From contig JAHHHK010000031.1 of assembly GCA_019359395.1 (NCBI GenBank), positions 1 to 64,000 of the forward strand: a stretch of DNA of 64,000 nt, in the 5' to 3' direction. This document shows positions 1 through 64,000 of the stretch, piece by piece (the first letter of the stretch is position 1; each line of letters begins with the position of its first letter). Made by a program: the position numbers and the translations under genes. Source of the DNA: Komarekiella atlantica HA4396-MV6 (GTDB lineage: Bacteria > Cyanobacteriota > Cyanobacteriia > Cyanobacteriales > Nostocaceae). The notes under the pieces were generated by a model. It ran no database searches, was not told where the DNA came from, and worked only from the letters and a program-made list of their open reading frames with translations.

Positions 1-1562
1 TAAGTTATATGTTAGAGGATTCTGATGTGGAGGTGTTGCTTACTCAACAGTCGTTACTCCAATCTTTGCCACAACACCAAGCACATGTGATTTGTTTAGA
101 TACTGATTGGGTATCAATAGAGCAATACTCTCACCACAATCTTGATGTTGAAGTAGCTTCTGATAATTTGGCTTATGTTATCTACACTTCTGGTTCTACT
201 GGACAACCTAAGGGAGTTGCAATTGAACAGCAGAGTTTGGTCAATTTCTTAAATTCCATGAGTCATTTTCCAGGATTAACTCAAGAAGATACGTTCTATG
301 CTGTTACTACTATTTCCTTTGATATTGCAGCCCTTGAACTTTATCTGCCATTGACAGTAGGAGCAAAAGTTATTGTCGCTTCCCGTTCCATTGCAAGTAA
401 TGCAAATTCCTTACTATTTGAGTTATTCAAGTCGAAGATAACTGTTATGCAAGCCACTCCAGTTACTTGGCAAATGCTGTTAGCTAGTGGTTGGTCTTCT
501 AATTATCCCCTAAAAGTATTGTGTGGTGGTGAAGCATTATCTGCTCAACTAGCTCATCAAATTCTTGAAACTGGTAGCGAATTGTGGAATTTATATGGTC
601 CAACAGAAGCAACTATCTGGTCTACAATTTACCAATTAGGGACAAAGAAAACAGTTGCAAGAACTGAAAATGCACCTTCTCCCATCGGTCGTCCAATAGC
701 CAACACCCAAATCTACATCTTAGACTCACACCTACAACCAGTACCCATCGGTGTTCCTGGAGAATTATACATTAGTGGTGATGGCTTAGCTAGAAGCTAC
801 CTCAACCGTTCAGAACTAACCCAAGAAAAATTTATCCCAAGTCCCTTCTCTAATTCTAAATGCAAACGCCTTTACAAAACAGGCGACTTAGCCTGCTATG
901 GTAGTGATGGTAGCATCAAATTTCTAGGTCGCATCGATAATCAAGTGAAGGTGCGGGGCTTCCGCATAGAACTAGGAGAAATTGAATCTGTTTTAAATAC
1001 CCACCCCCAAATCCAACAAGCTGTAGTTACTGCAAGAGAAGATATTCCTGGTAACAAGCGCTTAGTTGCCTATATAGTTATTAGAGATGAATTACTAACT
1101 ACTGACCAACTACGTGAATTCATCAAACAAAAGCTACCAGAATATATGGTTCCCAGTGCTTTTGTCACCTTAGATACCTTACCCTTAACAGCCAACGGTA
1201 AGGTAGACCGCAAAGCACTACCAACACCTGATCAAGAAACATTTATTAACTTACAATATATTCCACCTCGGAATCGTACTGAGGAAGTAATTGCTGATAT
1301 TTTTGCTTCAGTTTTGAGCATACAAAAAGTGGGTATTTATGACAACTTCTTTACTTTGGGGGGACATTCCCTGTTGGCTACACAAGTCATTTCTAGAGTA
1401 AAGCAAGCTTTTGCAGTCGATGTTCCTTTAAGAAATTTGTTTGAAGAACCGACAATAGCTAACTTATCAAAAATCATCGATAACAGTGATTCAACTTTAG
1501 TACAACAACTACAAACTACTCCTTTTGATCAATTAGAAAATCGTGAGGAAATTGAACTGTGA
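1..1562 (+). CDS. NRPS, 3' part: adenylation domain (Gly code) plus carrier protein
   Basis: Partial gene; the frame is open to the left edge, and the residues before the first ATG (position 9) match the homologous stretch of the next protein, so the true start lies outside. It activates an amino acid and loads it on a carrier. Seen, numbered from that ATG: A3 YTSGSTGQPKG near 59, A5 NLYGPTEATIW near 195, A7 YKTGD, A8 RGFRIELGEIE, A10 NGKVDRKALP near 395, then a carrier domain with GGHSLL (phosphopantetheine Ser near 453). Aligning the A4-A5 region with GrsA by eye gives pocket residues D-I-L-Q-L-G-L-I-W plus the A10 Lys, the code known for glycine. There is no epimerase, methyltransferase or TE. 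Its stop overlaps the GTG start of the next NRPS by 4 bp (translational coupling). Confidence 0.93.
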   Translation, partial: SYMLEDSDVEVLLTQQSLLQSLPQHQAHVICLDTDWVSIEQYSHHNLDVEVASDNLAYVIYTSGSTGQPKGVAIEQQSLVNFLNSMSHFPGLTQEDTFYAVTTISFDIAALELYLPLTVGAKVIVASRSIASNANSLLFELFKSKITVMQATPVTWQMLLASGWSSNYPLKVLCGGEALSAQLAHQILETGSELWNLYGPTEATIWSTIYQLGTKKTVARTENAPSPIGRPIANTQIYILDSHLQPVPIGVPGELYISGDGLARSYLNRSELTQEKFIPSPFSNSKCKRLYKTGDLACYGSDGSIKFLGRIDNQVKVRGFRIELGEIESVLNTHPQIQQAVVTAREDIPGNKRLVAYIVIRDELLTTDQLREFIKQKLPEYMVPSAFVTLDTLPLTANGKVDRKALPTPDQETFINLQYIPPRNRTEEVIADIFASVLSIQKVGIYDNFFTLGGHSLLATQVISRVKQAFAVDVPLRNLFEEPTIANLSKIIDNSDSTLVQQLQTTPFDQLENREEIEL

Positions 1563-4500
1563 AACCGATTCAAAAATTTCTGTCTGAACTCAATGGTTTA
1601 GATGTTAAACTATGGGTCGATGAAACTCGTTTGCGTTGTAATGCTCCCCAAGGAATACTTACACCAGAAATACGTACTCAACTGAGCGATCGCAAAGCTG
1701 AAATAATCAAGTTTTTACAATATTCTCAGCCTCAAACCATTCCCAGAAGTCCTCGTAATCAACCATTACCACTATCCTGGGCACAAGAGCGACTGTGGTT
1801 TTTCAACCAACTTGAAGGATTAAGTGCCACTTACAATATGTCTTCTTGTGTCCGTATCACTGGTAACTTATATCTTGATGCCCTAAAACTTGCATTATCA
1901 GAAATAGTACGCCGTCACGAGGTACTACGCACTAGCTTTCAAGCTGTGAATGGCACACCAATACAAGTAATTCACCCAGAAGCCACCATGAAAATAAATA
2001 TGGTGGACTTACAACAACACAGTAAAACAGAACAAAAAACCCTAGTACAGCACCAAGCACACAAAGAAGCAATTACCCCGTTTGACTTGGAAATAGCACC
2101 ACTAATCAGATGTAGTTTATTACAACTAGAACAGTCAGAATATGTGTTGTTAGTAAATGTGCATCACATTGTTTCTGATGGTTGGTCAATAGGGGTATTT
2201 ATTCAAGAGTTATCGACTCTATATCAAGCTTTTTGTATAGGAAAAACATCACCCTTACCAGAATTACCTATCCAGTACGCAGACTTTGCAGTTTGGCAAA
2301 GACAATGGTTGAGTGAGGAAGTATTTCAAAACCAACTCAATTACTGGAAACAACAATTAGGTGATGCACCAGAACTTTTACAATTACCCAGCGATCGCCC
2401 TCGTCCAACTGTCCAAAGTTACCGGGGTACTACTCAAAGTTTTAGTTTAAATGCTGATTTAACCCAGAAGTTGCAAACTCTGTCTCAGAATCATAGTACT
2501 ACCTTATTTATGACTCTGTACGCAGCATTTGCCACTTTACTATATCGTTACAGTGGTCAGTCAGATATTTTAATCGGTTCTGGGATTGCCAATCGCAACC
2601 ATAGTGAAATCGAGTCTTTGATTGGCTTTTTTGTAAATACATTGGTGTTGAGAAGCCGTTTTGAAGATAATCCTAGTTTTGAGAGTTTACTTGCACAAGT
2701 CAGAGAAACCATACTCAAAGCTTATGAAAATCAAGATGTACCTTTTGAACAAGTAGTTGAAGCACTACAACCACAACGTTCTTTAGCTTACTCTGCTTTG
2801 TTCCAGGTAATGTTTATATTACAAAATGCCCCGATGGCAGAAGTGAAATTACCTGGTGTAACTTTGACTCAGTTAAATCAACAAAGCACAATTGCGAAGT
2901 TTGATTTGACAGTGTCAGTCATCGAAACTGACCAGGGATTAGTGGGGTCATGGGAGTACAATACTGACTTGTTTGATGGGTCAACTATTGAGCAGATGGC
3001 TGAGCATTTCCAGAACTTGTTGTCAGCAATTGTAGAAAATCCTTCACAGACAGTGGGTGAATTACCTTTGTTAACTCAAGCAGAACGCCATAAGTTATTG
3101 AGCGAGTGGAATGATACTGCTAGTGAGTACTCTCATAAATGTATTCATCAATTGTTTGAGCAGCAAGTAGAGAAAACACCCCATTGTGTGGCAGTGGTAT
3201 TTGATAGAGAGCAGTTGACCTACCTTCAATTAAATCAAACAGCCAACCAACTAGCGCATCATCTACAAACTCTGGGAGTGGGGCCAGAAGTGCTAGTTGG
3301 TATTTACGTGGAACGTTCAATAGAGATGATGGTGGGACTGTTGGGGATACTTAAAGCTGGAGGAGTATGTGTACCTCTTGACCCCAACTATCCTCAAGAA
3401 CGCCTAAGCTATATGTTGGCGGATTCTAGTGTTGGAGTCTTATTAACCCAACAATCGTTACTAGAATCCTTATCTACACACACCGCACAGGTCGTTTGTC
3501 TAGATACTCACTGGCAGTTAATCGCTGCTGAGTCTGACATCAACCCACAATCACAAGTGCAGCCTGAGAATTTGCTCTATGTGATTTACACCTCTGGTTC
3601 TACAGGTTTACCTAAAGGGGTTGCTCTATGCCATCGCACCCTCACCAACCTCATCGAGTGGCATTCCGCAACAATGGCAAAAGGGGTTGGAGTCCTCCAG
3701 TTTGCCTCCCTGAGTTTTGATGCCAGTTTCCATGAAATCTTTGCTGCTTGGTGTTCGGGGGGTACACTGTTTTTAATTCCTGAGAACTATCGTTTGGATT
3801 TGGATAAATTAGTACATTTCCTTGCACAAAACCCAATCCAAAAAGCAACTTTGCCGGTTGTGCTTTGGCAGCAATTACTAGAAGCTTACGCAGACCAACC
3901 TCAGTTGTTTGCCAATCTTACAGAAGCGATCGCAACAGGGGAGCAGCTTCAGATTAGCCAACAGATGAGCAATCTATTTTCTCGTCTTGACCATTGTAAA
4001 TTCTATAACCAATACGGCCCTTCTGAAACCCATGTCGTACTTTCCTACGTTTTCACACAACCACCCCAGAAATGGCCGATTTGTCCGCCCATGGGTAAAC
4101 CAATAGCTAACACCCAAATCTACATCTTAGATGAGCATTTACAACCAGTTCCGGTTGGTGTTTGTGGAGAGTTGTACATTGGCGGTGATAGCTTAGCTAG
4201 AGGCTATCTCAACCGCCCAGAATTAACCCAAGAAAAATTTATCCCTAATCTCTTTAATAATTCAAAATCCGAACGCCTTTACAAAACAGGCGACTTAGCC
4301 CGCTATAGTCGTGATGGTAACATTGAGTTTCTTGGTCGTATCGATCATCAAGTCAAGATTCGAGGCTTCCGCATCGAACTCGGAGAAATTGAAACACTCC
4401 TCAATACCCATCCCCACATCCAACAAGCTGTTGTGATTGCCACCGAGGATATCTACACTAGCAAACGCTTAGTCGCCTATGTAGTTGCTAAGGACAAATT

Positions 4501-5791
4501 GCTCACAATTAGTCAATTGCGTCAATACCTCAGACAACAGCTACCAGAGTACATGCTGCCTAGTGCATTTGTCACCTTAGACTCTCTACCTCTTACACCC
4601 AATGGCAAACTTGACCGCAAAGCACTACCAGCGCTTGATGCAGAAATTACCAGAGAAAATAAATATGTCGCACCACGCACACTCATAGAAATTCAACTAA
4701 CTCAAATCTGGTCACAAGTTCTTAATATAACTTCGGTGGGGGTTCGAGATAACTTCTTTGAACTTGGCGGTCATTCTCTTCTAGCTGTCCGTCTAATGTC
4801 CAGAATTCAACTACAATTCCAGAAAAATTTACCTTTAGCCATTCTTTTCCAAAGTCCTACTATCGAACAAATGGCGGTTGTTCTTAGTTCTGATTCATCT
4901 GAAAAACTCTGGTCTCCTTTAGTACCAATTCAACCTAAAGGTTCATTACCAACTTTTTTCTGTGTTCCTGGATCTGGGGGAAATGCTCTTTACTTTTACG
5001 ACCTAGCACAATATCTTGGAGAAGATCAACCCTTCTACGGTTTACAAGCACAGGGTTTTGATGGTGAAACAAAACCTCTTGGGAGCATTGAAGAAATAGC
5101 ATCCCAATACATTAACGCTATTCAGACAGTTCAACCAGTCGGCCCTTATTTCTTGGGAGGTCATTCCTTTGGAGCTAGAGTCGCTTTTGAAATGGCGACT
5201 CAGTTACGATGTATTGGACAATCTGTTGCATATGTTGCCATTTTAGACACCTCACCGGCTTCTGAACTCGAAGTTAGTTATTCTGATTGGGATAATGCCA
5301 GGTGGATGTATGCAATTGCTGGGATAGCTGAGGAATTGTTTGGAGAAAATCTCCAAATATCTCATGAAGCTCTATCTTGTCTTACACCAGAGGAACAAAT
5401 AAACTATTTCAAGCAACAGTTAGAAATAGTTGGCATTTTACCTCCTCAGGCAGATATCAAATTAGTTCGTGGCTTATTACAAGTTTTCCAAACTCAAGTT
5501 CAAATAGATTACGTGCCACACAATACTTATCCGGTTCCAATTACTCTGTTTCTTGCTCAGGAGGGAAATTCTCAACAGGAAAATTGCGATCACTTTTTAC
5601 AAGATCCAACATGGGGTTGGAGTCAATTTGCTGACGGAGAAGTGGAAGTTCATTTTGTTCCTGGTACTCATATATCAATGCTTAGTAAGCCTCACGTTAA
5701 GGTACTAGCTCAAAAACTCCAAAAATCTCTTGAACAAGTACACAATATCTATCAATTAGAAAAATCAAATGCCCAAACCACTCAAAATTGA
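1559..5791 (+). CDS. NRPS termination module: TubC docking-C-A-PCP-TE
   Basis: The last module of the assembly line: it condenses one residue and releases the peptide. The GTG start overlaps the previous stop (GTGA). Domains seen: TubC-type N-terminal docking domain (1-52), condensation domain (about 70-500, active site HHIVSDG near 202), adenylation domain (about 530-1025; A3 YTSGSTGLPKG near 675, A5 NQYGPSETH, A8 RGFRIELGEIE, A10 NGKLDRKALP), carrier domain (GGHSLL, Ser near 1073) and type I thioesterase (GHSFG Ser near 1202, terminal His in GTHISML near 1369). The adenylation pocket reads D-A-H-T-I-T-Q-V-V-K by eye; Asp235 is kept, so an alpha-amino acid is expected, but I do not recognise the substrate. 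The TubC domain implies docking to another subunit even though the partner is encoded immediately upstream. The 3' end overlaps the exporter gene. Confidence 0.95.
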   Translation: MKPIQKFLSELNGLDVKLWVDETRLRCNAPQGILTPEIRTQLSDRKAEIIKFLQYSQPQTIPRSPRNQPLPLSWAQERLWFFNQLEGLSATYNMSSCVRITGNLYLDALKLALSEIVRRHEVLRTSFQAVNGTPIQVIHPEATMKINMVDLQQHSKTEQKTLVQHQAHKEAITPFDLEIAPLIRCSLLQLEQSEYVLLVNVHHIVSDGWSIGVFIQELSTLYQAFCIGKTSPLPELPIQYADFAVWQRQWLSEEVFQNQLNYWKQQLGDAPELLQLPSDRPRPTVQSYRGTTQSFSLNADLTQKLQTLSQNHSTTLFMTLYAAFATLLYRYSGQSDILIGSGIANRNHSEIESLIGFFVNTLVLRSRFEDNPSFESLLAQVRETILKAYENQDVPFEQVVEALQPQRSLAYSALFQVMFILQNAPMAEVKLPGVTLTQLNQQSTIAKFDLTVSVIETDQGLVGSWEYNTDLFDGSTIEQMAEHFQNLLSAIVENPSQTVGELPLLTQAERHKLLSEWNDTASEYSHKCIHQLFEQQVEKTPHCVAVVFDREQLTYLQLNQTANQLAHHLQTLGVGPEVLVGIYVERSIEMMVGLLGILKAGGVCVPLDPNYPQERLSYMLADSSVGVLLTQQSLLESLSTHTAQVVCLDTHWQLIAAESDINPQSQVQPENLLYVIYTSGSTGLPKGVALCHRTLTNLIEWHSATMAKGVGVLQFASLSFDASFHEIFAAWCSGGTLFLIPENYRLDLDKLVHFLAQNPIQKATLPVVLWQQLLEAYADQPQLFANLTEAIATGEQLQISQQMSNLFSRLDHCKFYNQYGPSETHVVLSYVFTQPPQKWPICPPMGKPIANTQIYILDEHLQPVPVGVCGELYIGGDSLARGYLNRPELTQEKFIPNLFNNSKSERLYKTGDLARYSRDGNIEFLGRIDHQVKIRGFRIELGEIETLLNTHPHIQQAVVIATEDIYTSKRLVAYVVAKDKLLTISQLRQYLRQQLPEYMLPSAFVTLDSLPLTPNGKLDRKALPALDAEITRENKYVAPRTLIEIQLTQIWSQVLNITSVGVRDNFFELGGHSLLAVRLMSRIQLQFQKNLPLAILFQSPTIEQMAVVLSSDSSEKLWSPLVPIQPKGSLPTFFCVPGSGGNALYFYDLAQYLGEDQPFYGLQAQGFDGETKPLGSIEEIASQYINAIQTVQPVGPYFLGGHSFGARVAFEMATQLRCIGQSVAYVAILDTSPASELEVSYSDWDNARWMYAIAGIAEELFGENLQISHEALSCLTPEEQINYFKQQLEIVGILPPQADIKLVRGLLQVFQTQVQIDYVPHNTYPVPITLFLAQEGNSQQENCDHFLQDPTWGWSQFADGEVEVHFVPGTHISMLSKPHVKVLAQKLQKSLEQVHNIYQLEKSNAQTTQN

Positions 5792-7085
5792 AGGAATGTC
5801 GATCTTCGTTGTGGTCTGGTTGGGGCAACTAGTCTCTTTATTGGGATCCAGTTTGAGCAACTTTGCTCTTGATGTTTGGGTTTATCAGCAGAGTGGTTCC
5901 GTTACCCAGCTATCTTTTCTAATTCTGTTCACTACTCTTCCTAGCGTCATCATTTCTCCTTTTGCTGGTGTCTTAGTAGACAGTTGGAACCGCCGTTGGG
6001 TGATGATTCTCAGCGATTCAGGTGCAGCTTTAAGTACCCTAACTTTAGCTGCCTTACTGGTCACCGGAAAAATACAAATTTGGCATATATATCTAGCAAG
6101 TGCAGTAATTTCTAGCTTCAGTGCATTCCAATGGCCTGCTTACAGCGCTGCCACTACCTTGTTAGTACCCAAGAAATACTTAGGTAGAGCCAGTGGAATG
6201 ACTCATTTAGCATACGCTTTAGGACAACTTTTTTCTCCCATTTTAGGTGGTGTACTCCTAGGAATCATACAGCTATCAGGAATTTTTGTTGTAGACTTGG
6301 GCAGTTTTGTATTTGCCCTAACTACTCTACTCTTGGTTCGATTTCCTTACCACAAAGTAACACGTCACCAGCAAATTAATAAAACCTCACTACTCACACA
6401 AGCTATTTATGGTTTCCATTATCTGAAGGCTCGTTCTGGATTACTGGCTCTATTATTATTTCTTGCTAGTAGCAACTTTCTTGTTGGAATTCTTCAAGTA
6501 CTCATTTATCCCTTAATACTCTCTTTTGCTTCCTCATCTCAACTTGGCACTATCATGTCCCTTGGCGGTGTGGGTATGCTAACAGGCGGTCTGTTTATGA
6601 GTACTTGGGGAAGTGGACGGCAAAACTATATCAATATATTTTTCTGCTTCATGCTGCTCAACGGATTTTCCATGATAGTTGCAGGGTTTTATCCTTCCAT
6701 TTTCATGCTTAACATAGCTGCTTTTCTATTTTTTCTTGGACTCCCTTTTATCAGCAGTTCATCTCAAGTAATTTTTCAAAAGAAAGTTGCTCCTGATGTA
6801 CAAGGAAGAGTTTTCTCTCTTAAGAATGCGATTAGTGGCTCCTGTTTACCCTTAGCTTATCTTGTTGCTGGCCCTTTAGCAGACAGAATATTTGAACCTT
6901 TAATGACAGTTAATGGTGCTCTCGCCGGAAATATCGGAAAACTTATCGGTACCGGGCCCGGTCGAGGTATTGGTCTAATGTTTATTGTCTTTGGAACATT
7001 AACTATGTTGATGACTATTATTGCCTATCAATATGCTCCCTTAAGGTTATTAGAACACGAATTGCCCGATATTGTCACAAGTTAA
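5769..7085 (+). CDS. MFS transporter, likely peptide exporter
   Basis: A 438-residue integral membrane protein with the hydrophobic pattern of a 12-helix major facilitator. Seen: the loop 2-3 signature region around VDSWNRRWVM near 70, hydrophobic helices throughout, and a second half with GGVGMLTGG. It belongs to the MFS_3/enterobactin-exporter-like group often found next to siderophore and NRPS genes (family knowledge). The ATG lies 23 bp inside the NRPS stop; a second in-frame ATG at 5796, preceded by GAAGG, is an alternative start. Position at the end of the NRPS operon suggests export of, or self-protection from, its product (inference). Confidence 0.88.
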   Translation: MPKPLKIEGMSIFVVVWLGQLVSLLGSSLSNFALDVWVYQQSGSVTQLSFLILFTTLPSVIISPFAGVLVDSWNRRWVMILSDSGAALSTLTLAALLVTGKIQIWHIYLASAVISSFSAFQWPAYSAATTLLVPKKYLGRASGMTHLAYALGQLFSPILGGVLLGIIQLSGIFVVDLGSFVFALTTLLLVRFPYHKVTRHQQINKTSLLTQAIYGFHYLKARSGLLALLLFLASSNFLVGILQVLIYPLILSFASSSQLGTIMSLGGVGMLTGGLFMSTWGSGRQNYINIFFCFMLLNGFSMIVAGFYPSIFMLNIAAFLFFLGLPFISSSSQVIFQKKVAPDVQGRVFSLKNAISGSCLPLAYLVAGPLADRIFEPLMTVNGALAGNIGKLIGTGPGRGIGLMFIVFGTLTMLMTIIAYQYAPLRLLEHELPDIVTS

Positions 7086-7118
7086 TCTCTCAATATAGTC
7101 AGTCTAGGAGGTCTAAAA

Positions 7119-8108
7119 ATGGTTGAACTAAAAACAGAAAAGCTACCATCTTCTATCCCATTAGAAATGTCTTTTGATATTGCAAGAATTCAAGAAGAAC
7201 TGAAAATAGTCAATTCCTTTAGCTGGATAACAGAGGAGCCGTTTTCGCTCAAAGATTTATGGGGTTCTTCCCCGACAGTGTTTCATGATGGCAAGTGGAA
7301 AGGTCTAAGTTTAAAATCGCAAGGAGGAAGATGGGACAAATCTGATCCAGGTGGGCCGGGTTTGGAGCCATTTGAAGAAACAGCAATTCTGAAGCATACT
7401 CCTTATTTTAAAGAAATCATTGACAGCTTAAAATGTCATAAACGAAGTATCCGTTTATCTCTGCTGCCAGCAGGGGCTTCTATTCAAGAGCATTGTGATA
7501 CTTATCATGACTTTAAATACGGACAAATACGTTTACACATACCGCTTGTTACTCATGAGGATGTAGTAATAGTGATTGACGGCGATCGCTGTAAGTGGGA
7601 AGCTGGTCAACTTTGGTATGGTAACTTTGCAAAATCTCACTGGGTGATGAATAACAGTTCTTTGGATAGGATACATATGATCATTGATGTCTGTATTAAT
7701 GATTTTGTATTAAGCTTATTTCCTGAGGACTTTGTTTGTAAAGTTAGAGCTAATGGCATCATCGAGCATCAAGAGCCAATAAATCTTACTGAAGAAGAAC
7801 TTAAGAAATTTGAATGTAAATTTATAATTACAGCAGGCCTGATGAAGGGGATTTTCGAGACGGATGATGGAATTCCTGGTGTATTTGATGCAAGTATAAG
7901 ACTACTAAACGGGCAGATTGTATTCTTCGTAGAAGAGAGACCATTGATCTCACTGCTTCCCATTTCACCAACACGCTTTTGCTTTAATGGTTGGACTTGT
8001 GAGCGACATTTAGAGTTTGAAATTTTCAACGATTTAGTATGCAATCTACAGTTAGTTATGCGAAGCGGATATTATAATACAACAGTTAATCTGCCCCTAT
8101 TAAGTTAA
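7119..8108 (+). CDS. Aspartyl/asparaginyl beta-hydroxylase-family oxygenase
   Basis: 329 residues. The middle (about 110-195) has the double-stranded beta-helix pattern of the Asp/Asn beta-hydroxylase family: EHCDTYHDF (candidate metal-binding His), RLHIPL, a tryptophan-rich turn (KWEAGQLWYGN), then SHWVMNNSSLDRIHMIIDV, giving a second His and the 2-oxoglutarate-binding Arg. Such enzymes use Fe(II), O2 and 2-oxoglutarate to hydroxylate. The C-terminal 130 residues are not recognised. A strong Shine-Dalgarno TAGGAGGT (7105-7112) sits just before ATG, 33 bp after the MFS stop, so it is probably in the NRPS operon. Likely role: hydroxylating an amino acid, a carrier-bound residue or the released peptide (inference). 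Confidence 0.8.
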   Translation: MVELKTEKLPSSIPLEMSFDIARIQEELKIVNSFSWITEEPFSLKDLWGSSPTVFHDGKWKGLSLKSQGGRWDKSDPGGPGLEPFEETAILKHTPYFKEIIDSLKCHKRSIRLSLLPAGASIQEHCDTYHDFKYGQIRLHIPLVTHEDVVIVIDGDRCKWEAGQLWYGNFAKSHWVMNNSSLDRIHMIIDVCINDFVLSLFPEDFVCKVRANGIIEHQEPINLTEEELKKFECKFIITAGLMKGIFETDDGIPGVFDASIRLLNGQIVFFVEERPLISLLPISPTRFCFNGWTCERHLEFEIFNDLVCNLQLVMRSGYYNTTVNLPLLS

Positions 8109-8234
8109 GTATGGGTACATTTTAATAAGATTCTGTTAGGAAATTTGTCAGAAAAATATCGCAAGGAGTTTAGAGATTTTTTATGCCAGAAAATTTTAAA
8201 GTCCTACTAATTATAAATAGAAAGGCGAACTACC

Positions 8235-9053
8235 ATGAAACTTACCCAAGATCAAATACGAAAGTACGAAGATGAGGGGATGTTATTTCTCCCCAATTAT
8301 TTTTCTGAGGCAGAAGTTAACGTTTTACGCGAAGAACTTTCACTATTACCAGAGAACCCCTCTGGACGAATGATGGAAAACGACAACCAAACGATACGAG
8401 CTCTTCATGGGGTTCATATCCACAGCAAAATTTTCCAGAGCTTGATTCAACATCCACTTTTATTAGAACCTGCTCAACAAATTTTAGGAGATTCGGTCTA
8501 TCTTTATCAGTTCAAGATCAACATGAAAGCTGCTTTTACTGGCGATATTTGGCCTTGGCATCAAGACTATGCATTTTGGTATGAGGAAGATGGTATGCCA
8601 GAACCTAGAATAATCAATGTCGGTATCTTCTTGGATGAAGTCAATCAGTTTAATGGTCCGCTATATTTGATTTCAGGTTCCCATAAAGAAGGCCTTATCA
8701 AATTTGAGATGCATAGCTCCGCAGTTGAAGGCGAAGATGTTAGTTGGGAAGCGAATGTCAGTGCTAATCTTAAGTACTGTCTAGACAATGCAACTATAAC
8801 TCGACTCGTTGAAAGGGGAGGTATAATAGCTCCTGTTGGTTGTGCTGGATCTGTTCTCTTCTTTCACGGCAGTATAGCTCATAGCTCAGTTCCTAATATT
8901 TCTCCTTACCCTCGTAGACTATTGCTCATTACCTATAACAGCGTCGAGAATATTCCGCGTCCTTCTGGCAAGCCAAGACCAGAATTCTTAGTGTGTCGGG
9001 ATTATACTCCACTGCAACCTGTAGAAGATGATGTTTTACTACAACAAGGGTGA
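8235..9053 (+). CDS. PhyH-family Fe(II)/2-oxoglutarate dioxygenase
   Basis: 272 residues, a normal length for the phytanoyl-CoA dioxygenase family, which includes ectoine and amino-acid hydroxylases. Seen: WPWHQDYAFW (HxD metal motif) near 112-121, NGPLYLISGSHKEG near 143-156, FFHGSIAHSS (distal His) near 212-221, and PRRLLLITYN (2-oxoglutarate Arg) near 227-236. All catalytic residues appear present. A 126-bp gap with no gene separates it from the previous oxygenase; AAAGGCG precedes the ATG. A second oxygenase in the NRPS cluster suggests another hydroxylation (inference). It is the last gene before the insertion-sequence block, so the cluster may once have continued. Confidence 0.86.
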   Translation: MKLTQDQIRKYEDEGMLFLPNYFSEAEVNVLREELSLLPENPSGRMMENDNQTIRALHGVHIHSKIFQSLIQHPLLLEPAQQILGDSVYLYQFKINMKAAFTGDIWPWHQDYAFWYEEDGMPEPRIINVGIFLDEVNQFNGPLYLISGSHKEGLIKFEMHSSAVEGEDVSWEANVSANLKYCLDNATITRLVERGGIIAPVGCAGSVLFFHGSIAHSSVPNISPYPRRLLLITYNSVENIPRPSGKPRPEFLVCRDYTPLQPVEDDVLLQQG

Positions 9054-9070
9054 TAAAAAATGGTTGTGTT

Positions 9071-9306
9071 GGGCTTTGTTGCATGAAAGAAAAAAAAGAC
9101 ATACCAATCCAACATTAGAGCAGAAGTTAGTTTTCCACTTTGTAACTGTCTGGCTTGCCCAGCTGGCTCATGCGATTAAGCGCGGCAGATTGTAGAAATA
9201 ACTCGACAGCCTGATTGTCAAAAAAACGTCGTCTCAACTTACCGCCAAAAATGGTTTTGAGCCGAAAGATAGCAGTTTCAGATAAAGAACGGCGATGATA
9301 ACCAGA
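9071..9306 (-). mobile_element. IS5-family insertion sequence, 3' remnant
   Basis: Only the downstream end survives. The left tip begins GGGCTTTGTTGCAT, the typical IS5-type terminal repeat. From 9306 to 9127 the minus strand encodes the C-terminus of an IS5/IS903-type transposase (GYHRRSLSETAIFRLK, ending in LNRMSQLGKPDSYKVEN and a TAA at 9129-9127). The rest is missing because the IS6-type element begins abruptly at 9307. Confidence 0.85.
9127..9306 (-). pseudogene. IS5-like transposase C-terminal fragment
   Basis: About 59 codons without a start. Translation gives YHRRSLSETA (with the conserved E of the DDE triad), FFDNQAVELFLQSAALNRM and a natural stop. In intact IS5/IS903 transposases this is the last sixth of a protein of about 300 residues. 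The 5' part was lost at the IS6 junction. No function is expected. Confidence 0.8.
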
Positions 9307-10149
9307 GGTTGTGTTGCAAAAACTTATTCAGGATAAAAATATTGTATAAATCAGAACTAGTTATGCAACTATACTTAAGATTTGAGCAACAAATCTCACT
9401 TGAGCGTCGATGTCTCCTTTTTTCACTCCTTTAACTTGTCCCTTGCGAATCATATTCATCGTTTCATATCCCTTTAAAGTTCGTCTCGCTGTGGTGAACG
9501 AGGCAAATCCCATTCCTGGTTTAACCAATCGTTTAATAAATCGATGGTCTTGCTCAATATTATTATTTAAATATTTGACTTGTCGTAATTCACATTTATC
9601 GGGCAATAATTCTGACTTTTTAAGTTGATCAATTGAAGGTGGATAGGCAGCATTTTTATCGACGTTGATGACTCGTGGGTTTATATTGTGGCAAGCTTTT
9701 AAAGCTTTACGAAAAAACCTTTCTGCGGCTTGTGGATCGCGCTTGGCACTCAGCATAAAATCGATGGTATTGCTATTTGAATCAACAGCTCGATACAGAT
9801 ACTTCTACTCACCTTTTACCTTTATATATGTCTCATCTACTCGCCAAGAATCATTACTTTGGCTCAAGTATGCTCTGCATCGCTTTTCGATTTCTGGTGC
9901 ATAAGCTTGCACCCAACGATACACTGTTGTGTGGTCTACCAAAAGTCCTCGTTCCTACATCATTTCTTCCAAGTTTCTGTAGCTCAACGGATATCGTAGA
10001 TACCACCGCACACATAGCAGGATGAGCTCAGATTGGAAATGACGCCATTTAAACGGTTCTTTGGGGTTCATTAACAGGCTAACTTTGATACAAGACTATT
10101 GGCACAACTACTTTTCTACCAGACTAGCCCTAGTTTTTGCAACACAACC
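9307..10149 (-). mobile_element. IS6-family (IS240-like) insertion sequence, 843 bp
   Basis: The element is bounded by perfect 18-bp terminal inverted repeats, GGTTGTGTTGCAAAAACT at 9307-9324 and its complement at 10132-10149. One transposase gene runs on the minus strand. The flanking octamers (TAACCAGA left, CAAATGTC right) differ, so there is no target-site duplication. Both flanks are truncated genes: the IS5 transposase on the left and an oxidoreductase on the right. That fits an IS6-mediated adjacent deletion or a recombination joint. The transposase carries two amber codons, so the copy is not autonomous. Confidence 0.92.
9361..10071 (-). pseudogene. IS6-family transposase with two in-frame TAG codons
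   Basis: Reading from ATG at 10071 gives MNPKEPFKWRHF, a TAG at 9957-9955 (context NLEEMM*ERGLL), RWVQAYAPEIEKR, VDETYIKVKGE, a second TAG at 9807-9805 ([10 protein letters not shown]), then [10 protein letters not shown] and the C-terminal half to the TAA at 9363-9361. The DDE residues are all visible: D in VDETY, D in VDKNAAY and E in IEQDHR. Compared with the family, the stops replace Gln (CAG to TAG) and Trp (TGG to TAG), both single transitions. Otherwise full length, about 236 codons. Confidence 0.9.
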
Positions 10150-11031
10150 CAAATGTCTGCGCGATGTGAACTTGAAACTCACCCATGTCGATCAATCGGT
10201 TGAGTTGGTCTAACAGTGTTGGGTTGGCGAACCCATTTGCCTCCTTGAGTTCCACACCATCGGGTGCTTTAGGTTCGGGCATCACGCCATTAGGAAAAGC
10301 GATCGTTCTGCCCTGACGTACCAAACTCAGCATGGATTGAACGGTGTCGCCGCCCACCAGCACCAGCGCGACATCGAAGCCATCGGGCGCAAAGGCACGG
10401 GCGCGTTGCGCAACGTCGTCGCTATGTCCGTCTACTGCTTCATTCGCCCCTAACTATTTAACCAAAGCTACACCGTCTGCACCCGATGCGATCGCGAAAA
10501 CGTTCGCGCCCATGCGTTTAGCCAGTTGTAGTGCGACGTGACCGACACCGCCGCTCGCACCCCACAGCATCAATTTTGTTTCATTACTTGTCCCCAGTGC
10601 TTGCAAATTGCTTAGCGCCGTCGCTCCGGCGATGGGCAACCCGCCCGCCATCAAAATATCGAGATCGTCAGGCATCGGCGCGACCGTTTTTTCTGAGACA
10701 ACAACGTATTGGGCATAGCTACCCCCTTTGTCGTTCATGAAGCTCTGTGCGTAAACCCGATCGCCAACGGCAAAACGCCCGACCCGTCGCCAATGGCAAC
10801 AATAGTGCCCGCACATTCGCCGCCCAGCACGCGCGGAAAGTGAACTTCGTTATATACCAGCGTACCTTCGCGCTCCATTGCGTCTCAGATACCAACTCCG
10901 GCAACCTCAACGCAAATCAAAACTTCGCCCGCAACTACCGCAGGCACAGGTAAGGTGTGCAAAGTCAGCTTGTCGGGTCCACCTAACTCGTCAAAAGCCA
11001 TTGCTTTCATTTGTTGGAGAGTGTTTTGCAT
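10150..11031 (-). pseudogene. Zinc-type alcohol dehydrogenase/quinone reductase, decayed
   Basis: An NADP-dependent oxidoreductase of the MDR superfamily. From ATG at 11031: MQNTLQQMKAMAFDELGG, then a TGA at 10887-10885 where the family has Trp (AGVGI*DAMEREGT), a frameshift near 10815 after FPRVLGGECAGTIVAIGDG, the cofactor motif WGASGGVGHVALQLAK, a TAG at 10456-10454 (VALVK*LGANEAVD), and a C-terminus cut by the IS6 element at 10149 (QTFG, then IS sequence). Two stops, one frameshift and a truncation make it a clear pseudogene. GC content is higher than in the NRPS genes, suggesting separate origin. Confidence 0.88.
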
Positions 11032-11148
11032 GATTAGATTCTCATATAATTGCTTCAGCCTTTTGAAGGGCAAAAATTGTTTTGTCTGACGATGGGGAGC
11101 ATTCAGATAGATATCGGTGCTTCAGTCAAGCTGCGATCTAATTACTAA

Positions 11149-12144
11149 CTAACGGTTAACAAAGTGCATGAGTGCTTCAGGATAGCGAGTTCCGGCAGCA
11201 GCACCGATCGGCAAGATTACTTCAATTTGTTGCAGTTCGTCAGTAGTCAACACAATATCTACTGCACCCGCATTTTCATGCAGCCGTGTTTGGCGTTTCG
11301 TTCCGGGAATCGGGATAATGTCCTCACCTGCCAACAGCCAAGCGAGCGCAAGTTGAGCAGGCGTACACTGCTTTTGGGCAGCAATTCGCTTGATTTTTTC
11401 GACCAGTTCTAGGTTTCGATAGAAATTCTCGCCTTGAAAGCGGGGATTGTGCCGCCGCCAATCGTCAGGTGGAAAGTTGTCGGGAGATTGAAAGGCTCCG
11501 GTTAAAAAGCCGCGTCCCAGCGGTGAGTAAGCAACTAAACTCGTTCCCAACTCTCGACACATGGGCAACACATCAGTCTCAGGCTCTCGCGTCCACAGAC
11601 TATATTCCGTTTGCAGCATCGCGATTGGATGTACTTGAGCCGCTCGCCGCAAAGTTTCAGCACTGGCTTCTGAGAGTCCCGCGTAGCGCACTTTGCCGTC
11701 TTGAATCAGGTCGGCGATCGTGCCAATTGTGTCCTCGATCGGCACATTGGGATCGACTCTGGAAGGATAGTACAGATCGATGTAATCTACCCCCAAACGT
11801 TGCAAGCTGTAAGCCAGAAAGTTCTGCACAGCAACCGGACGATTATCTGTACCGTTAAAGTTACCTTTGTGGTCGCGCAGTGAGCCGAACTTCACTGAAA
11901 TAAATACTTTGTCACGCGGAACCTTTTTGATAGCTTCTCCAATCAGCAACTCATTGTGACCCATGCCGTAAAAATCACCTGTGTCGAGAAAGTTAATGCC
12001 CAGGTCGATCGCGGCTTGAATGGTTGCGATACTTTCAGCAGCATTGCTTTGACGATCGCCGTAGAAGTCAGACATTCCCAGACAGCCTAAGCCCAATGCT
12101 GAGACTTGCGCGTCGGTTGTTCCAAGTTTGCGGTATTTCATCAT
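11149..12144 (-). CDS. Aldo/keto reductase
   Basis: 331 residues, full length for an NAD(P)H-dependent carbonyl reductase of the AKR13/YakC-like group. Seen: [12 protein letters not shown] near 18-29, catalytic Asp54 and Tyr59 in LDTGDFYG, Lys85 in SVKFG, NADP-site motifs [12 protein letters not shown] and IPGTKR. The usual catalytic His stretch (YYQHRVD in many relatives) reads YYPSRVD here, so the fourth tetrad residue is not His; such variants exist in the family. ATG follows AGGAG by 4 bp (a second ATG follows at once). It lies 26 bp downstream of an MFS gene and probably forms an operon with it. Confidence 0.92.
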
Positions 12145-12170
12145 CTTGCTCCTTTGATTAACGAGGGAAT

Positions 12171-13442
12171 CTAGTGATATTGATTCAGTTGATCATTCAT
12201 TGCACGATTTTTCCGATTCAGACGCTTGAGTGCTGTAATTGCGATGAACATGACTACGACAGCAGCGAACACTTGAATGGTAGCCGCCCAATAGGGAGCG
12301 GATGGGCTCACGGCTTCGTATAGCCAACCTGCCCACAGTGGTCCGATTACTTGTGCGAGTGCCATGACCGCAGCAATGCTGCCTTGAACTCGCCCCTGGA
12401 CATCTGCACTCATACTTTTTGACATCGCTCCGGTGAGGCAGGTCTGCACGAGCGGTTGTCCCATGCTGTAGATCACCATTCCTCCATAAACCAGTGGCAA
12501 AGCGCCTGTAACTGGAAATAGACCGATTAGAAAGAATCCAAATCCTGCGATCAATCCACCCACAATTGCCAGACGAATTTCTTGAAACCGTCGCAGGAGC
12601 AGCGGCAAGACAACAAGCTGAACTAAGACAACAATGATCCCGAAAGTGACCAATAAAGGAGAAATTTGCTCTGGAGTCCAATTAAGGCGATCGGAAAGCA
12701 AACTGGGTAAGTTGGACGAAGGCACAATCACAATCGACCAGAACAGCAGATAACTCAAAAGCAGCAGTCGGAGTTGCGGAAATTGCAAGATGTCACGCGC
12801 TTGAGTCAGTGGATTTAAGTGACCGAGCGGAAGTACAGTTGCTCGTCGTGTAGGTGGCAAACTTTCCGGCATCGAGAAATAGCACCAGATGGCAGCAAAA
12901 CCGAGTACCGCGATCAACACATAGAGCGGCGCAACAAAACTAATTCGGGAGACAAAACCACTTGTGGCGGGTCCAACAATAAACCCTGAAGCAATTGCAG
13001 CAGTCAGAAAAGCAAAGTAGCGAGTGCGAACGCTAGATTGAGTTGTGTCTGCCACATAGGAAAAAGCGGTGCCAATCCAACAGTCAGACACGCCGACGAT
13101 CATCCAGCCCACGAATAATACCCACAGTGCCCCACCGATCGCAAACATCGAAAAACCGAGAACTGCGACACACAAACTCACCAGCATGACCACTCGTCGC
13201 CCATAGCGATCGCTGATTGCTCCCAGGCTGGGCGCACTGAGGAATTGTGCGAAAGAATAGCTAGAAAACAACAGTCCGATGGTGAAGGCATTTCCACCAT
13301 ATTGCTCGACTAAAGCTGGCAAGATTGGACCAATGAGTCCGATATAAAACGTACTCAGAAATGCAGCAAAGAGAATAAATGGAGGTAAGCGACGAGGCGG
13401 TTTCGGCGGAACTGCGCTTCTCACTGATCGCTCAATATTCAT
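12171..13442 (-). CDS. MFS transporter (TetA/Bcr-like drug efflux)
   Basis: 423 residues, 12 predicted membrane helices. Motif [15 protein letters not shown], lies near 75-88 and the motif C region [10 protein letters not shown] precedes it; [13 protein letters not shown] and [10 protein letters not shown] are typical of TetA-like antiporters. Likely a proton-coupled exporter of small hydrophobic compounds. It is transcribed just ahead of the aldo/keto reductase and just behind the AraC regulator (175-bp gap), giving a regulator-pump-reductase unit that looks like a xenobiotic response (inference). Confidence 0.9.
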
Positions 13443-13617
13443 TTTCTACTCCCTAATGTTCGTAGGCCAATTAGCTTGGCTTTGCAGAGACGTTCAGCAG
13501 ATATCTTCTAGCGATCACTTTCGCTGCGTCTTCTTGATTTCTATTAAGCCAGACTCAACCGACAAAGGGTATGGACATTTTCTCGACAGGCTTGTCCATT
13601 TCTAAGTTTGAGAAAAG

Positions 13618-14550
13618 TCAAGGATCAGGATTTAGAATGCTCGATAAGCTCTGCCGAAAGCTCACAGGGGACAGTTTCGTGTTTTTTTTGAAGAAACGGG
13701 AGAAGTGTCCTGCGTCCTTAAATCCCAAGCGAGCAGCAATTTCCTGGACTGATTGCGACGATCGCGCCAGCATCGCCTTTGCCTCCGCGATCGTTTTCTC
13801 CGCAATCCAACTATTGACTGATTTACCTGTTTTATATTTGATGACAGTGCTGAAATAGTTGGGATGCAAATACTGTGCCTGGGCATAGTCCTGTACCTGG
13901 AAAAGCCGATCGCATCTGCCGTGTAGCAGATCACGAAAGTGCGCTTCAAGGTTGCGCTTGAACGTTAGTGTGATGTCTGAGCTAGTTGAAGCTTCGGTCA
14001 GGGGATCATATGCCTTCCAAAACCGCTCTTTAATTTTGAGGAGCAACACCACCGTTAAACAGCCAATTACTTTATATTTGTATGCAGAATCCGACTGATA
14101 TTCATGCAACAATTGACCACCTAAGTCGTCAAAAATTTGGAAAATCCCGCGATCGGGATAGCCTGGCGGCGCAACCTCAGCAATTAGAAATGGAAATTCA
14201 TCAAAAATGTTCTCATGAACATACTGCTTCAGGAATGATTCTGAGAAGCTGATGATATATCCATGTAATGTTTCATTAACCTCGAACCCCTTCAAATGAC
14301 CGGGATTTGTGAAACAAATGGTGTTGCCGCGAGTCACATAGGATTGGTCGTCCATGAAGTAGTGACCTCGTCCTCCGCGCAGGATTAGAACTACGTAGAA
14401 GTTTGCCCGAAACGTTGGAGACTTGATCGGAGCATTGGGGAAAAGCTCCTCATTCCGATGAATCGTAAAACCAGCGTCTTGCTCTAGCTTGCCGCCAAAG
14501 GAAGCATAAAGTTCAGACATCGAATCGTAGGTCTTAATCACGTCACTCAT
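13618..14550 (-). CDS. AraC-family transcriptional regulator
   Basis: 310 residues. The N-terminal half has a cupin-like ligand-sensing pattern (FYVVLILRGGRGHYFMD, TICFTNPGHLKGFEV). The C-terminal 100 residues hold two helix-turn-helix motifs (VQDYAQAQYLHPNYFSTVIK and VQEIAARLGFKDAGHFSRFF) and the family ending KLSPVSFRQ. Ligand unknown. It sits upstream of, and codirectional with, the MFS and reductase genes and probably controls them. Confidence 0.92.
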   Translation of the reverse strand: MSDVIKTYDSMSELYASFGGKLEQDAGFTIHRNEELFPNAPIKSPTFRANFYVVLILRGGRGHYFMDDQSYVTRGNTICFTNPGHLKGFEVNETLHGYIISFSESFLKQYVHENIFDEFPFLIAEVAPPGYPDRGIFQIFDDLGGQLLHEYQSDSAYKYKVIGCLTVVLLLKIKERFWKAYDPLTEASTSSDITLTFKRNLEAHFRDLLHGRCDRLFQVQDYAQAQYLHPNYFSTVIKYKTGKSVNSWIAEKTIAEAKAMLARSSQSVQEIAARLGFKDAGHFSRFFKKNTKLSPVSFRQSLSSILNPDP

Positions 14551-14701
14551 GCGGATTGATATGAATTACAACCATAATTCAGTTGCATCAGGCTAGTACA
14601 ATAGCACAAAACTGCACTGTCTTATGCTTAGCCGCTGTGTCCGATCGCACTTGCTAGGATGACTACGTCGCGGAATTCCTCTTGCTGGCTGCAACAGTTA
14701 G

Positions 14702-14896
14702 TTATTGTCCATCAAGGGTTGTGAGCATTTGCTCGTAATCCCCGTTCTTTTCAGCCCAGCGGAGTGCTTTAACGCGCTTGACATCGTCACCCTGTCCGTC
14801 GCTGGCAAGGCCCCAGCCACGAAGCTGACTCACGCCTGTATCCTCTTCAAGTCCGAAGCTTCTGACGGCGGTATCGGCTGGCCCAATCGCCAGAGG
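14702..14896 (-). pseudogene. Possible coding remnant, C-terminal end of an unknown protein
   Basis: A stop-free minus-strand stretch of 64 codons without a start, bounded upstream by TAG (14899-14897) and ending at TAA (14704-14702). Its translation (GLEEDTGVSQLRGWGLASDG, then RVKALRWAEKNGDYEQMLTT) has normal amino-acid composition and looks like a protein end, but I do not recognise a family. The remainder of 14551-15198 shows no convincing gene on either strand. Confidence 0.25.
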
Positions 14897-15198
14897 CTAG
14901 AGGTTCAACAACTGAAGCGTTAGCCCTGATCGCTCTGTCACGAGTCTAGAAACTTCGTTGAGCAAACTGGCAATCGCGTCCGTTTTCACCAAAAGCGCGT
15001 AAGAACCAATTTAATCTGAAACTCGACACCGATGTAGCTGACTTTGGAATTTCTGTCTACTCCATTTGAAGAGTTGTACACCAAGTGCTTGATCTTGGCT
15101 GCATGAGCCGCTCGTGCCAATCGATGCGCTTTAGTGCACCTCGTCGAATGCTTATCTTCGCCATTCGATCGACGACTTCACGCGGGGAACCAAATCAT

Positions 15199-16419
15199 TC
15201 AATGCCTATGCGGGTGCTGCTGATAGTGCTGCCGGAGTAGGTCTTTACCGTAGTCGTTCCCATTCGGCGTCCGCACCACGGTGTGGATGTGCTCGCGCGT
15301 AGGCTGGTTCTTTTCCAAATATCGCAGTGCGATTGGCGTCTGATGATCGAACTCGATCAAGACCACTGGGCTGTGGATACGGTAATAGAAGACGCTGCTC
15401 GGTTCCGTCCCGCCGATCCAAGCGAATCGAGTTTCGTTTAGATGCCGCTGTACCTCGTCCATCTTAACCATCGCGTGCCCGTCGCGCATGTTTCCCATAT
15501 ACTCGCCGATTAAATCGAGCAATTGTGCCTTCTGATTGACGGTGAACTCTATGGCGCGAATGCCTGCGTAGTCGAGGACAACGTTGTCCTGAAACGCTTC
15601 GCTCACGTTGTTGTTGCGGGTTTTAGAGACCTCGATGATGGCCTTCTCACGCTGCGCGTCATCAAGCGCGTTGATCAGCGCCAGTCCCTTGTTCTGCTCA
15701 TTTTGCAGCACCATAGTGCCTTTGTATTTGCCAGAGGTAGCCGTCACTGGCTCGGAACCCATGAAAGTGGGCGTCATCACCACTTGGTCACCCAGCACGA
15801 AGTAGTTGATGATCAGATGGTGCCCGTCGAGCTGCCAGCCCCACGGCTCCTCGTCTGAAGGCACACCCATCACCGTAATCCAGTAGAGCCACTCACCGTA
15901 TTCCTCGAAGTTACCGTTCAGTTCGCCCAGCGTGTAGTTGAGCCGCATGATGTCGCGCGACTGCTCCAATCCTTTAGCACTGAGCGAGGTGCGTAGCAGG
16001 TCGAAGGCCACCTCGCGCTGAGCTGGAGTCATCTCGTAGAAGCCCGTGCCCTGCCGGATGTAGAAGTGCTGGTTCATCCACTTGCGCCATTCTGGGTCGT
16101 CAACCGAAAACACCGTCTTAGCGCGCTGCTCTAGGGTCAAAGTGGCGAGGAAAGCTTCGGCGGCACTGCGGACGGGCACGGTGGAGACTCCGGTCGAGCG
16201 GATGGGGAAGAGGCCTGGGACAACATCGCCGTTTGTGGTGATACCCTTAAACGGCTCGGCTAGACCACGGGCTTCGGCCTCTTGCGACATGCGCTGAAAT
16301 CGCTCGGCAAGAGCACCTGATAGGTGCTGTGTTCGGGATTTGACGCTATGGGCTAAGACACTAGCGAGACTGACGACGACGCCGATGCCTCCCATCCTCA
16401 AGAATTTACGACGATGCAT
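15199..16419 (-). CDS. DUF3500-family secreted protein
   Basis: 406 residues. The N-terminus [20 protein letters not shown] resembles a Tat or Sec signal with an RRKFLRMG twin-arginine core. The body matches the DUF3500 family by recurring stretches such as [53 protein letters not shown] and [17 protein letters not shown]. Biochemical function unknown. Noticeably GC-rich against the NRPS region, suggesting a different donor. It follows a Kelch protein that also carries a twin-arginine leader; the pair may act together outside the cytoplasm (inference). Confidence 0.82.
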
Positions 16420-16450
16420 ATTTACAATGACCTCCTAAAGCTAGCTTGTC

Positions 16451-16466
16451 TGTGTTGCAAAAACTT
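16451..16466 (+). repeat. Orphan IS6-type terminal repeat (16 bp)
   Basis: TGTGTTGCAAAAACTT is identical to the inner 16 bases of the 9307 IS6 end, but no transposase or second end is nearby. It lies between two - strand genes and may be a scar of an earlier IS6-mediated event. Confidence 0.5.
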
Positions 16467-16555
16467 GTTGAGAACATAACACTCCTGGAGAAGGAGTGGA
16501 TGCTTAATCCACTCCGAAAATTTCATCTACAACCTTCTGAGTGCATAGCCTCTCT

Positions 16556-17680
16556 CTAAGTGGGCAATACCAGTACCTCATGGATCGCTGTCGCTGCATT
16601 CCCACCTGTTTTGGTTCCGCCACCAAACACAAAGATGCGGTTGCCAATTGCTGATGCTCCCAATCCATGTCGTGGGGTTGGCAAGGGTAGCAATGCTTCC
16701 CAAACGTCGGTTTCCGGGTCGTATACCCAACTTTCGGCAAAAACTTTTTGCTCTGGAACCCACTGTTCGCCGCCAAACACGTAAAGCTTGCCGTTGAGTG
16801 CGGTTGCAGCCAGACCTCCTTGGGCTTGAGGCATCGGTGATCGCGTCTCCCACCGATCAAGCTGTGGATCGTAGACCTCAAGATTGGGCACATTCACTTG
16901 CTGCGTCGTGCTATCGGCGTTTCTGACAAAATTGCGACCACCAACGACATAGATCTTGCCATCAATCACAGCCGCTGCTGCACTGTTTCGCGCTGTCGGT
17001 GCATCGGCCAGAGTTGCCCAGCGATCAAGCGTCGGATCAAAGACTTCGTTTCGCACACTGTCAACGTGGTCATTGAACAGCCGAGCGTCGTCAGTGGCTC
17101 GAACGCGCCCACCAATCAGGTATATCTTGTCATTAACCACTGCGGATATAGCCTCTGCGCGAGCCGCTGGCAGGTCAATGCCTCCAGTCCAAGTATTAAA
17201 GGCGGGATCGTAGATGAACATCGTTGGCTGCGCCCGCCAGTCTGGAAACCCGCCTGTGAAACCGCCAATACCATAAAGCAAACCCCTCACTGCCGACAGC
17301 GTGATGTGATGACGTGCCTCAGGAAGCGACCTCAATTGTATCCAGGCATTCTTAACCGGATCATAAGACTCGAAATGATCTGTGAACCCAGGATTTTGGC
17401 TGAGGAAACCGCCAGCCACGTAAATTTTTCCGTCCAAAACTTCTGGATAAAGCTCTTGTCGAGCGATCGTTGGTGGCGCAGCTTCAGTCCAAGATGGCAG
17501 TTGGTTTTGCGCTTGATTCTGTGCCTGTGCTGTCTTGAAGAGAGTGGGCAGCAAGGCAGCGGCGGCGGCACCAAATCCTAACAAACCCAGTGTAGAGCGA
17601 CGGGAAACAACTCGCCTAGTTGCTGGATGAGGATAATTGTTATCTTGAACTACATCATCTTTCGGGTTGCCATTCGTCAT
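16556..17680 (-). CDS. Kelch-repeat beta-propeller protein with Tat-like leader
   Basis: 374 residues. The leader (SRRSTLGLLGFGAAAAALLP near 25-45) looks like a twin-arginine signal ending at AQAQ, so export is expected. At least six Kelch blades follow, each with the GG doublet and spaced Tyr/Trp: DGKIYVAGGF, RGLLYGIGGF, NDKIYLIGGR, DGKIYVVGGR, NGKLYVFGGE and GNRIFVFGGG. Probably a binding scaffold or carbohydrate oxidase-like propeller; no catalytic residues were recognised. Upstream of the DUF3500 gene on the same strand. Confidence 0.88.
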   Translation of the reverse strand: MTNGNPKDDVVQDNNYPHPATRRVVSRRSTLGLLGFGAAAAALLPTLFKTAQAQNQAQNQLPSWTEAAPPTIARQELYPEVLDGKIYVAGGFLSQNPGFTDHFESYDPVKNAWIQLRSLPEARHHITLSAVRGLLYGIGGFTGGFPDWRAQPTMFIYDPAFNTWTGGIDLPAARAEAISAVVNDKIYLIGGRVRATDDARLFNDHVDSVRNEVFDPTLDRWATLADAPTARNSAAAAVIDGKIYVVGGRNFVRNADSTTQQVNVPNLEVYDPQLDRWETRSPMPQAQGGLAATALNGKLYVFGGEQWVPEQKVFAESWVYDPETDVWEALLPLPTPRHGLGASAIGNRIFVFGGGTKTGGNAATAIHEVLVLPT

Positions 17681-17777
17681 TACCTTGTCCTCTTACTTTT
17701 ATATTTAGATGTGTTCATCATGTGAGCCATAAATGGGATTTCCAATGCCAAATCTCACCTTTGGTTGCCTAATCCTC

Positions 17778-17939
17778 GGTTCTTTCCTGATTTTGGTGAA
17801 GCGAGGCAGACAGTGCCTTGAAGCTTCAGCTCTGATTGGAGCAATCTACGCAAAATCAGGTTTTCAGCTCTATTCACGCGCTCTTAGGTTAGGCATCAGA
17901 GTATGCTTTGACTCAATTCACCAAAATCAGGAAAGAACT
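17778..17939. mobile_element. 162-bp MITE with 22-bp inverted ends and 8-bp target duplication
   Basis: The two ends, 17779-17800 (starting GTTCTTTCCTGATTTTGG) and 17917-17938, are perfect 22-bp inverted repeats. They are flanked by an exact direct octamer TAATCCTC at 17770-17777 and 17940-17947. There is no plausible coding content. This is the architecture of a non-autonomous miniature transposable element; the mobilising transposase family is not identified. It lies in the intergenic gap before the Kelch gene. Confidence 0.85.
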
Positions 17940-18059
17940 TAATCCTCCGAAGCAAGATCGTGTGAATTTTCTTCAGCAATGCCAAAACTGCACCAACTTC
18001 AGCAAGGAAATCTCATTTATACGATTTGCATGATCGTTGAAAGCTATTGAGCCGGATGT

Positions 18060-18265
18060 AGAAGGATCTTGTCGCAAGCACGCCCTGAGGCACTGTGAGC
18101 GAGACCATCCTGCATATCGCCGCTGATCAATTTCACATCAAGCGGGTTGATGCTTGCTGTTTCTACCTGAACCAATACTTCATCCAGTCAAATCTTTGGG
18201 GCTGGAATCTCTTCGAGGACTGCGTTATCGATACTTCCGTATTGATGGATTCGGACTGCCTTCAT
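18060..18265 (-). pseudogene. Zinc-type alcohol dehydrogenase, N-terminal stub
   Basis: From ATG at 18265 (preceded by AAAGGAAACGC) the minus strand reads MKAVRIHQYGSIDNAVLEE, IPAPKI, a TGA at 18190-18188, then LDEVLVQVETASINPLDVKL and SGDMQD before resemblance fades near 18060. This is the start of an MDR-type quinone oxidoreductase, like the family at 10.15, 29.4 and 44.4 kb, with a nonsense codon and the remaining 80 percent missing. The gap 17948-18060 holds nothing I can support. Confidence 0.65.
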
Positions 18266-18314
18266 TATGCGTTTCCTTTGTTATGTGTTGAAGATGAAAT
18301 ATGCCGAATTTGAA

Positions 18315-18668
18315 TTAAGCGTAACCGCCGTTAGCACCAAGAATTTGAGCATTGACCCAGCCTCCGTCTGGTTCTGCTAGAAATGAGACCACACGCGCAA
18401 TGTCGAGGGCTTCTCCAAGCCGCTCCATTGGCGCAAGCTTGCTGAGCCGCATAATCTGCTCTTGAGTCTTGCCCTGGCGAAAAAGCTCCGCAGCGACTGG
18501 TCCTGGCGCGATCACATTCGCCGTAACGTTGCGACTGCACAGTTCATCAGCCTTGGCGCTGTTTTCCGAGTAGTTCACAACAACAGAACATTCATCTGCT
18601 GCAAGTCGCTTTGCAATCTCGCGTCCAATTCCGCGAGAGGCTCCAGTCATAATTGCTGTCTTTGCCAT
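18315..18668 (-). pseudogene. Short-chain dehydrogenase with internal in-frame deletion
   Basis: 117 residues against the usual 245 or so. The N-terminus is normal (AIMTGASRGIGREIAKRL, the Rossmann glycine motif near 8-14) and so is the C-terminus (NVIAPGPVAAELF, then LGEALDIARVVSFLAEPDGG). The middle, which should contain the NAG motif, catalytic Ser and YxxxK, is absent: residues KADELC run straight into SRNVTANVIAPG. The frame is preserved, so a short protein could be made, but it cannot be an active dehydrogenase. Confidence 0.82.
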
Positions 18669-18723
18669 GATTGACCTCCTAATGTTCTAGATGGTTGGCT
18701 GAGGATAGTGAGTAAAAACGCAT

Positions 18724-19662
18724 TCAAGTCTTTTGACTATTTGAGTAGTGATTGAATGAGGCGCGGGCGATCCGCTTCTCAACAGGTTGCACGATATTAG
18801 CGTAGGCGGCAAACGAGGCTAGAGCGAAAAGCATCATCACGCTAGTCATGGCAGTTGCGGTACGTCCGTCGTAGAGGAAGGCGACGAATACACTTGCAAG
18901 TGTGCCACCGAGCAACATCTGCATGAATCCCAACACAGCGGCAGCAACTCCAGCAACTTCCGGCAATGGCTGAAGCGCTCCATACTTCGCATTGGGTGCG
19001 ATTAGTCCGAAGCAGAACGTGTTGAGAACCAGAAGTGGCATGAGCGTTGCAACACGAACATTGTTGCTGATTGACACCAGCAAAAGTGCAATTGCTGAGG
19101 CAACAGCAAGTCTAGACCCGACTTTGAGCAGGCGCGACGGTGGTACACCGCGAACACTCAAGCGCCCATTTAGGAAAGAGCCTGCCATAATCGCGAGGGC
19201 AGTTAACGCAAAGAACCAGCCGTACACAGTGGTTGAGAGTCCCAGAACATCAATCAACACGAGGGGTGAGCCAGCCACGTAAGTAAACAGACATCCAAAG
19301 CTCAACCCATTCACGAGCGTGTAGCCAACACAGATGCGATCACCCAGAACACGGCGGTAGGTGTGTATGAGGCGGTGTGGTGCGATCGCACACATCACAT
19401 TAGCGAGCGCGAAGACCCCACAACCCACTAATAGAATTGGGCGGCGTCCGTAGCGATCGGAAAACGGGCCGAAGACCAGTTGTGCGATCGCAAAGCCAGC
19501 CATGAATAAACTGAGGGTCAAACCTATGGCAGCAGGGGATGTATTGAAGGATGTGCCAAGCGCAGCAAGGGCGGGTAATCCCATATCGATTGCTAGGGGC
19601 GGCAACGCAGCCAGGGCACCTAGCAGCAGAGTAAACCCCAAAGAGTTGGGTCGAATTCGCAT
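18724..19662 (-). pseudogene. Bcr/CflA-type MFS exporter with internal deletion
   Basis: 312 residues, where relatives have about 400. Helices 1-3 with motif A (FGPFSDRYGRRPILL near 65-79) and the C-terminal half (GYTLVNGLSFGCLFTYVAGS onward) are recognisable. The segment of roughly 80-90 residues expected after VMCAIAPH (helices 4-6) is missing, joined in frame at RLIHTYRRVLGD. An odd helix number makes transport unlikely. It neighbours the deleted SDR, so two adjacent genes suffered the same kind of in-frame loss. Confidence 0.8.
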
Positions 19663-19716
19663 GGTTCTTTTCCCGATTCCAATATCTGCTCACTAATGGC
19701 AAAAATCGGTCAGTTT

Positions 19717-20175
19717 CTAGCTGGGCAGCGCAGCGGGCGGCCATGCACCAATTTGATGCAGCATTCCGAACCAATCTTCTAAGTGCCAGGTGTGCGAAAT
19801 GCGATTGTGCTTAAAGTGATGAAACTCATGCAGCGCGATCAAGACTGGCTTTCCCGTCGGCTGCAAGCCAAAGATTTCCCCTTGATGAGTCCCGATCATC
19901 CGCGCCCGCACACCCGCACGATCAGGTTGTGCGATCACGTCGTCAATAATGATCTGCAAGTCGGGAAACGCAGTGAAGAGCATTTGCATCAGCGTCTTCA
20001 AACCCTCAGGACCAGGAACTTGACCAGGTGCGAGAGGAATATCTTGCCAATCCGGGGTCACGGCTTCATCGAGAAAATTAGGATTTTTATCGCTGAATGC
20101 TTGGTAGAACGCTTCAAGTGATTGCTTTTGCGCCACTGTCGAAGCTGAAGTTTGAATCGTCGCCATTGAATACAT
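19717..20175 (-). CDS. SnoaL-like ester cyclase/polyketide-cyclase-fold protein
   Basis: About 152 residues. SnoaL/NTF2-fold pattern: SLEAFYQAFSDKNPNFLDEA, WQDIPLAPGQVPGPEGLK, LFTAFPDLQIIIDDVIAQ, RMIGTHQGEIFGLQPTGK and a closing WHLEDWFGMLHQIGA. The family includes cyclases and many small proteins of unknown activity. ATG at 20175 is preferred because AGGA lies 5 bp before it; a TTG at 20196 also opens the frame. Divergent from the LysR gene with a gap of about 120 bp, the classic layout of a LysR-controlled target. Confidence 0.85.
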   Translation of the reverse strand: MYSMATIQTSASTVAQKQSLEAFYQAFSDKNPNFLDEAVTPDWQDIPLAPGQVPGPEGLKTLMQMLFTAFPDLQIIIDDVIAQPDRAGVRARMIGTHQGEIFGLQPTGKPVLIALHEFHHFKHNRISHTWHLEDWFGMLHQIGAWPPAALPS

Positions 20176-20294
20176 GGAATCCTCGGTTGATCGCAAGTAC
20201 GAATGAAACTACGACGATCATCACACGCAGAATATAATACGTCCAATGCATATCTTAAATAATTGTCATACCAATGCTGATATAGTAAGAAGCT

Positions 20295-21215
20295 ATGGCT
20301 CAACAGTTCCCTAACCTTTCGCGCATTGACCTGAACCAACTTCTGGCTCTACAAGCCATGCTGGAGGAGAAACACATCACTCGTGCCGCCGTCCGCGTCT
20401 CGCTCAGTCAGCCCGCGATGAGTCGGGTGCTGGGTCGGTTGCGGGCGGCGCTCGGCGATGATCTGCTCATTCGGAGCGGCTTGGGGTACGAGCGAACACC
20501 GCGTGGCGATCGCTTGCTGCAAGAATTAGAAGCGCTCCTGCCTCGCCTCAACGCGGCGATCGCAAGCAACGACTTCGATCCTGCTATTTCGCAGCAATAC
20601 TTCCGAGTCACAGGCACCGACTATGCACTCGCGGTGATCGTCAGTGGTGCAGTACAACTCTGCCGCCAACTTGCTCCGGGCGTTCGCGTCGAGGTCGTTG
20701 GCTGGGCACCAGAGAGTTACCGTTACGTAGAAACGGGACGCTGTGACTTGGCGCTCGGTGTGGGCAGCGTCCCAACCCCGCCCAAGGGATTGAAGGTGGA
20801 AGTGCTCTACCAGGAGCAATTTACCTGCCTAATCAGTGCGGACAACCCATTTAAGAACGAGCGGTTTTCTTTGGACGAATACCTGCGTCGTCCCCATGCG
20901 ATCATTGCCACCGCAGAAGGGCAGCAAACGATGATTGATCGTCCGCTAGCTGATCTGGGAAAGGCAAGAGAGATTGTGTTCCAGTCCCCCTACTTCATGG
21001 CAACCGCACTCAGTATTGTAAGTACTGACCTGATATTCACCGTCCCCATGCGTGTCGCACTCAAACTCTCAAAGTCAGCAAACCTTCGGCAAGTATTGCC
21101 CCCTCAAGAGATTGGTGACTTCCCCTACACCATGATCTGGCATCCTCGGCTCGACGGTGATTCTGGACAGGCATGGTTCCGTGACCAGATCCGGGCGACG
21201 GTGAGACGAGGGTGA
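20295..21215 (+). CDS. LysR-family transcriptional regulator
   Basis: 306 residues. N-terminal winged helix-turn-helix (LNQLLALQAMLEEKHITRAA, LSQPAMSRVLGRLRAALGDD, near 12-58), then a periplasmic-binding-protein-like effector domain. It resembles the NodD/PA2206-type group with LLIRSGLGYERTPRGD. The effector is unknown. Divergent from the ester cyclase gene; the 20176-20294 interval should hold its operator. The only + strand gene of the detox island, and GC-rich. Confidence 0.92.
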   Translation: MAQQFPNLSRIDLNQLLALQAMLEEKHITRAAVRVSLSQPAMSRVLGRLRAALGDDLLIRSGLGYERTPRGDRLLQELEALLPRLNAAIASNDFDPAISQQYFRVTGTDYALAVIVSGAVQLCRQLAPGVRVEVVGWAPESYRYVETGRCDLALGVGSVPTPPKGLKVEVLYQEQFTCLISADNPFKNERFSLDEYLRRPHAIIATAEGQQTMIDRPLADLGKAREIVFQSPYFMATALSIVSTDLIFTVPMRVALKLSKSANLRQVLPPQEIGDFPYTMIWHPRLDGDSGQAWFRDQIRATVRRG

Positions 21216-21454
21216 GAAGATTGTGTGCATAAACTTAATTGACTGACAAAAGTAGAGCGGACTGAGACGAAAGCTGGGCAGGAAGCGGAGGCTGGTTTAG
21301 GCTGACAAGTAACCACACAAGAGCCGAACCATGCCGACCACTTCCCGTCCAACTGGTTGCGGGTTTTGTGTAACTCAGGTATTATCGGGGCGTGAGTAGC
21401 AATGGAACAGAAAACCGGGATAAGAAAAAAAACGGAAAAAATTAACTGTTCAGC

Positions 21455-21468
21455 CATGTATATACATG
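21455..21468. promoter_or_regulatory. Palindromic operator candidate upstream of the RHH gene
   Basis: CATGTATATACATG is a perfect 14-bp palindrome 41 bp before the ribbon-helix-helix start. A half-site relative, CATGTATAAC, follows around 21492. Spaced palindromes of this sort are typical autoregulatory sites of small RHH repressors (inference). The rest of 21216-21454 shows no gene I can support. Confidence 0.45.
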
Positions 21469-21509
21469 ATAAATTAAGACATCCCTGACATCATGTATAA
21501 CTTGGGACA

Positions 21510-21725
21510 ATGGATCAATACTCAGGCACTAGACAAAAGTCTCAAAGACGACCCCGTACACCAGATGGTAAATTTGAAACTGATTATGGAAATTCACCCA
21601 AGCGATTAAGGTCAATTCGCTTAACCGATGAAGCATGGGAGAAACTACTAGAAATAGCGGAGAAAAATCAAGTAACCAGAAGTGAAGTCATAGAAAGTTT
21701 CGCTCGCGGTGGCGAATTATATTAA
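21510..21725 (+). CDS. Ribbon-helix-helix DNA-binding protein
   Basis: 71 residues with a basic N-terminus (RQKSQRRPRTPDGKF). The C-terminal half fits an RHH/CopG fold: beta strand LRSIRLTDEAWEKLLEIAEK followed by NQVTRSEVIESFAR. Related small proteins are common on cyanobacterial plasmids and mobile islands (family knowledge). Probably a repressor acting at the palindromes just upstream. It stands next to a recombinase and transposon debris. Confidence 0.75.
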   Translation: MDQYSGTRQKSQRRPRTPDGKFETDYGNSPKRLRSIRLTDEAWEKLLEIAEKNQVTRSEVIESFARGGELY

Positions 21726-21895
21726 GTGCTACCTCTAGTTTATTTAGTAAAAAAGCGTAATTTTTTACTAAATTTGGCATTAATCCATATTTCGACAATC
21801 AAGAGTATTGTCTATTCTCTTGATAAGTTTTTAATCATGATAGTTTTAATCATGCAGTCATATACAAATAAAATTTATACTGATAAGTTATTGCC

Positions 21896-22784
21896 CTAAA
21901 GGTGGAATTTTTCAAAAGCATAAAGTGCTATTTCTTGCGCCCGTTGTGAAGTAATTTTAGAGTAGCGAAGAGTAGTTTGAATTTTTTCATGTCCCATCAA
22001 AGCACGAAGTTCCTCAATTCCCATAATTCCCACCCTTTGGGATGCAAAAGTGTGTCTCAGATGGTGAAAACCAACATCTTCTAACTCTGGAATGTTTTTA
22101 ACTGAGTTCTTCAGTGTAGAGTAAGCTGTTGCATAAGAAAGACGAGATACGTACTCTTGATTTGGTTTTTGAGCCGTAAATAAAGCACTTATCTGGGGAT
22201 GTCGGTAGTATTTGATGTAATTATTCAAACAGAAGCCAGTGTCTTCATTGTAGAAACACCATCTTTGCTTATTACCCTTACCGATAACTTGAAACTTACG
22301 AGCAGTAAAATCAATATCTGATAAATCCAAAGCAAGTATCTCTGCTATTCTGGCTCCACTGCTATATAGCAAATGCACCAGAGCAGAAAGTCTAGCATCT
22401 CTTTTAATAGCTTGGTCAAGAATACTTAATTGATTTTGTGTCAGATATCGCCCAACATTATCTGAATTATGCTCTCCTATATGTGGATTTGGTTTACGCC
22501 GTTTGAGATGAGAAATGGGGTTTGATTTGATATAACGGCACTCAACAGCAAAATTAAATAAGGCTGTAATTACTGCTTGATGACGATGATGAGTGATATA
22601 TGATACGTCATTTAATTTATTGAGGTATTCAACTAAAATTTCTCGGTCAAGAATGGATAGTGACCAACTACCATAAAGCTGGAGCAAAGGCATTAAAGTT
22701 GATTCACGTATTGCGAATCGTAGAGTCAGCCAGTCCATGACGCTCTAAAAACTGAGTGACTAATGATGCTAAATTAACACTCAT
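21896..22784 (-). pseudogene. Tyrosine recombinase (phage integrase family), 5' frameshift
   Basis: The large frame (22738-21896, 280 codons) carries the full catalytic set: Arg in SSGARIAEILALD, Lys in VIGKGNKQRW, HHLRHTFA, GHEKIQTT and Tyr in LRYSKI. A better N-terminus lies in another frame from ATG at 22784: MSVNLASLVTQFLERHGLAD followed by STIRNT and TGA, after which ESTLMPLLQLYGSW continues in the large frame. So a one-base indel near 22707 separates the SAM-like N-terminal domain from the body. A product started at 22738 might still fold, but its first 11 residues are out of frame relative to the family. Confidence 0.8.
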
Positions 22785-22919
22785 TTTTACCTGAGCAACT
22801 TAAATTATTGAACTCATGGACAAATATTAACTTAATATTAATAGGTAGCGAACTAGATATATTTTCATGAATGTATCTGTTACCGATGCGGCTCCTCAAA
22901 CAACAGAGACGTTGGTGGG

Positions 22920-23942
22920 ATGAGTGATATTGATTTATCAAGAATACCACCCACACGAGTGAAATATTTAGCACGTCTTGGAGCCGCTTCTCGGTCGGCA
23001 GCGATTGCCCGGATGCCTGATAATAAGCGAATTGCCACCCTGCTGGCATTTATCCATTTACTAGAATATACGGCAACCGATGATGTAATTGATTTATTTG
23101 ATTTACTGGTGAAAGGGTTGTTGTCGAAGTCTAAACGGGAGGGCATTCTTCCCAATGGCACAATTGACCGTAAAGCTTATACTTTCTGTGTCTTACAATG
23201 CTTAAGGTCGGCGTTGCGTCGCTGGGATGTGTTTGTGGTAAAAAGTCAGCGTTACTGTGACCCCCGTGCCAAACTCCTGAGTGATCAAGCATGGTCAGCG
23301 CAAAGGGCGGGTATATGTCGGACTTTAGACTTGCAACCTACCTTTGATTCATCGCTGTCTATCTTAAAACAAGAATTGGATGAAGCTTACCGTCGGACTG
23401 CGGCTAACTTTGAGAATAGTACTGCTATACACATTGAACACAAAGATGGAAAGGATAATTTAGTATTAACTCCTTTAGATAAACTGGTTGACCCACCCAG
23501 TTTGGTAACGCTCAAAAGACAAGTGGCAGCGATGTTACCTCATGTTGACCTGCCAGAAGTCATGCTTGAAATTAATTCCCGGACTGGGTTTACTAAAGAA
23601 TTTACCCATTTGAGTCAGGCTAACAGCCGGGTTGAAGATTTACATATTAGTATCTGCGCGGTGTTGGCTCAAGCCTGTAATATTGGTTTAGAACCACTGG
23701 TACGTCCTGAATTACCTGCATTAACTCGTGGGCGATTATCTTGGGTGCAGCAAAATTATCTTCGTCAAGAAACTCTCATCCGTGCTAATGCGCGATTGGT
23801 TGATACCCAAACTCACATTCCCCTAGCACAAATCTGGGGTGGCGGAGAAGTCGCATCGGCAGATGGGTTACGCTTTACTGTTCCTGTAAGGACTATTAAT
23901 GCTGCACCCAATAGCAAGTATTTTGGTGTGGGAAAGGGTATT
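22920..23942 (+). pseudogene. Tn3-family transposase, truncated at both ends
   Basis: About 340 codons of a TnpA normally near 1000. Recognisable Tn3 blocks: RVKYLARLGAASRSAAIARM, ATLLAFIHLLEYTATDDVID, EINSRTGFTKEFTHLSQ, DLHISICAVLAQACNIGLEP, LTRGRLSWVQQNYLRQETL, and IPLAQIWGGGEVASADGLRF with the catalytic Asp. The protein breaks at VGKGI, exactly where IS630-type sequence begins. The N-terminal domain is missing upstream of 22920. Confidence 0.88.
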
Positions 23943-24430
23943 ATAGCCGTAGTCACATAAGTTAGGACGTAAACTAGAAGAATTGGTGTTGCATCTACCC
24001 GATTTCAATGGCGAAAGCATATAGTGAAGATTTCCGGCGAAAAGTCATACAAGCGATTGAATTGGACGGACTCAAGAAGTGTGAGGCAAGCCAACTGTTC
24101 AATATCAGTCGCAATACAATCAACTTGTGGTTGCAGCGCCAAGCCGAAACGGGTGATGTCAAACCCATAGCAAGGCCAGCATTGCAGCAAAATAACAAAA
24201 TCAGCGACTGGGAGAAGTTTCGCACCTTTGTTAAAGAACATGGAGATAAAACCCAAAGCGAAATGGCACAGCTATGGGAAGGAGAGATTAGCCAGCGCAC
24301 AATTTCCAGGGCATTAATCAAGATAGGACATTCGCGTCAAAAAAAACATCCGGATATAGTCAACGAGATGAAGCCAAACGAGTGGCATTTTTAGCACAAC
24401 TGGAAAACCCGAAAGCATCGCATCTAGTAT
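23943..24430 (+). mobile_element. IS630-family element, left part only
   Basis: The element starts at a TA dinucleotide (TATAGCCGTAGTCACATAAG), the insertion preference of IS630/Tc1 elements, inside the Tn3 transposase. Its first frame (24008-24394) begins MAKAYSEDFRRKVIQAIELD and has the helix-turn-helix CEASQLFNISRNTINLWLQ. After a run of eight A near 24339 the family sequence (AKRVAFLAQLENPKASHL) continues in another frame, then stops near 24425 where IS4-like sequence begins. The DDE catalytic half is missing. Confidence 0.82.
24008..24394 (+). pseudogene. IS630 transposase N-terminal part
   Basis: 128 codons with the DNA-binding region LKKCEASQLFNISRNTINLW. The frame then passes through an A-rich slippery run and ends in NEMKPNEWHF; the true continuation is in a neighbouring frame. 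Some IS630 elements use programmed frameshifting there, but the catalytic domain is absent in this copy, so no active enzyme can result. Confidence 0.7.
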
Positions 24431-25188
24431 CTAAAGGTTGTTCTACAAGAAATTTCACATTGGCAGGAATTCTTCCTAAATAGTCACATCCCTTAGACAC
24501 TGTTGTTTTTACCATTGCATATGAATGCAATCCCCTATCCCACATCAACAACATCCCTGATTGTACAGAGCGTAATAATTTTAATGCCCGCACTCGTTCT
24601 CCGATACGATATGGACACATTAAAGCATCAAATATTAAGTGTGTTCCGGCTTCTACCAATATGACTAATCTAACTTTGGGAAACGCTACTTGTGTCCCTG
24701 GACGACTACTAGGGCGACCAAAAACTCTTGCATTTTCATCACTGTCCGGGACATCGAAACAGGTGCCATCTATGACTACAATTAAGTCCATTGAGAAATG
24801 CTCCCAATGTCTCCTGTGTCGCCATTGGTCGTACTAATTGATGAAATAATTGGCTCATTACCCTTGCACCTAATCTCTGCCTGGCTTGTGTAATCGCTGA
24901 CTTACAAGGTACTCGCCAATATTTACCAACCTTAACCCATGCTTCACTTAGTCCATCAATCAAGTTTTTCAGCACATCACGCATCGAATCTCTCGACCAA
25001 AGACTCATTGCTATTACCAGACTAACCACTAATTGTGCTGGTAGCGATCGCCTGCGTTCCTCTTCGGTTTTGGTATTAGCGAGCGCCTGTTCGATTGCAA
25101 AAGCTCGAATCGCTGTCTCGATTGCTTTGAGTCCGTCACCACTTTGTATATCTGGAGACACCAATGAGAAATCTTTGAGATGCACCAC
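24394..25188 (-). pseudogene. IS4-type transposase, frameshifted and 3'-truncated
   Basis: Two overlapping minus-strand frames make one protein: 25188-24739 (SLPAQLVVSLVIAMSLWSRD, VPCKSAITQARQRLGARVMS, an IS4 N-terminal domain) and 24791-24430 (LIVVIDGTCFDVPDSDENAR with the first catalytic Asp, then LIFDALMCPY and MLLMWDRGLHSY with the second). The join is a frameshift near 24790. The C-terminus with the catalytic Glu is cut at the IS630 junction near 24430. Confidence 0.82.
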
Positions 25189-25220
25189 AGCTCATTTTCA
25201 TTTTTGGTACAATGCTTAAT

Positions 25221-25847
25221 TTACACGACTTTCAGCCTTAACTGAACCGTATTGGCCGATCGCCCCAAAAATCGAGTCACTGCTAAATCAAAACTTCCCC
25301 AGAAAAAATGGACGGGACTAACCTTGCCGGAAAAATGTGAACGAAATTCTCGAAAGACTCGTTCCAACTGGAGCAGTACTCGCCAGAATCGATTGGCATA
25401 ATCCGCATCATAAGCAGCATGGGTTTTATCCTGCTCAAATCGAATTGGATTGGGGACTTCATTCGGTTTGGTGTTAATCGTGATGTGAAGATCTAGTGCT
25501 CTGAGCGTTTCCATCACGGTCTGATAAAAATCAGCAACAGAACGAGGGTAGAGGGCGATCGCCCGTCTTGCCCCTTCGCTGGTTTGAATTAGAAGCTCAT
25601 GATCAATGAAATCAAAGTCGATTTGAAAGATCCGGCTACCATAAGGAATCGTGGAAGTGGTCAGTCCCCGAACGGTTAAATAGAGGGGAATATGCCAGGA
25701 ATGATTAATCCATGGAGTTTGGGCAAATCGGATTTTGCCGATGATTTGAGTCCACATGTGCAAGGTGGCATAAGTCTCTTGCCATGCGTCCAGGGGTAAA
25801 CTCGGCCAAATATCCGTTGAGGTCAGGGTAGGCTGATTTGACATCAT
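25221..25847 (-). CDS. DUF5996-family protein, C-terminally truncated copy
   Basis: 208 residues. Nearly colinear with the full copy at 34.46 kb (312 residues from its ATG): WPSLPLDAWQETYATLHMWT, IIGKIRFAQTPWINHSWHI, HELLIQTSEGARRAIALYPR, SPVHFFWGSFDLAVTRF. Here the frame leaves the family at GR (sequence GGGCGATCGGCC) and ends with an unrelated ANTVQLRLKVV, losing about 100 residues. Function of DUF5996 unknown. It follows the UBP zinc-finger gene by 36 bp, as does the other copy, so the two are likely one unit. Next to the IS4 remnant, which may have caused the truncation. Confidence 0.78.
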   Translation of the reverse strand: MMSNQPTLTSTDIWPSLPLDAWQETYATLHMWTQIIGKIRFAQTPWINHSWHIPLYLTVRGLTTSTIPYGSRIFQIDFDFIDHELLIQTSEGARRAIALYPRSVADFYQTVMETLRALDLHITINTKPNEVPNPIRFEQDKTHAAYDADYANRFWRVLLQLERVFREFRSHFSGKVSPVHFFWGSFDLAVTRFLGRSANTVQLRLKVV

Positions 25848-25883
25848 GGTTTCCTCGCGAGTAGAAAAGGAAGGGGCGCGTGA

Positions 25884-26159
25884 TCAATAGTTCTTCTGTT
25901 GTTCATCGGCAAAACACCACAGCCATTGTTCTCCCAATTCTGCTGAACTGATCACCGCATGTCCAATTTCTTCATAATGACGGCGTGCGTGCTGATTTTT
26001 GGATGAGTCGCAGCACAACATTTTGCCGCAGGTTTGACAAATCCTTAAATGTACCCAGCGATCGCCAACTCGAATGCATTCCTCGCAGCGAAATACAGGA
26101 TAATTAGCTTTTGAAATCATATTCTCTAGCGTCAGTTCGTTCAGATGTTGACAAGACAT
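25884..26159 (-). CDS. UBP-type zinc-finger protein
   Basis: 91 residues, complete. Cys/His pattern of the ubiquitin-protease zinc finger: C3-x-H5, CEEC near 25-28, CQTC near 41-44, CCDSS, then HARRHYEEIGHAV supplying the last histidines. In eukaryotes this fold binds the ubiquitin C-terminus; in bacteria its partner is unknown. Immediately upstream of DUF5996, an arrangement repeated at 34.5-35.7 kb. Confidence 0.88.
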   Translation of the reverse strand: MSCQHLNELTLENMISKANYPVFRCEECIRVGDRWVHLRICQTCGKMLCCDSSKNQHARRHYEEIGHAVISSAELGEQWLWCFADEQQKNY

Positions 26160-26192
26160 AGGAGTTTTCTGTGAGTTTGTGAGATGTATGCT

Positions 26193-26774
26193 TTATGAAA
26201 CGGGATACAGCCATTTGCGAAAAAGTTGGGTTAGGCGCGGCATAATCACGTAGGTCAACAGGGCAACCGTTAGTCCTGTCACCAACAAGGTTCTGAGCAA
26301 TACCGGAAGCCCTGCCAGGATCGGCACTAGCCAGCGATTGAGAATAGATATTGTAAAAAACACTCCCAGCCATGTAACGACCGCCATTTTGTAGCGCGCG
26401 GGTGGAGCCTTCATCGGCTTGTCAGGAAGCGTAAACCAGGTTTCCAGCCCAGTCAGGGTTTGAATTGCTTCTGGCTTTTCAATTAAGGGTTGCAGTCGCT
26501 CAATCCATTCTTGCCGAATATCTGATTCAAGCCAGGTTTTGAGATTGTTGTAGCAATCGAACTTGAGAATGACCACGTATTCAGGATGAGCATGATCATG
26601 AGGTGGAATCGTGCTGACACCCAAATGTCCCTTGAATGTTCGTGCATCTGCGGCGATGCCATGAAACCATGCTTCGTAACCTTGTTCACGTCCTGGTCTC
26701 ACGATATGAGAAATCACGGCGGTGACTAGATAGTTTTCTTGACTGGTATTGCTCGCCAATGGTTCTTCCAACAT
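26193..26774 (-). CDS. ABM-domain (antibiotic biosynthesis monooxygenase-like) membrane protein
   Basis: 193 residues. The first 115 have the dimeric alpha-beta-barrel ABM pattern (VTAVISHIVRPGREQGYEAW, FKGHLGVSTI, EYVVILKFDCYNNLKTWLES). The remainder has two hydrophobic segments, VVTWLGVFFTISILNRWLVP and LRTLLVTGLTVALLTYVIMP, so the protein is probably anchored by two helices. Family members of this fused form are widespread and uncharacterised; heme-degrading or quinone-oxidising roles are known for other ABM proteins. Confidence 0.85.
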   Translation of the reverse strand: MLEEPLASNTSQENYLVTAVISHIVRPGREQGYEAWFHGIAADARTFKGHLGVSTIPPHDHAHPEYVVILKFDCYNNLKTWLESDIRQEWIERLQPLIEKPEAIQTLTGLETWFTLPDKPMKAPPARYKMAVVTWLGVFFTISILNRWLVPILAGLPVLLRTLLVTGLTVALLTYVIMPRLTQLFRKWLYPVS

Positions 26775-26843
26775 AGAATTTAACAGTCCGAGAAATTGGA
26801 TGGTTAAAACAGAAAAACAGATCTTACCGTGCCTGTATAGACT

Positions 26844-27110
26844 CTAAAACTGAAACGTCGTCCGAATGGTGCCAACAAAAATCGTGTCATTAGTGCTGTT
26901 GTGTTCAGGGTTGGTAATGACGATTACACCAGGAGTGATTGAGAGATGGTCGTTCATTTGAAACCGGTAGAAGGTTTCAAAGTGCAGTGAGGTGCTACGA
27001 TCGATTGCCCCAAACTGATTGCTGATTACTCTAGGCGGTTGTCCAAAAACAAAGCCTAATAAGTTTCCTTCTTTACCCAAATCTGGAAATCCAAAATTAA
27101 CTGCATATAT
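26844..27110 (-). pseudogene. Iron-uptake porin (OprB/SLH family), 3' fragment
   Basis: The minus strand reads [69 protein letters not shown] and a final QF with stop. This is the last 85-90 residues of the cyanobacterial outer-membrane porin family, including the C-terminal aromatic strand. The remainder of a protein of about 550 residues is missing; the upstream junction joins a prolyl-oligopeptidase fragment near 27110. Confidence 0.8.
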
Positions 27111-27510
27111 TGTGATAGGGCGAATAGTTCAAGAAGTTACGGAAATCCGCTTCCTGTGCCGGAGACCCAAACTCGTCTACCCATGTTTTCCCGCTCGTAA
27201 ATTGATCGAAGCGGAGCATGTCCATGACCCCGACCTGGGGCAGCGCGGTGGCGAACAGATCCGGTCGCTGATTGACCACTGCGCCGATCAGGAGTCCGCC
27301 ATTCGATCCACCCTGAATTGCCAAGCCGTCTTGGGGCGTGATTAAGAGCGCCTTCAGGTACTCGCCTGCTGCAATGAAATCGTCGAAGACGTTCTGCTTG
27401 TTCTGACGACGACCCGCTTCGTGCCATGCCTTGCCATATTCGGAGCCGCCGCGAATGTTGGCGATCGCCGCGTTTGCCGCTTCTAAAATTGCTTTATTGT
27501 TCTCTGACAT
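27097..27510 (-). pseudogene. Chimera: SnoaL-like N-terminus fused to prolyl oligopeptidase core
   Basis: From ATG 27510 (AGGAGAG 6 bp before) the first 16 residues, [16 protein letters not shown], are those of the SnoaL-like genes at 34.0 and 37.4 kb. At the codons GCGGCGATCGCC the sequence switches to prolyl oligopeptidase: [53 protein letters not shown] with the nucleophile Ser in GGSNGG, and NYSPYHNI. It then runs into porin sequence and a stop. The Asp of the oligopeptidase triad may be present but the His is lost. The frame is open, so a chimeric protein could be translated. Confidence 0.85.
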
Positions 27511-27582
27511 CTGAATCTCTCCTCTGTTCAAAGCAAAAAAGTGGTGTGAGTTGTTATGCTGTTGCCCCTCACTGGTTTACTT

Positions 27583-27876
27583 CTAGGGACTGGTCAACGG
27601 CTTACATTGAATCGCCTTCACATTTCGCAGATAGTTCAACTGTGGCTCGAAGTCAGTCGGACAGAAGACATAAACATTGTCCTGAGATCGGCTGATGACC
27701 AAACGGTAGCTGGGTGGAATCCCTTCAGAACCTTTGATCGCTTCGATTCTGGGAATCACTTGTGAACTGACTTGAGCCAGGGATGGAAAATTGAACACTA
27801 GGAGTACGCCGAACAGAATTGTAATTGCGATTGTGGTTGTAGTTGTGATTTTGATTGAAAGAATCTTTCGGTTCAT
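27583..27876 (-). CDS. Small secreted protein, unknown function
   Basis: 97 residues. The N-terminus has a Sec signal pattern (KITTTTTIAITILFGVLLVF, cleavage probably after SLAQ). The mature part has two Cys (VFCPTDF and AIQCKP) that could pair. No family recognised. It lies 17 bp downstream of the peptidoglycan-binding-domain gene, also exported, and probably shares its transcript. Confidence 0.6.
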   Translation of the reverse strand: MNRKILSIKITTTTTIAITILFGVLLVFNFPSLAQVSSQVIPRIEAIKGSEGIPPSYRLVISRSQDNVYVFCPTDFEPQLNYLRNVKAIQCKPLTSP

Positions 27877-27893
27877 GAGAAATCTCCTGTGAC

Positions 27894-28331
27894 TTATGGT
27901 TGTGTAATGTTCTGTTGTTTCCAGGGAAGCGGCGATCGATAGGGGTTCTCGTGCATATCCAGGACTTCCCAGGTTGTAGGATTGACTTGCCCTGTTACAG
28001 GGATTTCGTACCGTTGCTGTAAATCTCGGATCGCAGAAGCTGTGACTTCACCATAGATGCCATCGACGATCGCCCCTCTTGGATTGCCTAACCTCACACC
28101 TGCGGCTCCTAAAAAGCCATTGTCTTGAAGAATGCGCTGTAACAATTGCACGTTTCTGCCGCGATCTCCTTGGCGCAAGGTGGGTAAGGTTAAATCAGTG
28201 TATGCAGTTGCGATCAGAACGGGTGATGTTTGTTGTGAAGGAATGCTGTGTGCGATCGCTGAATGAGTGAATGAACTTCCGAGCAATCCTATAGCGATCG
28301 TTAGTAATCCAAAAATGGTTTGAGGTTTCAT
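27894..28331 (-). CDS. Peptidoglycan-binding-domain secreted protein
   Basis: 145 residues. Signal peptide (FGLLTIAIGLLGSSFTHSAI, cut near AHS), then a PG_binding_1 domain: LRQGDRGRNVQLLQRILQDN, IVDGIYGEVTASAIRDLQQR and GQVNPTTWEVL. No catalytic domain is attached, so it probably binds the cell wall only. AGGAGGACAATC precedes the ATG, giving an AGGAGG ribosome site. Confidence 0.88.
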   Translation of the reverse strand: MKPQTIFGLLTIAIGLLGSSFTHSAIAHSIPSQQTSPVLIATAYTDLTLPTLRQGDRGRNVQLLQRILQDNGFLGAAGVRLGNPRGAIVDGIYGEVTASAIRDLQQRYEIPVTGQVNPTTWEVLDMHENPYRSPLPWKQQNITQP

Positions 28332-28440
28332 GATTGTCCTCCTGATGGATCAGTTCTACTTAGCATCAATTCGTGTCGGAGTTATTACTCCATCTGCTTG
28401 CTCCGATCGGTGTGGAGCAGTGCTGCCACTGATGCGAAAC

Positions 28441-28842
28441 TCACGGAATAATTGCAGTAACGCGAATTTCAATCCGCATCGTTGGCAGTCCAAGCGCCGC
28501 GACTCCTACCTCTGTCCAAATTGGGGCATGGTTGGGCATGTAATGACGAAATAGCCTGACCATCACATCGTTAACTTCCGGGGGAAACCCACCAACATGG
28601 TAAGAATTAACGTGGACAACATGCTCCCAACCCGCACCAGCAGTCGCCAGGGTTCGCTCTACGTTCTGAAACGCCTGAGCAATCTCGTCCGCGAGCGATT
28701 CGGGAATTTGCAGATTGTCATCCCAGCCGCCTTGGCCGGATGTCTCCACTCGATTGTCAATTTTTACCGCTTGCGAGTAATGCAATTCATTCAGCATATA
28801 TTCGCCATAACCAGGAGTGACAAAAAACTTGGGCTTATTCAT
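28441..28842 (-). CDS. RidA/YjgF family protein, copy 1
   Basis: 133 residues from ATG 28842 (MNKPKFFVTPGYGEYML). RidA pattern: YSQAVKIDNRVETSGQGG, ESLADEIAQAFQNVERTLAT, GAGWEHVVHVNSYHVGG, GVAALGLPTMRIEIRVTAI with the substrate-binding Arg of IEIRVTA. Classic RidA deaminates reactive 2-aminoacrylate imines; this divergent group is not proven to. Two near-identical copies lie at 35.9 and 37.7 kb. Confidence 0.9.
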   Translation of the reverse strand: MNKPKFFVTPGYGEYMLNELHYSQAVKIDNRVETSGQGGWDDNLQIPESLADEIAQAFQNVERTLATAGAGWEHVVHVNSYHVGGFPPEVNDVMVRLFRHYMPNHAPIWTEVGVAALGLPTMRIEIRVTAIIP

Positions 28843-28920
28843 GGTGTTTCTTGTGTAGTACGTTTGACTATATCTCGCGTTGCTGAAACAAACTCGTTTC
28901 AGCATCATCCGATTTAGACA

Positions 28921-29349
28921 CTAATGTTCAGAATTCACTTGCCATGTAATCACAATGATTTCTGCAAACAGTAAGACAACTATTAGCCGCGAAAACGCTT
29001 GTAAAATGGCTTCCATCGTCCAGTTCTGACTCTGAACCTCCCAGATCATCCAAACAATATTAAATCCAATCACCAACCAGGGTAGAATGACCACTGAATT
29101 GCGGCTGCGATAGAAGCGGATCGTCGTCTCTCGCCAAAATGGGCTGAAGATACAAGCGATGTAGGATACTCCTGCACTGATGAACAGGCTGGTTTGAAGA
29201 CCCGGAGGCAGATTGGGGTATCCAAGCGCGATCGCCGTTAAACAAACTCCCAGCGAGAGATACAGGAAAGTAAACAAAGTAAATCGTTTCATTGTTAGAC
29301 AAGCTCCCGGCGAGAGATACAGGAAGGTAAACAAAGTAAATCGTTTCAT
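28921..29349 (-). CDS. Small membrane protein with duplicated start region
   Basis: 142 residues with about four hydrophobic helices (LFISAGVSYIACIF, VVILPWLVIGFNIVWMI, LIVVLLFAEIIVITW). The first 19 residues (MKRFTLFTFLYLSPGACLT) are repeated immediately as MKRFTLFTFLYLSLGVCLT: a 57-bp in-frame tandem duplication (29236-29349) that copies the start codon. Translation could begin at 29349 or 29292; only the former keeps the original upstream sequence. Function not recognised. Confidence 0.7.
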   Translation of the reverse strand: MKRFTLFTFLYLSPGACLTMKRFTLFTFLYLSLGVCLTAIALGYPNLPPGLQTSLFISAGVSYIACIFSPFWRETTIRFYRSRNSVVILPWLVIGFNIVWMIWEVQSQNWTMEAILQAFSRLIVVLLFAEIIVITWQVNSEH

Positions 29350-29418
29350 TCTTTGTAAATAAAGCTCAGCGATAATCTATTCCTATGTGGCTGACATGAC
29401 TCAGCCGATGAACAACAA

Positions 29419-30369
29419 TTAGTCCACATGCAGCACAGCCTTACCTGAAAATCTGCGCCCGATCAAATCAGCCGACGTTACGTCTGCTTCACGCCACGAA
29501 ACTGCTCGATCAATATGCGTTTTGAGCCGCCCCTGCTCAACTAACCTCAGTAGACGAGCCAGCCCAGAACTGGCACTTTCCAGATCTACTTCGGTGTACA
29601 GCGTGAACCCATAAAGCGTGCGCTGTCCTCCATTCTCGAAATAGAAGTCTGCCAGAGACAGCTTCATTTCGTTGCCGCTGCTACTGCCATAACAAACGCA
29701 GGTGCCTCCTTGAGCCAAAAACGCAGTTAGCTTCCCGACCAATTCACCTCCTACTCCATCGACAATCAGTCGATAAGGCGCGAACTGCTTGGCTTCTTGC
29801 CCGGTTTCAGTCACCACCACTTCATCCGCGCCATAATCTCGCACAAATGCTGCTTGCGCTGGCTGACGAATTTGGGCAACGACGCTGGCTCCCATCATCC
29901 GAGCAAGCTGCATGGCGAAGAGTCCCACTCCTCCGGTTGCCCCTGTGATCAGCACCCGACTTCCTAGTAAACGAGATCCCTTTTCTACTGCATACAGTGC
30001 TGTTAACCCCGCGACGGGCAGTGTGGCGGCATCGGTATGTGATACGCCCTTGGGAATGACAGCCAGAAAGCGAGTCGAAATTGCTACATATTCTGCCCAG
30101 CCCTCCGAGCGGATGGAGAGGGCGACAATTTTTGTCACTATGGGTGGACTACTACCTTCCTGTGCCGTTTGTTCAACAACGCCAACGACATCCCAGCCAA
30201 TTGGAGTGCCCAGTGGATCATTTTGCGATCACTTCAGTTCGCCCCGATTCATCGAAAATGCTTTGACGCGAATCAAGCACTCGTTAGCCTTCGGAGTGGG
30301 AACTTCAGTGTCTTGAAAGGTGAGGTTGCCAACGGCATCTGGTGAGCTTACGAGTCTACGCATCGCCAT
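29419..30369 (-). pseudogene. Zinc-type alcohol dehydrogenase with one in-frame TGA
   Basis: From ATG 30369 (MAMRRLVSSPDAVGNLTF) the frame is intact except for TGA at 30231-30229, in FSMNRGELK*SQNDPLGTPI, where relatives have Arg. A GTG at 30138 could restart, giving 239 residues with the cofactor motif ITGATGGVGLFAMQLAR and the rest of the MDR fold. The stop context on the minus strand is AAGTGATCGCAA; restoring CGA recreates GCGATCGC, so one C-to-T change explains it. Otherwise full length. Confidence 0.85.
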
Positions 30370-30529
30370 ATCCTTGTGTGTAGAGGGCTATAGTTTCATG
30401 TTCTAGATGGAACTGTTTCAATCAACTTGCTGTGACTCCTCCATCGATCGCTAACTAAGGGTTGCCCAGTGATGTAGCTAGTGGATCGGTTTAGGGTGAA
30501 GCAATCGTGAAATCACTTTAGAAAAAAAC

Positions 30530-31321
30530 TTAGACAAATCTTGCAAGCATTAGACTAAGAGCAAAGGAAAAGGCATGAACGCTGATATGGGCTAACATTG
30601 CAGCCTCTAGCGAATATTGCCAAAAGAGCCAGCCAAAAGCAATGCCAGCAATCCCATTCAGTAACAACGCCCGAATAATCACAACTGAAGTGAGTGGAAC
30701 AATCGCGGCAGTTGCGGGCAGGTGTAGTAGTCCAAATACCAACGCGGCTAGAACGATCGCACCCTGGTAAATCCCTTGACCTGGCAACGTAACGCCTTGT
30801 TTTAGCCCTTTCCACGCGATCCAAACAAGCAGCGACATTAAACCCCAGCGCATCAAAAGTTCCTCAGTGATGCCGCCATAGAACATTGCTGTGAGCAAAT
30901 TCAACCAACTTGGCTCTGTATTATTGGCTGCCCGCAGCGCTTCAGGTAGGACAGGTTGCATCAACCGATCGAGCAACAGGAGAACGATCGTCACCGCTGC
31001 ACCCACACCCAAGCTCCACTTCATCTCAACGGCAAAAGATGGAGACTTAGCGATGTGAAACACCCAATGATCAATCAAATGGGAGCTTAATCCAACACGA
31101 TAGGCACAACCAATTCCGATCAGAATGCTGATTGCCAGTAGAACTGTAAGCTGTAGTCCTTGCAGAAGCATTAAAATCCGCAGTGGAGGCACTTTTTCTA
31201 GTGTTTCTGGAGACAGTTTCGCTAACTGTTGCTCGACTAAAGGAATAGACGCGATCGTGTACATCACAATTCCCACACTGCCCAATACAAATAAAATGCC
31301 GAATTGTTTCAGAATTGCCAT
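30530..31321 (-). CDS. CPBP-family intramembrane metalloprotease 1
   Basis: 263 residues, about seven hydrophobic segments. CPBP (Abi/CaaX-like) motifs: EELLMRWG near 153 (paired Glu and Arg), FGLLHLPATAA near 195 (His) and MLAHISVHAFSF near the end (His). Family members include prenyl-endopeptidase relatives and bacteriocin-immunity proteins. A second, unrelated-in-detail CPBP gene lies 28 bp upstream. Confidence 0.88.
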   Translation of the reverse strand: MAILKQFGILFVLGSVGIVMYTIASIPLVEQQLAKLSPETLEKVPPLRILMLLQGLQLTVLLAISILIGIGCAYRVGLSSHLIDHWVFHIAKSPSFAVEMKWSLGVGAAVTIVLLLLDRLMQPVLPEALRAANNTEPSWLNLLTAMFYGGITEELLMRWGLMSLLVWIAWKGLKQGVTLPGQGIYQGAIVLAALVFGLLHLPATAAIVPLTSVVIIRALLLNGIAGIAFGWLFWQYSLEAAMLAHISVHAFSFALSLMLARFV

Positions 31322-31349
31322 TGGCTTAATCTCCAGATGATCCGTCCTA

Positions 31350-32096
31350 TTAGCCCATGCCAGCAGCTACCATCACCAGAATTGTGGGCAAGTTGAAAAC
31401 GACGTGAACAATGACAGCAGTCCAGACCGAGCCGCTGCGGCGGAAGACCTCGGCAGTGGCGAGACCTGCTACCACCGCCGCAGGAAAGACGATATTGATG
31501 CCGTGAGCGAGGGCGAAGATCACGGTGCTACCCACAACTGCGATCACCGGACGACTGTAGCGGAGCAGCGCGTTAGCGACGACACCCCGAAAGAACAACT
31601 CCTCGCCAAGAGGCGTGACGATACCGAGGAACAACGTGGCTAAAACCAGGGATAGTACTCCGCCGCTACCGCCCTCTGCGTACACACCCTGAACATTGTT
31701 GGTGTTCCCGGTGATCTGAATCCAGCCCAGAACTGCCAATCCCTTGAGTACAAAGGCAACCAGTCCGACTCCGATCGCAATGAGCAACCAGCGCTTAGAG
31801 ACCGGACGCACACCGAAGGCGTTCAGGGAACGAATCCGCAGCCGCACAGCCACCGCGAACGCGGTTAGCGTGGCGACACCCGTCCACGAAGTCAAAATCA
31901 GTCCGTAGACCACGGGGTCAAAACCGAGCCGCCTGAGTAGCGAGCCAACCCCGAATCCGACGATCGCCAAGACGACAAGACCCACAATGATCTCAAGCCA
32001 GCCCGGACGGGAGGGCTTGTTAGGTGCAGACTGCTCCGAGGACGCGATGGGGGACTTACATGGCTGCTGCGAGTAGTCAGAAGGCACTTTAGACAT
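31350..32096 (-). CDS. CPBP-family intramembrane metalloprotease 2
   Basis: 248 residues. Hydrophilic N-terminus (MSKVPSDYSQQPCKSPIASS), then several helices with the CPBP signature GEELFFRGVVANALL (paired Glu, Arg), FALAHGINIVFPAA (His) and VIVHVVFNLPTI (His). ATG 32096 is favoured over TTG 32105 because AGGAG lies 9 bp before it. GC-rich. The N-terminal sequence reappears as a stub in front of RidA copy 2 at 36.3 kb. Confidence 0.88.
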   Translation of the reverse strand: MSKVPSDYSQQPCKSPIASSEQSAPNKPSRPGWLEIIVGLVVLAIVGFGVGSLLRRLGFDPVVYGLILTSWTGVATLTAFAVAVRLRIRSLNAFGVRPVSKRWLLIAIGVGLVAFVLKGLAVLGWIQITGNTNNVQGVYAEGGSGGVLSLVLATLFLGIVTPLGEELFFRGVVANALLRYSRPVIAVVGSTVIFALAHGINIVFPAAVVAGLATAEVFRRSGSVWTAVIVHVVFNLPTILVMVAAGMG

Positions 32097-32164
32097 GATG
32101 ATCAACTCCTTTGATCCATTTGCTGATGGTTTTACGAACTGACGAGATCACCGACGACCAATTC

Positions 32165-32583
32165 GGTATTGAGCCGAGATATAAGTAAAAACCTGCAAGA
32201 TGGTCTCGAAACTCATACTATATATAGGGTTCAGCCATTTTTTAAGTAAAATTGGCAGGATAACGTAAATCTTGGGTATGTATCGCTACAAAAACTAGAG
32301 TATTTATTAATTTTATTTACAGGTTTTACAGTAAGGACTTTGAGTATCCTTCGCAATGGATTGTCTGTAACTATTACAGGCAAAGGATTATAGCCCAAAA
32401 TATTAGCCTTCTACCACAGAGTATTTATTAAACTCTTGGGTTGGCGAAAAGCAATTATTGACCCTCAAACTGCAAGTATCTTCAGGCAAAATCCTACTTT
32501 CGCTTAAAAAACGTTCAAACTTGTATACAGCAGGGCTTTTCAGACTATCTTGCTGTTTTTTACTTGTATCTCGGCTCAATACC
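32165..32583. repeat. 27-bp inverted repeat pair enclosing a gene-free stretch
   Basis: The sequence at 32165-32191 (GGTATTGAGCCGAGATATAA, then GTAAAAA) returns inverted at 32557-32583 with one mismatch. The enclosed 365 bp have no open frame I can support. The core ATTGAGCCGAGATAT also occurs at 59.68 kb. This may be a degenerate transposable element or two recombination scars; the element type is unknown. Confidence 0.55.
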
Positions 32584-32678
32584 TAGATAAGGCCATTACA
32601 AATGCCTTAGATGCTGTAACTAAAAAAGACATTATTGGATGGTTCACGCACTGCTGTTACTATATTGCACCCAACTGA
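32581..32678 (+). pseudogene. IS630-type transposase C-terminal remnant
   Basis: The + strand reads YLDKAITNALDAVTKKDIIG, WFTHCCYYIAPN, stop, the characteristic IS630 transposase ending (DILGWFTHCGY in relatives). It begins directly at the right inverted repeat. Only about 32 codons remain. Confidence 0.65.
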
Positions 32679-32739
32679 GAACCGCTATAAGTTTGGGACA
32701 AGCGCGTACAATGAAACCTACTTTGGCACGGTGATACCC

Positions 32740-33789
32740 TTAGCTACTATGAACTTTACGCCGTAGTAAACTTATTATACCTATACAAGATATCAAAGCT
32801 ACAACATTTGATGGTTCAGGAACAGTTGGTGTTTTCTGTGTATCTAAGAAATTGGCCATATCTTCACCAATGATTTGATGTACACGACGAGTAGGATGAA
32901 TCTCGTCGAAGTAATAATAATTATCAGGTGTTGAACAACCAGGCTCTAACCCCCCAGTGGTGTATAAAAGTTTGCAGGCATCATTTATATTGGTAAAACC
33001 AAATGTCGCTGGGGTAGAGCGAATTTTGTTGCTAATTGCAACATGGTCATACAGTGCAACTTCGACACCTAATTGCTTATTCAGGGTATCGAGTTGACCG
33101 GGAAGACTTTTATTGATAACATCTCTAAACTTAGCTGCCTCTTCTGAGTATTGCTCAAAAAGTGGTAATGCAGCTAAATCTGTAGAATTTACAACAAAAA
33201 ACTGTTCTGCACCTAGCACTGCAAGTTGTGATATTCCAGAAACAATATTGTTAACAGCAGCATCAGCTAATACATCGACCGAACCAGTCTGATTATTAAA
33301 AAACCTTTCTAATAAGTCATTTGTAGATATAAAAATGAAGTATAATCCCTTAGAATCTGGCACGCGATTAACTTCTGCTTTATATTCTTCGATTTGACCG
33401 AATAAACCAGTATTTTGATATTTATCAAGCCAAGTACTTAAATTGCCATTACCGCTTTTTGCACCACCCACAGCATAATTTGTTAATTGTAATTTTTTTT
33501 GTTTTGCTAGTACCTCAACTGATGTTAAGCCGGGATTATTTGTCCATCGACCATCAGAGTCATACACGTCTACTTGGGGGAATATAAATGCTCCAGGCAC
33601 CCCAGAGTTAACTGCTGCTGTTGTAATCCGAAGTGCTGCCCCATTATCTGAATAGCTATCACCAAAACCATAAATACGAGAAATAGAGTTGAAAGAAGCA
33701 GCATAAGCATTATTAACACTTACACACAAAAAAGCCGCACTACTTACTGTGGCAGTAACAAATGTCTTGAAAGTTGTATTTTTCAGCAT
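32740..33789 (-). CDS. SGNH/GDSL esterase with PEP-CTERM anchor
   Basis: 349 residues. Sec signal (VTATVSSAAFLCVSVNNAYA), then GDSL block I IYGFGDSYSDNG (nucleophile Ser near 47), block III-like ISTNDLLERF (Asn) and block V YFDEIHPTRRVHQ (Asp-x-x-His). The C-terminus VPEPSNVVALISCIGIISLL plus RRK is a PEP-CTERM sorting signal, so the enzyme is expected to be delivered to the cell surface or outer matrix. Probably an extracellular lipase or esterase. AT-rich like the NRPS region and unlike most island genes. Confidence 0.92.
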   Translation of the reverse strand: MLKNTTFKTFVTATVSSAAFLCVSVNNAYAASFNSISRIYGFGDSYSDNGAALRITTAAVNSGVPGAFIFPQVDVYDSDGRWTNNPGLTSVEVLAKQKKLQLTNYAVGGAKSGNGNLSTWLDKYQNTGLFGQIEEYKAEVNRVPDSKGLYFIFISTNDLLERFFNNQTGSVDVLADAAVNNIVSGISQLAVLGAEQFFVVNSTDLAALPLFEQYSEEAAKFRDVINKSLPGQLDTLNKQLGVEVALYDHVAISNKIRSTPATFGFTNINDACKLLYTTGGLEPGCSTPDNYYYFDEIHPTRRVHQIIGEDMANFLDTQKTPTVPEPSNVVALISCIGIISLLRRKVHSS

Positions 33790-33860
33790 AGATCAATGCA
33801 TTTCCCAATATCTAAAATTATGTTCAAAGGTGTAACCTTTACTTTTAATTCACTATGCTT

Positions 33861-33900
33861 ATTCATGGTGTTCCTCTGTTCAGTAACGATTGTCGATAAG
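33861..33900 (-). repeat. Stub of the RidA leader and start codon
   Basis: The minus strand reads ACTGAACAGAGGAACACCAT then GAATAAGC, matching the ribosome site, ATG and first codons of RidA copies 2 and 3. After MNK the RidA sequence is lost. It lies upstream of the esterase and downstream of the SnoaL-like gene. Confidence 0.6.
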
Positions 33901-34012
33901 CGAAGTGAAATCGTAGTAAAAGCGAAAAAATTCACGGCTTTACAGCAATTCTTGATTATCACTCGGCGGACTTTCTGCTTTGCAAGAATACATCCTGACT
34001 TTTGCAGATGAT

Positions 34013-34390
34013 TTACGCCGCGCTGCTGGTTTCATCCTTGACCTCGGTTTTGATAACGAAAGCCCTTAACTCGACAATATTATCGCCGCGAAAGCGCCAG
34101 ATGTCGCAGTACGAGTAATCAGCCGCCTTCCCGTCTTCGTCCTTCATGGTGATGTCGCCGAGTGCCGTGACGAAATCACCCTCAGCGATTAAGTTAGCGA
34201 CCCTAAACTTTGGCGGCTCTATGTATGTCATTGCCATCCATTGGCGAACGGCTTCTTTTCCTTTAAGGGTCTTGTCACCTACAAATGTCCATTCCATGTC
34301 GTCAGCGCAGAACGACAAAAATTCTTCATTGTTGCCTTGAGCGATCGCCGCGTTTCCCTCTTCTAAGATGGCTTTATTTTTGTCTGGCAT
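34013..34390 (-). CDS. SnoaL/NTF2-like protein, intact copy
   Basis: 125 residues from ATG 34390, chosen because AGGAGAG lies 6 bp before it (a TTG at 34411 would put the ribosome site inside the gene). NTF2-fold pattern: KNKAILEEGNAAIAQGNNEE, FLSFCADDMEWTFVGD, KEAVRQWMAM, FVTALGDITMKDEDGKAADY, YCDIWRFRGDNIVELRAF. Activity unknown. The parent form of three shortened or fused copies at 27.5, 37.6 and 46.47 kb. Confidence 0.88.
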   Translation of the reverse strand: MPDKNKAILEEGNAAIAQGNNEEFLSFCADDMEWTFVGDKTLKGKEAVRQWMAMTYIEPPKFRVANLIAEGDFVTALGDITMKDEDGKAADYSYCDIWRFRGDNIVELRAFVIKTEVKDETSSAA

Positions 34391-34455
34391 CTGAATCTCT
34401 CCTCTATTCAAGTTGTCTTTGTTTTAGCCAACTTGAGTTTAGTAAGTTCCAACAC

Positions 34456-35394
34456 TCAACTTTGAGTATGCTCCAGCGCAACTCGATCCCAATGTCCTAA
34501 GTTGGCTGCTGCTTCATAGGTGCTTTGGAGAAAAGCAAGGAGCATTGCATCTGGATCGTCAGTTTGTCTCACGGCTTCATAGGGTAAGATAAACTCTTGC
34601 ATCTCTGAGCTGTAAAAAGCTTCTCTGGGTTGGATCGGGTAATCACGGAAACCTTCCGGCGTAGGGTAAGCGTAAGCGTAAAAAACAGGCTCCACAATTG
34701 ACCCACCCCCTGGCCAAAAGCCGCAACTACTAACTTCGTGTGAATAGGCTTCGCGCGTGACCCAATCTGCCATATTCGGAACTCCCCCTGGGTGTTCTGG
34801 CGCACGACGACCAGAGAAACGGGTCACAGCCAAGTCAAAGCTGCCCCAAAAGAAATGCACAGGGCTGGATTTACCAGTAAACTGTGAACGGAAGACGGTC
34901 ATGATGCGATCGACTTGCACAAGAATTCGCCAGAATCGTTGTGCATATTCCGGATCATAAGCTGCGTGTTGATAGTCCTGAGCGAACGGGATGGGTTCTG
35001 ACACTTCTTGCGGCATCGTCCAGATTCGGACTTCGATGCCGATGTTGCTCAAGGTAGTCAGCACCATTTGGTAAAAATCTGCAACAGCGCGAGGAGACAG
35101 TGCAATTCTTTTAGTAATGCCGTCGCTAGTGTCGATTTGTAGTTGATGGTCGAGAAAATCAAAGCTAATTTGAAAGTTACGAGTTCCGCAAGGGATTGAA
35201 GCAGTTATTAGTCCACGCGGTGTGACATAAAGAGTAGATTGCCACCAGTGATTGAGTTTAGGTGCCAGTGCCAACCGGATTTTACCGATGATTTGCGTCC
35301 ATAGATGGAGAGTTGCACAGGTATCCTGCCAAGCTGCTAAGGGCAAACTGGGCCAAACGATGTCAATGGAAGTACTTTGATTAGAAACAGTCAT
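34456..35394 (-). CDS. DUF5996-family protein, full-length copy
   Basis: 312 residues from ATG 35394 (MTVSNQSTSIDIVWPSLPLA). The family body is complete: ATLHLWTQIIGKIRLALAP, SPVHFFWGSFDLAVTRFSGR, APEHPGGVPNMADWVTREA, SHEVSSCGFWPGGG, FILPYEAVRQTDDPDAML, and a Trp/Tyr-rich C-terminus. No catalytic motif is known to me. The UBP zinc-finger gene lies 70 bp upstream on the same strand, as with the truncated copy at 25.2 kb. Confidence 0.88.
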   Translation of the reverse strand: MTVSNQSTSIDIVWPSLPLAAWQDTCATLHLWTQIIGKIRLALAPKLNHWWQSTLYVTPRGLITASIPCGTRNFQISFDFLDHQLQIDTSDGITKRIALSPRAVADFYQMVLTTLSNIGIEVRIWTMPQEVSEPIPFAQDYQHAAYDPEYAQRFWRILVQVDRIMTVFRSQFTGKSSPVHFFWGSFDLAVTRFSGRRAPEHPGGVPNMADWVTREAYSHEVSSCGFWPGGGSIVEPVFYAYAYPTPEGFRDYPIQPREAFYSSEMQEFILPYEAVRQTDDPDAMLLAFLQSTYEAAANLGHWDRVALEHTQS

Positions 35395-35464
35395 GAAAAT
35401 CACCCACATGAGGAGAACATGTTGAAGAAATGAGAAGGAAATCTAGATGAAATCAGAATCGCTA

Positions 35465-35740
35465 TCAATAGTCTTTTCTCTGTTCATCTGCAAAACACCA
35501 TAACCACTGCTCCCCCAATTCAGCCGAACTAACCACTGCATGACTGGTTGCTTCATAATGACGACGAGCATGTTGATGCTCAGAAGAATCGCAGCACAGC
35601 ATTTTGCCACAGGTTTGGCAAATCCGGAGGTGTACCCAGCGGCTATTTATTTTAATGCACTCTTCACAACGAAATATGGGATAGGCTGCTTTAGAAATCA
35701 GGTTTTCCGCAGTTAGATGGTTGAGATGTTCGCAGGTCAT
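35465..35740 (-). CDS. UBP-type zinc-finger protein, second copy
   Basis: 91 residues, complete, about 80 percent identical by eye to the 25.9-kb copy. Zinc ligands are all kept: CEHLNHL, CEECIK, CQTCGK, CCDSSEHQHARRHYEATSHA. The conserved tail ELGEQWLWCFADEQ is also shared, which suggests that more than the zinc site is under selection. Sits between RidA copy 2 and DUF5996. Confidence 0.88.
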   Translation of the reverse strand: MTCEHLNHLTAENLISKAAYPIFRCEECIKINSRWVHLRICQTCGKMLCCDSSEHQHARRHYEATSHAVVSSAELGEQWLWCFADEQRKDY

Positions 35741-35870
35741 AGTTTTTTGGTATCCCTGGCAGGAGACAATGGTGAACAGAATGATTGAGGCTGATGTGAA
35801 ATCTGAAATTAGGGCGTGTCCTTCTCCTCAGTGTAGTCGCCGAATAAACCCCTTGCCGCTTGTGCAAAAT

Positions 35871-36272
35871 TCACGGAACAATTGCAGTAACGCGAATTTC
35901 AACACGCATTTTTGGAAGTGCAAGAGCTGCAACTCCTACCTCTGTCCAAATTGGGGCATGGTTGGGCATGTAATGACGAAATAGCTTGACCATCGCATCG
36001 TTCACCTCTGGGGGAAACCCGCCAACATGGTAAGAATTGACGTGGACAACATGCTCCCAACCCGCACCAGCCGTTGCCAAGGTTCGCTCTATGTTCCGAA
36101 ACGTCTGGGCAATTTCGTCTGCGATCGCTTCGGGAATTTGTAGATTGTCATCAATGCCGCCTTGTCCGGATGTCTCCACTCGATTGTCAATTTTTACTGC
36201 CTGCGAGTAATGCAATTGATTCAGCATGTATTCCCCATAACCGGGAGTGACAAAAAACTTGGGCTTATTCAT
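35871..36272 (-). CDS. RidA/YjgF family protein, copy 2
   Basis: 133 residues from ATG 36272, after AGGAACACC. Nearly identical to copies 1 and 3 (FFVTPGYGEYMLNQLHYSQA, VETSGQGGIDDNLQIPEAI, GVAALALPKMRVEIRVTAI). The frame continues upstream into an unrelated leader that is the stub of a CPBP gene, so a fused product starting at 36365 is possible, but the ribosome site supports 36272. Confidence 0.9.
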   Translation of the reverse strand: MNKPKFFVTPGYGEYMLNQLHYSQAVKIDNRVETSGQGGIDDNLQIPEAIADEIAQTFRNIERTLATAGAGWEHVVHVNSYHVGGFPPEVNDAMVKLFRHYMPNHAPIWTEVGVAALALPKMRVEIRVTAIVP

Positions 36273-36289
36273 GGTGTTCCTTTGTTCAG

Positions 36290-36365
36290 CACGTTTGACT
36301 TGAGCCGAGAACGCGGCAGCGGACTTCCCTGGCTTCTGGGGGTGGTTAGAAGACACTTTAGACAT
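36290..36365 (-). pseudogene. CPBP protease N-terminal stub ahead of RidA
   Basis: From ATG 36365 the frame reads MSKVSSNHPQKPGKSAAAFS, clearly related to the start of the CPBP gene at 32096 (MSKVPSDYSQQPCKSPIASS). After about 25 codons it joins the RidA leader. Only the start region of the gene survives. Confidence 0.6.
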
Positions 36366-36437
36366 GGTGATGAGTTCTCCTGGGAATGCCGCATTGAATT
36401 CTCGTTTGATCCAACTTGAATATAACGAGTTCCAGCC

Positions 36438-36461
36438 CTCAGTTTCTCCCAGATTCTTACG
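36438..36461 (-). promoter_or_regulatory. Shared upstream motif, site A
   Basis: The minus strand carries GTAAGAATCTGGGAGAAACT then GAG, about 75 bp upstream of the 36365 start. It matches three other sites upstream of - strand genes (38.8, 47.2, 51.3 kb). Role unknown; possibly a promoter or regulator site, or a conserved leader. Confidence 0.45.
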
Positions 36462-36572
36462 ATATCAAGGACGATCGCGCCAATCAGGGCGCTTGTCATG
36501 ACGGTTGGCTTCACCGATAGGTTAAGGTGAGTTGGGCAGGCTTGCAATGCCGTCTGAGCAACTTGAGTGTTG

Positions 36573-37319
36573 CTAGTCGCGTCCTGCCACAATAATCTTT
36601 TCGGCTAAACTAACCGGGTTAGAAAACATCACCTCATGACTCCCGGGCATTTGCACGAACCGAAATTGCCCTAAGCGACTAGACATTCTGGGATGCCAGC
36701 CCCACTCGCCTTGAGGCAGGGCAGTGTCTTCTGTACAGTAGAGGTAACTTTTAGGAATCGATAGCGAGTAAAACTGCTTCAAGTCCAGCTTGTCAATCAA
36801 TGGTTGATACGGTTCAGGCGATAATTGTGCGTAACTGGATTGAGCCAGTTCGAGGTCAGCATCGTTGAGAAACGCTTCTCGCCAAATCTCAAAAGGCATC
36901 GTTATCGTATTATCGTCCGATTCTCTCGCTAGATTGTCGAGTAACGCTTGAGAATCCGGTGGGAGGTTATCTCTAATGCTCTCCTCATCATTCAGGATAA
37001 AGGCATTGAAGAAGATGAGTCGTCGAATGCGTTGCCCTTGGCCGGCGAAGCCATCGCTAATCGCTTCAGCAACTTTCGCAATAATTGTCCCGCCGAAACT
37101 ATGTCCTAACAGGACGATATCACTTAAGTCTTTGCCAACGATATAATCGACGATCGATTGCGTACATTGGGCATGGTTGACGTTTTTATTCACGCCTTTA
37201 CCATGTCCGGCGACTGTGGGAGCAAAAGCCTGATGTCCTTTCGCTTCTAGATGTTGGATGACCGCTTTCCAAGCAGAACCATCGTGCCATGCGCCGTGAA
37301 CCAAGACAAACGTTGACAT
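36573..37319 (-). CDS. Alpha/beta hydrolase (salicylate-esterase/EstC-like)
   Basis: 248 residues. Begins MSTFVLVHGAWHDGSAWKAV with the oxyanion HGAW motif; nucleophile Ser in LLGHSFGGTI near 93; catalytic His in MPGSHEVMFSNP near the end; the Asp is probably in YCTEDTALP. Close to plant-type methylesterase/hydroxynitrile-lyase-like enzymes of bacteria. The natural ester is unknown. Confidence 0.9.
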   Translation of the reverse strand: MSTFVLVHGAWHDGSAWKAVIQHLEAKGHQAFAPTVAGHGKGVNKNVNHAQCTQSIVDYIVGKDLSDIVLLGHSFGGTIIAKVAEAISDGFAGQGQRIRRLIFFNAFILNDEESIRDNLPPDSQALLDNLARESDDNTITMPFEIWREAFLNDADLELAQSSYAQLSPEPYQPLIDKLDLKQFYSLSIPKSYLYCTEDTALPQGEWGWHPRMSSRLGQFRFVQMPGSHEVMFSNPVSLAEKIIVAGRD

Positions 37320-37403
37320 AGAATTGCTCCTTATAAGTGTGGTATAAAAATCAAGCTCGTCTGCTATCTCTTGAAGTGGGCGCAGTGCGTATTCTGTCGT
37401 TCG

Positions 37404-37643
37404 TCATCGTGAAAGTGCCATGACAAAATCATCCTCAGCGATTAAGTTAGCGACCATAAACTTTGGCGGCTCTATGTACATCGTCGCCATCCATTGGCGA
37501 ACGGCTTCTTTCCCTTTAAGGGTCTTGTCACCTACAAACGTCCATTTCGTGTCGCCAGCGCAGAACGACAAGAATACTTCATTGTTGCCTTGAGCGATCG
37601 CTGCATTTGCCGCCTCTAAGATTGCTTTATTTTTCTCTGACAT
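37404..37643 (-). pseudogene. SnoaL/NTF2-like protein, C-terminally truncated
   Basis: 79 codons from ATG 37643 (AGGAGAG before it). Colinear with the intact 34.0-kb copy through KEAVRQWMATMYIEPPKFMV and ANLIAEDDFVMAL, then ends at SR with a stop. About 46 residues, including the last beta strands, are missing. Sits between RidA copy 3 and the hydrolase gene. Confidence 0.8.
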
Positions 37644-37709
37644 ATAAATCTCTCCTCTGTTCAAGTGGATGCTTTAACGGAGCAATCTCTGCTGCCACTT
37701 ATGCGAAAC

Positions 37710-38111
37710 TCACGGAACAATTGCGGTCACGCGAATTTCAACGCGCATTTTTGGAAGTGCAAGAGCTGCAACTCCTACCTCTGTCCAAGTGGGGGCACGA
37801 TCGGGCATGTAATGATGAAATAGCCTGACCATCGCATCGTTAATCTCCGGCGGAAACCCGCCAACATGGTAAGAATTGACGTGGACAACATGCTCCCAAC
37901 CCGCACCAGCAGTCGCCAAGGTGCGCTCTACGTTCCGAAACGCTTGAGCAATCTCGTCTGCGATCGATTCGGGAAATTGCAGATCGTCATCAATGCCGCC
38001 TTGTCCGGATGTCTCCACTCGATTGCCAATTTTTACTGCTTGCGAGTAATGCAATCTACTCAGCATGTATTCCCCATAACCAGGGGTGACAAAAAACTCT
38101 GGCTTTTTCAT
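37710..38111 (-). CDS. RidA/YjgF family protein, copy 3
   Basis: 133 residues starting MKKPEFFVTPGYGEYMLSRL. Same motifs as the other two (VETSGQGGIDDDLQFPESI, HVVHVNSYHVGGFPPEIND, MRVEIRVTAI). Followed by the truncated SnoaL-like gene 66 bp downstream, the same gene partner that follows copy 2 a few genes later. Confidence 0.9.
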   Translation of the reverse strand: MKKPEFFVTPGYGEYMLSRLHYSQAVKIGNRVETSGQGGIDDDLQFPESIADEIAQAFRNVERTLATAGAGWEHVVHVNSYHVGGFPPEINDAMVRLFHHYMPDRAPTWTEVGVAALALPKMRVEIRVTAIVP

Positions 38112-38145
38112 GGTGTTCCTATTGATGAAAAGCTTGCTCTAACAT

Positions 38146-38736
38146 TTAGTTTCTATGACTAGCACGTTCGATCAGTGCGTTTGAGGGCAAGCTCGGATTG
38201 AGTACCTTGCGCGCACTGTCAGCCCCTACAACGGGCAGCGTATCTGGATCGAGCATGCCGAGTTGAACCAATACACTCGCCTGATCCCAATAGAGGTGTT
38301 CGTGGGCTAGCTTGCCATCACGGAACTGGACAATCGCTACCACTGCCACTTCAACCCATTTCCCGGTCGGAGCAATGCCAGGTAGCATCCACTCCATCTG
38401 GATGGTATGAGTGAACTTAGCCAGCATTTCATCGACGAGTCGATCCGTCCCGATCGTGCGCGAAATCGGAACTAGCTCGAGATCTGGCGGAATCTGGGGA
38501 ATGAAGTCTTTGGAATAAAACTCACCCAATGCTGCTTTTCCGACTCCCCCAGTCATCACTGGAATGTGATTCACATAAGCGTCCTCAACCATCGTAGCGA
38601 GAGCATCTTCAGGGCTGTGAGCACCAAACTCGTGCCCGATATGCTCTTCCCAGACCGCTTGCAGGGCTTCCTGAGCGGGTGTCAGGCTTGGAGTTGCCTG
38701 TACTGCCTGTTTGTCTGCTGTTTGCTCTTTGACCAT
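38146..38736 (-). CDS. NTF2/SnoaL-like protein
   Basis: 196 residues with a flexible N-terminus (KEQTADKQAVQATPSLTPAQ), then an NTF2-type domain: HIGHEFGAHSPEDALATMVE, AYVNHIPVMTGGVGKAALGE, FYSKDFIPQIPPDLELVPI, KWVEVAVVAIVQFRDGKLAH, EHLYWDQASVLVQLGMLD. Found elsewhere as a domain attached to dienelactone hydrolases and as a stand-alone protein. Unrelated in detail to the 34.0-kb SnoaL copies. AGGAG precedes the ATG. Confidence 0.85.
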   Translation of the reverse strand: MVKEQTADKQAVQATPSLTPAQEALQAVWEEHIGHEFGAHSPEDALATMVEDAYVNHIPVMTGGVGKAALGEFYSKDFIPQIPPDLELVPISRTIGTDRLVDEMLAKFTHTIQMEWMLPGIAPTGKWVEVAVVAIVQFRDGKLAHEHLYWDQASVLVQLGMLDPDTLPVVGADSARKVLNPSLPSNALIERASHRN

Positions 38737-38778
38737 GTTGAATTCTCCTAAGTTTTATCTAAACTGTATTGATTCCAA

Positions 38779-38804
38779 TGCTTGACTTCTTTCAGATTCT
38801 TACG
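38779..38804 (-). promoter_or_regulatory. Shared upstream motif, site B
   Basis: The minus strand reads CGTAAGAATCTGAAAGAAGT then CAAGCA, 45-70 bp upstream of the 38736 start. The core TAAGAATCTGAAAGAA is identical to site C. It overlaps the end of a short coding stub. Confidence 0.5.
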
Positions 38805-38947
38805 AGTTGCGCGTCTATCCGACACATCACACCCAGGGTGCCTGTCCGCTGGATGCGGTGAGTCCAAGATGCTACGCGATGGTGATGGAAAGTACGGATT
38901 GCGGACTCGTCAGCAGTAGTAGTGGTTTGTGCTGTTTGTGAATTCAT
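38792..38947 (-). pseudogene. SgcJ/SnoaL-type N-terminal stub
   Basis: 51 codons from ATG 38947: MNSQTAQTTTTADESAIRTF, HHHRVASWTHRI, then an unfamiliar tail ending in a TGA inside the shared motif. The DESAIRTFHHxxxxSW pattern is the start of SgcJ/EcaC-type NTF2 proteins of about 140 residues; the rest is lost. Confidence 0.45.
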
Positions 38948-38964
38948 AGTTTTGAGCGATCGGA

Positions 38965-39354
38965 TTAGCGTGATGCGGTTGGCTCAATTTCAGGTGCATA
39001 AATCGTTTCGTCTTCTTTGCGCCAAGCTGGATCGACTAGACAAAGGAAAACAATGGGTTCGTCGCTGTAGTTGTGAAGGAACTGGATTGCATTTGGAGGA
39101 ATGTAAACCGCATCGCCTGGTTCAATCCGACGAACTTCACTGTTGATCGACATTTCTCCAACACCGCTAATGATGTAATAAACCTCAGAAGTCCTTAGAG
39201 AATGGGGAATCGAAGTTTTGCCAACAGGCAAGATCGCATACGCCAAACTGTAACGCAAGTTGATGTCTTGTTTGTCAGGATGAAGTAGTTCGCGCAGAAC
39301 AGTTCCATCTCCAGCGATAATTTCTTCACAGTCGTTTAGTTTTTGGATCAGCAT
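38965..39354 (-). CDS. Cupin-fold protein
   Basis: 129 residues from ATG 39354 (MLIQKLNDCEEIIAGDGTVL). Single cupin barrel: IPHSLRTSEVYYIISGVGEM (metal-type His, Glu) and PGDAVYIPPNAIQFLHNYSD (second His). The metal and substrate are unknown; related proteins are dioxygenases or sugar-binding sensors. Follows the pirin pair on the same strand. Confidence 0.88.
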   Translation of the reverse strand: MLIQKLNDCEEIIAGDGTVLRELLHPDKQDINLRYSLAYAILPVGKTSIPHSLRTSEVYYIISGVGEMSINSEVRRIEPGDAVYIPPNAIQFLHNYSDEPIVFLCLVDPAWRKEDETIYAPEIEPTASR

Positions 39355-39394
39355 AAGTTTAGGTTTGCAATTACACAATCGGAGCAAGTTCAGG

Positions 39395-39808
39395 TTAAAT
39401 ACTGTCAGAGGTCAGCAACATCACGACATCTGCATGAGCTAACACGACATCGGGGTGGCGTTGAAACGCCGTATTATACTTCATGGCAAACTCATCGCCC
39501 AATTCGTCGGGGCTGAGCAGTGTACGAATGTCACTGTCGATCGCTTCCATTGCCTCTTGCGTAACAGGTTCACCGTCATGAAGCAACTCATCGATTTGGA
39601 GAATCAATGCTGAGAGTCGATGCAACCAGGCAAACTGCTTATGACTAATCACCAGTTGTAGCAATTCACCTTTAGAAACTTGCCCTCGAACTTGCTCATA
39701 GGTAAAACGCTCAGTATCTAGTAAAAGCTTGTGCAGATGCAGTAGTTTGATTCGTAACTCACTCAAGCGGTGATGTTGACTCATCTGATATTGAAATGTG
39801 TTAAGCAT
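39395..39808 (-). CDS. Conserved hypothetical protein coupled to pirin
   Basis: 137 residues, mostly helical and Leu-rich (LSELRIKLLHLHKLLLDTER, FAWLHRLSALILQIDELLHD). No signal or membrane segment. No family function recognised. It overlaps the 3' end of the pirin gene by 8 bp, so the two are translationally coupled. Confidence 0.75.
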   Translation of the reverse strand: MLNTFQYQMSQHHRLSELRIKLLHLHKLLLDTERFTYEQVRGQVSKGELLQLVISHKQFAWLHRLSALILQIDELLHDGEPVTQEAMEAIDSDIRTLLSPDELGDEFAMKYNTAFQRHPDVVLAHADVVMLLTSDSI

Positions 39809-40694
39809 AAATCCGTCCCATCCTTCCTTCTTGGTAGTCGTCGATCGCCTGGATAATTTCAGCTTCAGTGTTCATGACAAACGGACCGTAGCGCACGACT
39901 GGTTCGTTAAGGAGTACACCTGCAATCAGCAAAAGATCTAGAGGGCACTGAGCATCAGCAGGGTTGGAGATTATGACATCTTCTCCATCTTGAGAAAAGA
40001 GTACCATCTGCCCATCATCACCAGGCGCTGGCTCTGTCCCAAACAACCCAGACCCCTCCAGGACATAGACAAAAGCGTTATACTCTTTGGGTACAGGCTG
40101 GATTATCGTTGCCCCTGGTTGCAGTGTGAAGTGGAGGTAAACTATCGGTGTGCGCGTCTGAATGACGGCTTTTGCCCCTAACGCTTCTCCCGTAATCACC
40201 CGCACTGTCACAGACCTATCTTCGGTTTGAGCGACCGGAATGTGATCTGCTGGAATTTCCTGATAGCGGGGCGGCATCATTTTGTCTCGTTGTGGTAGAT
40301 TGATCCATAGTTGAATGCCGTGGAGCCGTCCACCCGTTTGGGTAAACATTGACTCCGGCATCTCGGAATGCACGACCCCGGCACCTGCTGTCATCCACTG
40401 GACATCACCTGGATTTAGTGACCCGGCGTGTCCCGCAGAATCTTTGTGTTCTAACCGTCCATCCAAGACATAGCTGACGATTTCAAAGCCCCGGTGCGGA
40501 TGATCGGGCGCACCTTTTGCCTGACCCGGCTTTAGATTAATCGGACCCAACTCGTCGAGGAGGAGAAACGGGTCAAATTCAGAGAAGCTACTTTTGGGAA
40601 AGGGCCGACGTACAAGAAATCCAGCCCCTTCAAGTGTTTCAACGCTGTTAATTACTCCGGCAACGGTTCGAGACGTTTGAGTGGGGACAGTCAT
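39801..40694 (-). CDS. Pirin-family protein
   Basis: 297 residues, standard length. N-terminal cupin with the metal-site pattern DHPHRGFEIVSYVLDG (His, His) and GAGVVHSEMPE (His, Glu), plus the family stretch GIQLWINLP. Bacterial pirins such as YhhW act as quercetinases; others bind regulators. Substrate here unknown. First gene of a pirin-unknown-cupin run. Upstream ribosome site GAGGCAATTCT is weak. Confidence 0.92.
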   Translation of the reverse strand: MTVPTQTSRTVAGVINSVETLEGAGFLVRRPFPKSSFSEFDPFLLLDELGPINLKPGQAKGAPDHPHRGFEIVSYVLDGRLEHKDSAGHAGSLNPGDVQWMTAGAGVVHSEMPESMFTQTGGRLHGIQLWINLPQRDKMMPPRYQEIPADHIPVAQTEDRSVTVRVITGEALGAKAVIQTRTPIVYLHFTLQPGATIIQPVPKEYNAFVYVLEGSGLFGTEPAPGDDGQMVLFSQDGEDVIISNPADAQCPLDLLLIAGVLLNEPVVRYGPFVMNTEAEIIQAIDDYQEGRMGRIYA

Positions 40695-40799
40695 AGAATT
40701 GCCTCTTCAGAACTAGACAAGTATGTGTATCATTTGAGCCTGACTCAACGGGGTGAATCACAGTGTTTTTTCACAAGCCAGAAATGCGGCAGGTCACTG

Positions 40800-41012
40800 A
40801 TTATTTCTGCTGAAGAAAGTCCAGCAACAGGGGATTGATCTGATCAGCGTGAGTCCAGTTGATGGCGTGCGGCCCGCCGGGAATGACAACCCGCCTGAGT
40901 GTTGATCGCCCAGCGCAGAATGACGAACAGGTAGGGAGCGGCAATCGATCGTTCGCCAGTGAGCCAGTTTCGTCCGTCGAGATAACCGAGGATAGCGACG
41001 TTTTCAGTGAGT
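40800..41012 (-). pseudogene. Mosaic of hydrolase and glutathione-transferase fragments
   Basis: Three pieces are joined head to tail. 40803-40889 copies the 3' end of the alpha/beta hydrolase at 45.53-45.62 kb (about 80 bp). 40892-40977 copies part of the GST gene (46577-46663). 40977-41010 copies a later GST part (46890-46922), skipping about 225 bp at a shared CGAG. The parents lie 4-6 kb away on the same strand. None of the pieces keeps a usable start. Confidence 0.85.
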
Positions 41013-41041
41013 GAAAAGTGATCGTACTTGCCTCTACTTCG

Positions 41042-41530
41042 TTATCGACAACGAACTCCCCTTGCTATAATGCGTTCCCACAGCAGCTCAAAAACCGCTT
41101 CAACACCATCACTCAAGACTGGCGGCGTCACGAGCGTTAGTCGGTTCTCATTAAGAGTAAAGGTGCGAACTAACGTTGTACCAACGCGATTAGGAATTGA
41201 TGCAATTTTGATCTGGTGAGTTACTGTGTTGCCACTCAACGTATAAGTTCCAGCGTAAGCATTGAATGTTGTAAATGCTTGAGCAAGCTCTTCCACGGGT
41301 AAAGATTGCATCTGGGGAGTCAGCGGTGATCTGACCTCCTGACTCAGCAGTGAGCGATCGCTCCTAGAAAACATCACCATCATGTGACCATCTGATGTGT
41401 AAGTGATGTAGCCAACCGGATGAGTTCCATACACGTCTGGAGTCACCGTTCCATCAGCGTAAATGGCAGTTGCAGAAATTAACTTCCAAATGCCAATTAG
41501 CGGATTGTTCTGGATTGATGGTGTAGACAT
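41042..41530 (-). CDS. Lipocalin-like domain protein
   Basis: 162 residues. Pattern of the lipocalin-like PF13924 group: NPLIGIWKLISATAIYADGT, HPVGYITYTSDGHMMVMFSR, AGTYTLSGNTVTHQIKIASI, TTLVRTFTLNENRLTLVTPP. Short beta barrel likely to bind a small hydrophobic ligand; no enzyme activity known. ATG 41530 preferred. 18 bp downstream of the dioxygenase gene, likely cotranscribed. Confidence 0.87.
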   Translation of the reverse strand: MSTPSIQNNPLIGIWKLISATAIYADGTVTPDVYGTHPVGYITYTSDGHMMVMFSRSDRSLLSQEVRSPLTPQMQSLPVEELAQAFTTFNAYAGTYTLSGNTVTHQIKIASIPNRVGTTLVRTFTLNENRLTLVTPPVLSDGVEAVFELLWERIIARGVRCR

Positions 41531-41547
41531 AATGTGCAACCGTTGCT

Positions 41548-42426
41548 TTATAATTTTCTGCTAGAGAGAGTAACGGGTTTCAACACAAAATCAAATTCCG
41601 TTGTGTAAAACTGTTTACTTTGATTCCGTGCCCTGAGTTCGTCTAGCGCTTCGTGCTTTTGTAATTCAACGATCGCCGATCGCACGGCAAAGGTTGTATC
41701 TGAATCCAGGTGAGGATCGCCAGCAATAAAAATTTGTGTTGTCAGTGGAGTGTACTCCGGAGCACTGAGTTTGAAATGGATGTGAGCCGCCCGCCAGGGA
41801 TGCCGTCCCAAGAGTCCCAGCAACTCGCCACATGGGCCACTGCTTGGCACTTTGTAACCTAGTGGCACGACAGTTTCAAACATATACTTTCCACTCTTGT
41901 TCGTTTTGAAACGTGCGCGAAAATTCCCCAACGGCTGAGATGGCTCTTGGACATCATATAATCCTTTGGAATTGGGTTGCCAAACATCAATCACAGCATT
42001 GGCGATCGGTTGACCGTTCAAATCTAAAACCCTGCCTGACAGGAAAAGCGCGTCTCCTTCTGCATCAATACCCAAGCGATCGCCCATCTGCCGTTCTGGT
42101 GCATTCGGCACATACAAGGGTCCTTCTAAATTGCTTTCTGTACCGCGATGCTTATCGTGCAGTAATTCTACCAACTCTGAGATTCCGAGTAGATCTGTTA
42201 ACGCCTGCATTTCTCCAGCGGGAATCTCCTGAGTGTGATGACTGACCCGGTTGAGAAAATTACGTCCCTGCTGCAACTCTGATTCAGTCAGATTCACCTC
42301 ACGCACAAAGTCATGCAAATGTCGAACCAAGCTCGTGTAAATTTCATAGAGTCGCGGGTGAGATTTGCCGCGATCGCCATGATTAATGACGGCTTCAGTG
42401 ATAGTGTCAAGTGTGATTTTCTGCAC
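41548..42426 (-). CDS. Intradiol ring-cleavage dioxygenase
   Basis: 292 residues from GTG 42426 (AGGAG 7 bp before; TTG 42432 is too close). Catechol 1,2-dioxygenase family, opening catechol-type rings between the hydroxyls with Fe(III). N-terminal helical linker domain, then DLNGQPIANAVIDVWQPNSK and the four iron ligands: Tyr in KGLYDVQ, Tyr in LGYKVP, and His, His in RAAHIHFKL. Chlorocatechol/hydroxyquinol-type substrates are plausible. Such enzymes are unusual for cyanobacteria, which supports horizontal origin (inference). Confidence 0.9.
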   Translation of the reverse strand: MQKITLDTITEAVINHGDRGKSHPRLYEIYTSLVRHLHDFVREVNLTESELQQGRNFLNRVSHHTQEIPAGEMQALTDLLGISELVELLHDKHRGTESNLEGPLYVPNAPERQMGDRLGIDAEGDALFLSGRVLDLNGQPIANAVIDVWQPNSKGLYDVQEPSQPLGNFRARFKTNKSGKYMFETVVPLGYKVPSSGPCGELLGLLGRHPWRAAHIHFKLSAPEYTPLTTQIFIAGDPHLDSDTTFAVRSAIVELQKHEALDELRARNQSKQFYTTEFDFVLKPVTLSSRKL

Positions 42427-42476
42427 GATCAAACTCCTTTTTAGTTACGTGATTAATGATGGTTGTTTTACGGCGA

Positions 42477-43046
42477 CTATCTTGGCAGGGGCTTCCATGT
42501 CGAAAAGTCCGCAAGATGCGCCCAGTAGGCAGTCAATCCGATATAAGCAAAGATGAGAGCTGCCACACTTAACACAATTGCTCCAATAGTTCGCAAGAGC
42601 CGGGTTGATTTGAGAGAGAGGGTTGGTACAGAAAAAATTCCTCCTAAGCCAACGAGAATGAACCCAATTCCTGACAGCAAAGGAAGTTGTGTTATTCCCA
42701 GGTTTATGATGCGAAAGCCAATTAGAAGCGATACCAGTCCTGCAAAGAATCCATAAATGCCCAGGGTAAATAATTCCCAACCCATTGCCAGAGTTAGGGA
42801 AGTTCCTACAAACAAAATGCCAAACAGAACAGTTGTTTCACCAAAGGCAACATTGAAACTACCAATAATGGGCCAGGTAAAAGTCATGTGTAAGCCAGTG
42901 ACTAAAGCGATCGCGCCGACTACACCAAAACCAGGAATCCAGCGTTTCTGATTTGAAGTACCAAGACCAAAATACACATAGGCAGCTAACAGAGCGAGTC
43001 CAGCCGATAGATTAATCAGCATGAGTGTAAGGTAATCGATAAACAT
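42477..43046 (-). CDS. DUF981-family membrane protein
   Basis: 189 residues with about six hydrophobic helices (LMLINLSAGLALLAAYVYFG, GVVGAIALVTGLHMTFTWPI, FGETTVLFGILFVGTSLTLA, IVLSVAALIFAYIGLTAYW). Matches the DUF981 pattern with the LHMTFTWP stretch. Function unknown. 50 bp upstream of the dioxygenase. Confidence 0.82.
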   Translation of the reverse strand: MFIDYLTLMLINLSAGLALLAAYVYFGLGTSNQKRWIPGFGVVGAIALVTGLHMTFTWPIIGSFNVAFGETTVLFGILFVGTSLTLAMGWELFTLGIYGFFAGLVSLLIGFRIINLGITQLPLLSGIGFILVGLGGIFSVPTLSLKSTRLLRTIGAIVLSVAALIFAYIGLTAYWAHLADFSTWKPLPR

Positions 43047-43080
43047 TAGACCTCCTGCAAATGTTCGGTTTTGTCACCGT

Positions 43081-44280
43081 TCAAGCTCCTGAATATAATT
43101 GGACAGGAAACGAATGACTCAACAGAGGATAATAGACATTCGCCAGATCGCTATCTGCCGAGATCGCCATTATGCAGTGCTTCACCAGGTCATACGGCGG
43201 AGCACAACCGAAGGTTATATCCTTCTCTAAACTCAACCGCAGCACCTCTCCTTGTCCTGCGATAAAGCCTTTGTTGGAAATGTAAATGTCACCATCAGAA
43301 CCGATTTCTAGACCTGTCGGATTAATTAGCTCATCATCCGCGATCATGGTGCGAGTTTTACCATCTGGAGACACATAAATCAGGGCACCGGCGTCACTTC
43401 CATTCAAGATTCCATCCGCATCATATTCCAGGACATACAGACCGCCAAATTTATCAAAGGCCAGATCGGCGATATGCGTAAATCCCCCTGCATAGACTTC
43501 CGGTTGACCTTCAGCATTGATGCGATAAACTTGTGCAGTTTCTGCTTGAAAAGGAAACCCAGTCAACTCGCCAACATAGAGAGCGTTATCAGGGCCAACA
43601 GTAACTGAGGTGGGGACAGGCTGCCGCACCACGGCTTCACCTGTGAGTGGATCAGTTGTGGTACGAGTTGGAAAGACGGTTTCTAAAGTCGGTTCGCCAC
43701 CAAAGGCTCGCTGAAAGAGCAAAGCATTGGCACCTGCATCTACGACATAGGCTATATTATCTGCAATCAGCAAGTCATAGAGGTTGGTGTCTACGTTTTG
43801 CCCATCAGGGTTGTTATTTTGTTCATAAGCACCAAAATCGCTCAATCTTGTCCAGGAAGCACCACCATCAAAGTTATTGATCGCGAGCAACTGGCTAAAA
43901 TCAGGAACTTGTAGAAGGTTATCTCGATTAGCTGGATTACTAGCAAGACCAACGATCGCATAGGCGTTTCCATAGGCATCAAACTCAATGTCATTCACAC
44001 CTGCTGCATCCGATCCATCGGGTAATGCCAGCGATGGTAGTCCAGTTACGACTCGTTTTACAACACCGTTTTGAATCCGGGTAATTGCACCTGTTGCACC
44101 ATAGAATACAGACGCGCCCGGTTGAGTTGGAGATGGAATACTGGCACCTGTCCCCCCTCGTCCTGCTTCGGCAACATAAAGTGCCCCATCAGGGCCAAAG
44201 TTCAGCTTACGTGGACTATCCAGACCGGATGCCAGCACTTCAATTCGCGATATCTGTGGCGTTTCTACTGTTGCAGACAT
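43081..44280 (-). CDS. ScyD/ScyE-family beta-propeller protein
   Basis: 399 residues. NHL-like propeller blades of the ScyD/ScyE family: VLASGLDSPRKLNFGPDGAL, YVAEAGRGG, DGSDAAGVNDIEFDAYGNAY, IADNIAYVVDAGANALL, PTSVTVGPDNALYVGELTG, and PTGLEIGSDGDIYISNKGF. Relatives are encoded in scytonemin (sunscreen) clusters but are also common alone. The last 45 residues do not look like the family, suggesting a remodelled C-terminus. No signal peptide is seen. Confidence 0.85.
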   Translation of the reverse strand: MSATVETPQISRIEVLASGLDSPRKLNFGPDGALYVAEAGRGGTGASIPSPTQPGASVFYGATGAITRIQNGVVKRVVTGLPSLALPDGSDAAGVNDIEFDAYGNAYAIVGLASNPANRDNLLQVPDFSQLLAINNFDGGASWTRLSDFGAYEQNNNPDGQNVDTNLYDLLIADNIAYVVDAGANALLFQRAFGGEPTLETVFPTRTTTDPLTGEAVVRQPVPTSVTVGPDNALYVGELTGFPFQAETAQVYRINAEGQPEVYAGGFTHIADLAFDKFGGLYVLEYDADGILNGSDAGALIYVSPDGKTRTMIADDELINPTGLEIGSDGDIYISNKGFIAGQGEVLRLSLEKDITFGCAPPYDLVKHCIMAISADSDLANVYYPLLSHSFPVQLYSGA

Positions 44281-44424
44281 AATTTTCCTCCTTTGAATTT
44301 ACGATGCTCTATCCTCAGTAGCGGACAAAAACTGAAGCAAAAATGCCTGTCGCATTGCTTTGTAGCCCCAGTTTTGGCTTCAGAAATACTCTTTCACAAC
44401 AGCATCTATTTCATAAAAGCTGGT

Positions 44425-45393
44425 CTAATTTTCTGTAAACTTCAGCACAATTTTGCCCCGTGTTCCTCCCTGCTCTAGACGCTGATGTGCCAGAACGACC
44501 TGATCCCAAGAAAATACTGAATCAATCACAGGGCGAAGCTGATGACGCTCGATTAGTTTTGTCAACGCCTCTAATTTTGCTCGGTACTGGGGTGAAAAAA
44601 CAAAATGAATCGTCAGATTCTTGCCCCATGCTGCAAGAAGCGATTGCGGTATTGCAATGTCTACAATGCTTATAAGCCTACCGAAGGGACGAATGATTTC
44701 TAGACTACGCTGAATTGTTTCTTTGCCAATCGTATCTAGAACTAAATCCACACCTACTCCATTTGTTTCTTGACGAATGACTTCTACGTAATCTTCATTT
44801 TTGTAATCAATCACTCGATCTGCGCCCAGTTCTGTCACGAAATCTCGGTTTCTAGAACTACACGTTGCAAAAACGTATGCCCCGATCGCTTTGGCGAGTT
44901 GAACTGCGATCGAACCAACTCCACCCGCACCCGCATGGATGAGAACTGTTTCACCAACTTGTAGATTGCCCCTAGTCACTAGACAATCCCAAGCAGTTCC
45001 GCCTGCAACCGGAAAAGAAGCTGCTTCAATGTGCGATAGATTTGCAGGCTTCAATGCAACAATCGCTGCATCAGCCACATGATACTGAGCGTAGCTACCG
45101 AATTCTCCAAAAATTTGCGGTGAGTAATACACGTTGTCTCCCACCTTGAAATCAGTCACAGCTTCGCCAATTGCCTCAATCACCCCTGAAACATCGACTC
45201 CAAGGATGGCGGGTAATTGAACCAGTTCCTTGTAATCACCACGACGAGTTTGGTAATCGACCGGGTTAATCGAGGTTGCACAAACTTTGACTAACACCTG
45301 ATTCGCCTTCAGTGTTGGTATGGGAACAGTTTGAATCTCAAACTTCTCAGCATCACCAAACGCATTTAATACGGCTGCTTTCATAGATTCCAT
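44425..45393 (-). CDS. NADP-dependent zinc-type alcohol dehydrogenase/quinone oxidoreductase
   Basis: 322 residues from ATG 45393 (AGGAGAG upstream). MDR fold without structural zinc: MKAAVLNAFGDAEKFEIQTV, CATSINPVDYQTRRGDY, GVDVSGVIEAIGEAV, HAGAGGVGSIAVQLAKAIGA (cofactor motif), DLVLDTIGKETIQRSLEII. The only intact member of four related genes in the window (others at 10.2, 18.1 and 29.4 kb are dead). Probably reduces enones or quinones. Confidence 0.92.
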   Translation of the reverse strand: MESMKAAVLNAFGDAEKFEIQTVPIPTLKANQVLVKVCATSINPVDYQTRRGDYKELVQLPAILGVDVSGVIEAIGEAVTDFKVGDNVYYSPQIFGEFGSYAQYHVADAAIVALKPANLSHIEAASFPVAGGTAWDCLVTRGNLQVGETVLIHAGAGGVGSIAVQLAKAIGAYVFATCSSRNRDFVTELGADRVIDYKNEDYVEVIRQETNGVGVDLVLDTIGKETIQRSLEIIRPFGRLISIVDIAIPQSLLAAWGKNLTIHFVFSPQYRAKLEALTKLIERHQLRPVIDSVFSWDQVVLAHQRLEQGGTRGKIVLKFTEN

Positions 45394-45529
45394 CTGTGCC
45401 AACTCTCCTTGAGTTAAAATAAGCAGTGGCGGGATTTCGATACACTCAGCGTAGGTAGGTTCTCCCTAACTTCGCAAGTCAGCACGATTTGGTAAGGTAG
45501 TTACCATTGAAGCCAGAAAGACAACTGAG

Positions 45530-46390
45530 TTATTCCTGCTGAAGAAAGTCCAGCAACACGGGATTGACCTGATCGGCGTGAGTCCAGTTGATGGCGTGCG
45601 GCCCGCCGGGAATGACAACCAGTTGACTGTTTTTAATCAGCTTTGGAAGTCTTGCTGCGGTGGATTCAAGTGGCAAAATGCGATCGCTATCTCCATGAAT
45701 GATCAGAGTCGGTACATCAATGCGAGGCAGATCATCGCGGAAATCAGTCAGCCAGGAGGGTACACAGTCCAAAGTCCCTTTCGCAGAAGCCCCGGCTGCC
45801 ACATTCCAACTAGCTTGAATGGCATCGTTGCTGATGCGTTGGCGTAGCCTCTCGGAACGAGAATCGCCCAGCAACACATCCACATTGAAGAACTCTTTGA
45901 AGAACGTAGAGAAATAGGCTGGGCGATCGTCCACAATTGCTTTCATAATGCCATCGAAGACACTTTGATCAACCCCTTCTGGATTGTCGTCCGTCTTTAA
46001 CAGAAAGGGTGGAACGGGAGCCATCAGCACCGCTTTTTGTACTCGTTCTGAGCCGTATTTGCCAAGATAGCGCGTGACTTCGCCTGTTCCCATTGAGAAG
46101 CCAACCAACACGGTATTTTGCAAGTCAAGCTTGGTCATGAGTGTATTCAAATCGGCGGCGAAGGTATCGTAGTCGTAGCCAAACGAGGGTTGGCTAGAAG
46201 CGCCGAATCCTCTGCGATCGTAGGTAATTACTCGATATCCTGCGTTCAGTAAAACTAAAACCTGCTTCTCCCAGGAATGTCCGTTCAATGGAAATCCATG
46301 AATCAGAACAATCGGTTGACCTGTCCCCAGATCTTCGTAGTAGAGATCAATCGTTGCAGAATTTTCTTGACCAACGGTAATGTAAGGCAT
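45530..46390 (-). CDS. Alpha/beta hydrolase (non-heme chloroperoxidase-like)
   Basis: 286 residues from ATG 46390 (MPYITVGQENSATIDLYYED). HGFPLNGHSWEKQ, nucleophile Ser in LVGFSMGTGEVTRYL, Asp in IHGDSDRILPL, His in PGGPHAINWTH: a complete triad. Belongs to the cofactor-free haloperoxidase/esterase group. Its last 80 bp are copied into the 40.8-kb mosaic. Confidence 0.92.
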   Translation of the reverse strand: MPYITVGQENSATIDLYYEDLGTGQPIVLIHGFPLNGHSWEKQVLVLLNAGYRVITYDRRGFGASSQPSFGYDYDTFAADLNTLMTKLDLQNTVLVGFSMGTGEVTRYLGKYGSERVQKAVLMAPVPPFLLKTDDNPEGVDQSVFDGIMKAIVDDRPAYFSTFFKEFFNVDVLLGDSRSERLRQRISNDAIQASWNVAAGASAKGTLDCVPSWLTDFRDDLPRIDVPTLIIHGDSDRILPLESTAARLPKLIKNSQLVVIPGGPHAINWTHADQVNPVLLDFLQQE

Positions 46391-46447
46391 GAGAGGTTTC
46401 TCCGTTGTAAATTGATGTGTTTTTGTCTGTTGCATCACAATTGTCAT

Positions 46448-46487
46448 GCAGCGATCGCCGCGTTTGCCGCCTCTAAGATGGCTTTAA
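46448..46487 (-). pseudogene. SnoaL-like N-terminal stub
   Basis: The minus strand reads AAAGCCATCTTAGAGGCGGC and then AAACGCGGCGATCGCTGCA, coding [12 protein letters not shown], identical to the start of the SnoaL-like genes. It breaks right after GCGATCGC, and the other side overlaps the GST stop codon. Confidence 0.75.
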
Positions 46488-47093
46488 TTCTGCTTCGGTA
46501 GCCAGCGCGGTACGCACACCAGCATCAAGATTCATGCGGTCTACAAATCGTGACAGGTTCTCAAAGCCTTGTAGTCCGACCTGAGTGTTGATCGCCCAGC
46601 GCAGAATAACGAACAGGTAAGGATCGGCAATCGATCGTTCGCCAGTGAGCCAGTTTCGTCCGTCGAGTCGGGCATCGAGCCGTTCAAGGTATGTACGCAC
46701 GCGGATGCGTGCGGTATCTGCGATCGCGCCTGCAAAAGCTTGGTCTTGCAGGAAACGGGTCGGCGTGAAGATCGGCTTGAACGTCATGTGCACGTCGGAA
46801 TTGAGGAAGCCGAGCCAGCGCATTACCTCAGCCCGATCGTGCGGTGTGCCGTCGCCAAGCAGCCGCGCCTCCGGATATAGGTCGGCGAGATAACCGAGGA
46901 TAGCGACGTTTTCGGTGAGTGAAAAGTCGCCGTGCTCCAGCAACGGTACCGTGCCATCCGCGTTGATGGTGAGGTAGTTTGGTGACTTAATGCTTTCAAG
47001 ACTCATCCTGACGATTTCGTGCGGCACACCAATCCATTCGAGAACGATGAGATCAGCCAGCGAACAAGCACCGGGCATATGATAGAGTTTCAT
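46473..47093 (-). CDS. Glutathione S-transferase family protein
   Basis: 206 residues from ATG 47093 (MKLYHMPGACSLADLIVLEW). Thioredoxin-like domain with PGACS (candidate Cys/Ser activation) and NADGTVPLLEHGDFSLTENV (cis-Pro, glutathione-site Glu). The C-terminal helical domain has ERSIADPYLFVILRWA. Beta-class bacterial GST. The stop codon lies in a SnoaL-derived sequence, so the native C-terminus may have been replaced. Detoxifies electrophiles. Confidence 0.9.
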   Translation of the reverse strand: MKLYHMPGACSLADLIVLEWIGVPHEIVRMSLESIKSPNYLTINADGTVPLLEHGDFSLTENVAILGYLADLYPEARLLGDGTPHDRAEVMRWLGFLNSDVHMTFKPIFTPTRFLQDQAFAGAIADTARIRVRTYLERLDARLDGRNWLTGERSIADPYLFVILRWAINTQVGLQGFENLSRFVDRMNLDAGVRTALATEAELKPS

Positions 47094-47170
47094 GGAATGT
47101 CCCTGATCGCGAAGAATGTGTTTTTGCTTCCTACCTGCTATTTTCATAGTTTGGGTGTAATGACTCCTAA

Positions 47171-47196
47171 TGCTCGGTTTCTTTCAGATTCTTAGG
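47171..47196 (-). promoter_or_regulatory. Shared upstream motif, site C
   Basis: The minus strand carries CTAAGAATCTGAAAGAAACC then GAGCA, 80-100 bp upstream of the GST start. The core 16 bases are identical to site B. Confidence 0.5.
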
Positions 47197-47204
47197 GTGT
47201 TTTG

Positions 47205-48101
47205 TCAGATTTTTGTGCAATCACCTTTAAGACGCAGCGTGGAACCGATCGTGCTGTCGAGGAACGCTCGGATCAACGTTGCTACCTCCTCCGCATGGGT
47301 CTCCAGCGCGAAATGGCCAGCATCGAGCAGATGAATTTTTGCATCCGGGAGATCGCGCTGATAAGCGGCAGCACCAGCGGGCAGAAACGCCGGATCATAA
47401 CGACCCCAGACGGCGAGAAGCGGCGGACGGTGCTCGCGAAAGTAGGACTGGAAGGCCGGATAGAGCGCGACGTTGCTGCGGTAGTCGAGGATCAGATCGA
47501 GTTGGATCTCCTCCGCGTCTGGCCGCGCCATGTAGGCGATGTCGAGTTCGTAGCCGTCGGGTGACAAAAGGGTTGGATCGGCTCCGGTACCATACTGCCA
47601 GTTCCGGATTGTGTCTGGTGCGATCGAGAGTCGGCAGGCTTCCCGGTTCGCTGCGCTCGGTTCGCGCCAATAAGACTCCCATGTCCCCCATTCGTCACTG
47701 AACCCCTCAAGGTAGGCGTTGCCGTTCTGCGAGACGATCGCAGATATCCGTTCAGGATGGCGCATCGCCAGACGCAAACCTACTGGCGCACCGTAGTCGA
47801 AGATGTAGAGCACGTATTGATCGAGCGACAAAGCATTGGTGAAACCCTCGATTACGTCGGCAAGGCGATCGAAGGTGTAGTCGAATGTCCCGCGCGGCGG
47901 TGCCTTGGTCTGTCCGAAACCAGGCAGATCTGGCGCGATGAGCCGAAAGCGATCGGCAAGGAGAGGGATCAGGTCGCGGAACATGTGGCTGGCGGTCGGA
48001 AAGCCGTGCAGCAGTAGTATCACTGGCGCATCGTTTGCTCCCGCCTCGCGGTAGAACACTTCGACATCACCAACCTGTCGAAACCCGTAGCGTATTTTCA
48101 T
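47205..48101 (-). CDS. Alpha/beta hydrolase (haloalkane dehalogenase/epoxide hydrolase-like)
   Basis: 298 residues from ATG 48101 (MKIRYGFRQVGDVEVFYREA). HGFPTASHMFRDLI (oxyanion), nucleophile Asp in LYIFDYGAPVGLRLA (Asp instead of Ser, as in dehalogenases and epoxide hydrolases), second acid probably in VWGRYDPAFLP, His in LDAGHFALETH. GC-rich. The frame extends upstream to 48179 through a decayed SDR leader; the ATG at 48101 is preferred. Confidence 0.9.
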   Translation of the reverse strand: MKIRYGFRQVGDVEVFYREAGANDAPVILLLHGFPTASHMFRDLIPLLADRFRLIAPDLPGFGQTKAPPRGTFDYTFDRLADVIEGFTNALSLDQYVLYIFDYGAPVGLRLAMRHPERISAIVSQNGNAYLEGFSDEWGTWESYWREPSAANREACRLSIAPDTIRNWQYGTGADPTLLSPDGYELDIAYMARPDAEEIQLDLILDYRSNVALYPAFQSYFREHRPPLLAVWGRYDPAFLPAGAAAYQRDLPDAKIHLLDAGHFALETHAEEVATLIRAFLDSTIGSTLRLKGDCTKI

Positions 48102-48183
48102 CGTACAATTCTCTCTTTTTTGATTTTCTTCCGACTGAGCTTCGACGCTCAGATTTGGAATCTTGGACACCTTTCGCATACCC

Positions 48184-48250
48184 TACGATCGCCGTCCCTA
48201 AACCGCGAGAACCACCCGTTACCAGTGCAACTTTGCCTGCAAGTGTTGTC
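48184..48250 (-). pseudogene. Short-chain dehydrogenase N-terminal stub
   Basis: The minus strand encodes LAGKVALVTGGSRGLGTAIV, the Rossmann start of an SDR. The family sequence stops at the codons GCGATCGTA, then runs into the leader of the hydrolase gene. It lies just downstream of a complete SDR gene. Confidence 0.7.
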
Positions 48251-48269
48251 GTCTCGCACTGTCGTTCGA

Positions 48270-49097
48270 CTACTGCGCTACAAACCCACCATCTACCATC
48301 AACGTTTCACCTGTTACGAACGATGCCATCTCAGATGATAAAAACAGGACTGCATTTGCAACTTCAAGCGGTGTGCCAACTCGTCCGATCGGGTGAAGTC
48401 CTGTCAAGTAAGCTTTGGCTTCATCTGTAACTGCTTCAAACATATCTGTTTGGATTGCCCCTGGTGCAACGACATTGATGCGAATACCCGCTTTGGCATA
48501 TTGGAGCGCAGCAGCTTCAAACATATCTGTTTGGATTGACCCTGGTGCAACGGCATTGATGCGAATACCCGCTTTGGCATATTGGAGCGCAGCAGCTTTG
48601 GTTAAGCCTACTACCGCATGTTTACTCGCGGTGTAGAGGAGTATGTTAGGAAGTGCAACGACTCCAACCGCAGATGCCATATTGACGATCGCACCACTTC
48701 CCTGTTTCAACATCTGAGCGATTTCATATTTCATCGACAACCAAACGCCTTTGACATTGACGTTCATCGTGCGGTCGTATTCCGCTTCTGTTTGCTCAAT
48801 CAATGAAGGATTTTCGCCGCCAGTTCCTGCATTATTAAAGGCAATATCTAACCGACCAAAAACACCAACCGCTTTATCAACCATTGCCTCAACATCGGCT
48901 TCTTTCGTGACATCTGCTTGCACAAAAAACGCCTCTCCGCCAGCTTCCCGAATCAATCGAACCGTTTCTTCACCTTCATCCATTCGACGACCCACTACCA
49001 CCACCTTTGCCTTTTGTTGGGCATAAGCGATCGCAGTTGCTCTACCGATTCCCGATGTGCCTCCAGTGACTAACGCCACTTTATCTTGCAGTATCAT
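48270..49097 (-). CDS. Short-chain dehydrogenase with internal tandem duplication
   Basis: 275 residues from ATG 49097 (MILQDKVALVTGGTSGIGRA). SDR hallmarks: TGGTSGIG, NNAG, MASAVGV (Ser) and YTASKHA (Tyr, Lys). Directly after the active site a 27-residue block (QYAKAGIRINAVAPGSIQTD within it) is repeated in tandem (81 bp, 48596-48516 and 48515-48435, with a few differences). Without the extra copy the length is the usual 248. The insertion falls in the region near the cofactor PG motif, so activity is doubtful though the frame is open. Confidence 0.85.
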   Translation of the reverse strand: MILQDKVALVTGGTSGIGRATAIAYAQQKAKVVVVGRRMDEGEETVRLIREAGGEAFFVQADVTKEADVEAMVDKAVGVFGRLDIAFNNAGTGGENPSLIEQTEAEYDRTMNVNVKGVWLSMKYEIAQMLKQGSGAIVNMASAVGVVALPNILLYTASKHAVVGLTKAAALQYAKAGIRINAVAPGSIQTDMFEAAALQYAKAGIRINVVAPGAIQTDMFEAVTDEAKAYLTGLHPIGRVGTPLEVANAVLFLSSEMASFVTGETLMVDGGFVAQ

Positions 49098-49275
49098 TCT
49101 GTTCTCCTGTTTTAATTTCATCAGTTTGTATCGGGTAAGTTTGTCTCAGTAAATTAGTGACTTCTTGCGCGATCGCAATCAGAGCATGATTAACTGAGGA
49201 GTCGCGAAGAGAATCAGTCTGAGGTGTACTTTCATGCCCAGAATTATTCTTGCCTTGTACTAGTGAATGCGTCAT
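49081..49275 (-). CDS. Possible small protein overlapping the SDR start
   Basis: 64 codons, hydrophilic (ESTPQTDSLRDSSVNHALIA, AQEVTNLLRQTYPIQTDEI). It overlaps the SDR start by about 16 bp, which could give coupling. No family recognised; it may be chance. The interval 49276-49476 shows nothing else. Confidence 0.3.
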   Translation of the reverse strand: MTHSLVQGKNNSGHESTPQTDSLRDSSVNHALIAIAQEVTNLLRQTYPIQTDEIKTGEQNDTAR

Positions 49276-49476
49276 AGAACTATCTCAATGAAATACTGAT
49301 TTGTAATCGACTAAATCAATACGCAGGAATTCAGTTGTTGGTATGGTAATTTTTGGCATGGTTCAAAAAGCGGCAGTTTTGTTCGGCGAAACAGGCAAGA
49401 TATAGCTATCAAAATTAGATAGCTTACAGCACTTACAGACAAGTCAGATATGAATTGAGAGCAAAGATCGGGGGAC

Positions 49477-50034
49477 TTAATGACTTGCAGCAATCATGGC
49501 AGCCATCAACTCCGTCGTGTTCCAGCGCCCGGTATACCGAATTCCATTGATAAACAGGGCTGGGGCAGTCGTTACTCCACTCTCTATTCCGCCTTCGATG
49601 TCTTCATTGATATGATCGACATGCACTTGTTTAGACAACTCTTTGAGAAATTGAGGAATGTCAAGCCCTAAATCATTGGCATACTCGACAAGATAACCGT
49701 TCTCCAACCTTTGTTGATGGGCAAATAAAGTATCGTGCATTAACCAAAACTGTCCTTGGGCAGCGGCGGCTTCGGCAGCTTGGGCTGCCCGTTGAGCATT
49801 AGGATGAATCTGTGTTTGCGGAAAATGGCGGAAGATAAAGCATAAATAATCCTCTCCAAAGGAAGCACGAAGCTCCCGTTTGATCCCTTTAATCAGCTTG
49901 TAAACGTCTGCACTTCTAGGGCATTGATAGTCTCCATACATCACCAGTACTACCTTGGCACTCAGCACACCCTGCATCCGATCTTGGGTTGAAGGCGGGA
50001 CAAGTAAGTAACTGTGGCTGCGATCGTCGTTCAT
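49477..50034 (-). CDS. DsbA-family thioredoxin-fold protein
   Basis: 185 residues from ATG 50034 (MNDDRSHSYLLVPPSTQDRM). Thioredoxin_4/DsbA pattern: VVLVMYGDYQCPRSADVYKL with active site CPRS in place of CxxC, FRHFPQTQIHPNAQRAAQAA, GIESGVTTAPALFINGIRYT (cis-Pro). A mono-cysteine site argues against a standard disulfide oxidase; related cytoplasmic proteins may be isomerases or reductases. No signal peptide at this start. The frame continues upstream to 50112 through a Cys-rich leader. Confidence 0.85.
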   Translation of the reverse strand: MNDDRSHSYLLVPPSTQDRMQGVLSAKVVLVMYGDYQCPRSADVYKLIKGIKRELRASFGEDYLCFIFRHFPQTQIHPNAQRAAQAAEAAAAQGQFWLMHDTLFAHQQRLENGYLVEYANDLGLDIPQFLKELSKQVHVDHINEDIEGGIESGVTTAPALFINGIRYTGRWNTTELMAAMIAASH

Positions 50035-50117
50035 TTTTCTACATTTGCAGCAAGCATGGAACCTTGCAATTAACTTGCTCAATCCATTGACTGCATCTTT
50101 GTTTGCATACATTCAAT

Positions 50118-50390
50118 GTAGGAGATCGCTTTCAAGTCGTTGTCTATAGGGAGTTAAAACTTTTACAGTACAGATTGATAGAGTAACTATGCGACCGCAA
50201 AGTAGAAAGCTGGTTATAACTCAAGTTAGAATCCGAATTCAATCGAAGGTACAGCCTATAAACAAACAATGCCGCGTTTAACGGCAACAATCACAACTTG
50301 GGTGCGATCGCTTACATCCAACTTATTCAAAATTCGATTGACATGAAATTTAACAGTATGAGCCGCCCATTGCTGCTCCGCATGATGGGT
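50118..50390. repeat. Partial segmental duplication of the response-regulator 3' region
   Basis: About 270 bp closely resemble 51337-51600, including the GGAGATCGC start, the TTTTTACAGTACA stretch, the AACTTAAGTTAGAATCCGAA-type stretch and the terminal codons of the regulator. Identity is roughly 85 percent by eye. The duplicate ends inside the LuxR helix-turn-helix. Confidence 0.8.
50256..50384 (-). pseudogene. NarL/LuxR-type response regulator, C-terminal stub
   Basis: The minus strand reads AAHTVKFHVNRILNKLDVSD, RTQVVIVAVKRGIVCL, stop, matching the last 40 residues of the regulator at 51472. Its receiver domain is absent. The following 50385-50551 has no gene I can support. Confidence 0.8.
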
Positions 50391-50551
50391 GGGGTGTAAG
50401 AGGGGCAGGAGAAACACCTGCCTCGACCCGATTAGCCTGCTTGTTGGGGCGTTACGGACACTCTTATCGGGAATGCGGGACGAGGAACTGATAACCAACT
50501 CCTCACCTTCCCTTTTTTTATTTTGTGCGTGCGCGTTGCAATTAGGTGCTT

Positions 50552-51229
50552 TTACACAGGTACCATTTGCCGATCGAGCTTGGTCTCTAGTCCATCTCGT
50601 TGCACGGATTGAGCTTTGTCATAGCTCTCCATCAGGGCGCGGTAAATCGGCATGAGGTCAACCATGACAGTGGCAAACTCCATTGCGTCCGGACGGTTCC
50701 ACGTGTTCATAAGTTCGCCGATTACTGCGTAAGTGTCGATGGGCATGGCTCCCGCCTGGACGACGCGGGCCAGAGTGAGGTCGGTCGCCATCTGGCTCCA
50801 GTTGCCGGAAGCGTCAATGATCGTGAAGACCTTGTAACCAGCGGCCAGTGCGCTCAGGGTCGGAAACGCCATGCAGACGCTGGTGAGAGTTCCGGCGATG
50901 AGAAGAGTCTTTCGCCCGGTCTTCTCGATAGCATCTACCCAAGCTGGGTTGTCCCAGGCGTTAATCTGTCCTGTGCGCGGAATGTAAACCGCGTCAGGAT
51001 TGTGCTGGTGGATTTCGGGAATCAGGGGACCATTGGGACCATCGGGCACCGAAGCAGTCGTGAAGGTCGGAATCTTGGCGAGTCGGGAAATCTTGGCGAG
51101 TGCCGTGACATTGGAGCGGAGGGCTGGGAGTTCGATGTCACGCACAAGTTGGAAGAGTCCGCTCTGATGATCAATCAGCAGCAGCACGGCGTCGTTGGGA
51201 TCGATCATTGTGTCGATGGTGTTGCTCAT
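50552..51229 (-). CDS. Isochorismatase-family hydrolase (YcaC-like)
   Basis: 225 residues from ATG 51229 ([20 protein letters not shown]). Triad of cysteine hydrolases: Asp in [10 protein letters not shown], Lys probably in the AKIPTFTTA region, Cys in [20 protein letters not shown]. Similar proteins form octamers and act on small amides or isochorismate-like esters; substrate unknown. GGAGACAAACCC precedes the ATG. Confidence 0.9.
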
Positions 51230-51303
51230 GGGTTTGTCTCCTTTTTCATTTAAATTCAATCAATGTCATTTTTTCCTAGCTATCTGGGGCATGTCCAGTT
51301 CTA

Positions 51304-51328
51304 GTACTCAGCTTCTTTCGGAATAAGT
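51304..51328 (-). promoter_or_regulatory. Shared upstream motif, site D (divergent)
   Basis: The minus strand reads CTTATTCCGAAAGAAGCTGA then GTAC, 75-100 bp upstream of the isochorismatase start. It shares GAAAGAARCYGAG with sites A-C but departs in the first half. Confidence 0.35.
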
Positions 51329-51471
51329 TCAATATAGGAGATCGCCTTCAAGCTGTCGTCTATAGCAAGTTAAAATTTTTACAGTACAAATTGATAGAGT
51401 AACCGTGCCATCGCAAAGTAGAAGGTAGGCTCTAACTTAAGTTAGAATCCGAATTTGATCGAAAGTACACC

Positions 51472-52113
51472 CTACAAACTGACAATGCCGCGCTTAACGG
51501 CAACAATCACCGCTTGAGTACGATCGCTGACATCTAGCTTATTCAAAATCCGATTAACATGAGATTTAACCGTGCCTTCACCGATGCTCAAAGCAGCCGC
51601 AATATCAGCATTACTCATCCCCTGCGCCAGTGAGCGGAGTACTTCTAGTTCTCTTTCACTCAGTTCTGGATTGCTCAGGCGCTGTACCAACTTTGCTCCC
51701 ACATCGGGCGGAATATACTTCTGACCGCGATGAACGGTACGAATCGCATTCAGAAGCTCGTCCGGTTCAGTTTCTTTCAACAGGTATCCTTTTGCGCCTG
51801 CCTGCAATCCCCGATAAATATCTTCGTCACTATCATACGTGGTCAGTACAATAATCCGAGCAGATTTAACGATCGCACAAATTGCACCAATAGCGGCAAC
51901 TCCTTCCACTTCAGGCATTCGCAGATCCATTAGCGTTACATCTGGTTGGTGTTCCCGAAAGGCGGCGATCGCTTGTTCCCCATTTTCGGCTTGGGCAATC
52001 ACCTGCATCTCTGGGTCACGGTTAATAATCGTGGCTAATCCTTGCCGAAAAATGGCGTGATCGTCCGCAATCAGAACCCGAATGGTCGTGGCTTGGCTCA
52101 TCGTGATGCTCAC
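51472..52113 (-). CDS. NarL/FixJ-family response regulator
   Basis: 213 residues. Receiver domain (LIADDHAIFRQGL acidic pair, phospho-acceptor Asp in VTLMDLRMPEVEG, Lys in YLLKETEPDELL) and LuxR helix-turn-helix (LSERELEVLRSLAQGMSNAD, GTVKSHVNRILNKLDVSDRT). GTG 52113 follows the kinase TGA at once; ATG 52101 is an alternative. Directly downstream of the giant sensor kinase, so it is its likely partner. Confidence 0.94.
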   Translation of the reverse strand: MSITMSQATTIRVLIADDHAIFRQGLATIINRDPEMQVIAQAENGEQAIAAFREHQPDVTLMDLRMPEVEGVAAIGAICAIVKSARIIVLTTYDSDEDIYRGLQAGAKGYLLKETEPDELLNAIRTVHRGQKYIPPDVGAKLVQRLSNPELSERELEVLRSLAQGMSNADIAAALSIGEGTVKSHVNRILNKLDVSDRTQAVIVAVKRGIVSL

Positions 52114-55100
52114 TCAAGGGTTGACGGTAACAATAATCTCTGTTCCTTGTCCGGGTTGACTCCTAATCGTGAGTTGTGCGCCGATGCGCTCTGCCCGTTC
52201 GCTCATGCCGAGTAAGCCAAATCCCTCAGAGGCTTGAATACTGCCAACTCCAAAGCCCTGTCCATTGTCTTTCACGCGCAAGCAAACCTGATCGCGATCG
52301 TAGATTAGCTCCACTCGAATTTCATCAGCATTGGCGTGTCGAATCGCATTGGTTAAGGCTTCCTGCCCCATCCGCAGTAGGTTACTCTCGACTTCAGTCG
52401 GTAGAGCATACACCACACCCTTGATCTCGTAATATAAAGTGGTATCCATTGCAGCAGTTCTGATTTGAGCGATGAGACGATGTAGAGCGCTCTGTAGACT
52501 GCCCTCCTCCAAAAGCTGGGGACGGAGTGCCACGACCGATCGCCGCGCTTCAGTCAATCCAGTTCGTGCCAATTCTTTGATCAGATCCAGGTGTGCCTGA
52601 GTTGCTTCTACATCATCTGTTAGCACCTGTTTTGCCGCTCCCACCTGAGCCAGAATGCCTGTAAACGCCTGAGCGAGTGTGTCGTGAATTTCGCGTGCCA
52701 TGCGGTTGCGCTCCTCTAAAATTGAGGCTTCTTCTGCTTGCTTCAGCGCCGTAATATCTCGCGCCAGCCAAATCACCTGATCATGGTCGATTGGGGCAAT
52801 GCGAGCCGAAAACCAGGCTTCTCGTCCATTTAGAAACGCACTGTACTCGACCGTGAGGGTTTGTTGGGTTCTCAGCACCTGCTGAATATAACCTAGAAAT
52901 TCATCGGCTTGTTCCCTTCCGAGCTGATGCATGGTTTTACCAATCATCTCCTCAAAGGGTTGCCATAGCAGATTTCGTTCCAGTACCATTATTTCAAGGA
53001 ATCGCCCTTCAGCAGACAGTACAAACAATGGATCGGGAATTGCCTCAATTAGAGTCCGTAGCTTTGACTCTGAGGCTTGTAGGGCTTCTTCTGCTTGTTT
53101 GCGATCGTTAATGTCAACGTGGGTTCCCAACATCCGCATGGGTTGACCTGATTCGTCCCAGGCAACAATTTTGCCAACAGAAAGAGTCCATTTCCACTGA
53201 CCATTCTGGGTATGCTGGCGATACTCTGCTCGATAGCTGGGGATTTCTCCAGCAATGTAAGCACGGTAGGTTGCGACAACTGATTCTCTGTCATCAGGAT
53301 GCAAACGAGCAATCCATTCAGAAATGGTTTCGTGGAATGTTGCTGGATTGTAGCCCAGCATTAAAGCGTATTCTGGGTTAACAATTCTTTCTTCAGTTTT
53401 TAAATCGAGATCGTAGAGTCCCTGATTTGTGGCTGTTAATGCCAGGCGCAGCCGTTCTTCACTATTTTGTAGAGCGGCTTCTGCTTGTTTGCGATCGCTA
53501 ATATCCGCAATCACCCCTTCGATGTAGTCATCGTCTGCATTCAGATAAAGAGAGAAAAGCCCCCAAAACAATGTCCCATCTCGTTTTCGCATCTGGGCTT
53601 CAAAGCTTCGCACTTCCCGATCCCGCTTCAGCAACTCAATGAGGTGTTGGTGATCGCTGGGATCTGCATAATAGCCTGTGGTGTGTTCAAGCCCAATGAT
53701 CTCCTCTGGTGAATCAAAGCCAAACAGATTGGCATGGCGTTGATTGGCATCGAGAAGTAATCTATCCGAGAGGCGGACTCGGAAGATGCCGACCTGCGAG
53801 TTTTCAAAGATAGCTCGGAACTTGGTTTCACTGCGTTGTAATGCCTCTTCTGCTTGTCTACGCTGGGTGGTATCATTGCCAACTGATAAGATTTCAACGA
53901 CATCTCCCTGCTCATTGAAGATGGCTTGATTTGACCAAGCAACCCAAACTCGCCGACCGTCTCGACACAGGTTTTCACCCTCGCCTTGCGGGTACGATTG
54001 AGGATTACGAAGTAAATCACGGACAAAGGGTTTGACATCCCGCCCAGAGGTTTCGATGTCTGGAATGATGGTTTCAAATAAGGTACGCCCTACAATCTGA
54101 TGTTCTTCATAGCCCAGGAGTTTCACCCCATAATCGTTGATGTATCGAATTCGTCCTTGCGTGTCATAGCAAATGATGACGGAATTCGCGGTTTGTAGCA
54201 GGTTGCGGTAATTGGCTTCACTTTGTCGTAACGCAGCAGTTCGTTCTGCGACCTGTTGCTCTAAAGTGCAGTTGTAGTCGGCTAGGAGTTTCTCGGCTTG
54301 TTTGCGCTCTGTAATGTCCTGAAAGGTAGCGATCGCATAAGTGATATTGCCCTGTTGATCAAAAACTGGTGTTCCCCGTGCCTCAATTAGAATTGTGACA
54401 TGATCTCGACGAATTTCTATATCTTCAGTCCTAATGCGTTCGCCCCTTAATGCCCGCACAATAGGCAAGCTCTCCGCTGGATAGATTTGATCCGTTCCCG
54501 CTACATAAAGCTGATAAGCCTCTGATATCTGCTCCGGTGCGATGGAAGTATCAGTTTCTTTGCCTATAAGTTGACTGCCGCATTGGTTGGTATAGTAAGG
54601 GCAACCTGTCGCATCCACGATCCCAATTCCCACCGGAATCGCTTCGAGGAACTGGGTGATCTTGCTTTCCTTAGCCCGCAGTTCTGAGTAAAGGTTGGCA
54701 TTTTCGATGGCGATCGCTGCTTGAGTCGATAATAGCTGCAAGACCTGCGATCGCTCTGGTGTAAATACTCTAGCTGCTAACCGATTTTCTAAATACAATA
54801 CACCGACCAGCTTGGCTTGATTCAGCAGCGGCAAACAGAAAACAGATTGAGGCTGGTTCTGTTGAATGTATGGCTCATTAATAAAAGCACCTTCACGAGT
54901 CGCATCATTTAAGGTGACAGGCTTCAGAGTCCGAATCACATATTGAATGATTGATTCTGGCAATTGATCGGCAATTGGAATAGACTGTAACACCTGAGCC
55001 GCACAAGCATTTTCATCGGTATTGAGTTCACAAGCCGCTTCAATCGACCATTCTCCTGAGTTTTCTAAAATCAGATATCCGGTTTGTGCGCCAGCATTCT

Positions 55101-58100
55101 CAATTAAAGTTTGCATCAGTGATCGCAGCAATTGCTTCAGTTCAATTTCACGAGAAATCGCCTGTGAAGCTTTCATCACTGCTACTAAATCGAAAGCGGT
55201 ATGGAAGGGATTAGAGATAGTTTTAGCAGTAATAGGAATTGATGTGGAAGCGGCTCTAGACGACTGAGGAAAGAACTGTGGATAGCGAGTTTCTAAGTCT
55301 TTAACTTTAGCAGTTGCGCCCCAGCGATCGTAGCAATAGTGCGCCTCTTTCATATAGGTTTGAGCAATTTTTTCTCGACCTCGCGCTAGATAATGTTTAG
55401 CCGCTAATTCATAAGCTAATGCTTCTTCCTGGATATATTCATTTTCAGCAGCACCTGCGATCGCCCGTTCATAAAACTCTTCAGCCTCAAGAAATTGCCC
55501 TAAGACTCGTGCTTTCTCTGCCTCGACTAGATAAAATTTATGTAGATAATTCATTGGGGCGTGTTCTGCCCATTTCTGCATTTTTTCTTGGTTAGTGTTA
55601 ATACAGTTTAGCCAAGCTACTTTTTCAGAGATTGAAGCATCGAGCAACAGGCTCAAAAGCGCCAACGAATGATAGAAACAGAATACAGGTAAAACTCCTA
55701 TTGCCCTCGCTTCTTCAAAATGTTTCCTTGCCAAAATAGCAGTCTGTACAGCTTGATGATATTCTTCAAATAGATAAAACAGTATGACTTTGTGCAGATA
55801 TAGCATTTGAATTGCAGTTCCATCTTTAACTGCAATAGCGTGTGGTAACGCCTCCTCTTCATTAAACACCCGACCAACTAAGCGACTGGGATTCTCAGAC
55901 CTATCTAACAAATTAAGAATGGTCTGCCACACCATTGCAATCCAATTTGAGGGGCTTTCCCGTCTGATTCGATCAACCGCTTTGCTGTATGTTGCCGTTT
56001 TCTGTTCCAGTTGGGTGAGTTCCTCACCGACAAAAAACGAGTGGTAGCACACCTCATATGCAGCATAACCAGCAGATTCAAAGTCTCCGGTTTCCACTCC
56101 TTCCTGATAAACCTCAACCAGCAGTGGTATCGTCTCCTTAAGATGTACTTTCCATTGCATAATCTGGTCACTAAATACGTGTAATGCTTTAGCCTTGCCT
56201 TTTTTGGTATTCAAGCGTTCCGCTAAGCTAAGAGCCAATCGACCAAATTTATAGCCGAGTTCAATGTCTTGAACAACTCCACATAGAACCAACCCGTAGC
56301 AGGCATAATACAGTGATGACCAGATAGCATTCCCGTAGTTGATTGATAAATTTACCGTTTTGAACGTAATCAGTATCCACAGTGCTGGTGATGCTATAAA
56401 TGCAGCAGACCCTATATTCGCTAGGATTGACATTGCTGCTAGCGGTTCTGATTCAGTCATCTCTGGTAAATTAATCAAGTCTTCAATTTCTCGTTCAGCA
56501 AGTAGTGCCGCCGTTGACTCCAATCCGCCTCGAACATCTAACTCACTTGGATTTTCTGGTAAAATCACTCCCAGGAGCTTCAACACTTCCAAGCCAGTTT
56601 TGAGTGCTTCTTTCAGGTTGCCCTGTGACAAATATCTTTGAATGCTGCTGTTGTAAACTTGCACTTTGTCAACCACTGTTTTGGCACGATCAAGTACCAC
56701 TTCTACCAACTGTTCCATCTCATCAAAGCAACCCTGGAGATACGCCGCTTCTGCTGCTTCTGAGTACAGCGCTAAGGTGAGGTCATACTCACTCTGCCAA
56801 CTTTCTGAATTGAGGAGTTTAAGCCCTGTAGTGAAATACTTAAAAGCTGCTTCATAAGCCGTTGCTGCCTTTGCTTTCTGACCTGCCGTTAAATTCAATC
56901 TGGCAATTTCAGTTCGTTCTGATCGAGCAGTGACTAGCTCAAGTCCTTGATTGAGATGATCGATGATTTCAAACAACCGATCGGCTCGTTGCTCTGGTGA
57001 AGTTTTTTCGAGCAAATTGCGACCGATTTGGAGATGAACAACCTGTTTCTGCGATTCATCAATCAAAGCATAAGCCGCTTGCTGAACGCGATCGTGCAGA
57101 AACTTATACTCTTGAACCAACAAGTCTTCGTCCAATTCAGACAGAGGTTGAATTAATCCCGCTTGTATTGCTGCTAGTAAGTCCTGAAAAATTGCTTTCG
57201 GTGATTTTTCGCAAACGATCGCTAACGTTTCTAAATCAAACTCAGACCCAACACAAGCAGCGATGGAGAGAACTTGCTGTGTTGCTTCCGGCAATTTCTG
57301 CAACTGACGCAGCAGCAACTCCACCACATTAGCAGTGATATCTTGAGCTTCAATCTCAGCTAGGTTCCACTGCCAACTCAACTGTTGGGCATTAAAGGTC
57401 AACAGATTTTCGCCATACAGCAGCTTCAAAATTTCACCGACAAAGAAGGGGTTGCCCTCGGTTTTACACAACACGACTTGGGCTAAGGAACGAACGGTAT
57501 CAGGATTGTGATGTAATGTCTCAGCTAACAGTTGAGTCAACGGTTCCAGCGTTAAGGGAGTCAGAGCGATTTCTTGAAGGATTGCTCCCTGATTTCGCAA
57601 GTTCTCCAGCATCAAAATTAATGAATGCGTTGGAGTCACTTCATGATCTCGATAAGCTCCGATCAAAAATAGAGATTGAGTTTGCTCATCTAGTAAGATC
57701 AGTTCGATTAACTTCAGCGTCGCAGCATCGATCCACTGTAGATCGTCTAAGAAGATGACTAGAGGATGCTCTTTTGCACAAAACACTCGCACAAATCTTT
57801 GAAACGTCAGATTGAAGCGATTCTGTGCTTCTGTTGCTCCAACTTCGGGTACAGACGGTTGCTGTCCAATGATCAACTCCACTTCGGGGATCACATCAAT
57901 GATGATTTGTCCGTTGCTGCCCAAAGCGGTGAGGAGCCGCGATCGCCACTGTTGCACTTGCTCATCCGGTTCCCCCAGAAGTTGCTGCACCAACTTTTGC
58001 AGGGCATCCACAATGGCGCTGTAAGGAATATTGCGCCTGAATTGGTCAAATTTACCCGATATGAAATAGCCGTGCTTTGCTGTGATGGGTTTATAGAGTT

Positions 58101-59214
58101 CTTGCACCAATGCTGTTTTGCCAACGCCAGCGTAACCAGCAACGAGCATAAGTTCGACATTGAATTGAGCATTTTCTATGCCTGACTCTAGTTGACAAAT
58201 TTCGCCAAACGTCTCTTTTCTAGCCACTCTGTCAAACGCCGCCAATAATGCTTTAGTCTCCGCTTCTCGTCCATACAGTTTCTCAGGAATGCAAAACTGT
58301 TCTGAAACATCTTGTAGTCCCAACGACATGGCGTTGATCTGACCCATTTCTGCCAGTTGCCCGGCGCAGCGTTCTAGATCCGCTTTGATGCCCCAGGCAC
58401 TTTGATAGCGATCCTCCGCATTTTTCGCCATCAACTTCAAAATTATGCCTGAAATGGGTTTGGGAATCGTGGCGTTCAATGTATGCGGAGGAATCGGCGG
58501 TTTGGCAATATGGCAATGCACTAGCTCCAGGATGTCTTGAGTGGGGAACGGTAGCTGTCCAGTTAACAGTTCGTAGAAGGTTACGCCCAGCGAGTAGAAA
58601 TCGGTGCGATAGTCGAGCATCCGGTTCATCCGCCCGGTTTGCTCTGGCGACAGATAGGCAAGCGTGCCTTCTAACACATGGGGACTTTTGAACGTCGGAT
58701 TGGTGCGGTTAAATTGGGTCGCAATCCCAAAATCAATAATTTTGACAACGCCAGTATCCAGATTAAAGACTATGTTTCCAGGGTTGATATCTTTATGAAT
58801 GATATTGGCTGCATGGATTCTGCCAAGAATGTCGGTGAGGGCGATCGCAAGACCTAGAAAAGTGGATAAAGGCATGGGGCAAAAGATATCTGGGCGCTTG
58901 TGCATCCATTGCTCTAGGGACTCTCCCCCAAAATCTTCTAAGATAATCACCAGAGTGCGTTGATAGTCTTGCTGGCTGTATGCTTCAATAACTCCTTCCA
59001 GATTGAGGGAACGAATAATTTTATATTCCTGTCTGTAGCGGGTCAGTTCTTGAGGTGAGGGATAATCAAACTTTAGCATTTTTACGATGATCCCTACTCC
59101 ATCCTCTCTAATGCCTCGATACACTAGAGAATTAGAACTTTCGTATATTTTGTTTTGGATAAAAATACCAGGTAGAGCGATCATAGAGCAACTCTTTAGA
59201 GAATAATCTGGCAT
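52114..59214 (-). CDS. Giant Ser/Thr kinase-AAA ATPase-GAF-PAS-histidine kinase
   Basis: 2366 residues, one continuous frame. Seen in order: Ser/Thr kinase (about 10-275; HKDINPGN near 141, DFG near 158); AAA/ORC-type ATPase (GYAGVGKTALVQ near 358, FLDDLQWIDAATL as Walker B); a long helical TPR-like region to about 1330; GAF (1345-1505); five PAS domains with PAC tails starting near 1520, 1668, 1798, 1920 and 2051; a HisKA_3 dimerisation helix with phospho-His in RMAREIHDTLAQAF near 2175; and HATPase (NAIRHANADE near 2288, DNGQGFG near 2314). No membrane helix is seen, so it is probably cytosolic. Kinases of this layout are typical of filamentous cyanobacteria; ligands are unknown. Stop and the partner regulator start are adjacent. 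Confidence 0.95.
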   Translation of the reverse strand: MPDYSLKSCSMIALPGIFIQNKIYESSNSLVYRGIREDGVGIIVKMLKFDYPSPQELTRYRQEYKIIRSLNLEGVIEAYSQQDYQRTLVIILEDFGGESLEQWMHKRPDIFCPMPLSTFLGLAIALTDILGRIHAANIIHKDINPGNIVFNLDTGVVKIIDFGIATQFNRTNPTFKSPHVLEGTLAYLSPEQTGRMNRMLDYRTDFYSLGVTFYELLTGQLPFPTQDILELVHCHIAKPPIPPHTLNATIPKPISGIILKLMAKNAEDRYQSAWGIKADLERCAGQLAEMGQINAMSLGLQDVSEQFCIPEKLYGREAETKALLAAFDRVARKETFGEICQLESGIENAQFNVELMLVAGYAGVGKTALVQELYKPITAKHGYFISGKFDQFRRNIPYSAIVDALQKLVQQLLGEPDEQVQQWRSRLLTALGSNGQIIIDVIPEVELIIGQQPSVPEVGATEAQNRFNLTFQRFVRVFCAKEHPLVIFLDDLQWIDAATLKLIELILLDEQTQSLFLIGAYRDHEVTPTHSLILMLENLRNQGAILQEIALTPLTLEPLTQLLAETLHHNPDTVRSLAQVVLCKTEGNPFFVGEILKLLYGENLLTFNAQQLSWQWNLAEIEAQDITANVVELLLRQLQKLPEATQQVLSIAACVGSEFDLETLAIVCEKSPKAIFQDLLAAIQAGLIQPLSELDEDLLVQEYKFLHDRVQQAAYALIDESQKQVVHLQIGRNLLEKTSPEQRADRLFEIIDHLNQGLELVTARSERTEIARLNLTAGQKAKAATAYEAAFKYFTTGLKLLNSESWQSEYDLTLALYSEAAEAAYLQGCFDEMEQLVEVVLDRAKTVVDKVQVYNSSIQRYLSQGNLKEALKTGLEVLKLLGVILPENPSELDVRGGLESTAALLAEREIEDLINLPEMTESEPLAAMSILANIGSAAFIASPALWILITFKTVNLSINYGNAIWSSLYYACYGLVLCGVVQDIELGYKFGRLALSLAERLNTKKGKAKALHVFSDQIMQWKVHLKETIPLLVEVYQEGVETGDFESAGYAAYEVCYHSFFVGEELTQLEQKTATYSKAVDRIRRESPSNWIAMVWQTILNLLDRSENPSRLVGRVFNEEEALPHAIAVKDGTAIQMLYLHKVILFYLFEEYHQAVQTAILARKHFEEARAIGVLPVFCFYHSLALLSLLLDASISEKVAWLNCINTNQEKMQKWAEHAPMNYLHKFYLVEAEKARVLGQFLEAEEFYERAIAGAAENEYIQEEALAYELAAKHYLARGREKIAQTYMKEAHYCYDRWGATAKVKDLETRYPQFFPQSSRAASTSIPITAKTISNPFHTAFDLVAVMKASQAISREIELKQLLRSLMQTLIENAGAQTGYLILENSGEWSIEAACELNTDENACAAQVLQSIPIADQLPESIIQYVIRTLKPVTLNDATREGAFINEPYIQQNQPQSVFCLPLLNQAKLVGVLYLENRLAARVFTPERSQVLQLLSTQAAIAIENANLYSELRAKESKITQFLEAIPVGIGIVDATGCPYYTNQCGSQLIGKETDTSIAPEQISEAYQLYVAGTDQIYPAESLPIVRALRGERIRTEDIEIRRDHVTILIEARGTPVFDQQGNITYAIATFQDITERKQAEKLLADYNCTLEQQVAERTAALRQSEANYRNLLQTANSVIICYDTQGRIRYINDYGVKLLGYEEHQIVGRTLFETIIPDIETSGRDVKPFVRDLLRNPQSYPQGEGENLCRDGRRVWVAWSNQAIFNEQGDVVEILSVGNDTTQRRQAEEALQRSETKFRAIFENSQVGIFRVRLSDRLLLDANQRHANLFGFDSPEEIIGLEHTTGYYADPSDHQHLIELLKRDREVRSFEAQMRKRDGTLFWGLFSLYLNADDDYIEGVIADISDRKQAEAALQNSEERLRLALTATNQGLYDLDLKTEERIVNPEYALMLGYNPATFHETISEWIARLHPDDRESVVATYRAYIAGEIPSYRAEYRQHTQNGQWKWTLSVGKIVAWDESGQPMRMLGTHVDINDRKQAEEALQASESKLRTLIEAIPDPLFVLSAEGRFLEIMVLERNLLWQPFEEMIGKTMHQLGREQADEFLGYIQQVLRTQQTLTVEYSAFLNGREAWFSARIAPIDHDQVIWLARDITALKQAEEASILEERNRMAREIHDTLAQAFTGILAQVGAAKQVLTDDVEATQAHLDLIKELARTGLTEARRSVVALRPQLLEEGSLQSALHRLIAQIRTAAMDTTLYYEIKGVVYALPTEVESNLLRMGQEALTNAIRHANADEIRVELIYDRDQVCLRVKDNGQGFGVGSIQASEGFGLLGMSERAERIGAQLTIRSQPGQGTEIIVTVNP

Positions 59215-59439
59215 AATCCAAACTATACAGCAATCTAGTTATCTACATCTTTCATCTTCTGAGGTTTTATTTGGTTTCGTTCATTTCTAGCCAGTTGCAG
59301 AGTGATGGCGTTCACTTACGAGCGCTGTATCAATTATGTAGAGCGTTTCTACAGCACTCATTTTACAACTGGCATAGCACGGAACACCAGAAGCGCAAAG
59401 TTTTGCCCTATCCCTCGTACAACTTCTTCACTGTCCCGT

Positions 59440-59690
59440 TATGGTGATATGGTTGAGTCGATGGGGGATATTATTCCCCGCACCTCTCAGTTAGATCCGT
59501 GCGTGCAGTAGGGTAGATAGCCAGCGAGTTACCAGTATTGGCACTTTTCCAACCACCCCCCTCCAAACTACGCATGACCGTTTCCGTATCACGTAGCTTT
59601 CCAGTAATTTTTACGTTTGAGAGTTTCACCATCGTAGCGTCCATATTGGATTTTCTCGTGACATTGACGGCAAACTATAAGGGCATTGAG
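59440..59690 (-). mobile_element. Group II intron 3' remnant
   Basis: On the minus strand 59685-59590 reads ALIVCRQCHEKIQYGRYDGE, TLKRKNYWKAT, stop, an HNH-endonuclease tail as found at the end of group II intron reverse transcriptases. About 60-140 bp further on come CACGCACGGATCTAACTGAG and AGGTGCGGGGAATAATATCC, resembling domain V/VI ends of bacterial introns. The reverse transcriptase body and 5' part are absent. The exact 3' splice boundary is not certain. The surrounding 59215-59782 has no other gene. Confidence 0.6.
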
Positions 59691-59782
59691 CCGAGATATT
59701 AGCATCAAAGCCGGCATTAAAAGCACTGGCGGAACTATCGCAAAAAGATAGATGTAACACTAAACTAATAACAGAATATTAA

Positions 59783-60958
59783 TTATTGCTTTCCACTCAA
59801 TCGACCTGTTTGATAAAAATCACGCAGGTTAGGGAAAGCCTTTTCTAGCAGCCAGTTCCGCCCAATTTCTGATTCAGGAATATTTGAGGCAGCCATATAA
59901 TAACCACTCCTATAAGCAGCTACACCCAAACAAGCTTGTAGGCTGGATATGGCCCGCGAAGAAGCTGGAATAGCCATCAAATCTTGCAGATGACTGGGAT
60001 GATAATTTTGTCCTACCAGCAGAAAATAAACCAAAGTATGAACCAACCGGGATAAAACAACTGTTCGGTCTTGCCAACGTTCTAAATGAGACTTGATACA
60101 GAAGTAATCAGGTAAATCAGCCGCTTGAGATTCATCAATGAATAAATCGCTTTGGCTTTCGATAAAGCTGGAATCCAGACTTATAAACTGTTTAAGAAAA
60201 ACAAGTGTTTTCCCCCAACGTTCGTGTTCCTTAGTTTCAGGAGAGAACGCACCTTCTGAATACTGTGAACCATACTTTTCTTGAAGTTGTGCAACAGCCT
60301 CTTGATTGATATCACCTTGCCAGTCAGATTCAGCAAAAAACTCTTTTAAAATTTCTTGTAAATAGATGGGTGAAAACTTACTGATATCTGGTGCTTCATC
60401 ATCAAAATCGTCTTCATACGTATCAATAATAAATTTCTCTAACTCGATTTCTAGCTCTTGCTTTCTATTAACTGGTAGTAATGATTTAGCGTCTTCTAAC
60501 GATAGAGGAAAATTTAAATAAGGATGACCTTTGGCTAAGTAAGAATCACTCAAATCTGCCAAACTCTCTAGTGCGATAGTCCGGGCAAAATACTCATCTT
60601 GTGGATGAATGTAAACCCTGTCTAGTTCCTTATCCACTAGCATCATATTAATTGCCAGTAGGGCAAACCATGAGGCATCGTGCAAACAAGTCGGGAAATC
60701 AGCAATCAAATCTACTAACTTCAGTTCTAAGATTTCTTCCCAAACACCTATCCTAGTTCTATTAGAAACATCACAAAAATGCTCTACCTCTTCTCCAATA
60801 GATGTTTCTCCTAACCACGTAAGATTTTCTACCCGCAAAGGAGAGGAGTAGTCAGGAGTCAGCTGGTTTTGGCTGTCCTCATCGAACTGTATCCACATCA
60901 AAGCCAAAAGTATCAGCTTACAAATACTCACTCGCTTCAGGAGAAGATATTCAAGCAT
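59783..60958 (-). CDS. Conserved hypothetical protein, unknown function
   Basis: 391 residues, acidic (DTYEDDFDDEAPDISKF near 185), no signal peptide or convincing membrane helix apart from a hydrophobic start (ICKLILLALMWIQF). Starting at the internal Met near residue 21 is possible. Regions such as SRLVHTLVYFLLVGQNYHPS and LQACLGVAAYRSGYYMAASN are helical. I do not recognise a family. It is divergent from the SSB gene with a 222-bp gap, which shows no other feature. Confidence 0.75.
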   Translation of the reverse strand: MLEYLLLKRVSICKLILLALMWIQFDEDSQNQLTPDYSSPLRVENLTWLGETSIGEEVEHFCDVSNRTRIGVWEEILELKLVDLIADFPTCLHDASWFALLAINMMLVDKELDRVYIHPQDEYFARTIALESLADLSDSYLAKGHPYLNFPLSLEDAKSLLPVNRKQELEIELEKFIIDTYEDDFDDEAPDISKFSPIYLQEILKEFFAESDWQGDINQEAVAQLQEKYGSQYSEGAFSPETKEHERWGKTLVFLKQFISLDSSFIESQSDLFIDESQAADLPDYFCIKSHLERWQDRTVVLSRLVHTLVYFLLVGQNYHPSHLQDLMAIPASSRAISSLQACLGVAAYRSGYYMAASNIPESEIGRNWLLEKAFPNLRDFYQTGRLSGKQ

Positions 60959-61180
60959 AAGTCATTACTTATAATTTTTAGATGCATACCACAATAACTG
61001 CGATACCAACATAGCACAGGGTAACTTCTCGTTCCTTAGTAAAAACCACAATGCTATAAGAAGCAGGGACAAACAATAACTCACGAGCATGAATAACCAA
61101 GAATGTGATTTAAGTAAAACAACTCGTCAAAACAAGAAATCCTAAAAGAACTAATGCTGACGCAGCAATAAGAGAAATAT

Positions 61181-61579
61181 ATGAATCCTCGCGTTATGAA
61201 CTATATCAACAAAGTCATGCTAGTTGGCAGATGCGGACAACAACCAGAACTGAAATATTTCGAGTCTGGTGCAGTTAAGGCTTCAATCTCTATTGCAGTC
61301 AGACCACCCTACCGTAGCGATCAAGCCCTTTGGTTTGATTTAGTCGCCTGGGGAAATCAAGCAGAAGTGATTGGAAATTATGTTCATAAAGGGACTCAGA
61401 TTGCAATTACTGGCGAGTTTGGATTCGACCGTTGGGCAGATAAAAATTCTGGTACTATGCGACAAAAACCCGTAATCACAATCAATGCAATCGAATTATT
61501 AGGTTCACCCCGTAAGGAAGAATCTATATCTACTTCCACACCAAACGAAACACAGGCTGTAGCTAACGCCAATTTCTAG
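61181..61579 (+). CDS. Single-stranded DNA-binding protein (OB fold), no acidic tail
   Basis: 132 residues (possible start at Met6, 61196). OB-fold SSB pattern: MNYINKVMLVGRCGQQPELK, ASISIAVRPPYRSDQALWFD, VAWGNQAEVIGNYVHKGTQI, AITGEFGFDRWADKNSG. The C-terminus ends ...TQAVANANF and lacks the acidic DDDIPF-type tip through which SSBs recruit partner proteins. The next gene carries such a tip. Probably part of a mobile-element or plasmid replication set. Confidence 0.9.
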   Translation: MNPRVMNYINKVMLVGRCGQQPELKYFESGAVKASISIAVRPPYRSDQALWFDLVAWGNQAEVIGNYVHKGTQIAITGEFGFDRWADKNSGTMRQKPVITINAIELLGSPRKEESISTSTPNETQAVANANF

Positions 61580-61652
61580 GAAATTACAAATCGCCTATGC
61601 AGTATCAATCGTAGGCGATAAACCATCTAATCAATTTACAAACCAAACAAAC

Positions 61653-62072
61653 ATGATTCATAATACTGCAACTGTTAATCTTAAGTCAGTCAACACAACT
61701 CACGACAAAGAAGGTTCCTTGATTGCCTTCGGGATTGCGGAATTCTATTACCGTTCCAAGGAGGGAGTAGTCGCTGACGAGATCCCATTTCGTTCCAAGG
61801 GCGCACCCGCTGTCGTTATCAACGAACAAGGCGAAGGCGTACACGGTACCGCAGAAGGATATCTCGATTTAATAGTAGATAATAGGGGTGAGTATAAAGA
61901 AAAGATTGCCACATTCGTAATCAGAAACTTTATCTCAGCACAGCCTATTAACGAACTCACTCAGGTTAGCAAAAACCCTAACTCGCTTGAAACTCCCGAT
62001 TTTGCCAAGGAACTACTCGAAGATAACGTTACCTCGACAGATGAAGATTTAGACGAAGAACCTCCGTTTTAG
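61653..62072 (+). CDS. SSB-like partner protein with acidic C-terminal tip
   Basis: 139 residues. The body (TVNLKSVNTTHDKEGSLIAF, GIAEFYYRSKEGVVADEIPF, YKEKIATFVIRNFISAQPI) has the alternating beta pattern of a small OB-fold-like domain but no standard SSB signature. The last residues STDEDLDEEPPF are a perfect SSB-type interaction tail. It lies 74 bp downstream of the tail-less SSB on the same strand. I infer that the two act together on single-stranded DNA, one binding and one recruiting. Confidence 0.75.
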   Translation: MIHNTATVNLKSVNTTHDKEGSLIAFGIAEFYYRSKEGVVADEIPFRSKGAPAVVINEQGEGVHGTAEGYLDLIVDNRGEYKEKIATFVIRNFISAQPINELTQVSKNPNSLETPDFAKELLEDNVTSTDEDLDEEPPF

Positions 62073-62347
62073 ACCTAATTAATTGAATAATGCTAGTACA
62101 TACAGGGTTAATTGTTAGTACTGGCATTATTTTTTACAGAAATCCAGAATAAAAATCCACTGTTTGGTAGAATCGCTGACATGAATTACAAAATCGCTTC
62201 ATTAACATATGTCATGTATGCAGACAATAAGGTTCTTAACTGGAAACTCCTAAAACCTTTATTCTATCGTTGCCAATATTTTCTAAAGTTCTTTACTGTC
62301 GAACAAATTTTGTGTTCCGCTTGCGCCCTACACAAACAATTGTGTTC

Positions 62348-62446
62348 TTAACTGTCACATAGTAACTCAGCTAATTTCGCTTCAGGATCTGTCTGCCTGT
62401 GCGTACTTATTCCCGTATTGCCTAAACCAATAAATCCAATTTTCAT
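62348..62446 (-). pseudogene. NAD(P)-binding dehydrogenase N-terminal stub
   Basis: 32 codons from ATG 62446: MKIGFIGLGNTGISTHRQTD, PEAKLAELLCDS, stop. The first 12 residues are the Rossmann start of 6-phosphogluconate/3-hydroxyisobutyrate dehydrogenases (GFIGLGNMG in relatives); the remainder does not match. The interval 62073-62347 holds no gene I can support. Confidence 0.5.
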
Positions 62447-62585
62447 TTCAACTACCTTTTTAGAATTGAATCTAAGTGCGATCGCAGTGCTTCAGTCCAA
62501 CGGCGTTAGGTCGCAAAAACTTTTAAGTGACAAACGAGATAATCTCGTTCGTATTGCTTTAATCCAAAGCGCAAGGTTCCTCTTG

Positions 62586-62614
62586 CCGTGGATAAGCAGC
62601 GTTCTTATCCACGG
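62586..62614 (-). terminator. Hairpin downstream of katG
   Basis: CCGTGGATAAG, a 7-base loop, then CTTATCCACGG: an 11-bp perfect stem 62 bp after the katG stop on its strand. No T-run follows, so it may be a non-canonical terminator or an RNA-stabilising structure. A smaller stem AACGAGA/TCTCGTT lies at 62535-62551. Confidence 0.45.
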
Positions 62615-62675
62615 TGAGTTCTTCAAAGCGCAGCGATACACCCGTGGAGTACGTTAGTGTTGAGCGCTCAAGACT

Positions 62676-64000
62676 TTAGCGGGTCTGTTCAGCGCCAACG
62701 TCGAAGCGATCAAGCATCATCACCTTGTTCCAGGCTGCGACGAAGTCCTTGACCATCCGCTCGTGACCGTCATCAGCGCCATAGACTTCAGCAATCTGAC
62801 GCAGTTCTGCGTTCGAGCCGAAGATGAGATCGCAGCGGGTTGCGGTGAACTTCGCTGCACCGGTTTCGCGATCGCAGATCTCAAAAAGCATCTCGCGATG
62901 GTCAGCAGGCTTCCACTCGTAGTCCATACTTGTCAGGACACGGAAAAAGTCATTGGTCAAGACACCCGGTCGGTCAGTGAAGCTACCGTGCTTTGAATAG
63001 TCCCAATTCTGATCGAGCGCGCGAAGTCCGCCGACCAGAACCGTCCATTCGGGTGCGGTTAGCGTGAGGAGCTGCGCTCGATCCAGGAAGATCCGCTCCG
63101 GCTTCACCTTATAGCCAACAGCCTCATTGTGATAATTTCTGAAACCGTCCGAAACTGGCTTCAGAAACTCAAAGCTTTCAACATCTGTCAGCTCCTGAGT
63201 CGTATCCATCCGCCCCGGAGTAAACGGGACGGCAACGGTAAGCCCAGCCTCTTGTGCAGCCTTCTCGACCGCAGCACAACCACCGAGGATGATCAGGTCT
63301 GCGATCGAGATTTTTTTGTTGCCCGACTGAGCGCCGTCAAACTCCGCCTGAATTCGCCCAAGAGTCGATAGCACCTCGCCGAGTTCCTGCGGGCGGTTCA
63401 TTTCCCAGTCCTTCTGGGGATTGAGGCGAACGCGCGCTCCATTTGCGCCGCCGCGCTTGTCGGAATGGCGGTGACTCGATGCCGCTGCCCAAGCGGCTGA
63501 CACGAGCGCCGAAACCGAGAGTCTACTCGCTAAAATCCGATCCTTGAGAGACTTGATATCGGCGGCATCAACGACATCATGATTAAGTGCCGGAATTGGA
63601 TCTTGCCAGATTAGATCTTCCTCTGGGATTTCCGGTCCAAGATAGCGCGTTTTCGGACCCATATCCCGATGGATCAGCTTATACCAGGCCCGCGCGAACG
63701 CATCGCTGAAGTAATCGAAGTCACCCAAGAAGCGCTGGCAAATCTCGTGATAGGTCGAATCGACCTTTAAGGCAATGTCCGAAGTCATCATCATTAACGG
63801 GTGCTCAACACCCAGCAGATGAGCGTCGGGTGTCTTCGGCGCATCAGGATTGCTCGGCTTCCACTGAATCGCACCTACTGGACTCTTTGTTTGTTCCCAG
63901 TCGTACTTAAAAAGATTGGTTAGGTAACTGTTGTCCCACTGGGTTGGGTTTGGAGTCCACGATCCTTCGATCCCGTTCGTCATCGTATATTCGGCAAACC
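62676..64000 (-). CDS. katG: Catalase-peroxidase, C-terminal part (runs off the window)
   Basis: About 440 codons visible; the frame is open to the right edge ([20 protein letters not shown]), so the N-terminal heme half with the distal Arg-Trp-His and proximal His is outside. Seen: TSDIALKVD, whose Asp partners the proximal His; [15 protein letters not shown]-type stretch (here [20 protein letters not shown]), [40 protein letters not shown], and the C-terminal domain [20 protein letters not shown] and [19 protein letters not shown]. Length fits a family of about 740. It breaks down hydrogen peroxide. GC-rich. Confidence 0.95.

Follow-up and report, generated by a model that had tools for sequence, protein, structure and literature searches.

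A tipless SSB and its tip-bearing neighbour as a candidate two-chain single-strand-binding protein of large cyanobacterial plasmids

Single-strand-binding protein (SSB) is among the most uniform of bacterial proteins, with one chain, four copies and several tails. In a 64,000-nucleotide stretch of a Komarekiella atlantica contig (the window), an SSB gene whose product ends without an acidic tip is followed by a small gene whose product carries one, raising the question of whether the two make up a single SSB. A preliminary description of this DNA had proposed such a split system, with a partner unrelated to SSB, perhaps on a plasmid or mobile element and in place of one normal SSB. The plasmid setting, the pairing and the restriction of the tip to the second gene were all recovered here; 'unrelated' probably does not stand. 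On balance, we favour the reading that the two genes, termed ssb-alpha and ssb-beta, encode an SSB of two chains that serves large cyanobacterial plasmids. The features concerned, in window positions, were as follows.

61181..61579, + strand: ssb-alpha, 132 aa, OB-fold SSB of the Alr7579 subfamily ending NANF (PF00436 and alr7579 primer matches)
61580..61652, + strand: spacer of 73 bases between ssb-alpha and the partner
61653..62072, + strand: partner (ssb-beta), 139 aa, with an OB-like domain at about residues 1-97, a polar linker and the tip DEEPPF
62040..62069, + strand: codons of the partner's acidic tip (DEDLDEEPPF), read directly from the sequence
59783..60958, - strand: hypothetical gene (391 aa) next to the pair in divergent orientation, Pfam match none
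62216..64000, continuing to about 64985 of the contig, - strand: segment with a peroxidase gene that we read as katG-type, outside the SSB system

The SSB and partner ORFs occupy two different frames of the same strand. Alpha matched the Pfam SSB family (PF00436) with 80.3 bits against a cut-off of 26 and ends in ANANF instead of the Pro-Phe tip of bacterial SSB. Its C-terminus, NETQAVANANF, has neither an acidic tip nor Pro-Phe, in agreement with the SSB lacking an acidic end that had been described at this place and on this strand. The second ATG (61196) is the start in most close relatives of alpha, giving 127 aa, and is probably the conserved start. At this position the window matched exactly the forward alr7579 primer in the available text on the Anabaena sp. 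PCC 7120 SSBs (Kirti et al. 2014, PMC3976300). The reverse primer from the same text fell at 61562-61579 with one mismatch in the window gene, and was exact in a second copy of the pair in this genome (contig C72) and in 30/218 loci, some of them overlapping. Based on these primer matches, alpha belongs to the Alr7579 subfamily, whose namesake is likewise tailless. The partner terminates in STDEDLDEEPPF, and its DEEPPF ending is the SSB-type tail that had been noted for the second gene. The spacer length of 73 bases is common to most close relatives, and no terminator-like site was found on the + strand of 61580..61652. Comparison of the two copies in the Komarekiella genome gave a dN/dS of ~0.06 for alpha and for beta; both genes are under similar purifying selection.

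The tip of the partner is not a chance ending, since 36/44 distinct partner ORFs end in PF. With 0/42 distinct paired alpha doing so, the suggested division, in which the tip sits on the second gene only, extended well beyond the window. Five of the eight partner ORFs without PF are interrupted, truncated or run off the contig (L011, L013, L046, L055, L165), and the other three have a closed frame with another ending (L015, L056, L120). The tipless state is not special to paired alpha. Among 52 unpaired alpha-type SSBs, a set in which one entry is the 5' portion of the disrupted Nostoc azollae gene and from which three short ORFs were dropped, 7 end in PF and 45 are without Pro-Phe. The last six residues hold 1 to 3 acidic residues in 50/52 of the unpaired proteins; none are acidic in 30/42 paired alpha. 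A Mann-Whitney comparison of these groups takes no account of relatedness, and many paired sequences are close relatives. The idea that alpha lost its own tip owing to the presence of one on beta was only partly borne out, as unpaired alpha are also mostly without Pro-Phe, though more acidic. An Acaryochloris plasmid SSB with no partner beside it (L121) has its own tip, NDDIPF.

Conservation of the pair was examined in plasmids and genomes. An ssb gene was located upstream of the partner, on the same strand, in 18/18 PLSDB plasmid records with a partner; both searches agreed for 17 of these, and the eighteenth ssb was seen in the annotated region. An IS5 transposase splits the two genes in 1/18 records, and the ssb is broken in 1/18. 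In GTDB species genomes, ssb was beside the partner on 28/30 contigs, with the remaining two cut by the contig end. In 291 genomes of the order, a search with a wider partner profile yielded 20 matches with E-values of 1e-6 or below, namely 19 partners of at least 58 bits and one match at 31 bits, which was taken to be an SSB of the All4779 type (see below). An ssb was upstream of 18 of these 19 partners, once as an 82-residue fragment. The exception (G165:C458, L169) had no ssb nearby, left the first eight profile positions unmatched and appears to be 5'-truncated. Across 170 loci, 42/44 distinct partner ORFs were accompanied by ssb (the exceptions being one contig-edge cut and L169), although many paired sequences are near-identical Nostoc-group copies and independent cases are far fewer than these counts. 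The conserved pairing that the preliminary description had named as a check was thus observed in plasmid records and distinct partner ORFs alike. A second gene often found alone, which that description had named as counter-evidence, was encountered in 1/44 cases, in the seemingly 5'-truncated locus, with the contig-edge case set aside.

The pairing was found in more than one order of cyanobacteria, including a very diverged form on three Gloeothece plasmids. Distances between alpha OB domains and between beta OB domains were correlated across 17 diverse pairs (Mantel r 0.86, reached in 0/5000 permutations), a co-inheritance that is unsurprising from adjacency alone. Beta was more diverged than alpha in 136/136 comparisons among these pairs. 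At the two loci with a broken ssb, L055 and L011, the partner is broken as well.

We further investigated what kind of protein the partner is. Searches of Pfam, NCBIfam and PHROGs with the window partner and 17 relatives gave nothing better than E 0.036, the weak matches being to scattered single families, and Pfam SSB matched none of the 18 partner-family members. The partner profile A1 omits L007, L011, L013, L015 and L055, which lack a start, are short or are broken, as well as near-identical copies. When the 18-member partner profile was run over 388 cyanobacterial genomes, matches were found in 74. Two of the 30 loci taken from this search are partners (L005, L060). The remaining 28 (L061-L088), the best 28 of 73 weak matches spread over 72 genomes, all read as SSBs with their own tips that resemble All4779, the tailed main SSB of Anabaena, and 2/2 tested among them passed Pfam SSB.

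With the tail removed, the partner matched the All4779-type OB profile in hhalign with 95.2% probability over 94 columns (200 column shuffles, at most 6.7%; reversed profile, 0.5%), with targets that had come from the partner profile itself. A repeat against 30 All4779-type proteins found independently, from the Komarekiella genome's own copy, gave 70.1% over 80 columns (200 shuffles, at most 3.3%). A wider partner set of 21 members gave 94.5% with the profile-found targets and 39.7% with the independent ones. The All4779-type and alpha profiles matched each other at 97.5%. Direct homology between partner and alpha was below detection (0.1-0.3%). On these alignments, a divergent OB protein of the All4779 type is the most likely assignment for the partner (~16% identity), supported rather than settled. 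The earlier wording that the partner is unrelated to SSB is probably wrong, given that its tail-less profile aligns with the All4779-type OB domain.

AlphaFold models of the partner placed five strands in order with poor confidence (pLDDT 44 and 53), probably owing to shallow alignments. Foldseek searches with these poor models returned no match at E 0.001 or better. Several SsbA chains were present in the first 50 rows, but no SSB row reached an E-value below 0.18, and phage tail, NTF2 and ion-channel proteins were their neighbours in the list. A sequence search of solved structures gave two rows (E 0.25 and 1), both unrelated, and scans of viral contigs found no relatives. Tryptophan was absent from 13/17 partner OB domains; every alpha of the 17 pairs has three or more.

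The pair is not the only source of SSB in this genome. The Komarekiella assembly (7.8 Mb, 80 contigs) holds four SSB-family genes: an Alr0088-type SSB on C52 ending MSSEHF, an All4779-type SSB on C5 ending DDIPF (Pfam SSB, 59.3 bits), and alpha, which occurs with its partner twice, on C27 (the contig of the window) and on C72. The type labels are our own, assigned by similarity to the proteins in PMC3976300. As Alr0088-type and All4779-type SSBs are encoded in the same genome, replacement of a normal SSB by the pair, as earlier suggested, is not established. The SSB family was detected in 116/116 cyanobacterial genomes searched, with at least two copies in 115, and the All4779-type in 95/96. 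A D-rich PF tip is present in 29/30 All4779-type ORFs. The partner profile, which detects the All4779-type, found no All4779-type gene beside a canonical SSB in 30 loci, so the ordinary genes for alpha and beta mostly lie apart. The plasmid pair resembles, in linked form, a division seen among these mostly unlinked cyanobacterial SSBs.

A further linked case was seen in family f46, where 5/5 genomes gave two matches of the All4779 type, one lying next to an SSB gene. At all five of these loci (L211-L215), the alpha ends ESF, SFS or SAE, and the gene that comes next is of the All4779 type and ends DDIPF; in the three f46 genomes examined for it, the other alpha ends EDF. In a FastTree phylogeny of 104 alpha OB domains (midpoint root), the f46 paired genes grouped with f46 single genes. 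The plasmid paired genes stood apart from single genes, except for those of the Gloeothece pair (L119/L120), which fell near single genes together with a tailed Acaryochloris gene. The f46 loci look chromosomal, and their pairs apparently represent a separate second pair.

In the two-chain protein that we favour, alpha, with its canonical OB domain, would coat ssDNA while being unable to recruit enzymes. Beta, in which a strongly divergent OB domain of the All4779 type is joined by a polar linker to a Pro-Phe tip, would bring host replication, restart and repair enzymes to the alpha-coated DNA. The simplest form would be a mixed OB oligomer with tips on the beta chains only. We infer co-expression of the two genes, contact between alpha and beta, ssDNA binding by beta and the enzyme targets of the tip. 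The linkage counts, the Mantel correlation, the distribution of tips, the unpaired plasmid SSB with a tip of its own (L121), the f46 pair, the homology of beta and the weak behaviour of Alr7579 alone argue for this reading. Against it stand the 30 unlinked loci, the good ssDNA binding by All4779 alone, the failure of beta in Pfam, the undetectable direct homology of beta to alpha, the 39.7% hhalign value and the poor structural models. The more general proposal, of a hetero-oligomeric bacterial SSB in which a tipless coating chain and an obligate tip-bearing OB chain form a unit on cyanobacterial plasmids and in the f46 loci, is put forward tentatively, as the less probable form of the idea.

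The biochemistry of Alr7579 is pertinent here. In the available text of PMC3976300, the purified protein, studied alone, formed monomers and dimers and no tetramer even with ssDNA, was quenched by less than 20% with poly(dT), and shifted a 75-mer at high concentration only; M13 ssDNA quenched it by 60-70%. The adjacent gene was not considered in that text, in which 'alr7580' and 'heterodimer' occur 0 times, and no paper was found in the literature under alr7580 (an assumed name). A partner is presumed to lie beside alr7579 in Anabaena sp. PCC 7120. A two-chain SSB would explain the poor behaviour of purified Alr7579.

These data also bear on the rather unlikely case of two independent SSBs that travel together, each working alone with no mixed complex. 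Purified Alr7579 is a poor ssDNA binder (PMC3976300, available text), and beta, which is without tryptophan in 13/17 domains and the more diverged chain in every comparison, would be unlike a free-standing SSB. All4779 alone, however, is a good binder, about as good as E. coli SSB in the same text, and proteins of the beta type could therefore do without alpha. Independence is also compatible with the presence of both SSB kinds in nearly all cyanobacterial genomes searched (116/116 and 95/96) and with the 0 All4779-type neighbours of canonical SSB in 30 loci. The absence of tryptophan would also suit a beta that acts as an adaptor or decoy, its tip competing for or sequestering host SSB-binding enzymes at plasmid entry or replication, with ssb adjoining for ordinary reasons. 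F-type plasmids carry proteins that dampen the SOS response, and a ParA-type gene neighbours the pair in 9/9 annotated Nostocales and Chroococcidiopsis plasmid regions. We nevertheless regard this role as improbable, in light of the tight pairing with one SSB type across deep divergence and of partners that are broken where ssb is broken (L055, L011).

That alpha serves competence or conjugation in the manner of Bacillus subtilis SsbB, with beta as an unconnected conserved neighbour, seems very improbable. Beta comes after alpha in 42/44 distinct cases and in more than one order, and it bears the one feature that alpha is without. Nonetheless, 14/18 plasmid records are typed conjugative, and a comparison of Alr7579 with SsbB is proposed in the available text of Kirti et al. 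(PMC3976300).

The favoured two-chain SSB has parallels in known systems. The ssbA and ssbB genes of B. subtilis are unlinked. As here, one cell makes an SSB with a tail and another without; in B. subtilis the latter serves competence (as cited in the available text of PMC3976300). The SSB of Deinococcus/Thermus has two OB folds per chain and one tail, the OB:tail ratio of the proposed pair, in a single polypeptide (as cited in the same text) rather than from two genes. SSBs of the All4779 type resemble beta in an OB domain that aligns in register over nearly its full length, a polar linker and an acidic Pro-Phe tip, whereas they differ in passing Pfam SSB, which beta fails, and in lying beside alpha in f46 only among the loci examined. 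In a search for an earlier description of such a pair, the directly relevant items among the matches listed were PMC3976300 and PMC5101192 only; the available text of the latter counts ssb copies and does not mention the partner. A system that divides coating and recruitment between two chains would reveal the number of tails required and their function, and could be adjusted simply through the ratio of the two genes. A 'hypothetical protein' found on many large cyanobacterial plasmids would also gain a name. If the unlinked Alr0088-type and All4779-type proteins also mix, the cyanobacterial SSB would quite generally be an assembly of two proteins.

The suspected plasmid setting is supported by homologues in the 18 PLSDB records and by parA and parB downstream on this contig. 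In the nine annotated Nostocales and Chroococcidiopsis plasmid regions, the gene 3' of the partner, once after a small ORF, was annotated as ParA (6), 'cobyrinic acid a,c-diamide synthase' (2) or 'AAA family ATPase' (1), and we read all nine as ParA-type. A ParB-annotated gene comes next in 8/9, and no ParA-type gene was found 3' of the partner in the three Gloeothece regions (0/3). On the contig of the window, parA (65564-66340) and parB (66337-67338) are separated from the partner by the peroxidase gene (PF00141, 217.7 bits; katG in our reading). Loss of parA downstream of the pair was ruled out by its presence at 65564-66340 on the same contig. The window was collinear with plasmid C of Trichormus variabilis ATCC 29413 in 9 pieces covering 64% of a 24-kb query, up to ~62215. 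Because this similarity ends at ~62215 and a 96%-identical parA resumes at 65564, the peroxidase segment appears to have been inserted later into the plasmid module.

Several other neighbours were observed. On plasmid C of T. variabilis, parA and parB flank an IscB-annotated gene (L057 11561-12844), and the divergent 391-aa gene (59783-60958) recurs on this plasmid and at the C72 copy. Four plasmids (L050, L051, L052, L059) have a clamp-loader delta or delta-prime gene upstream of the pair, and the C72 copy has a delta-prime gene in that place (L180 173-706), which would fit a plasmid that brings along some replisome components of its own. Another gene beside the C72 pair (L180 5024-5992) matches the actin-like protein N-terminal domain (PF17989) and possibly encodes a plasmid-segregation actin.
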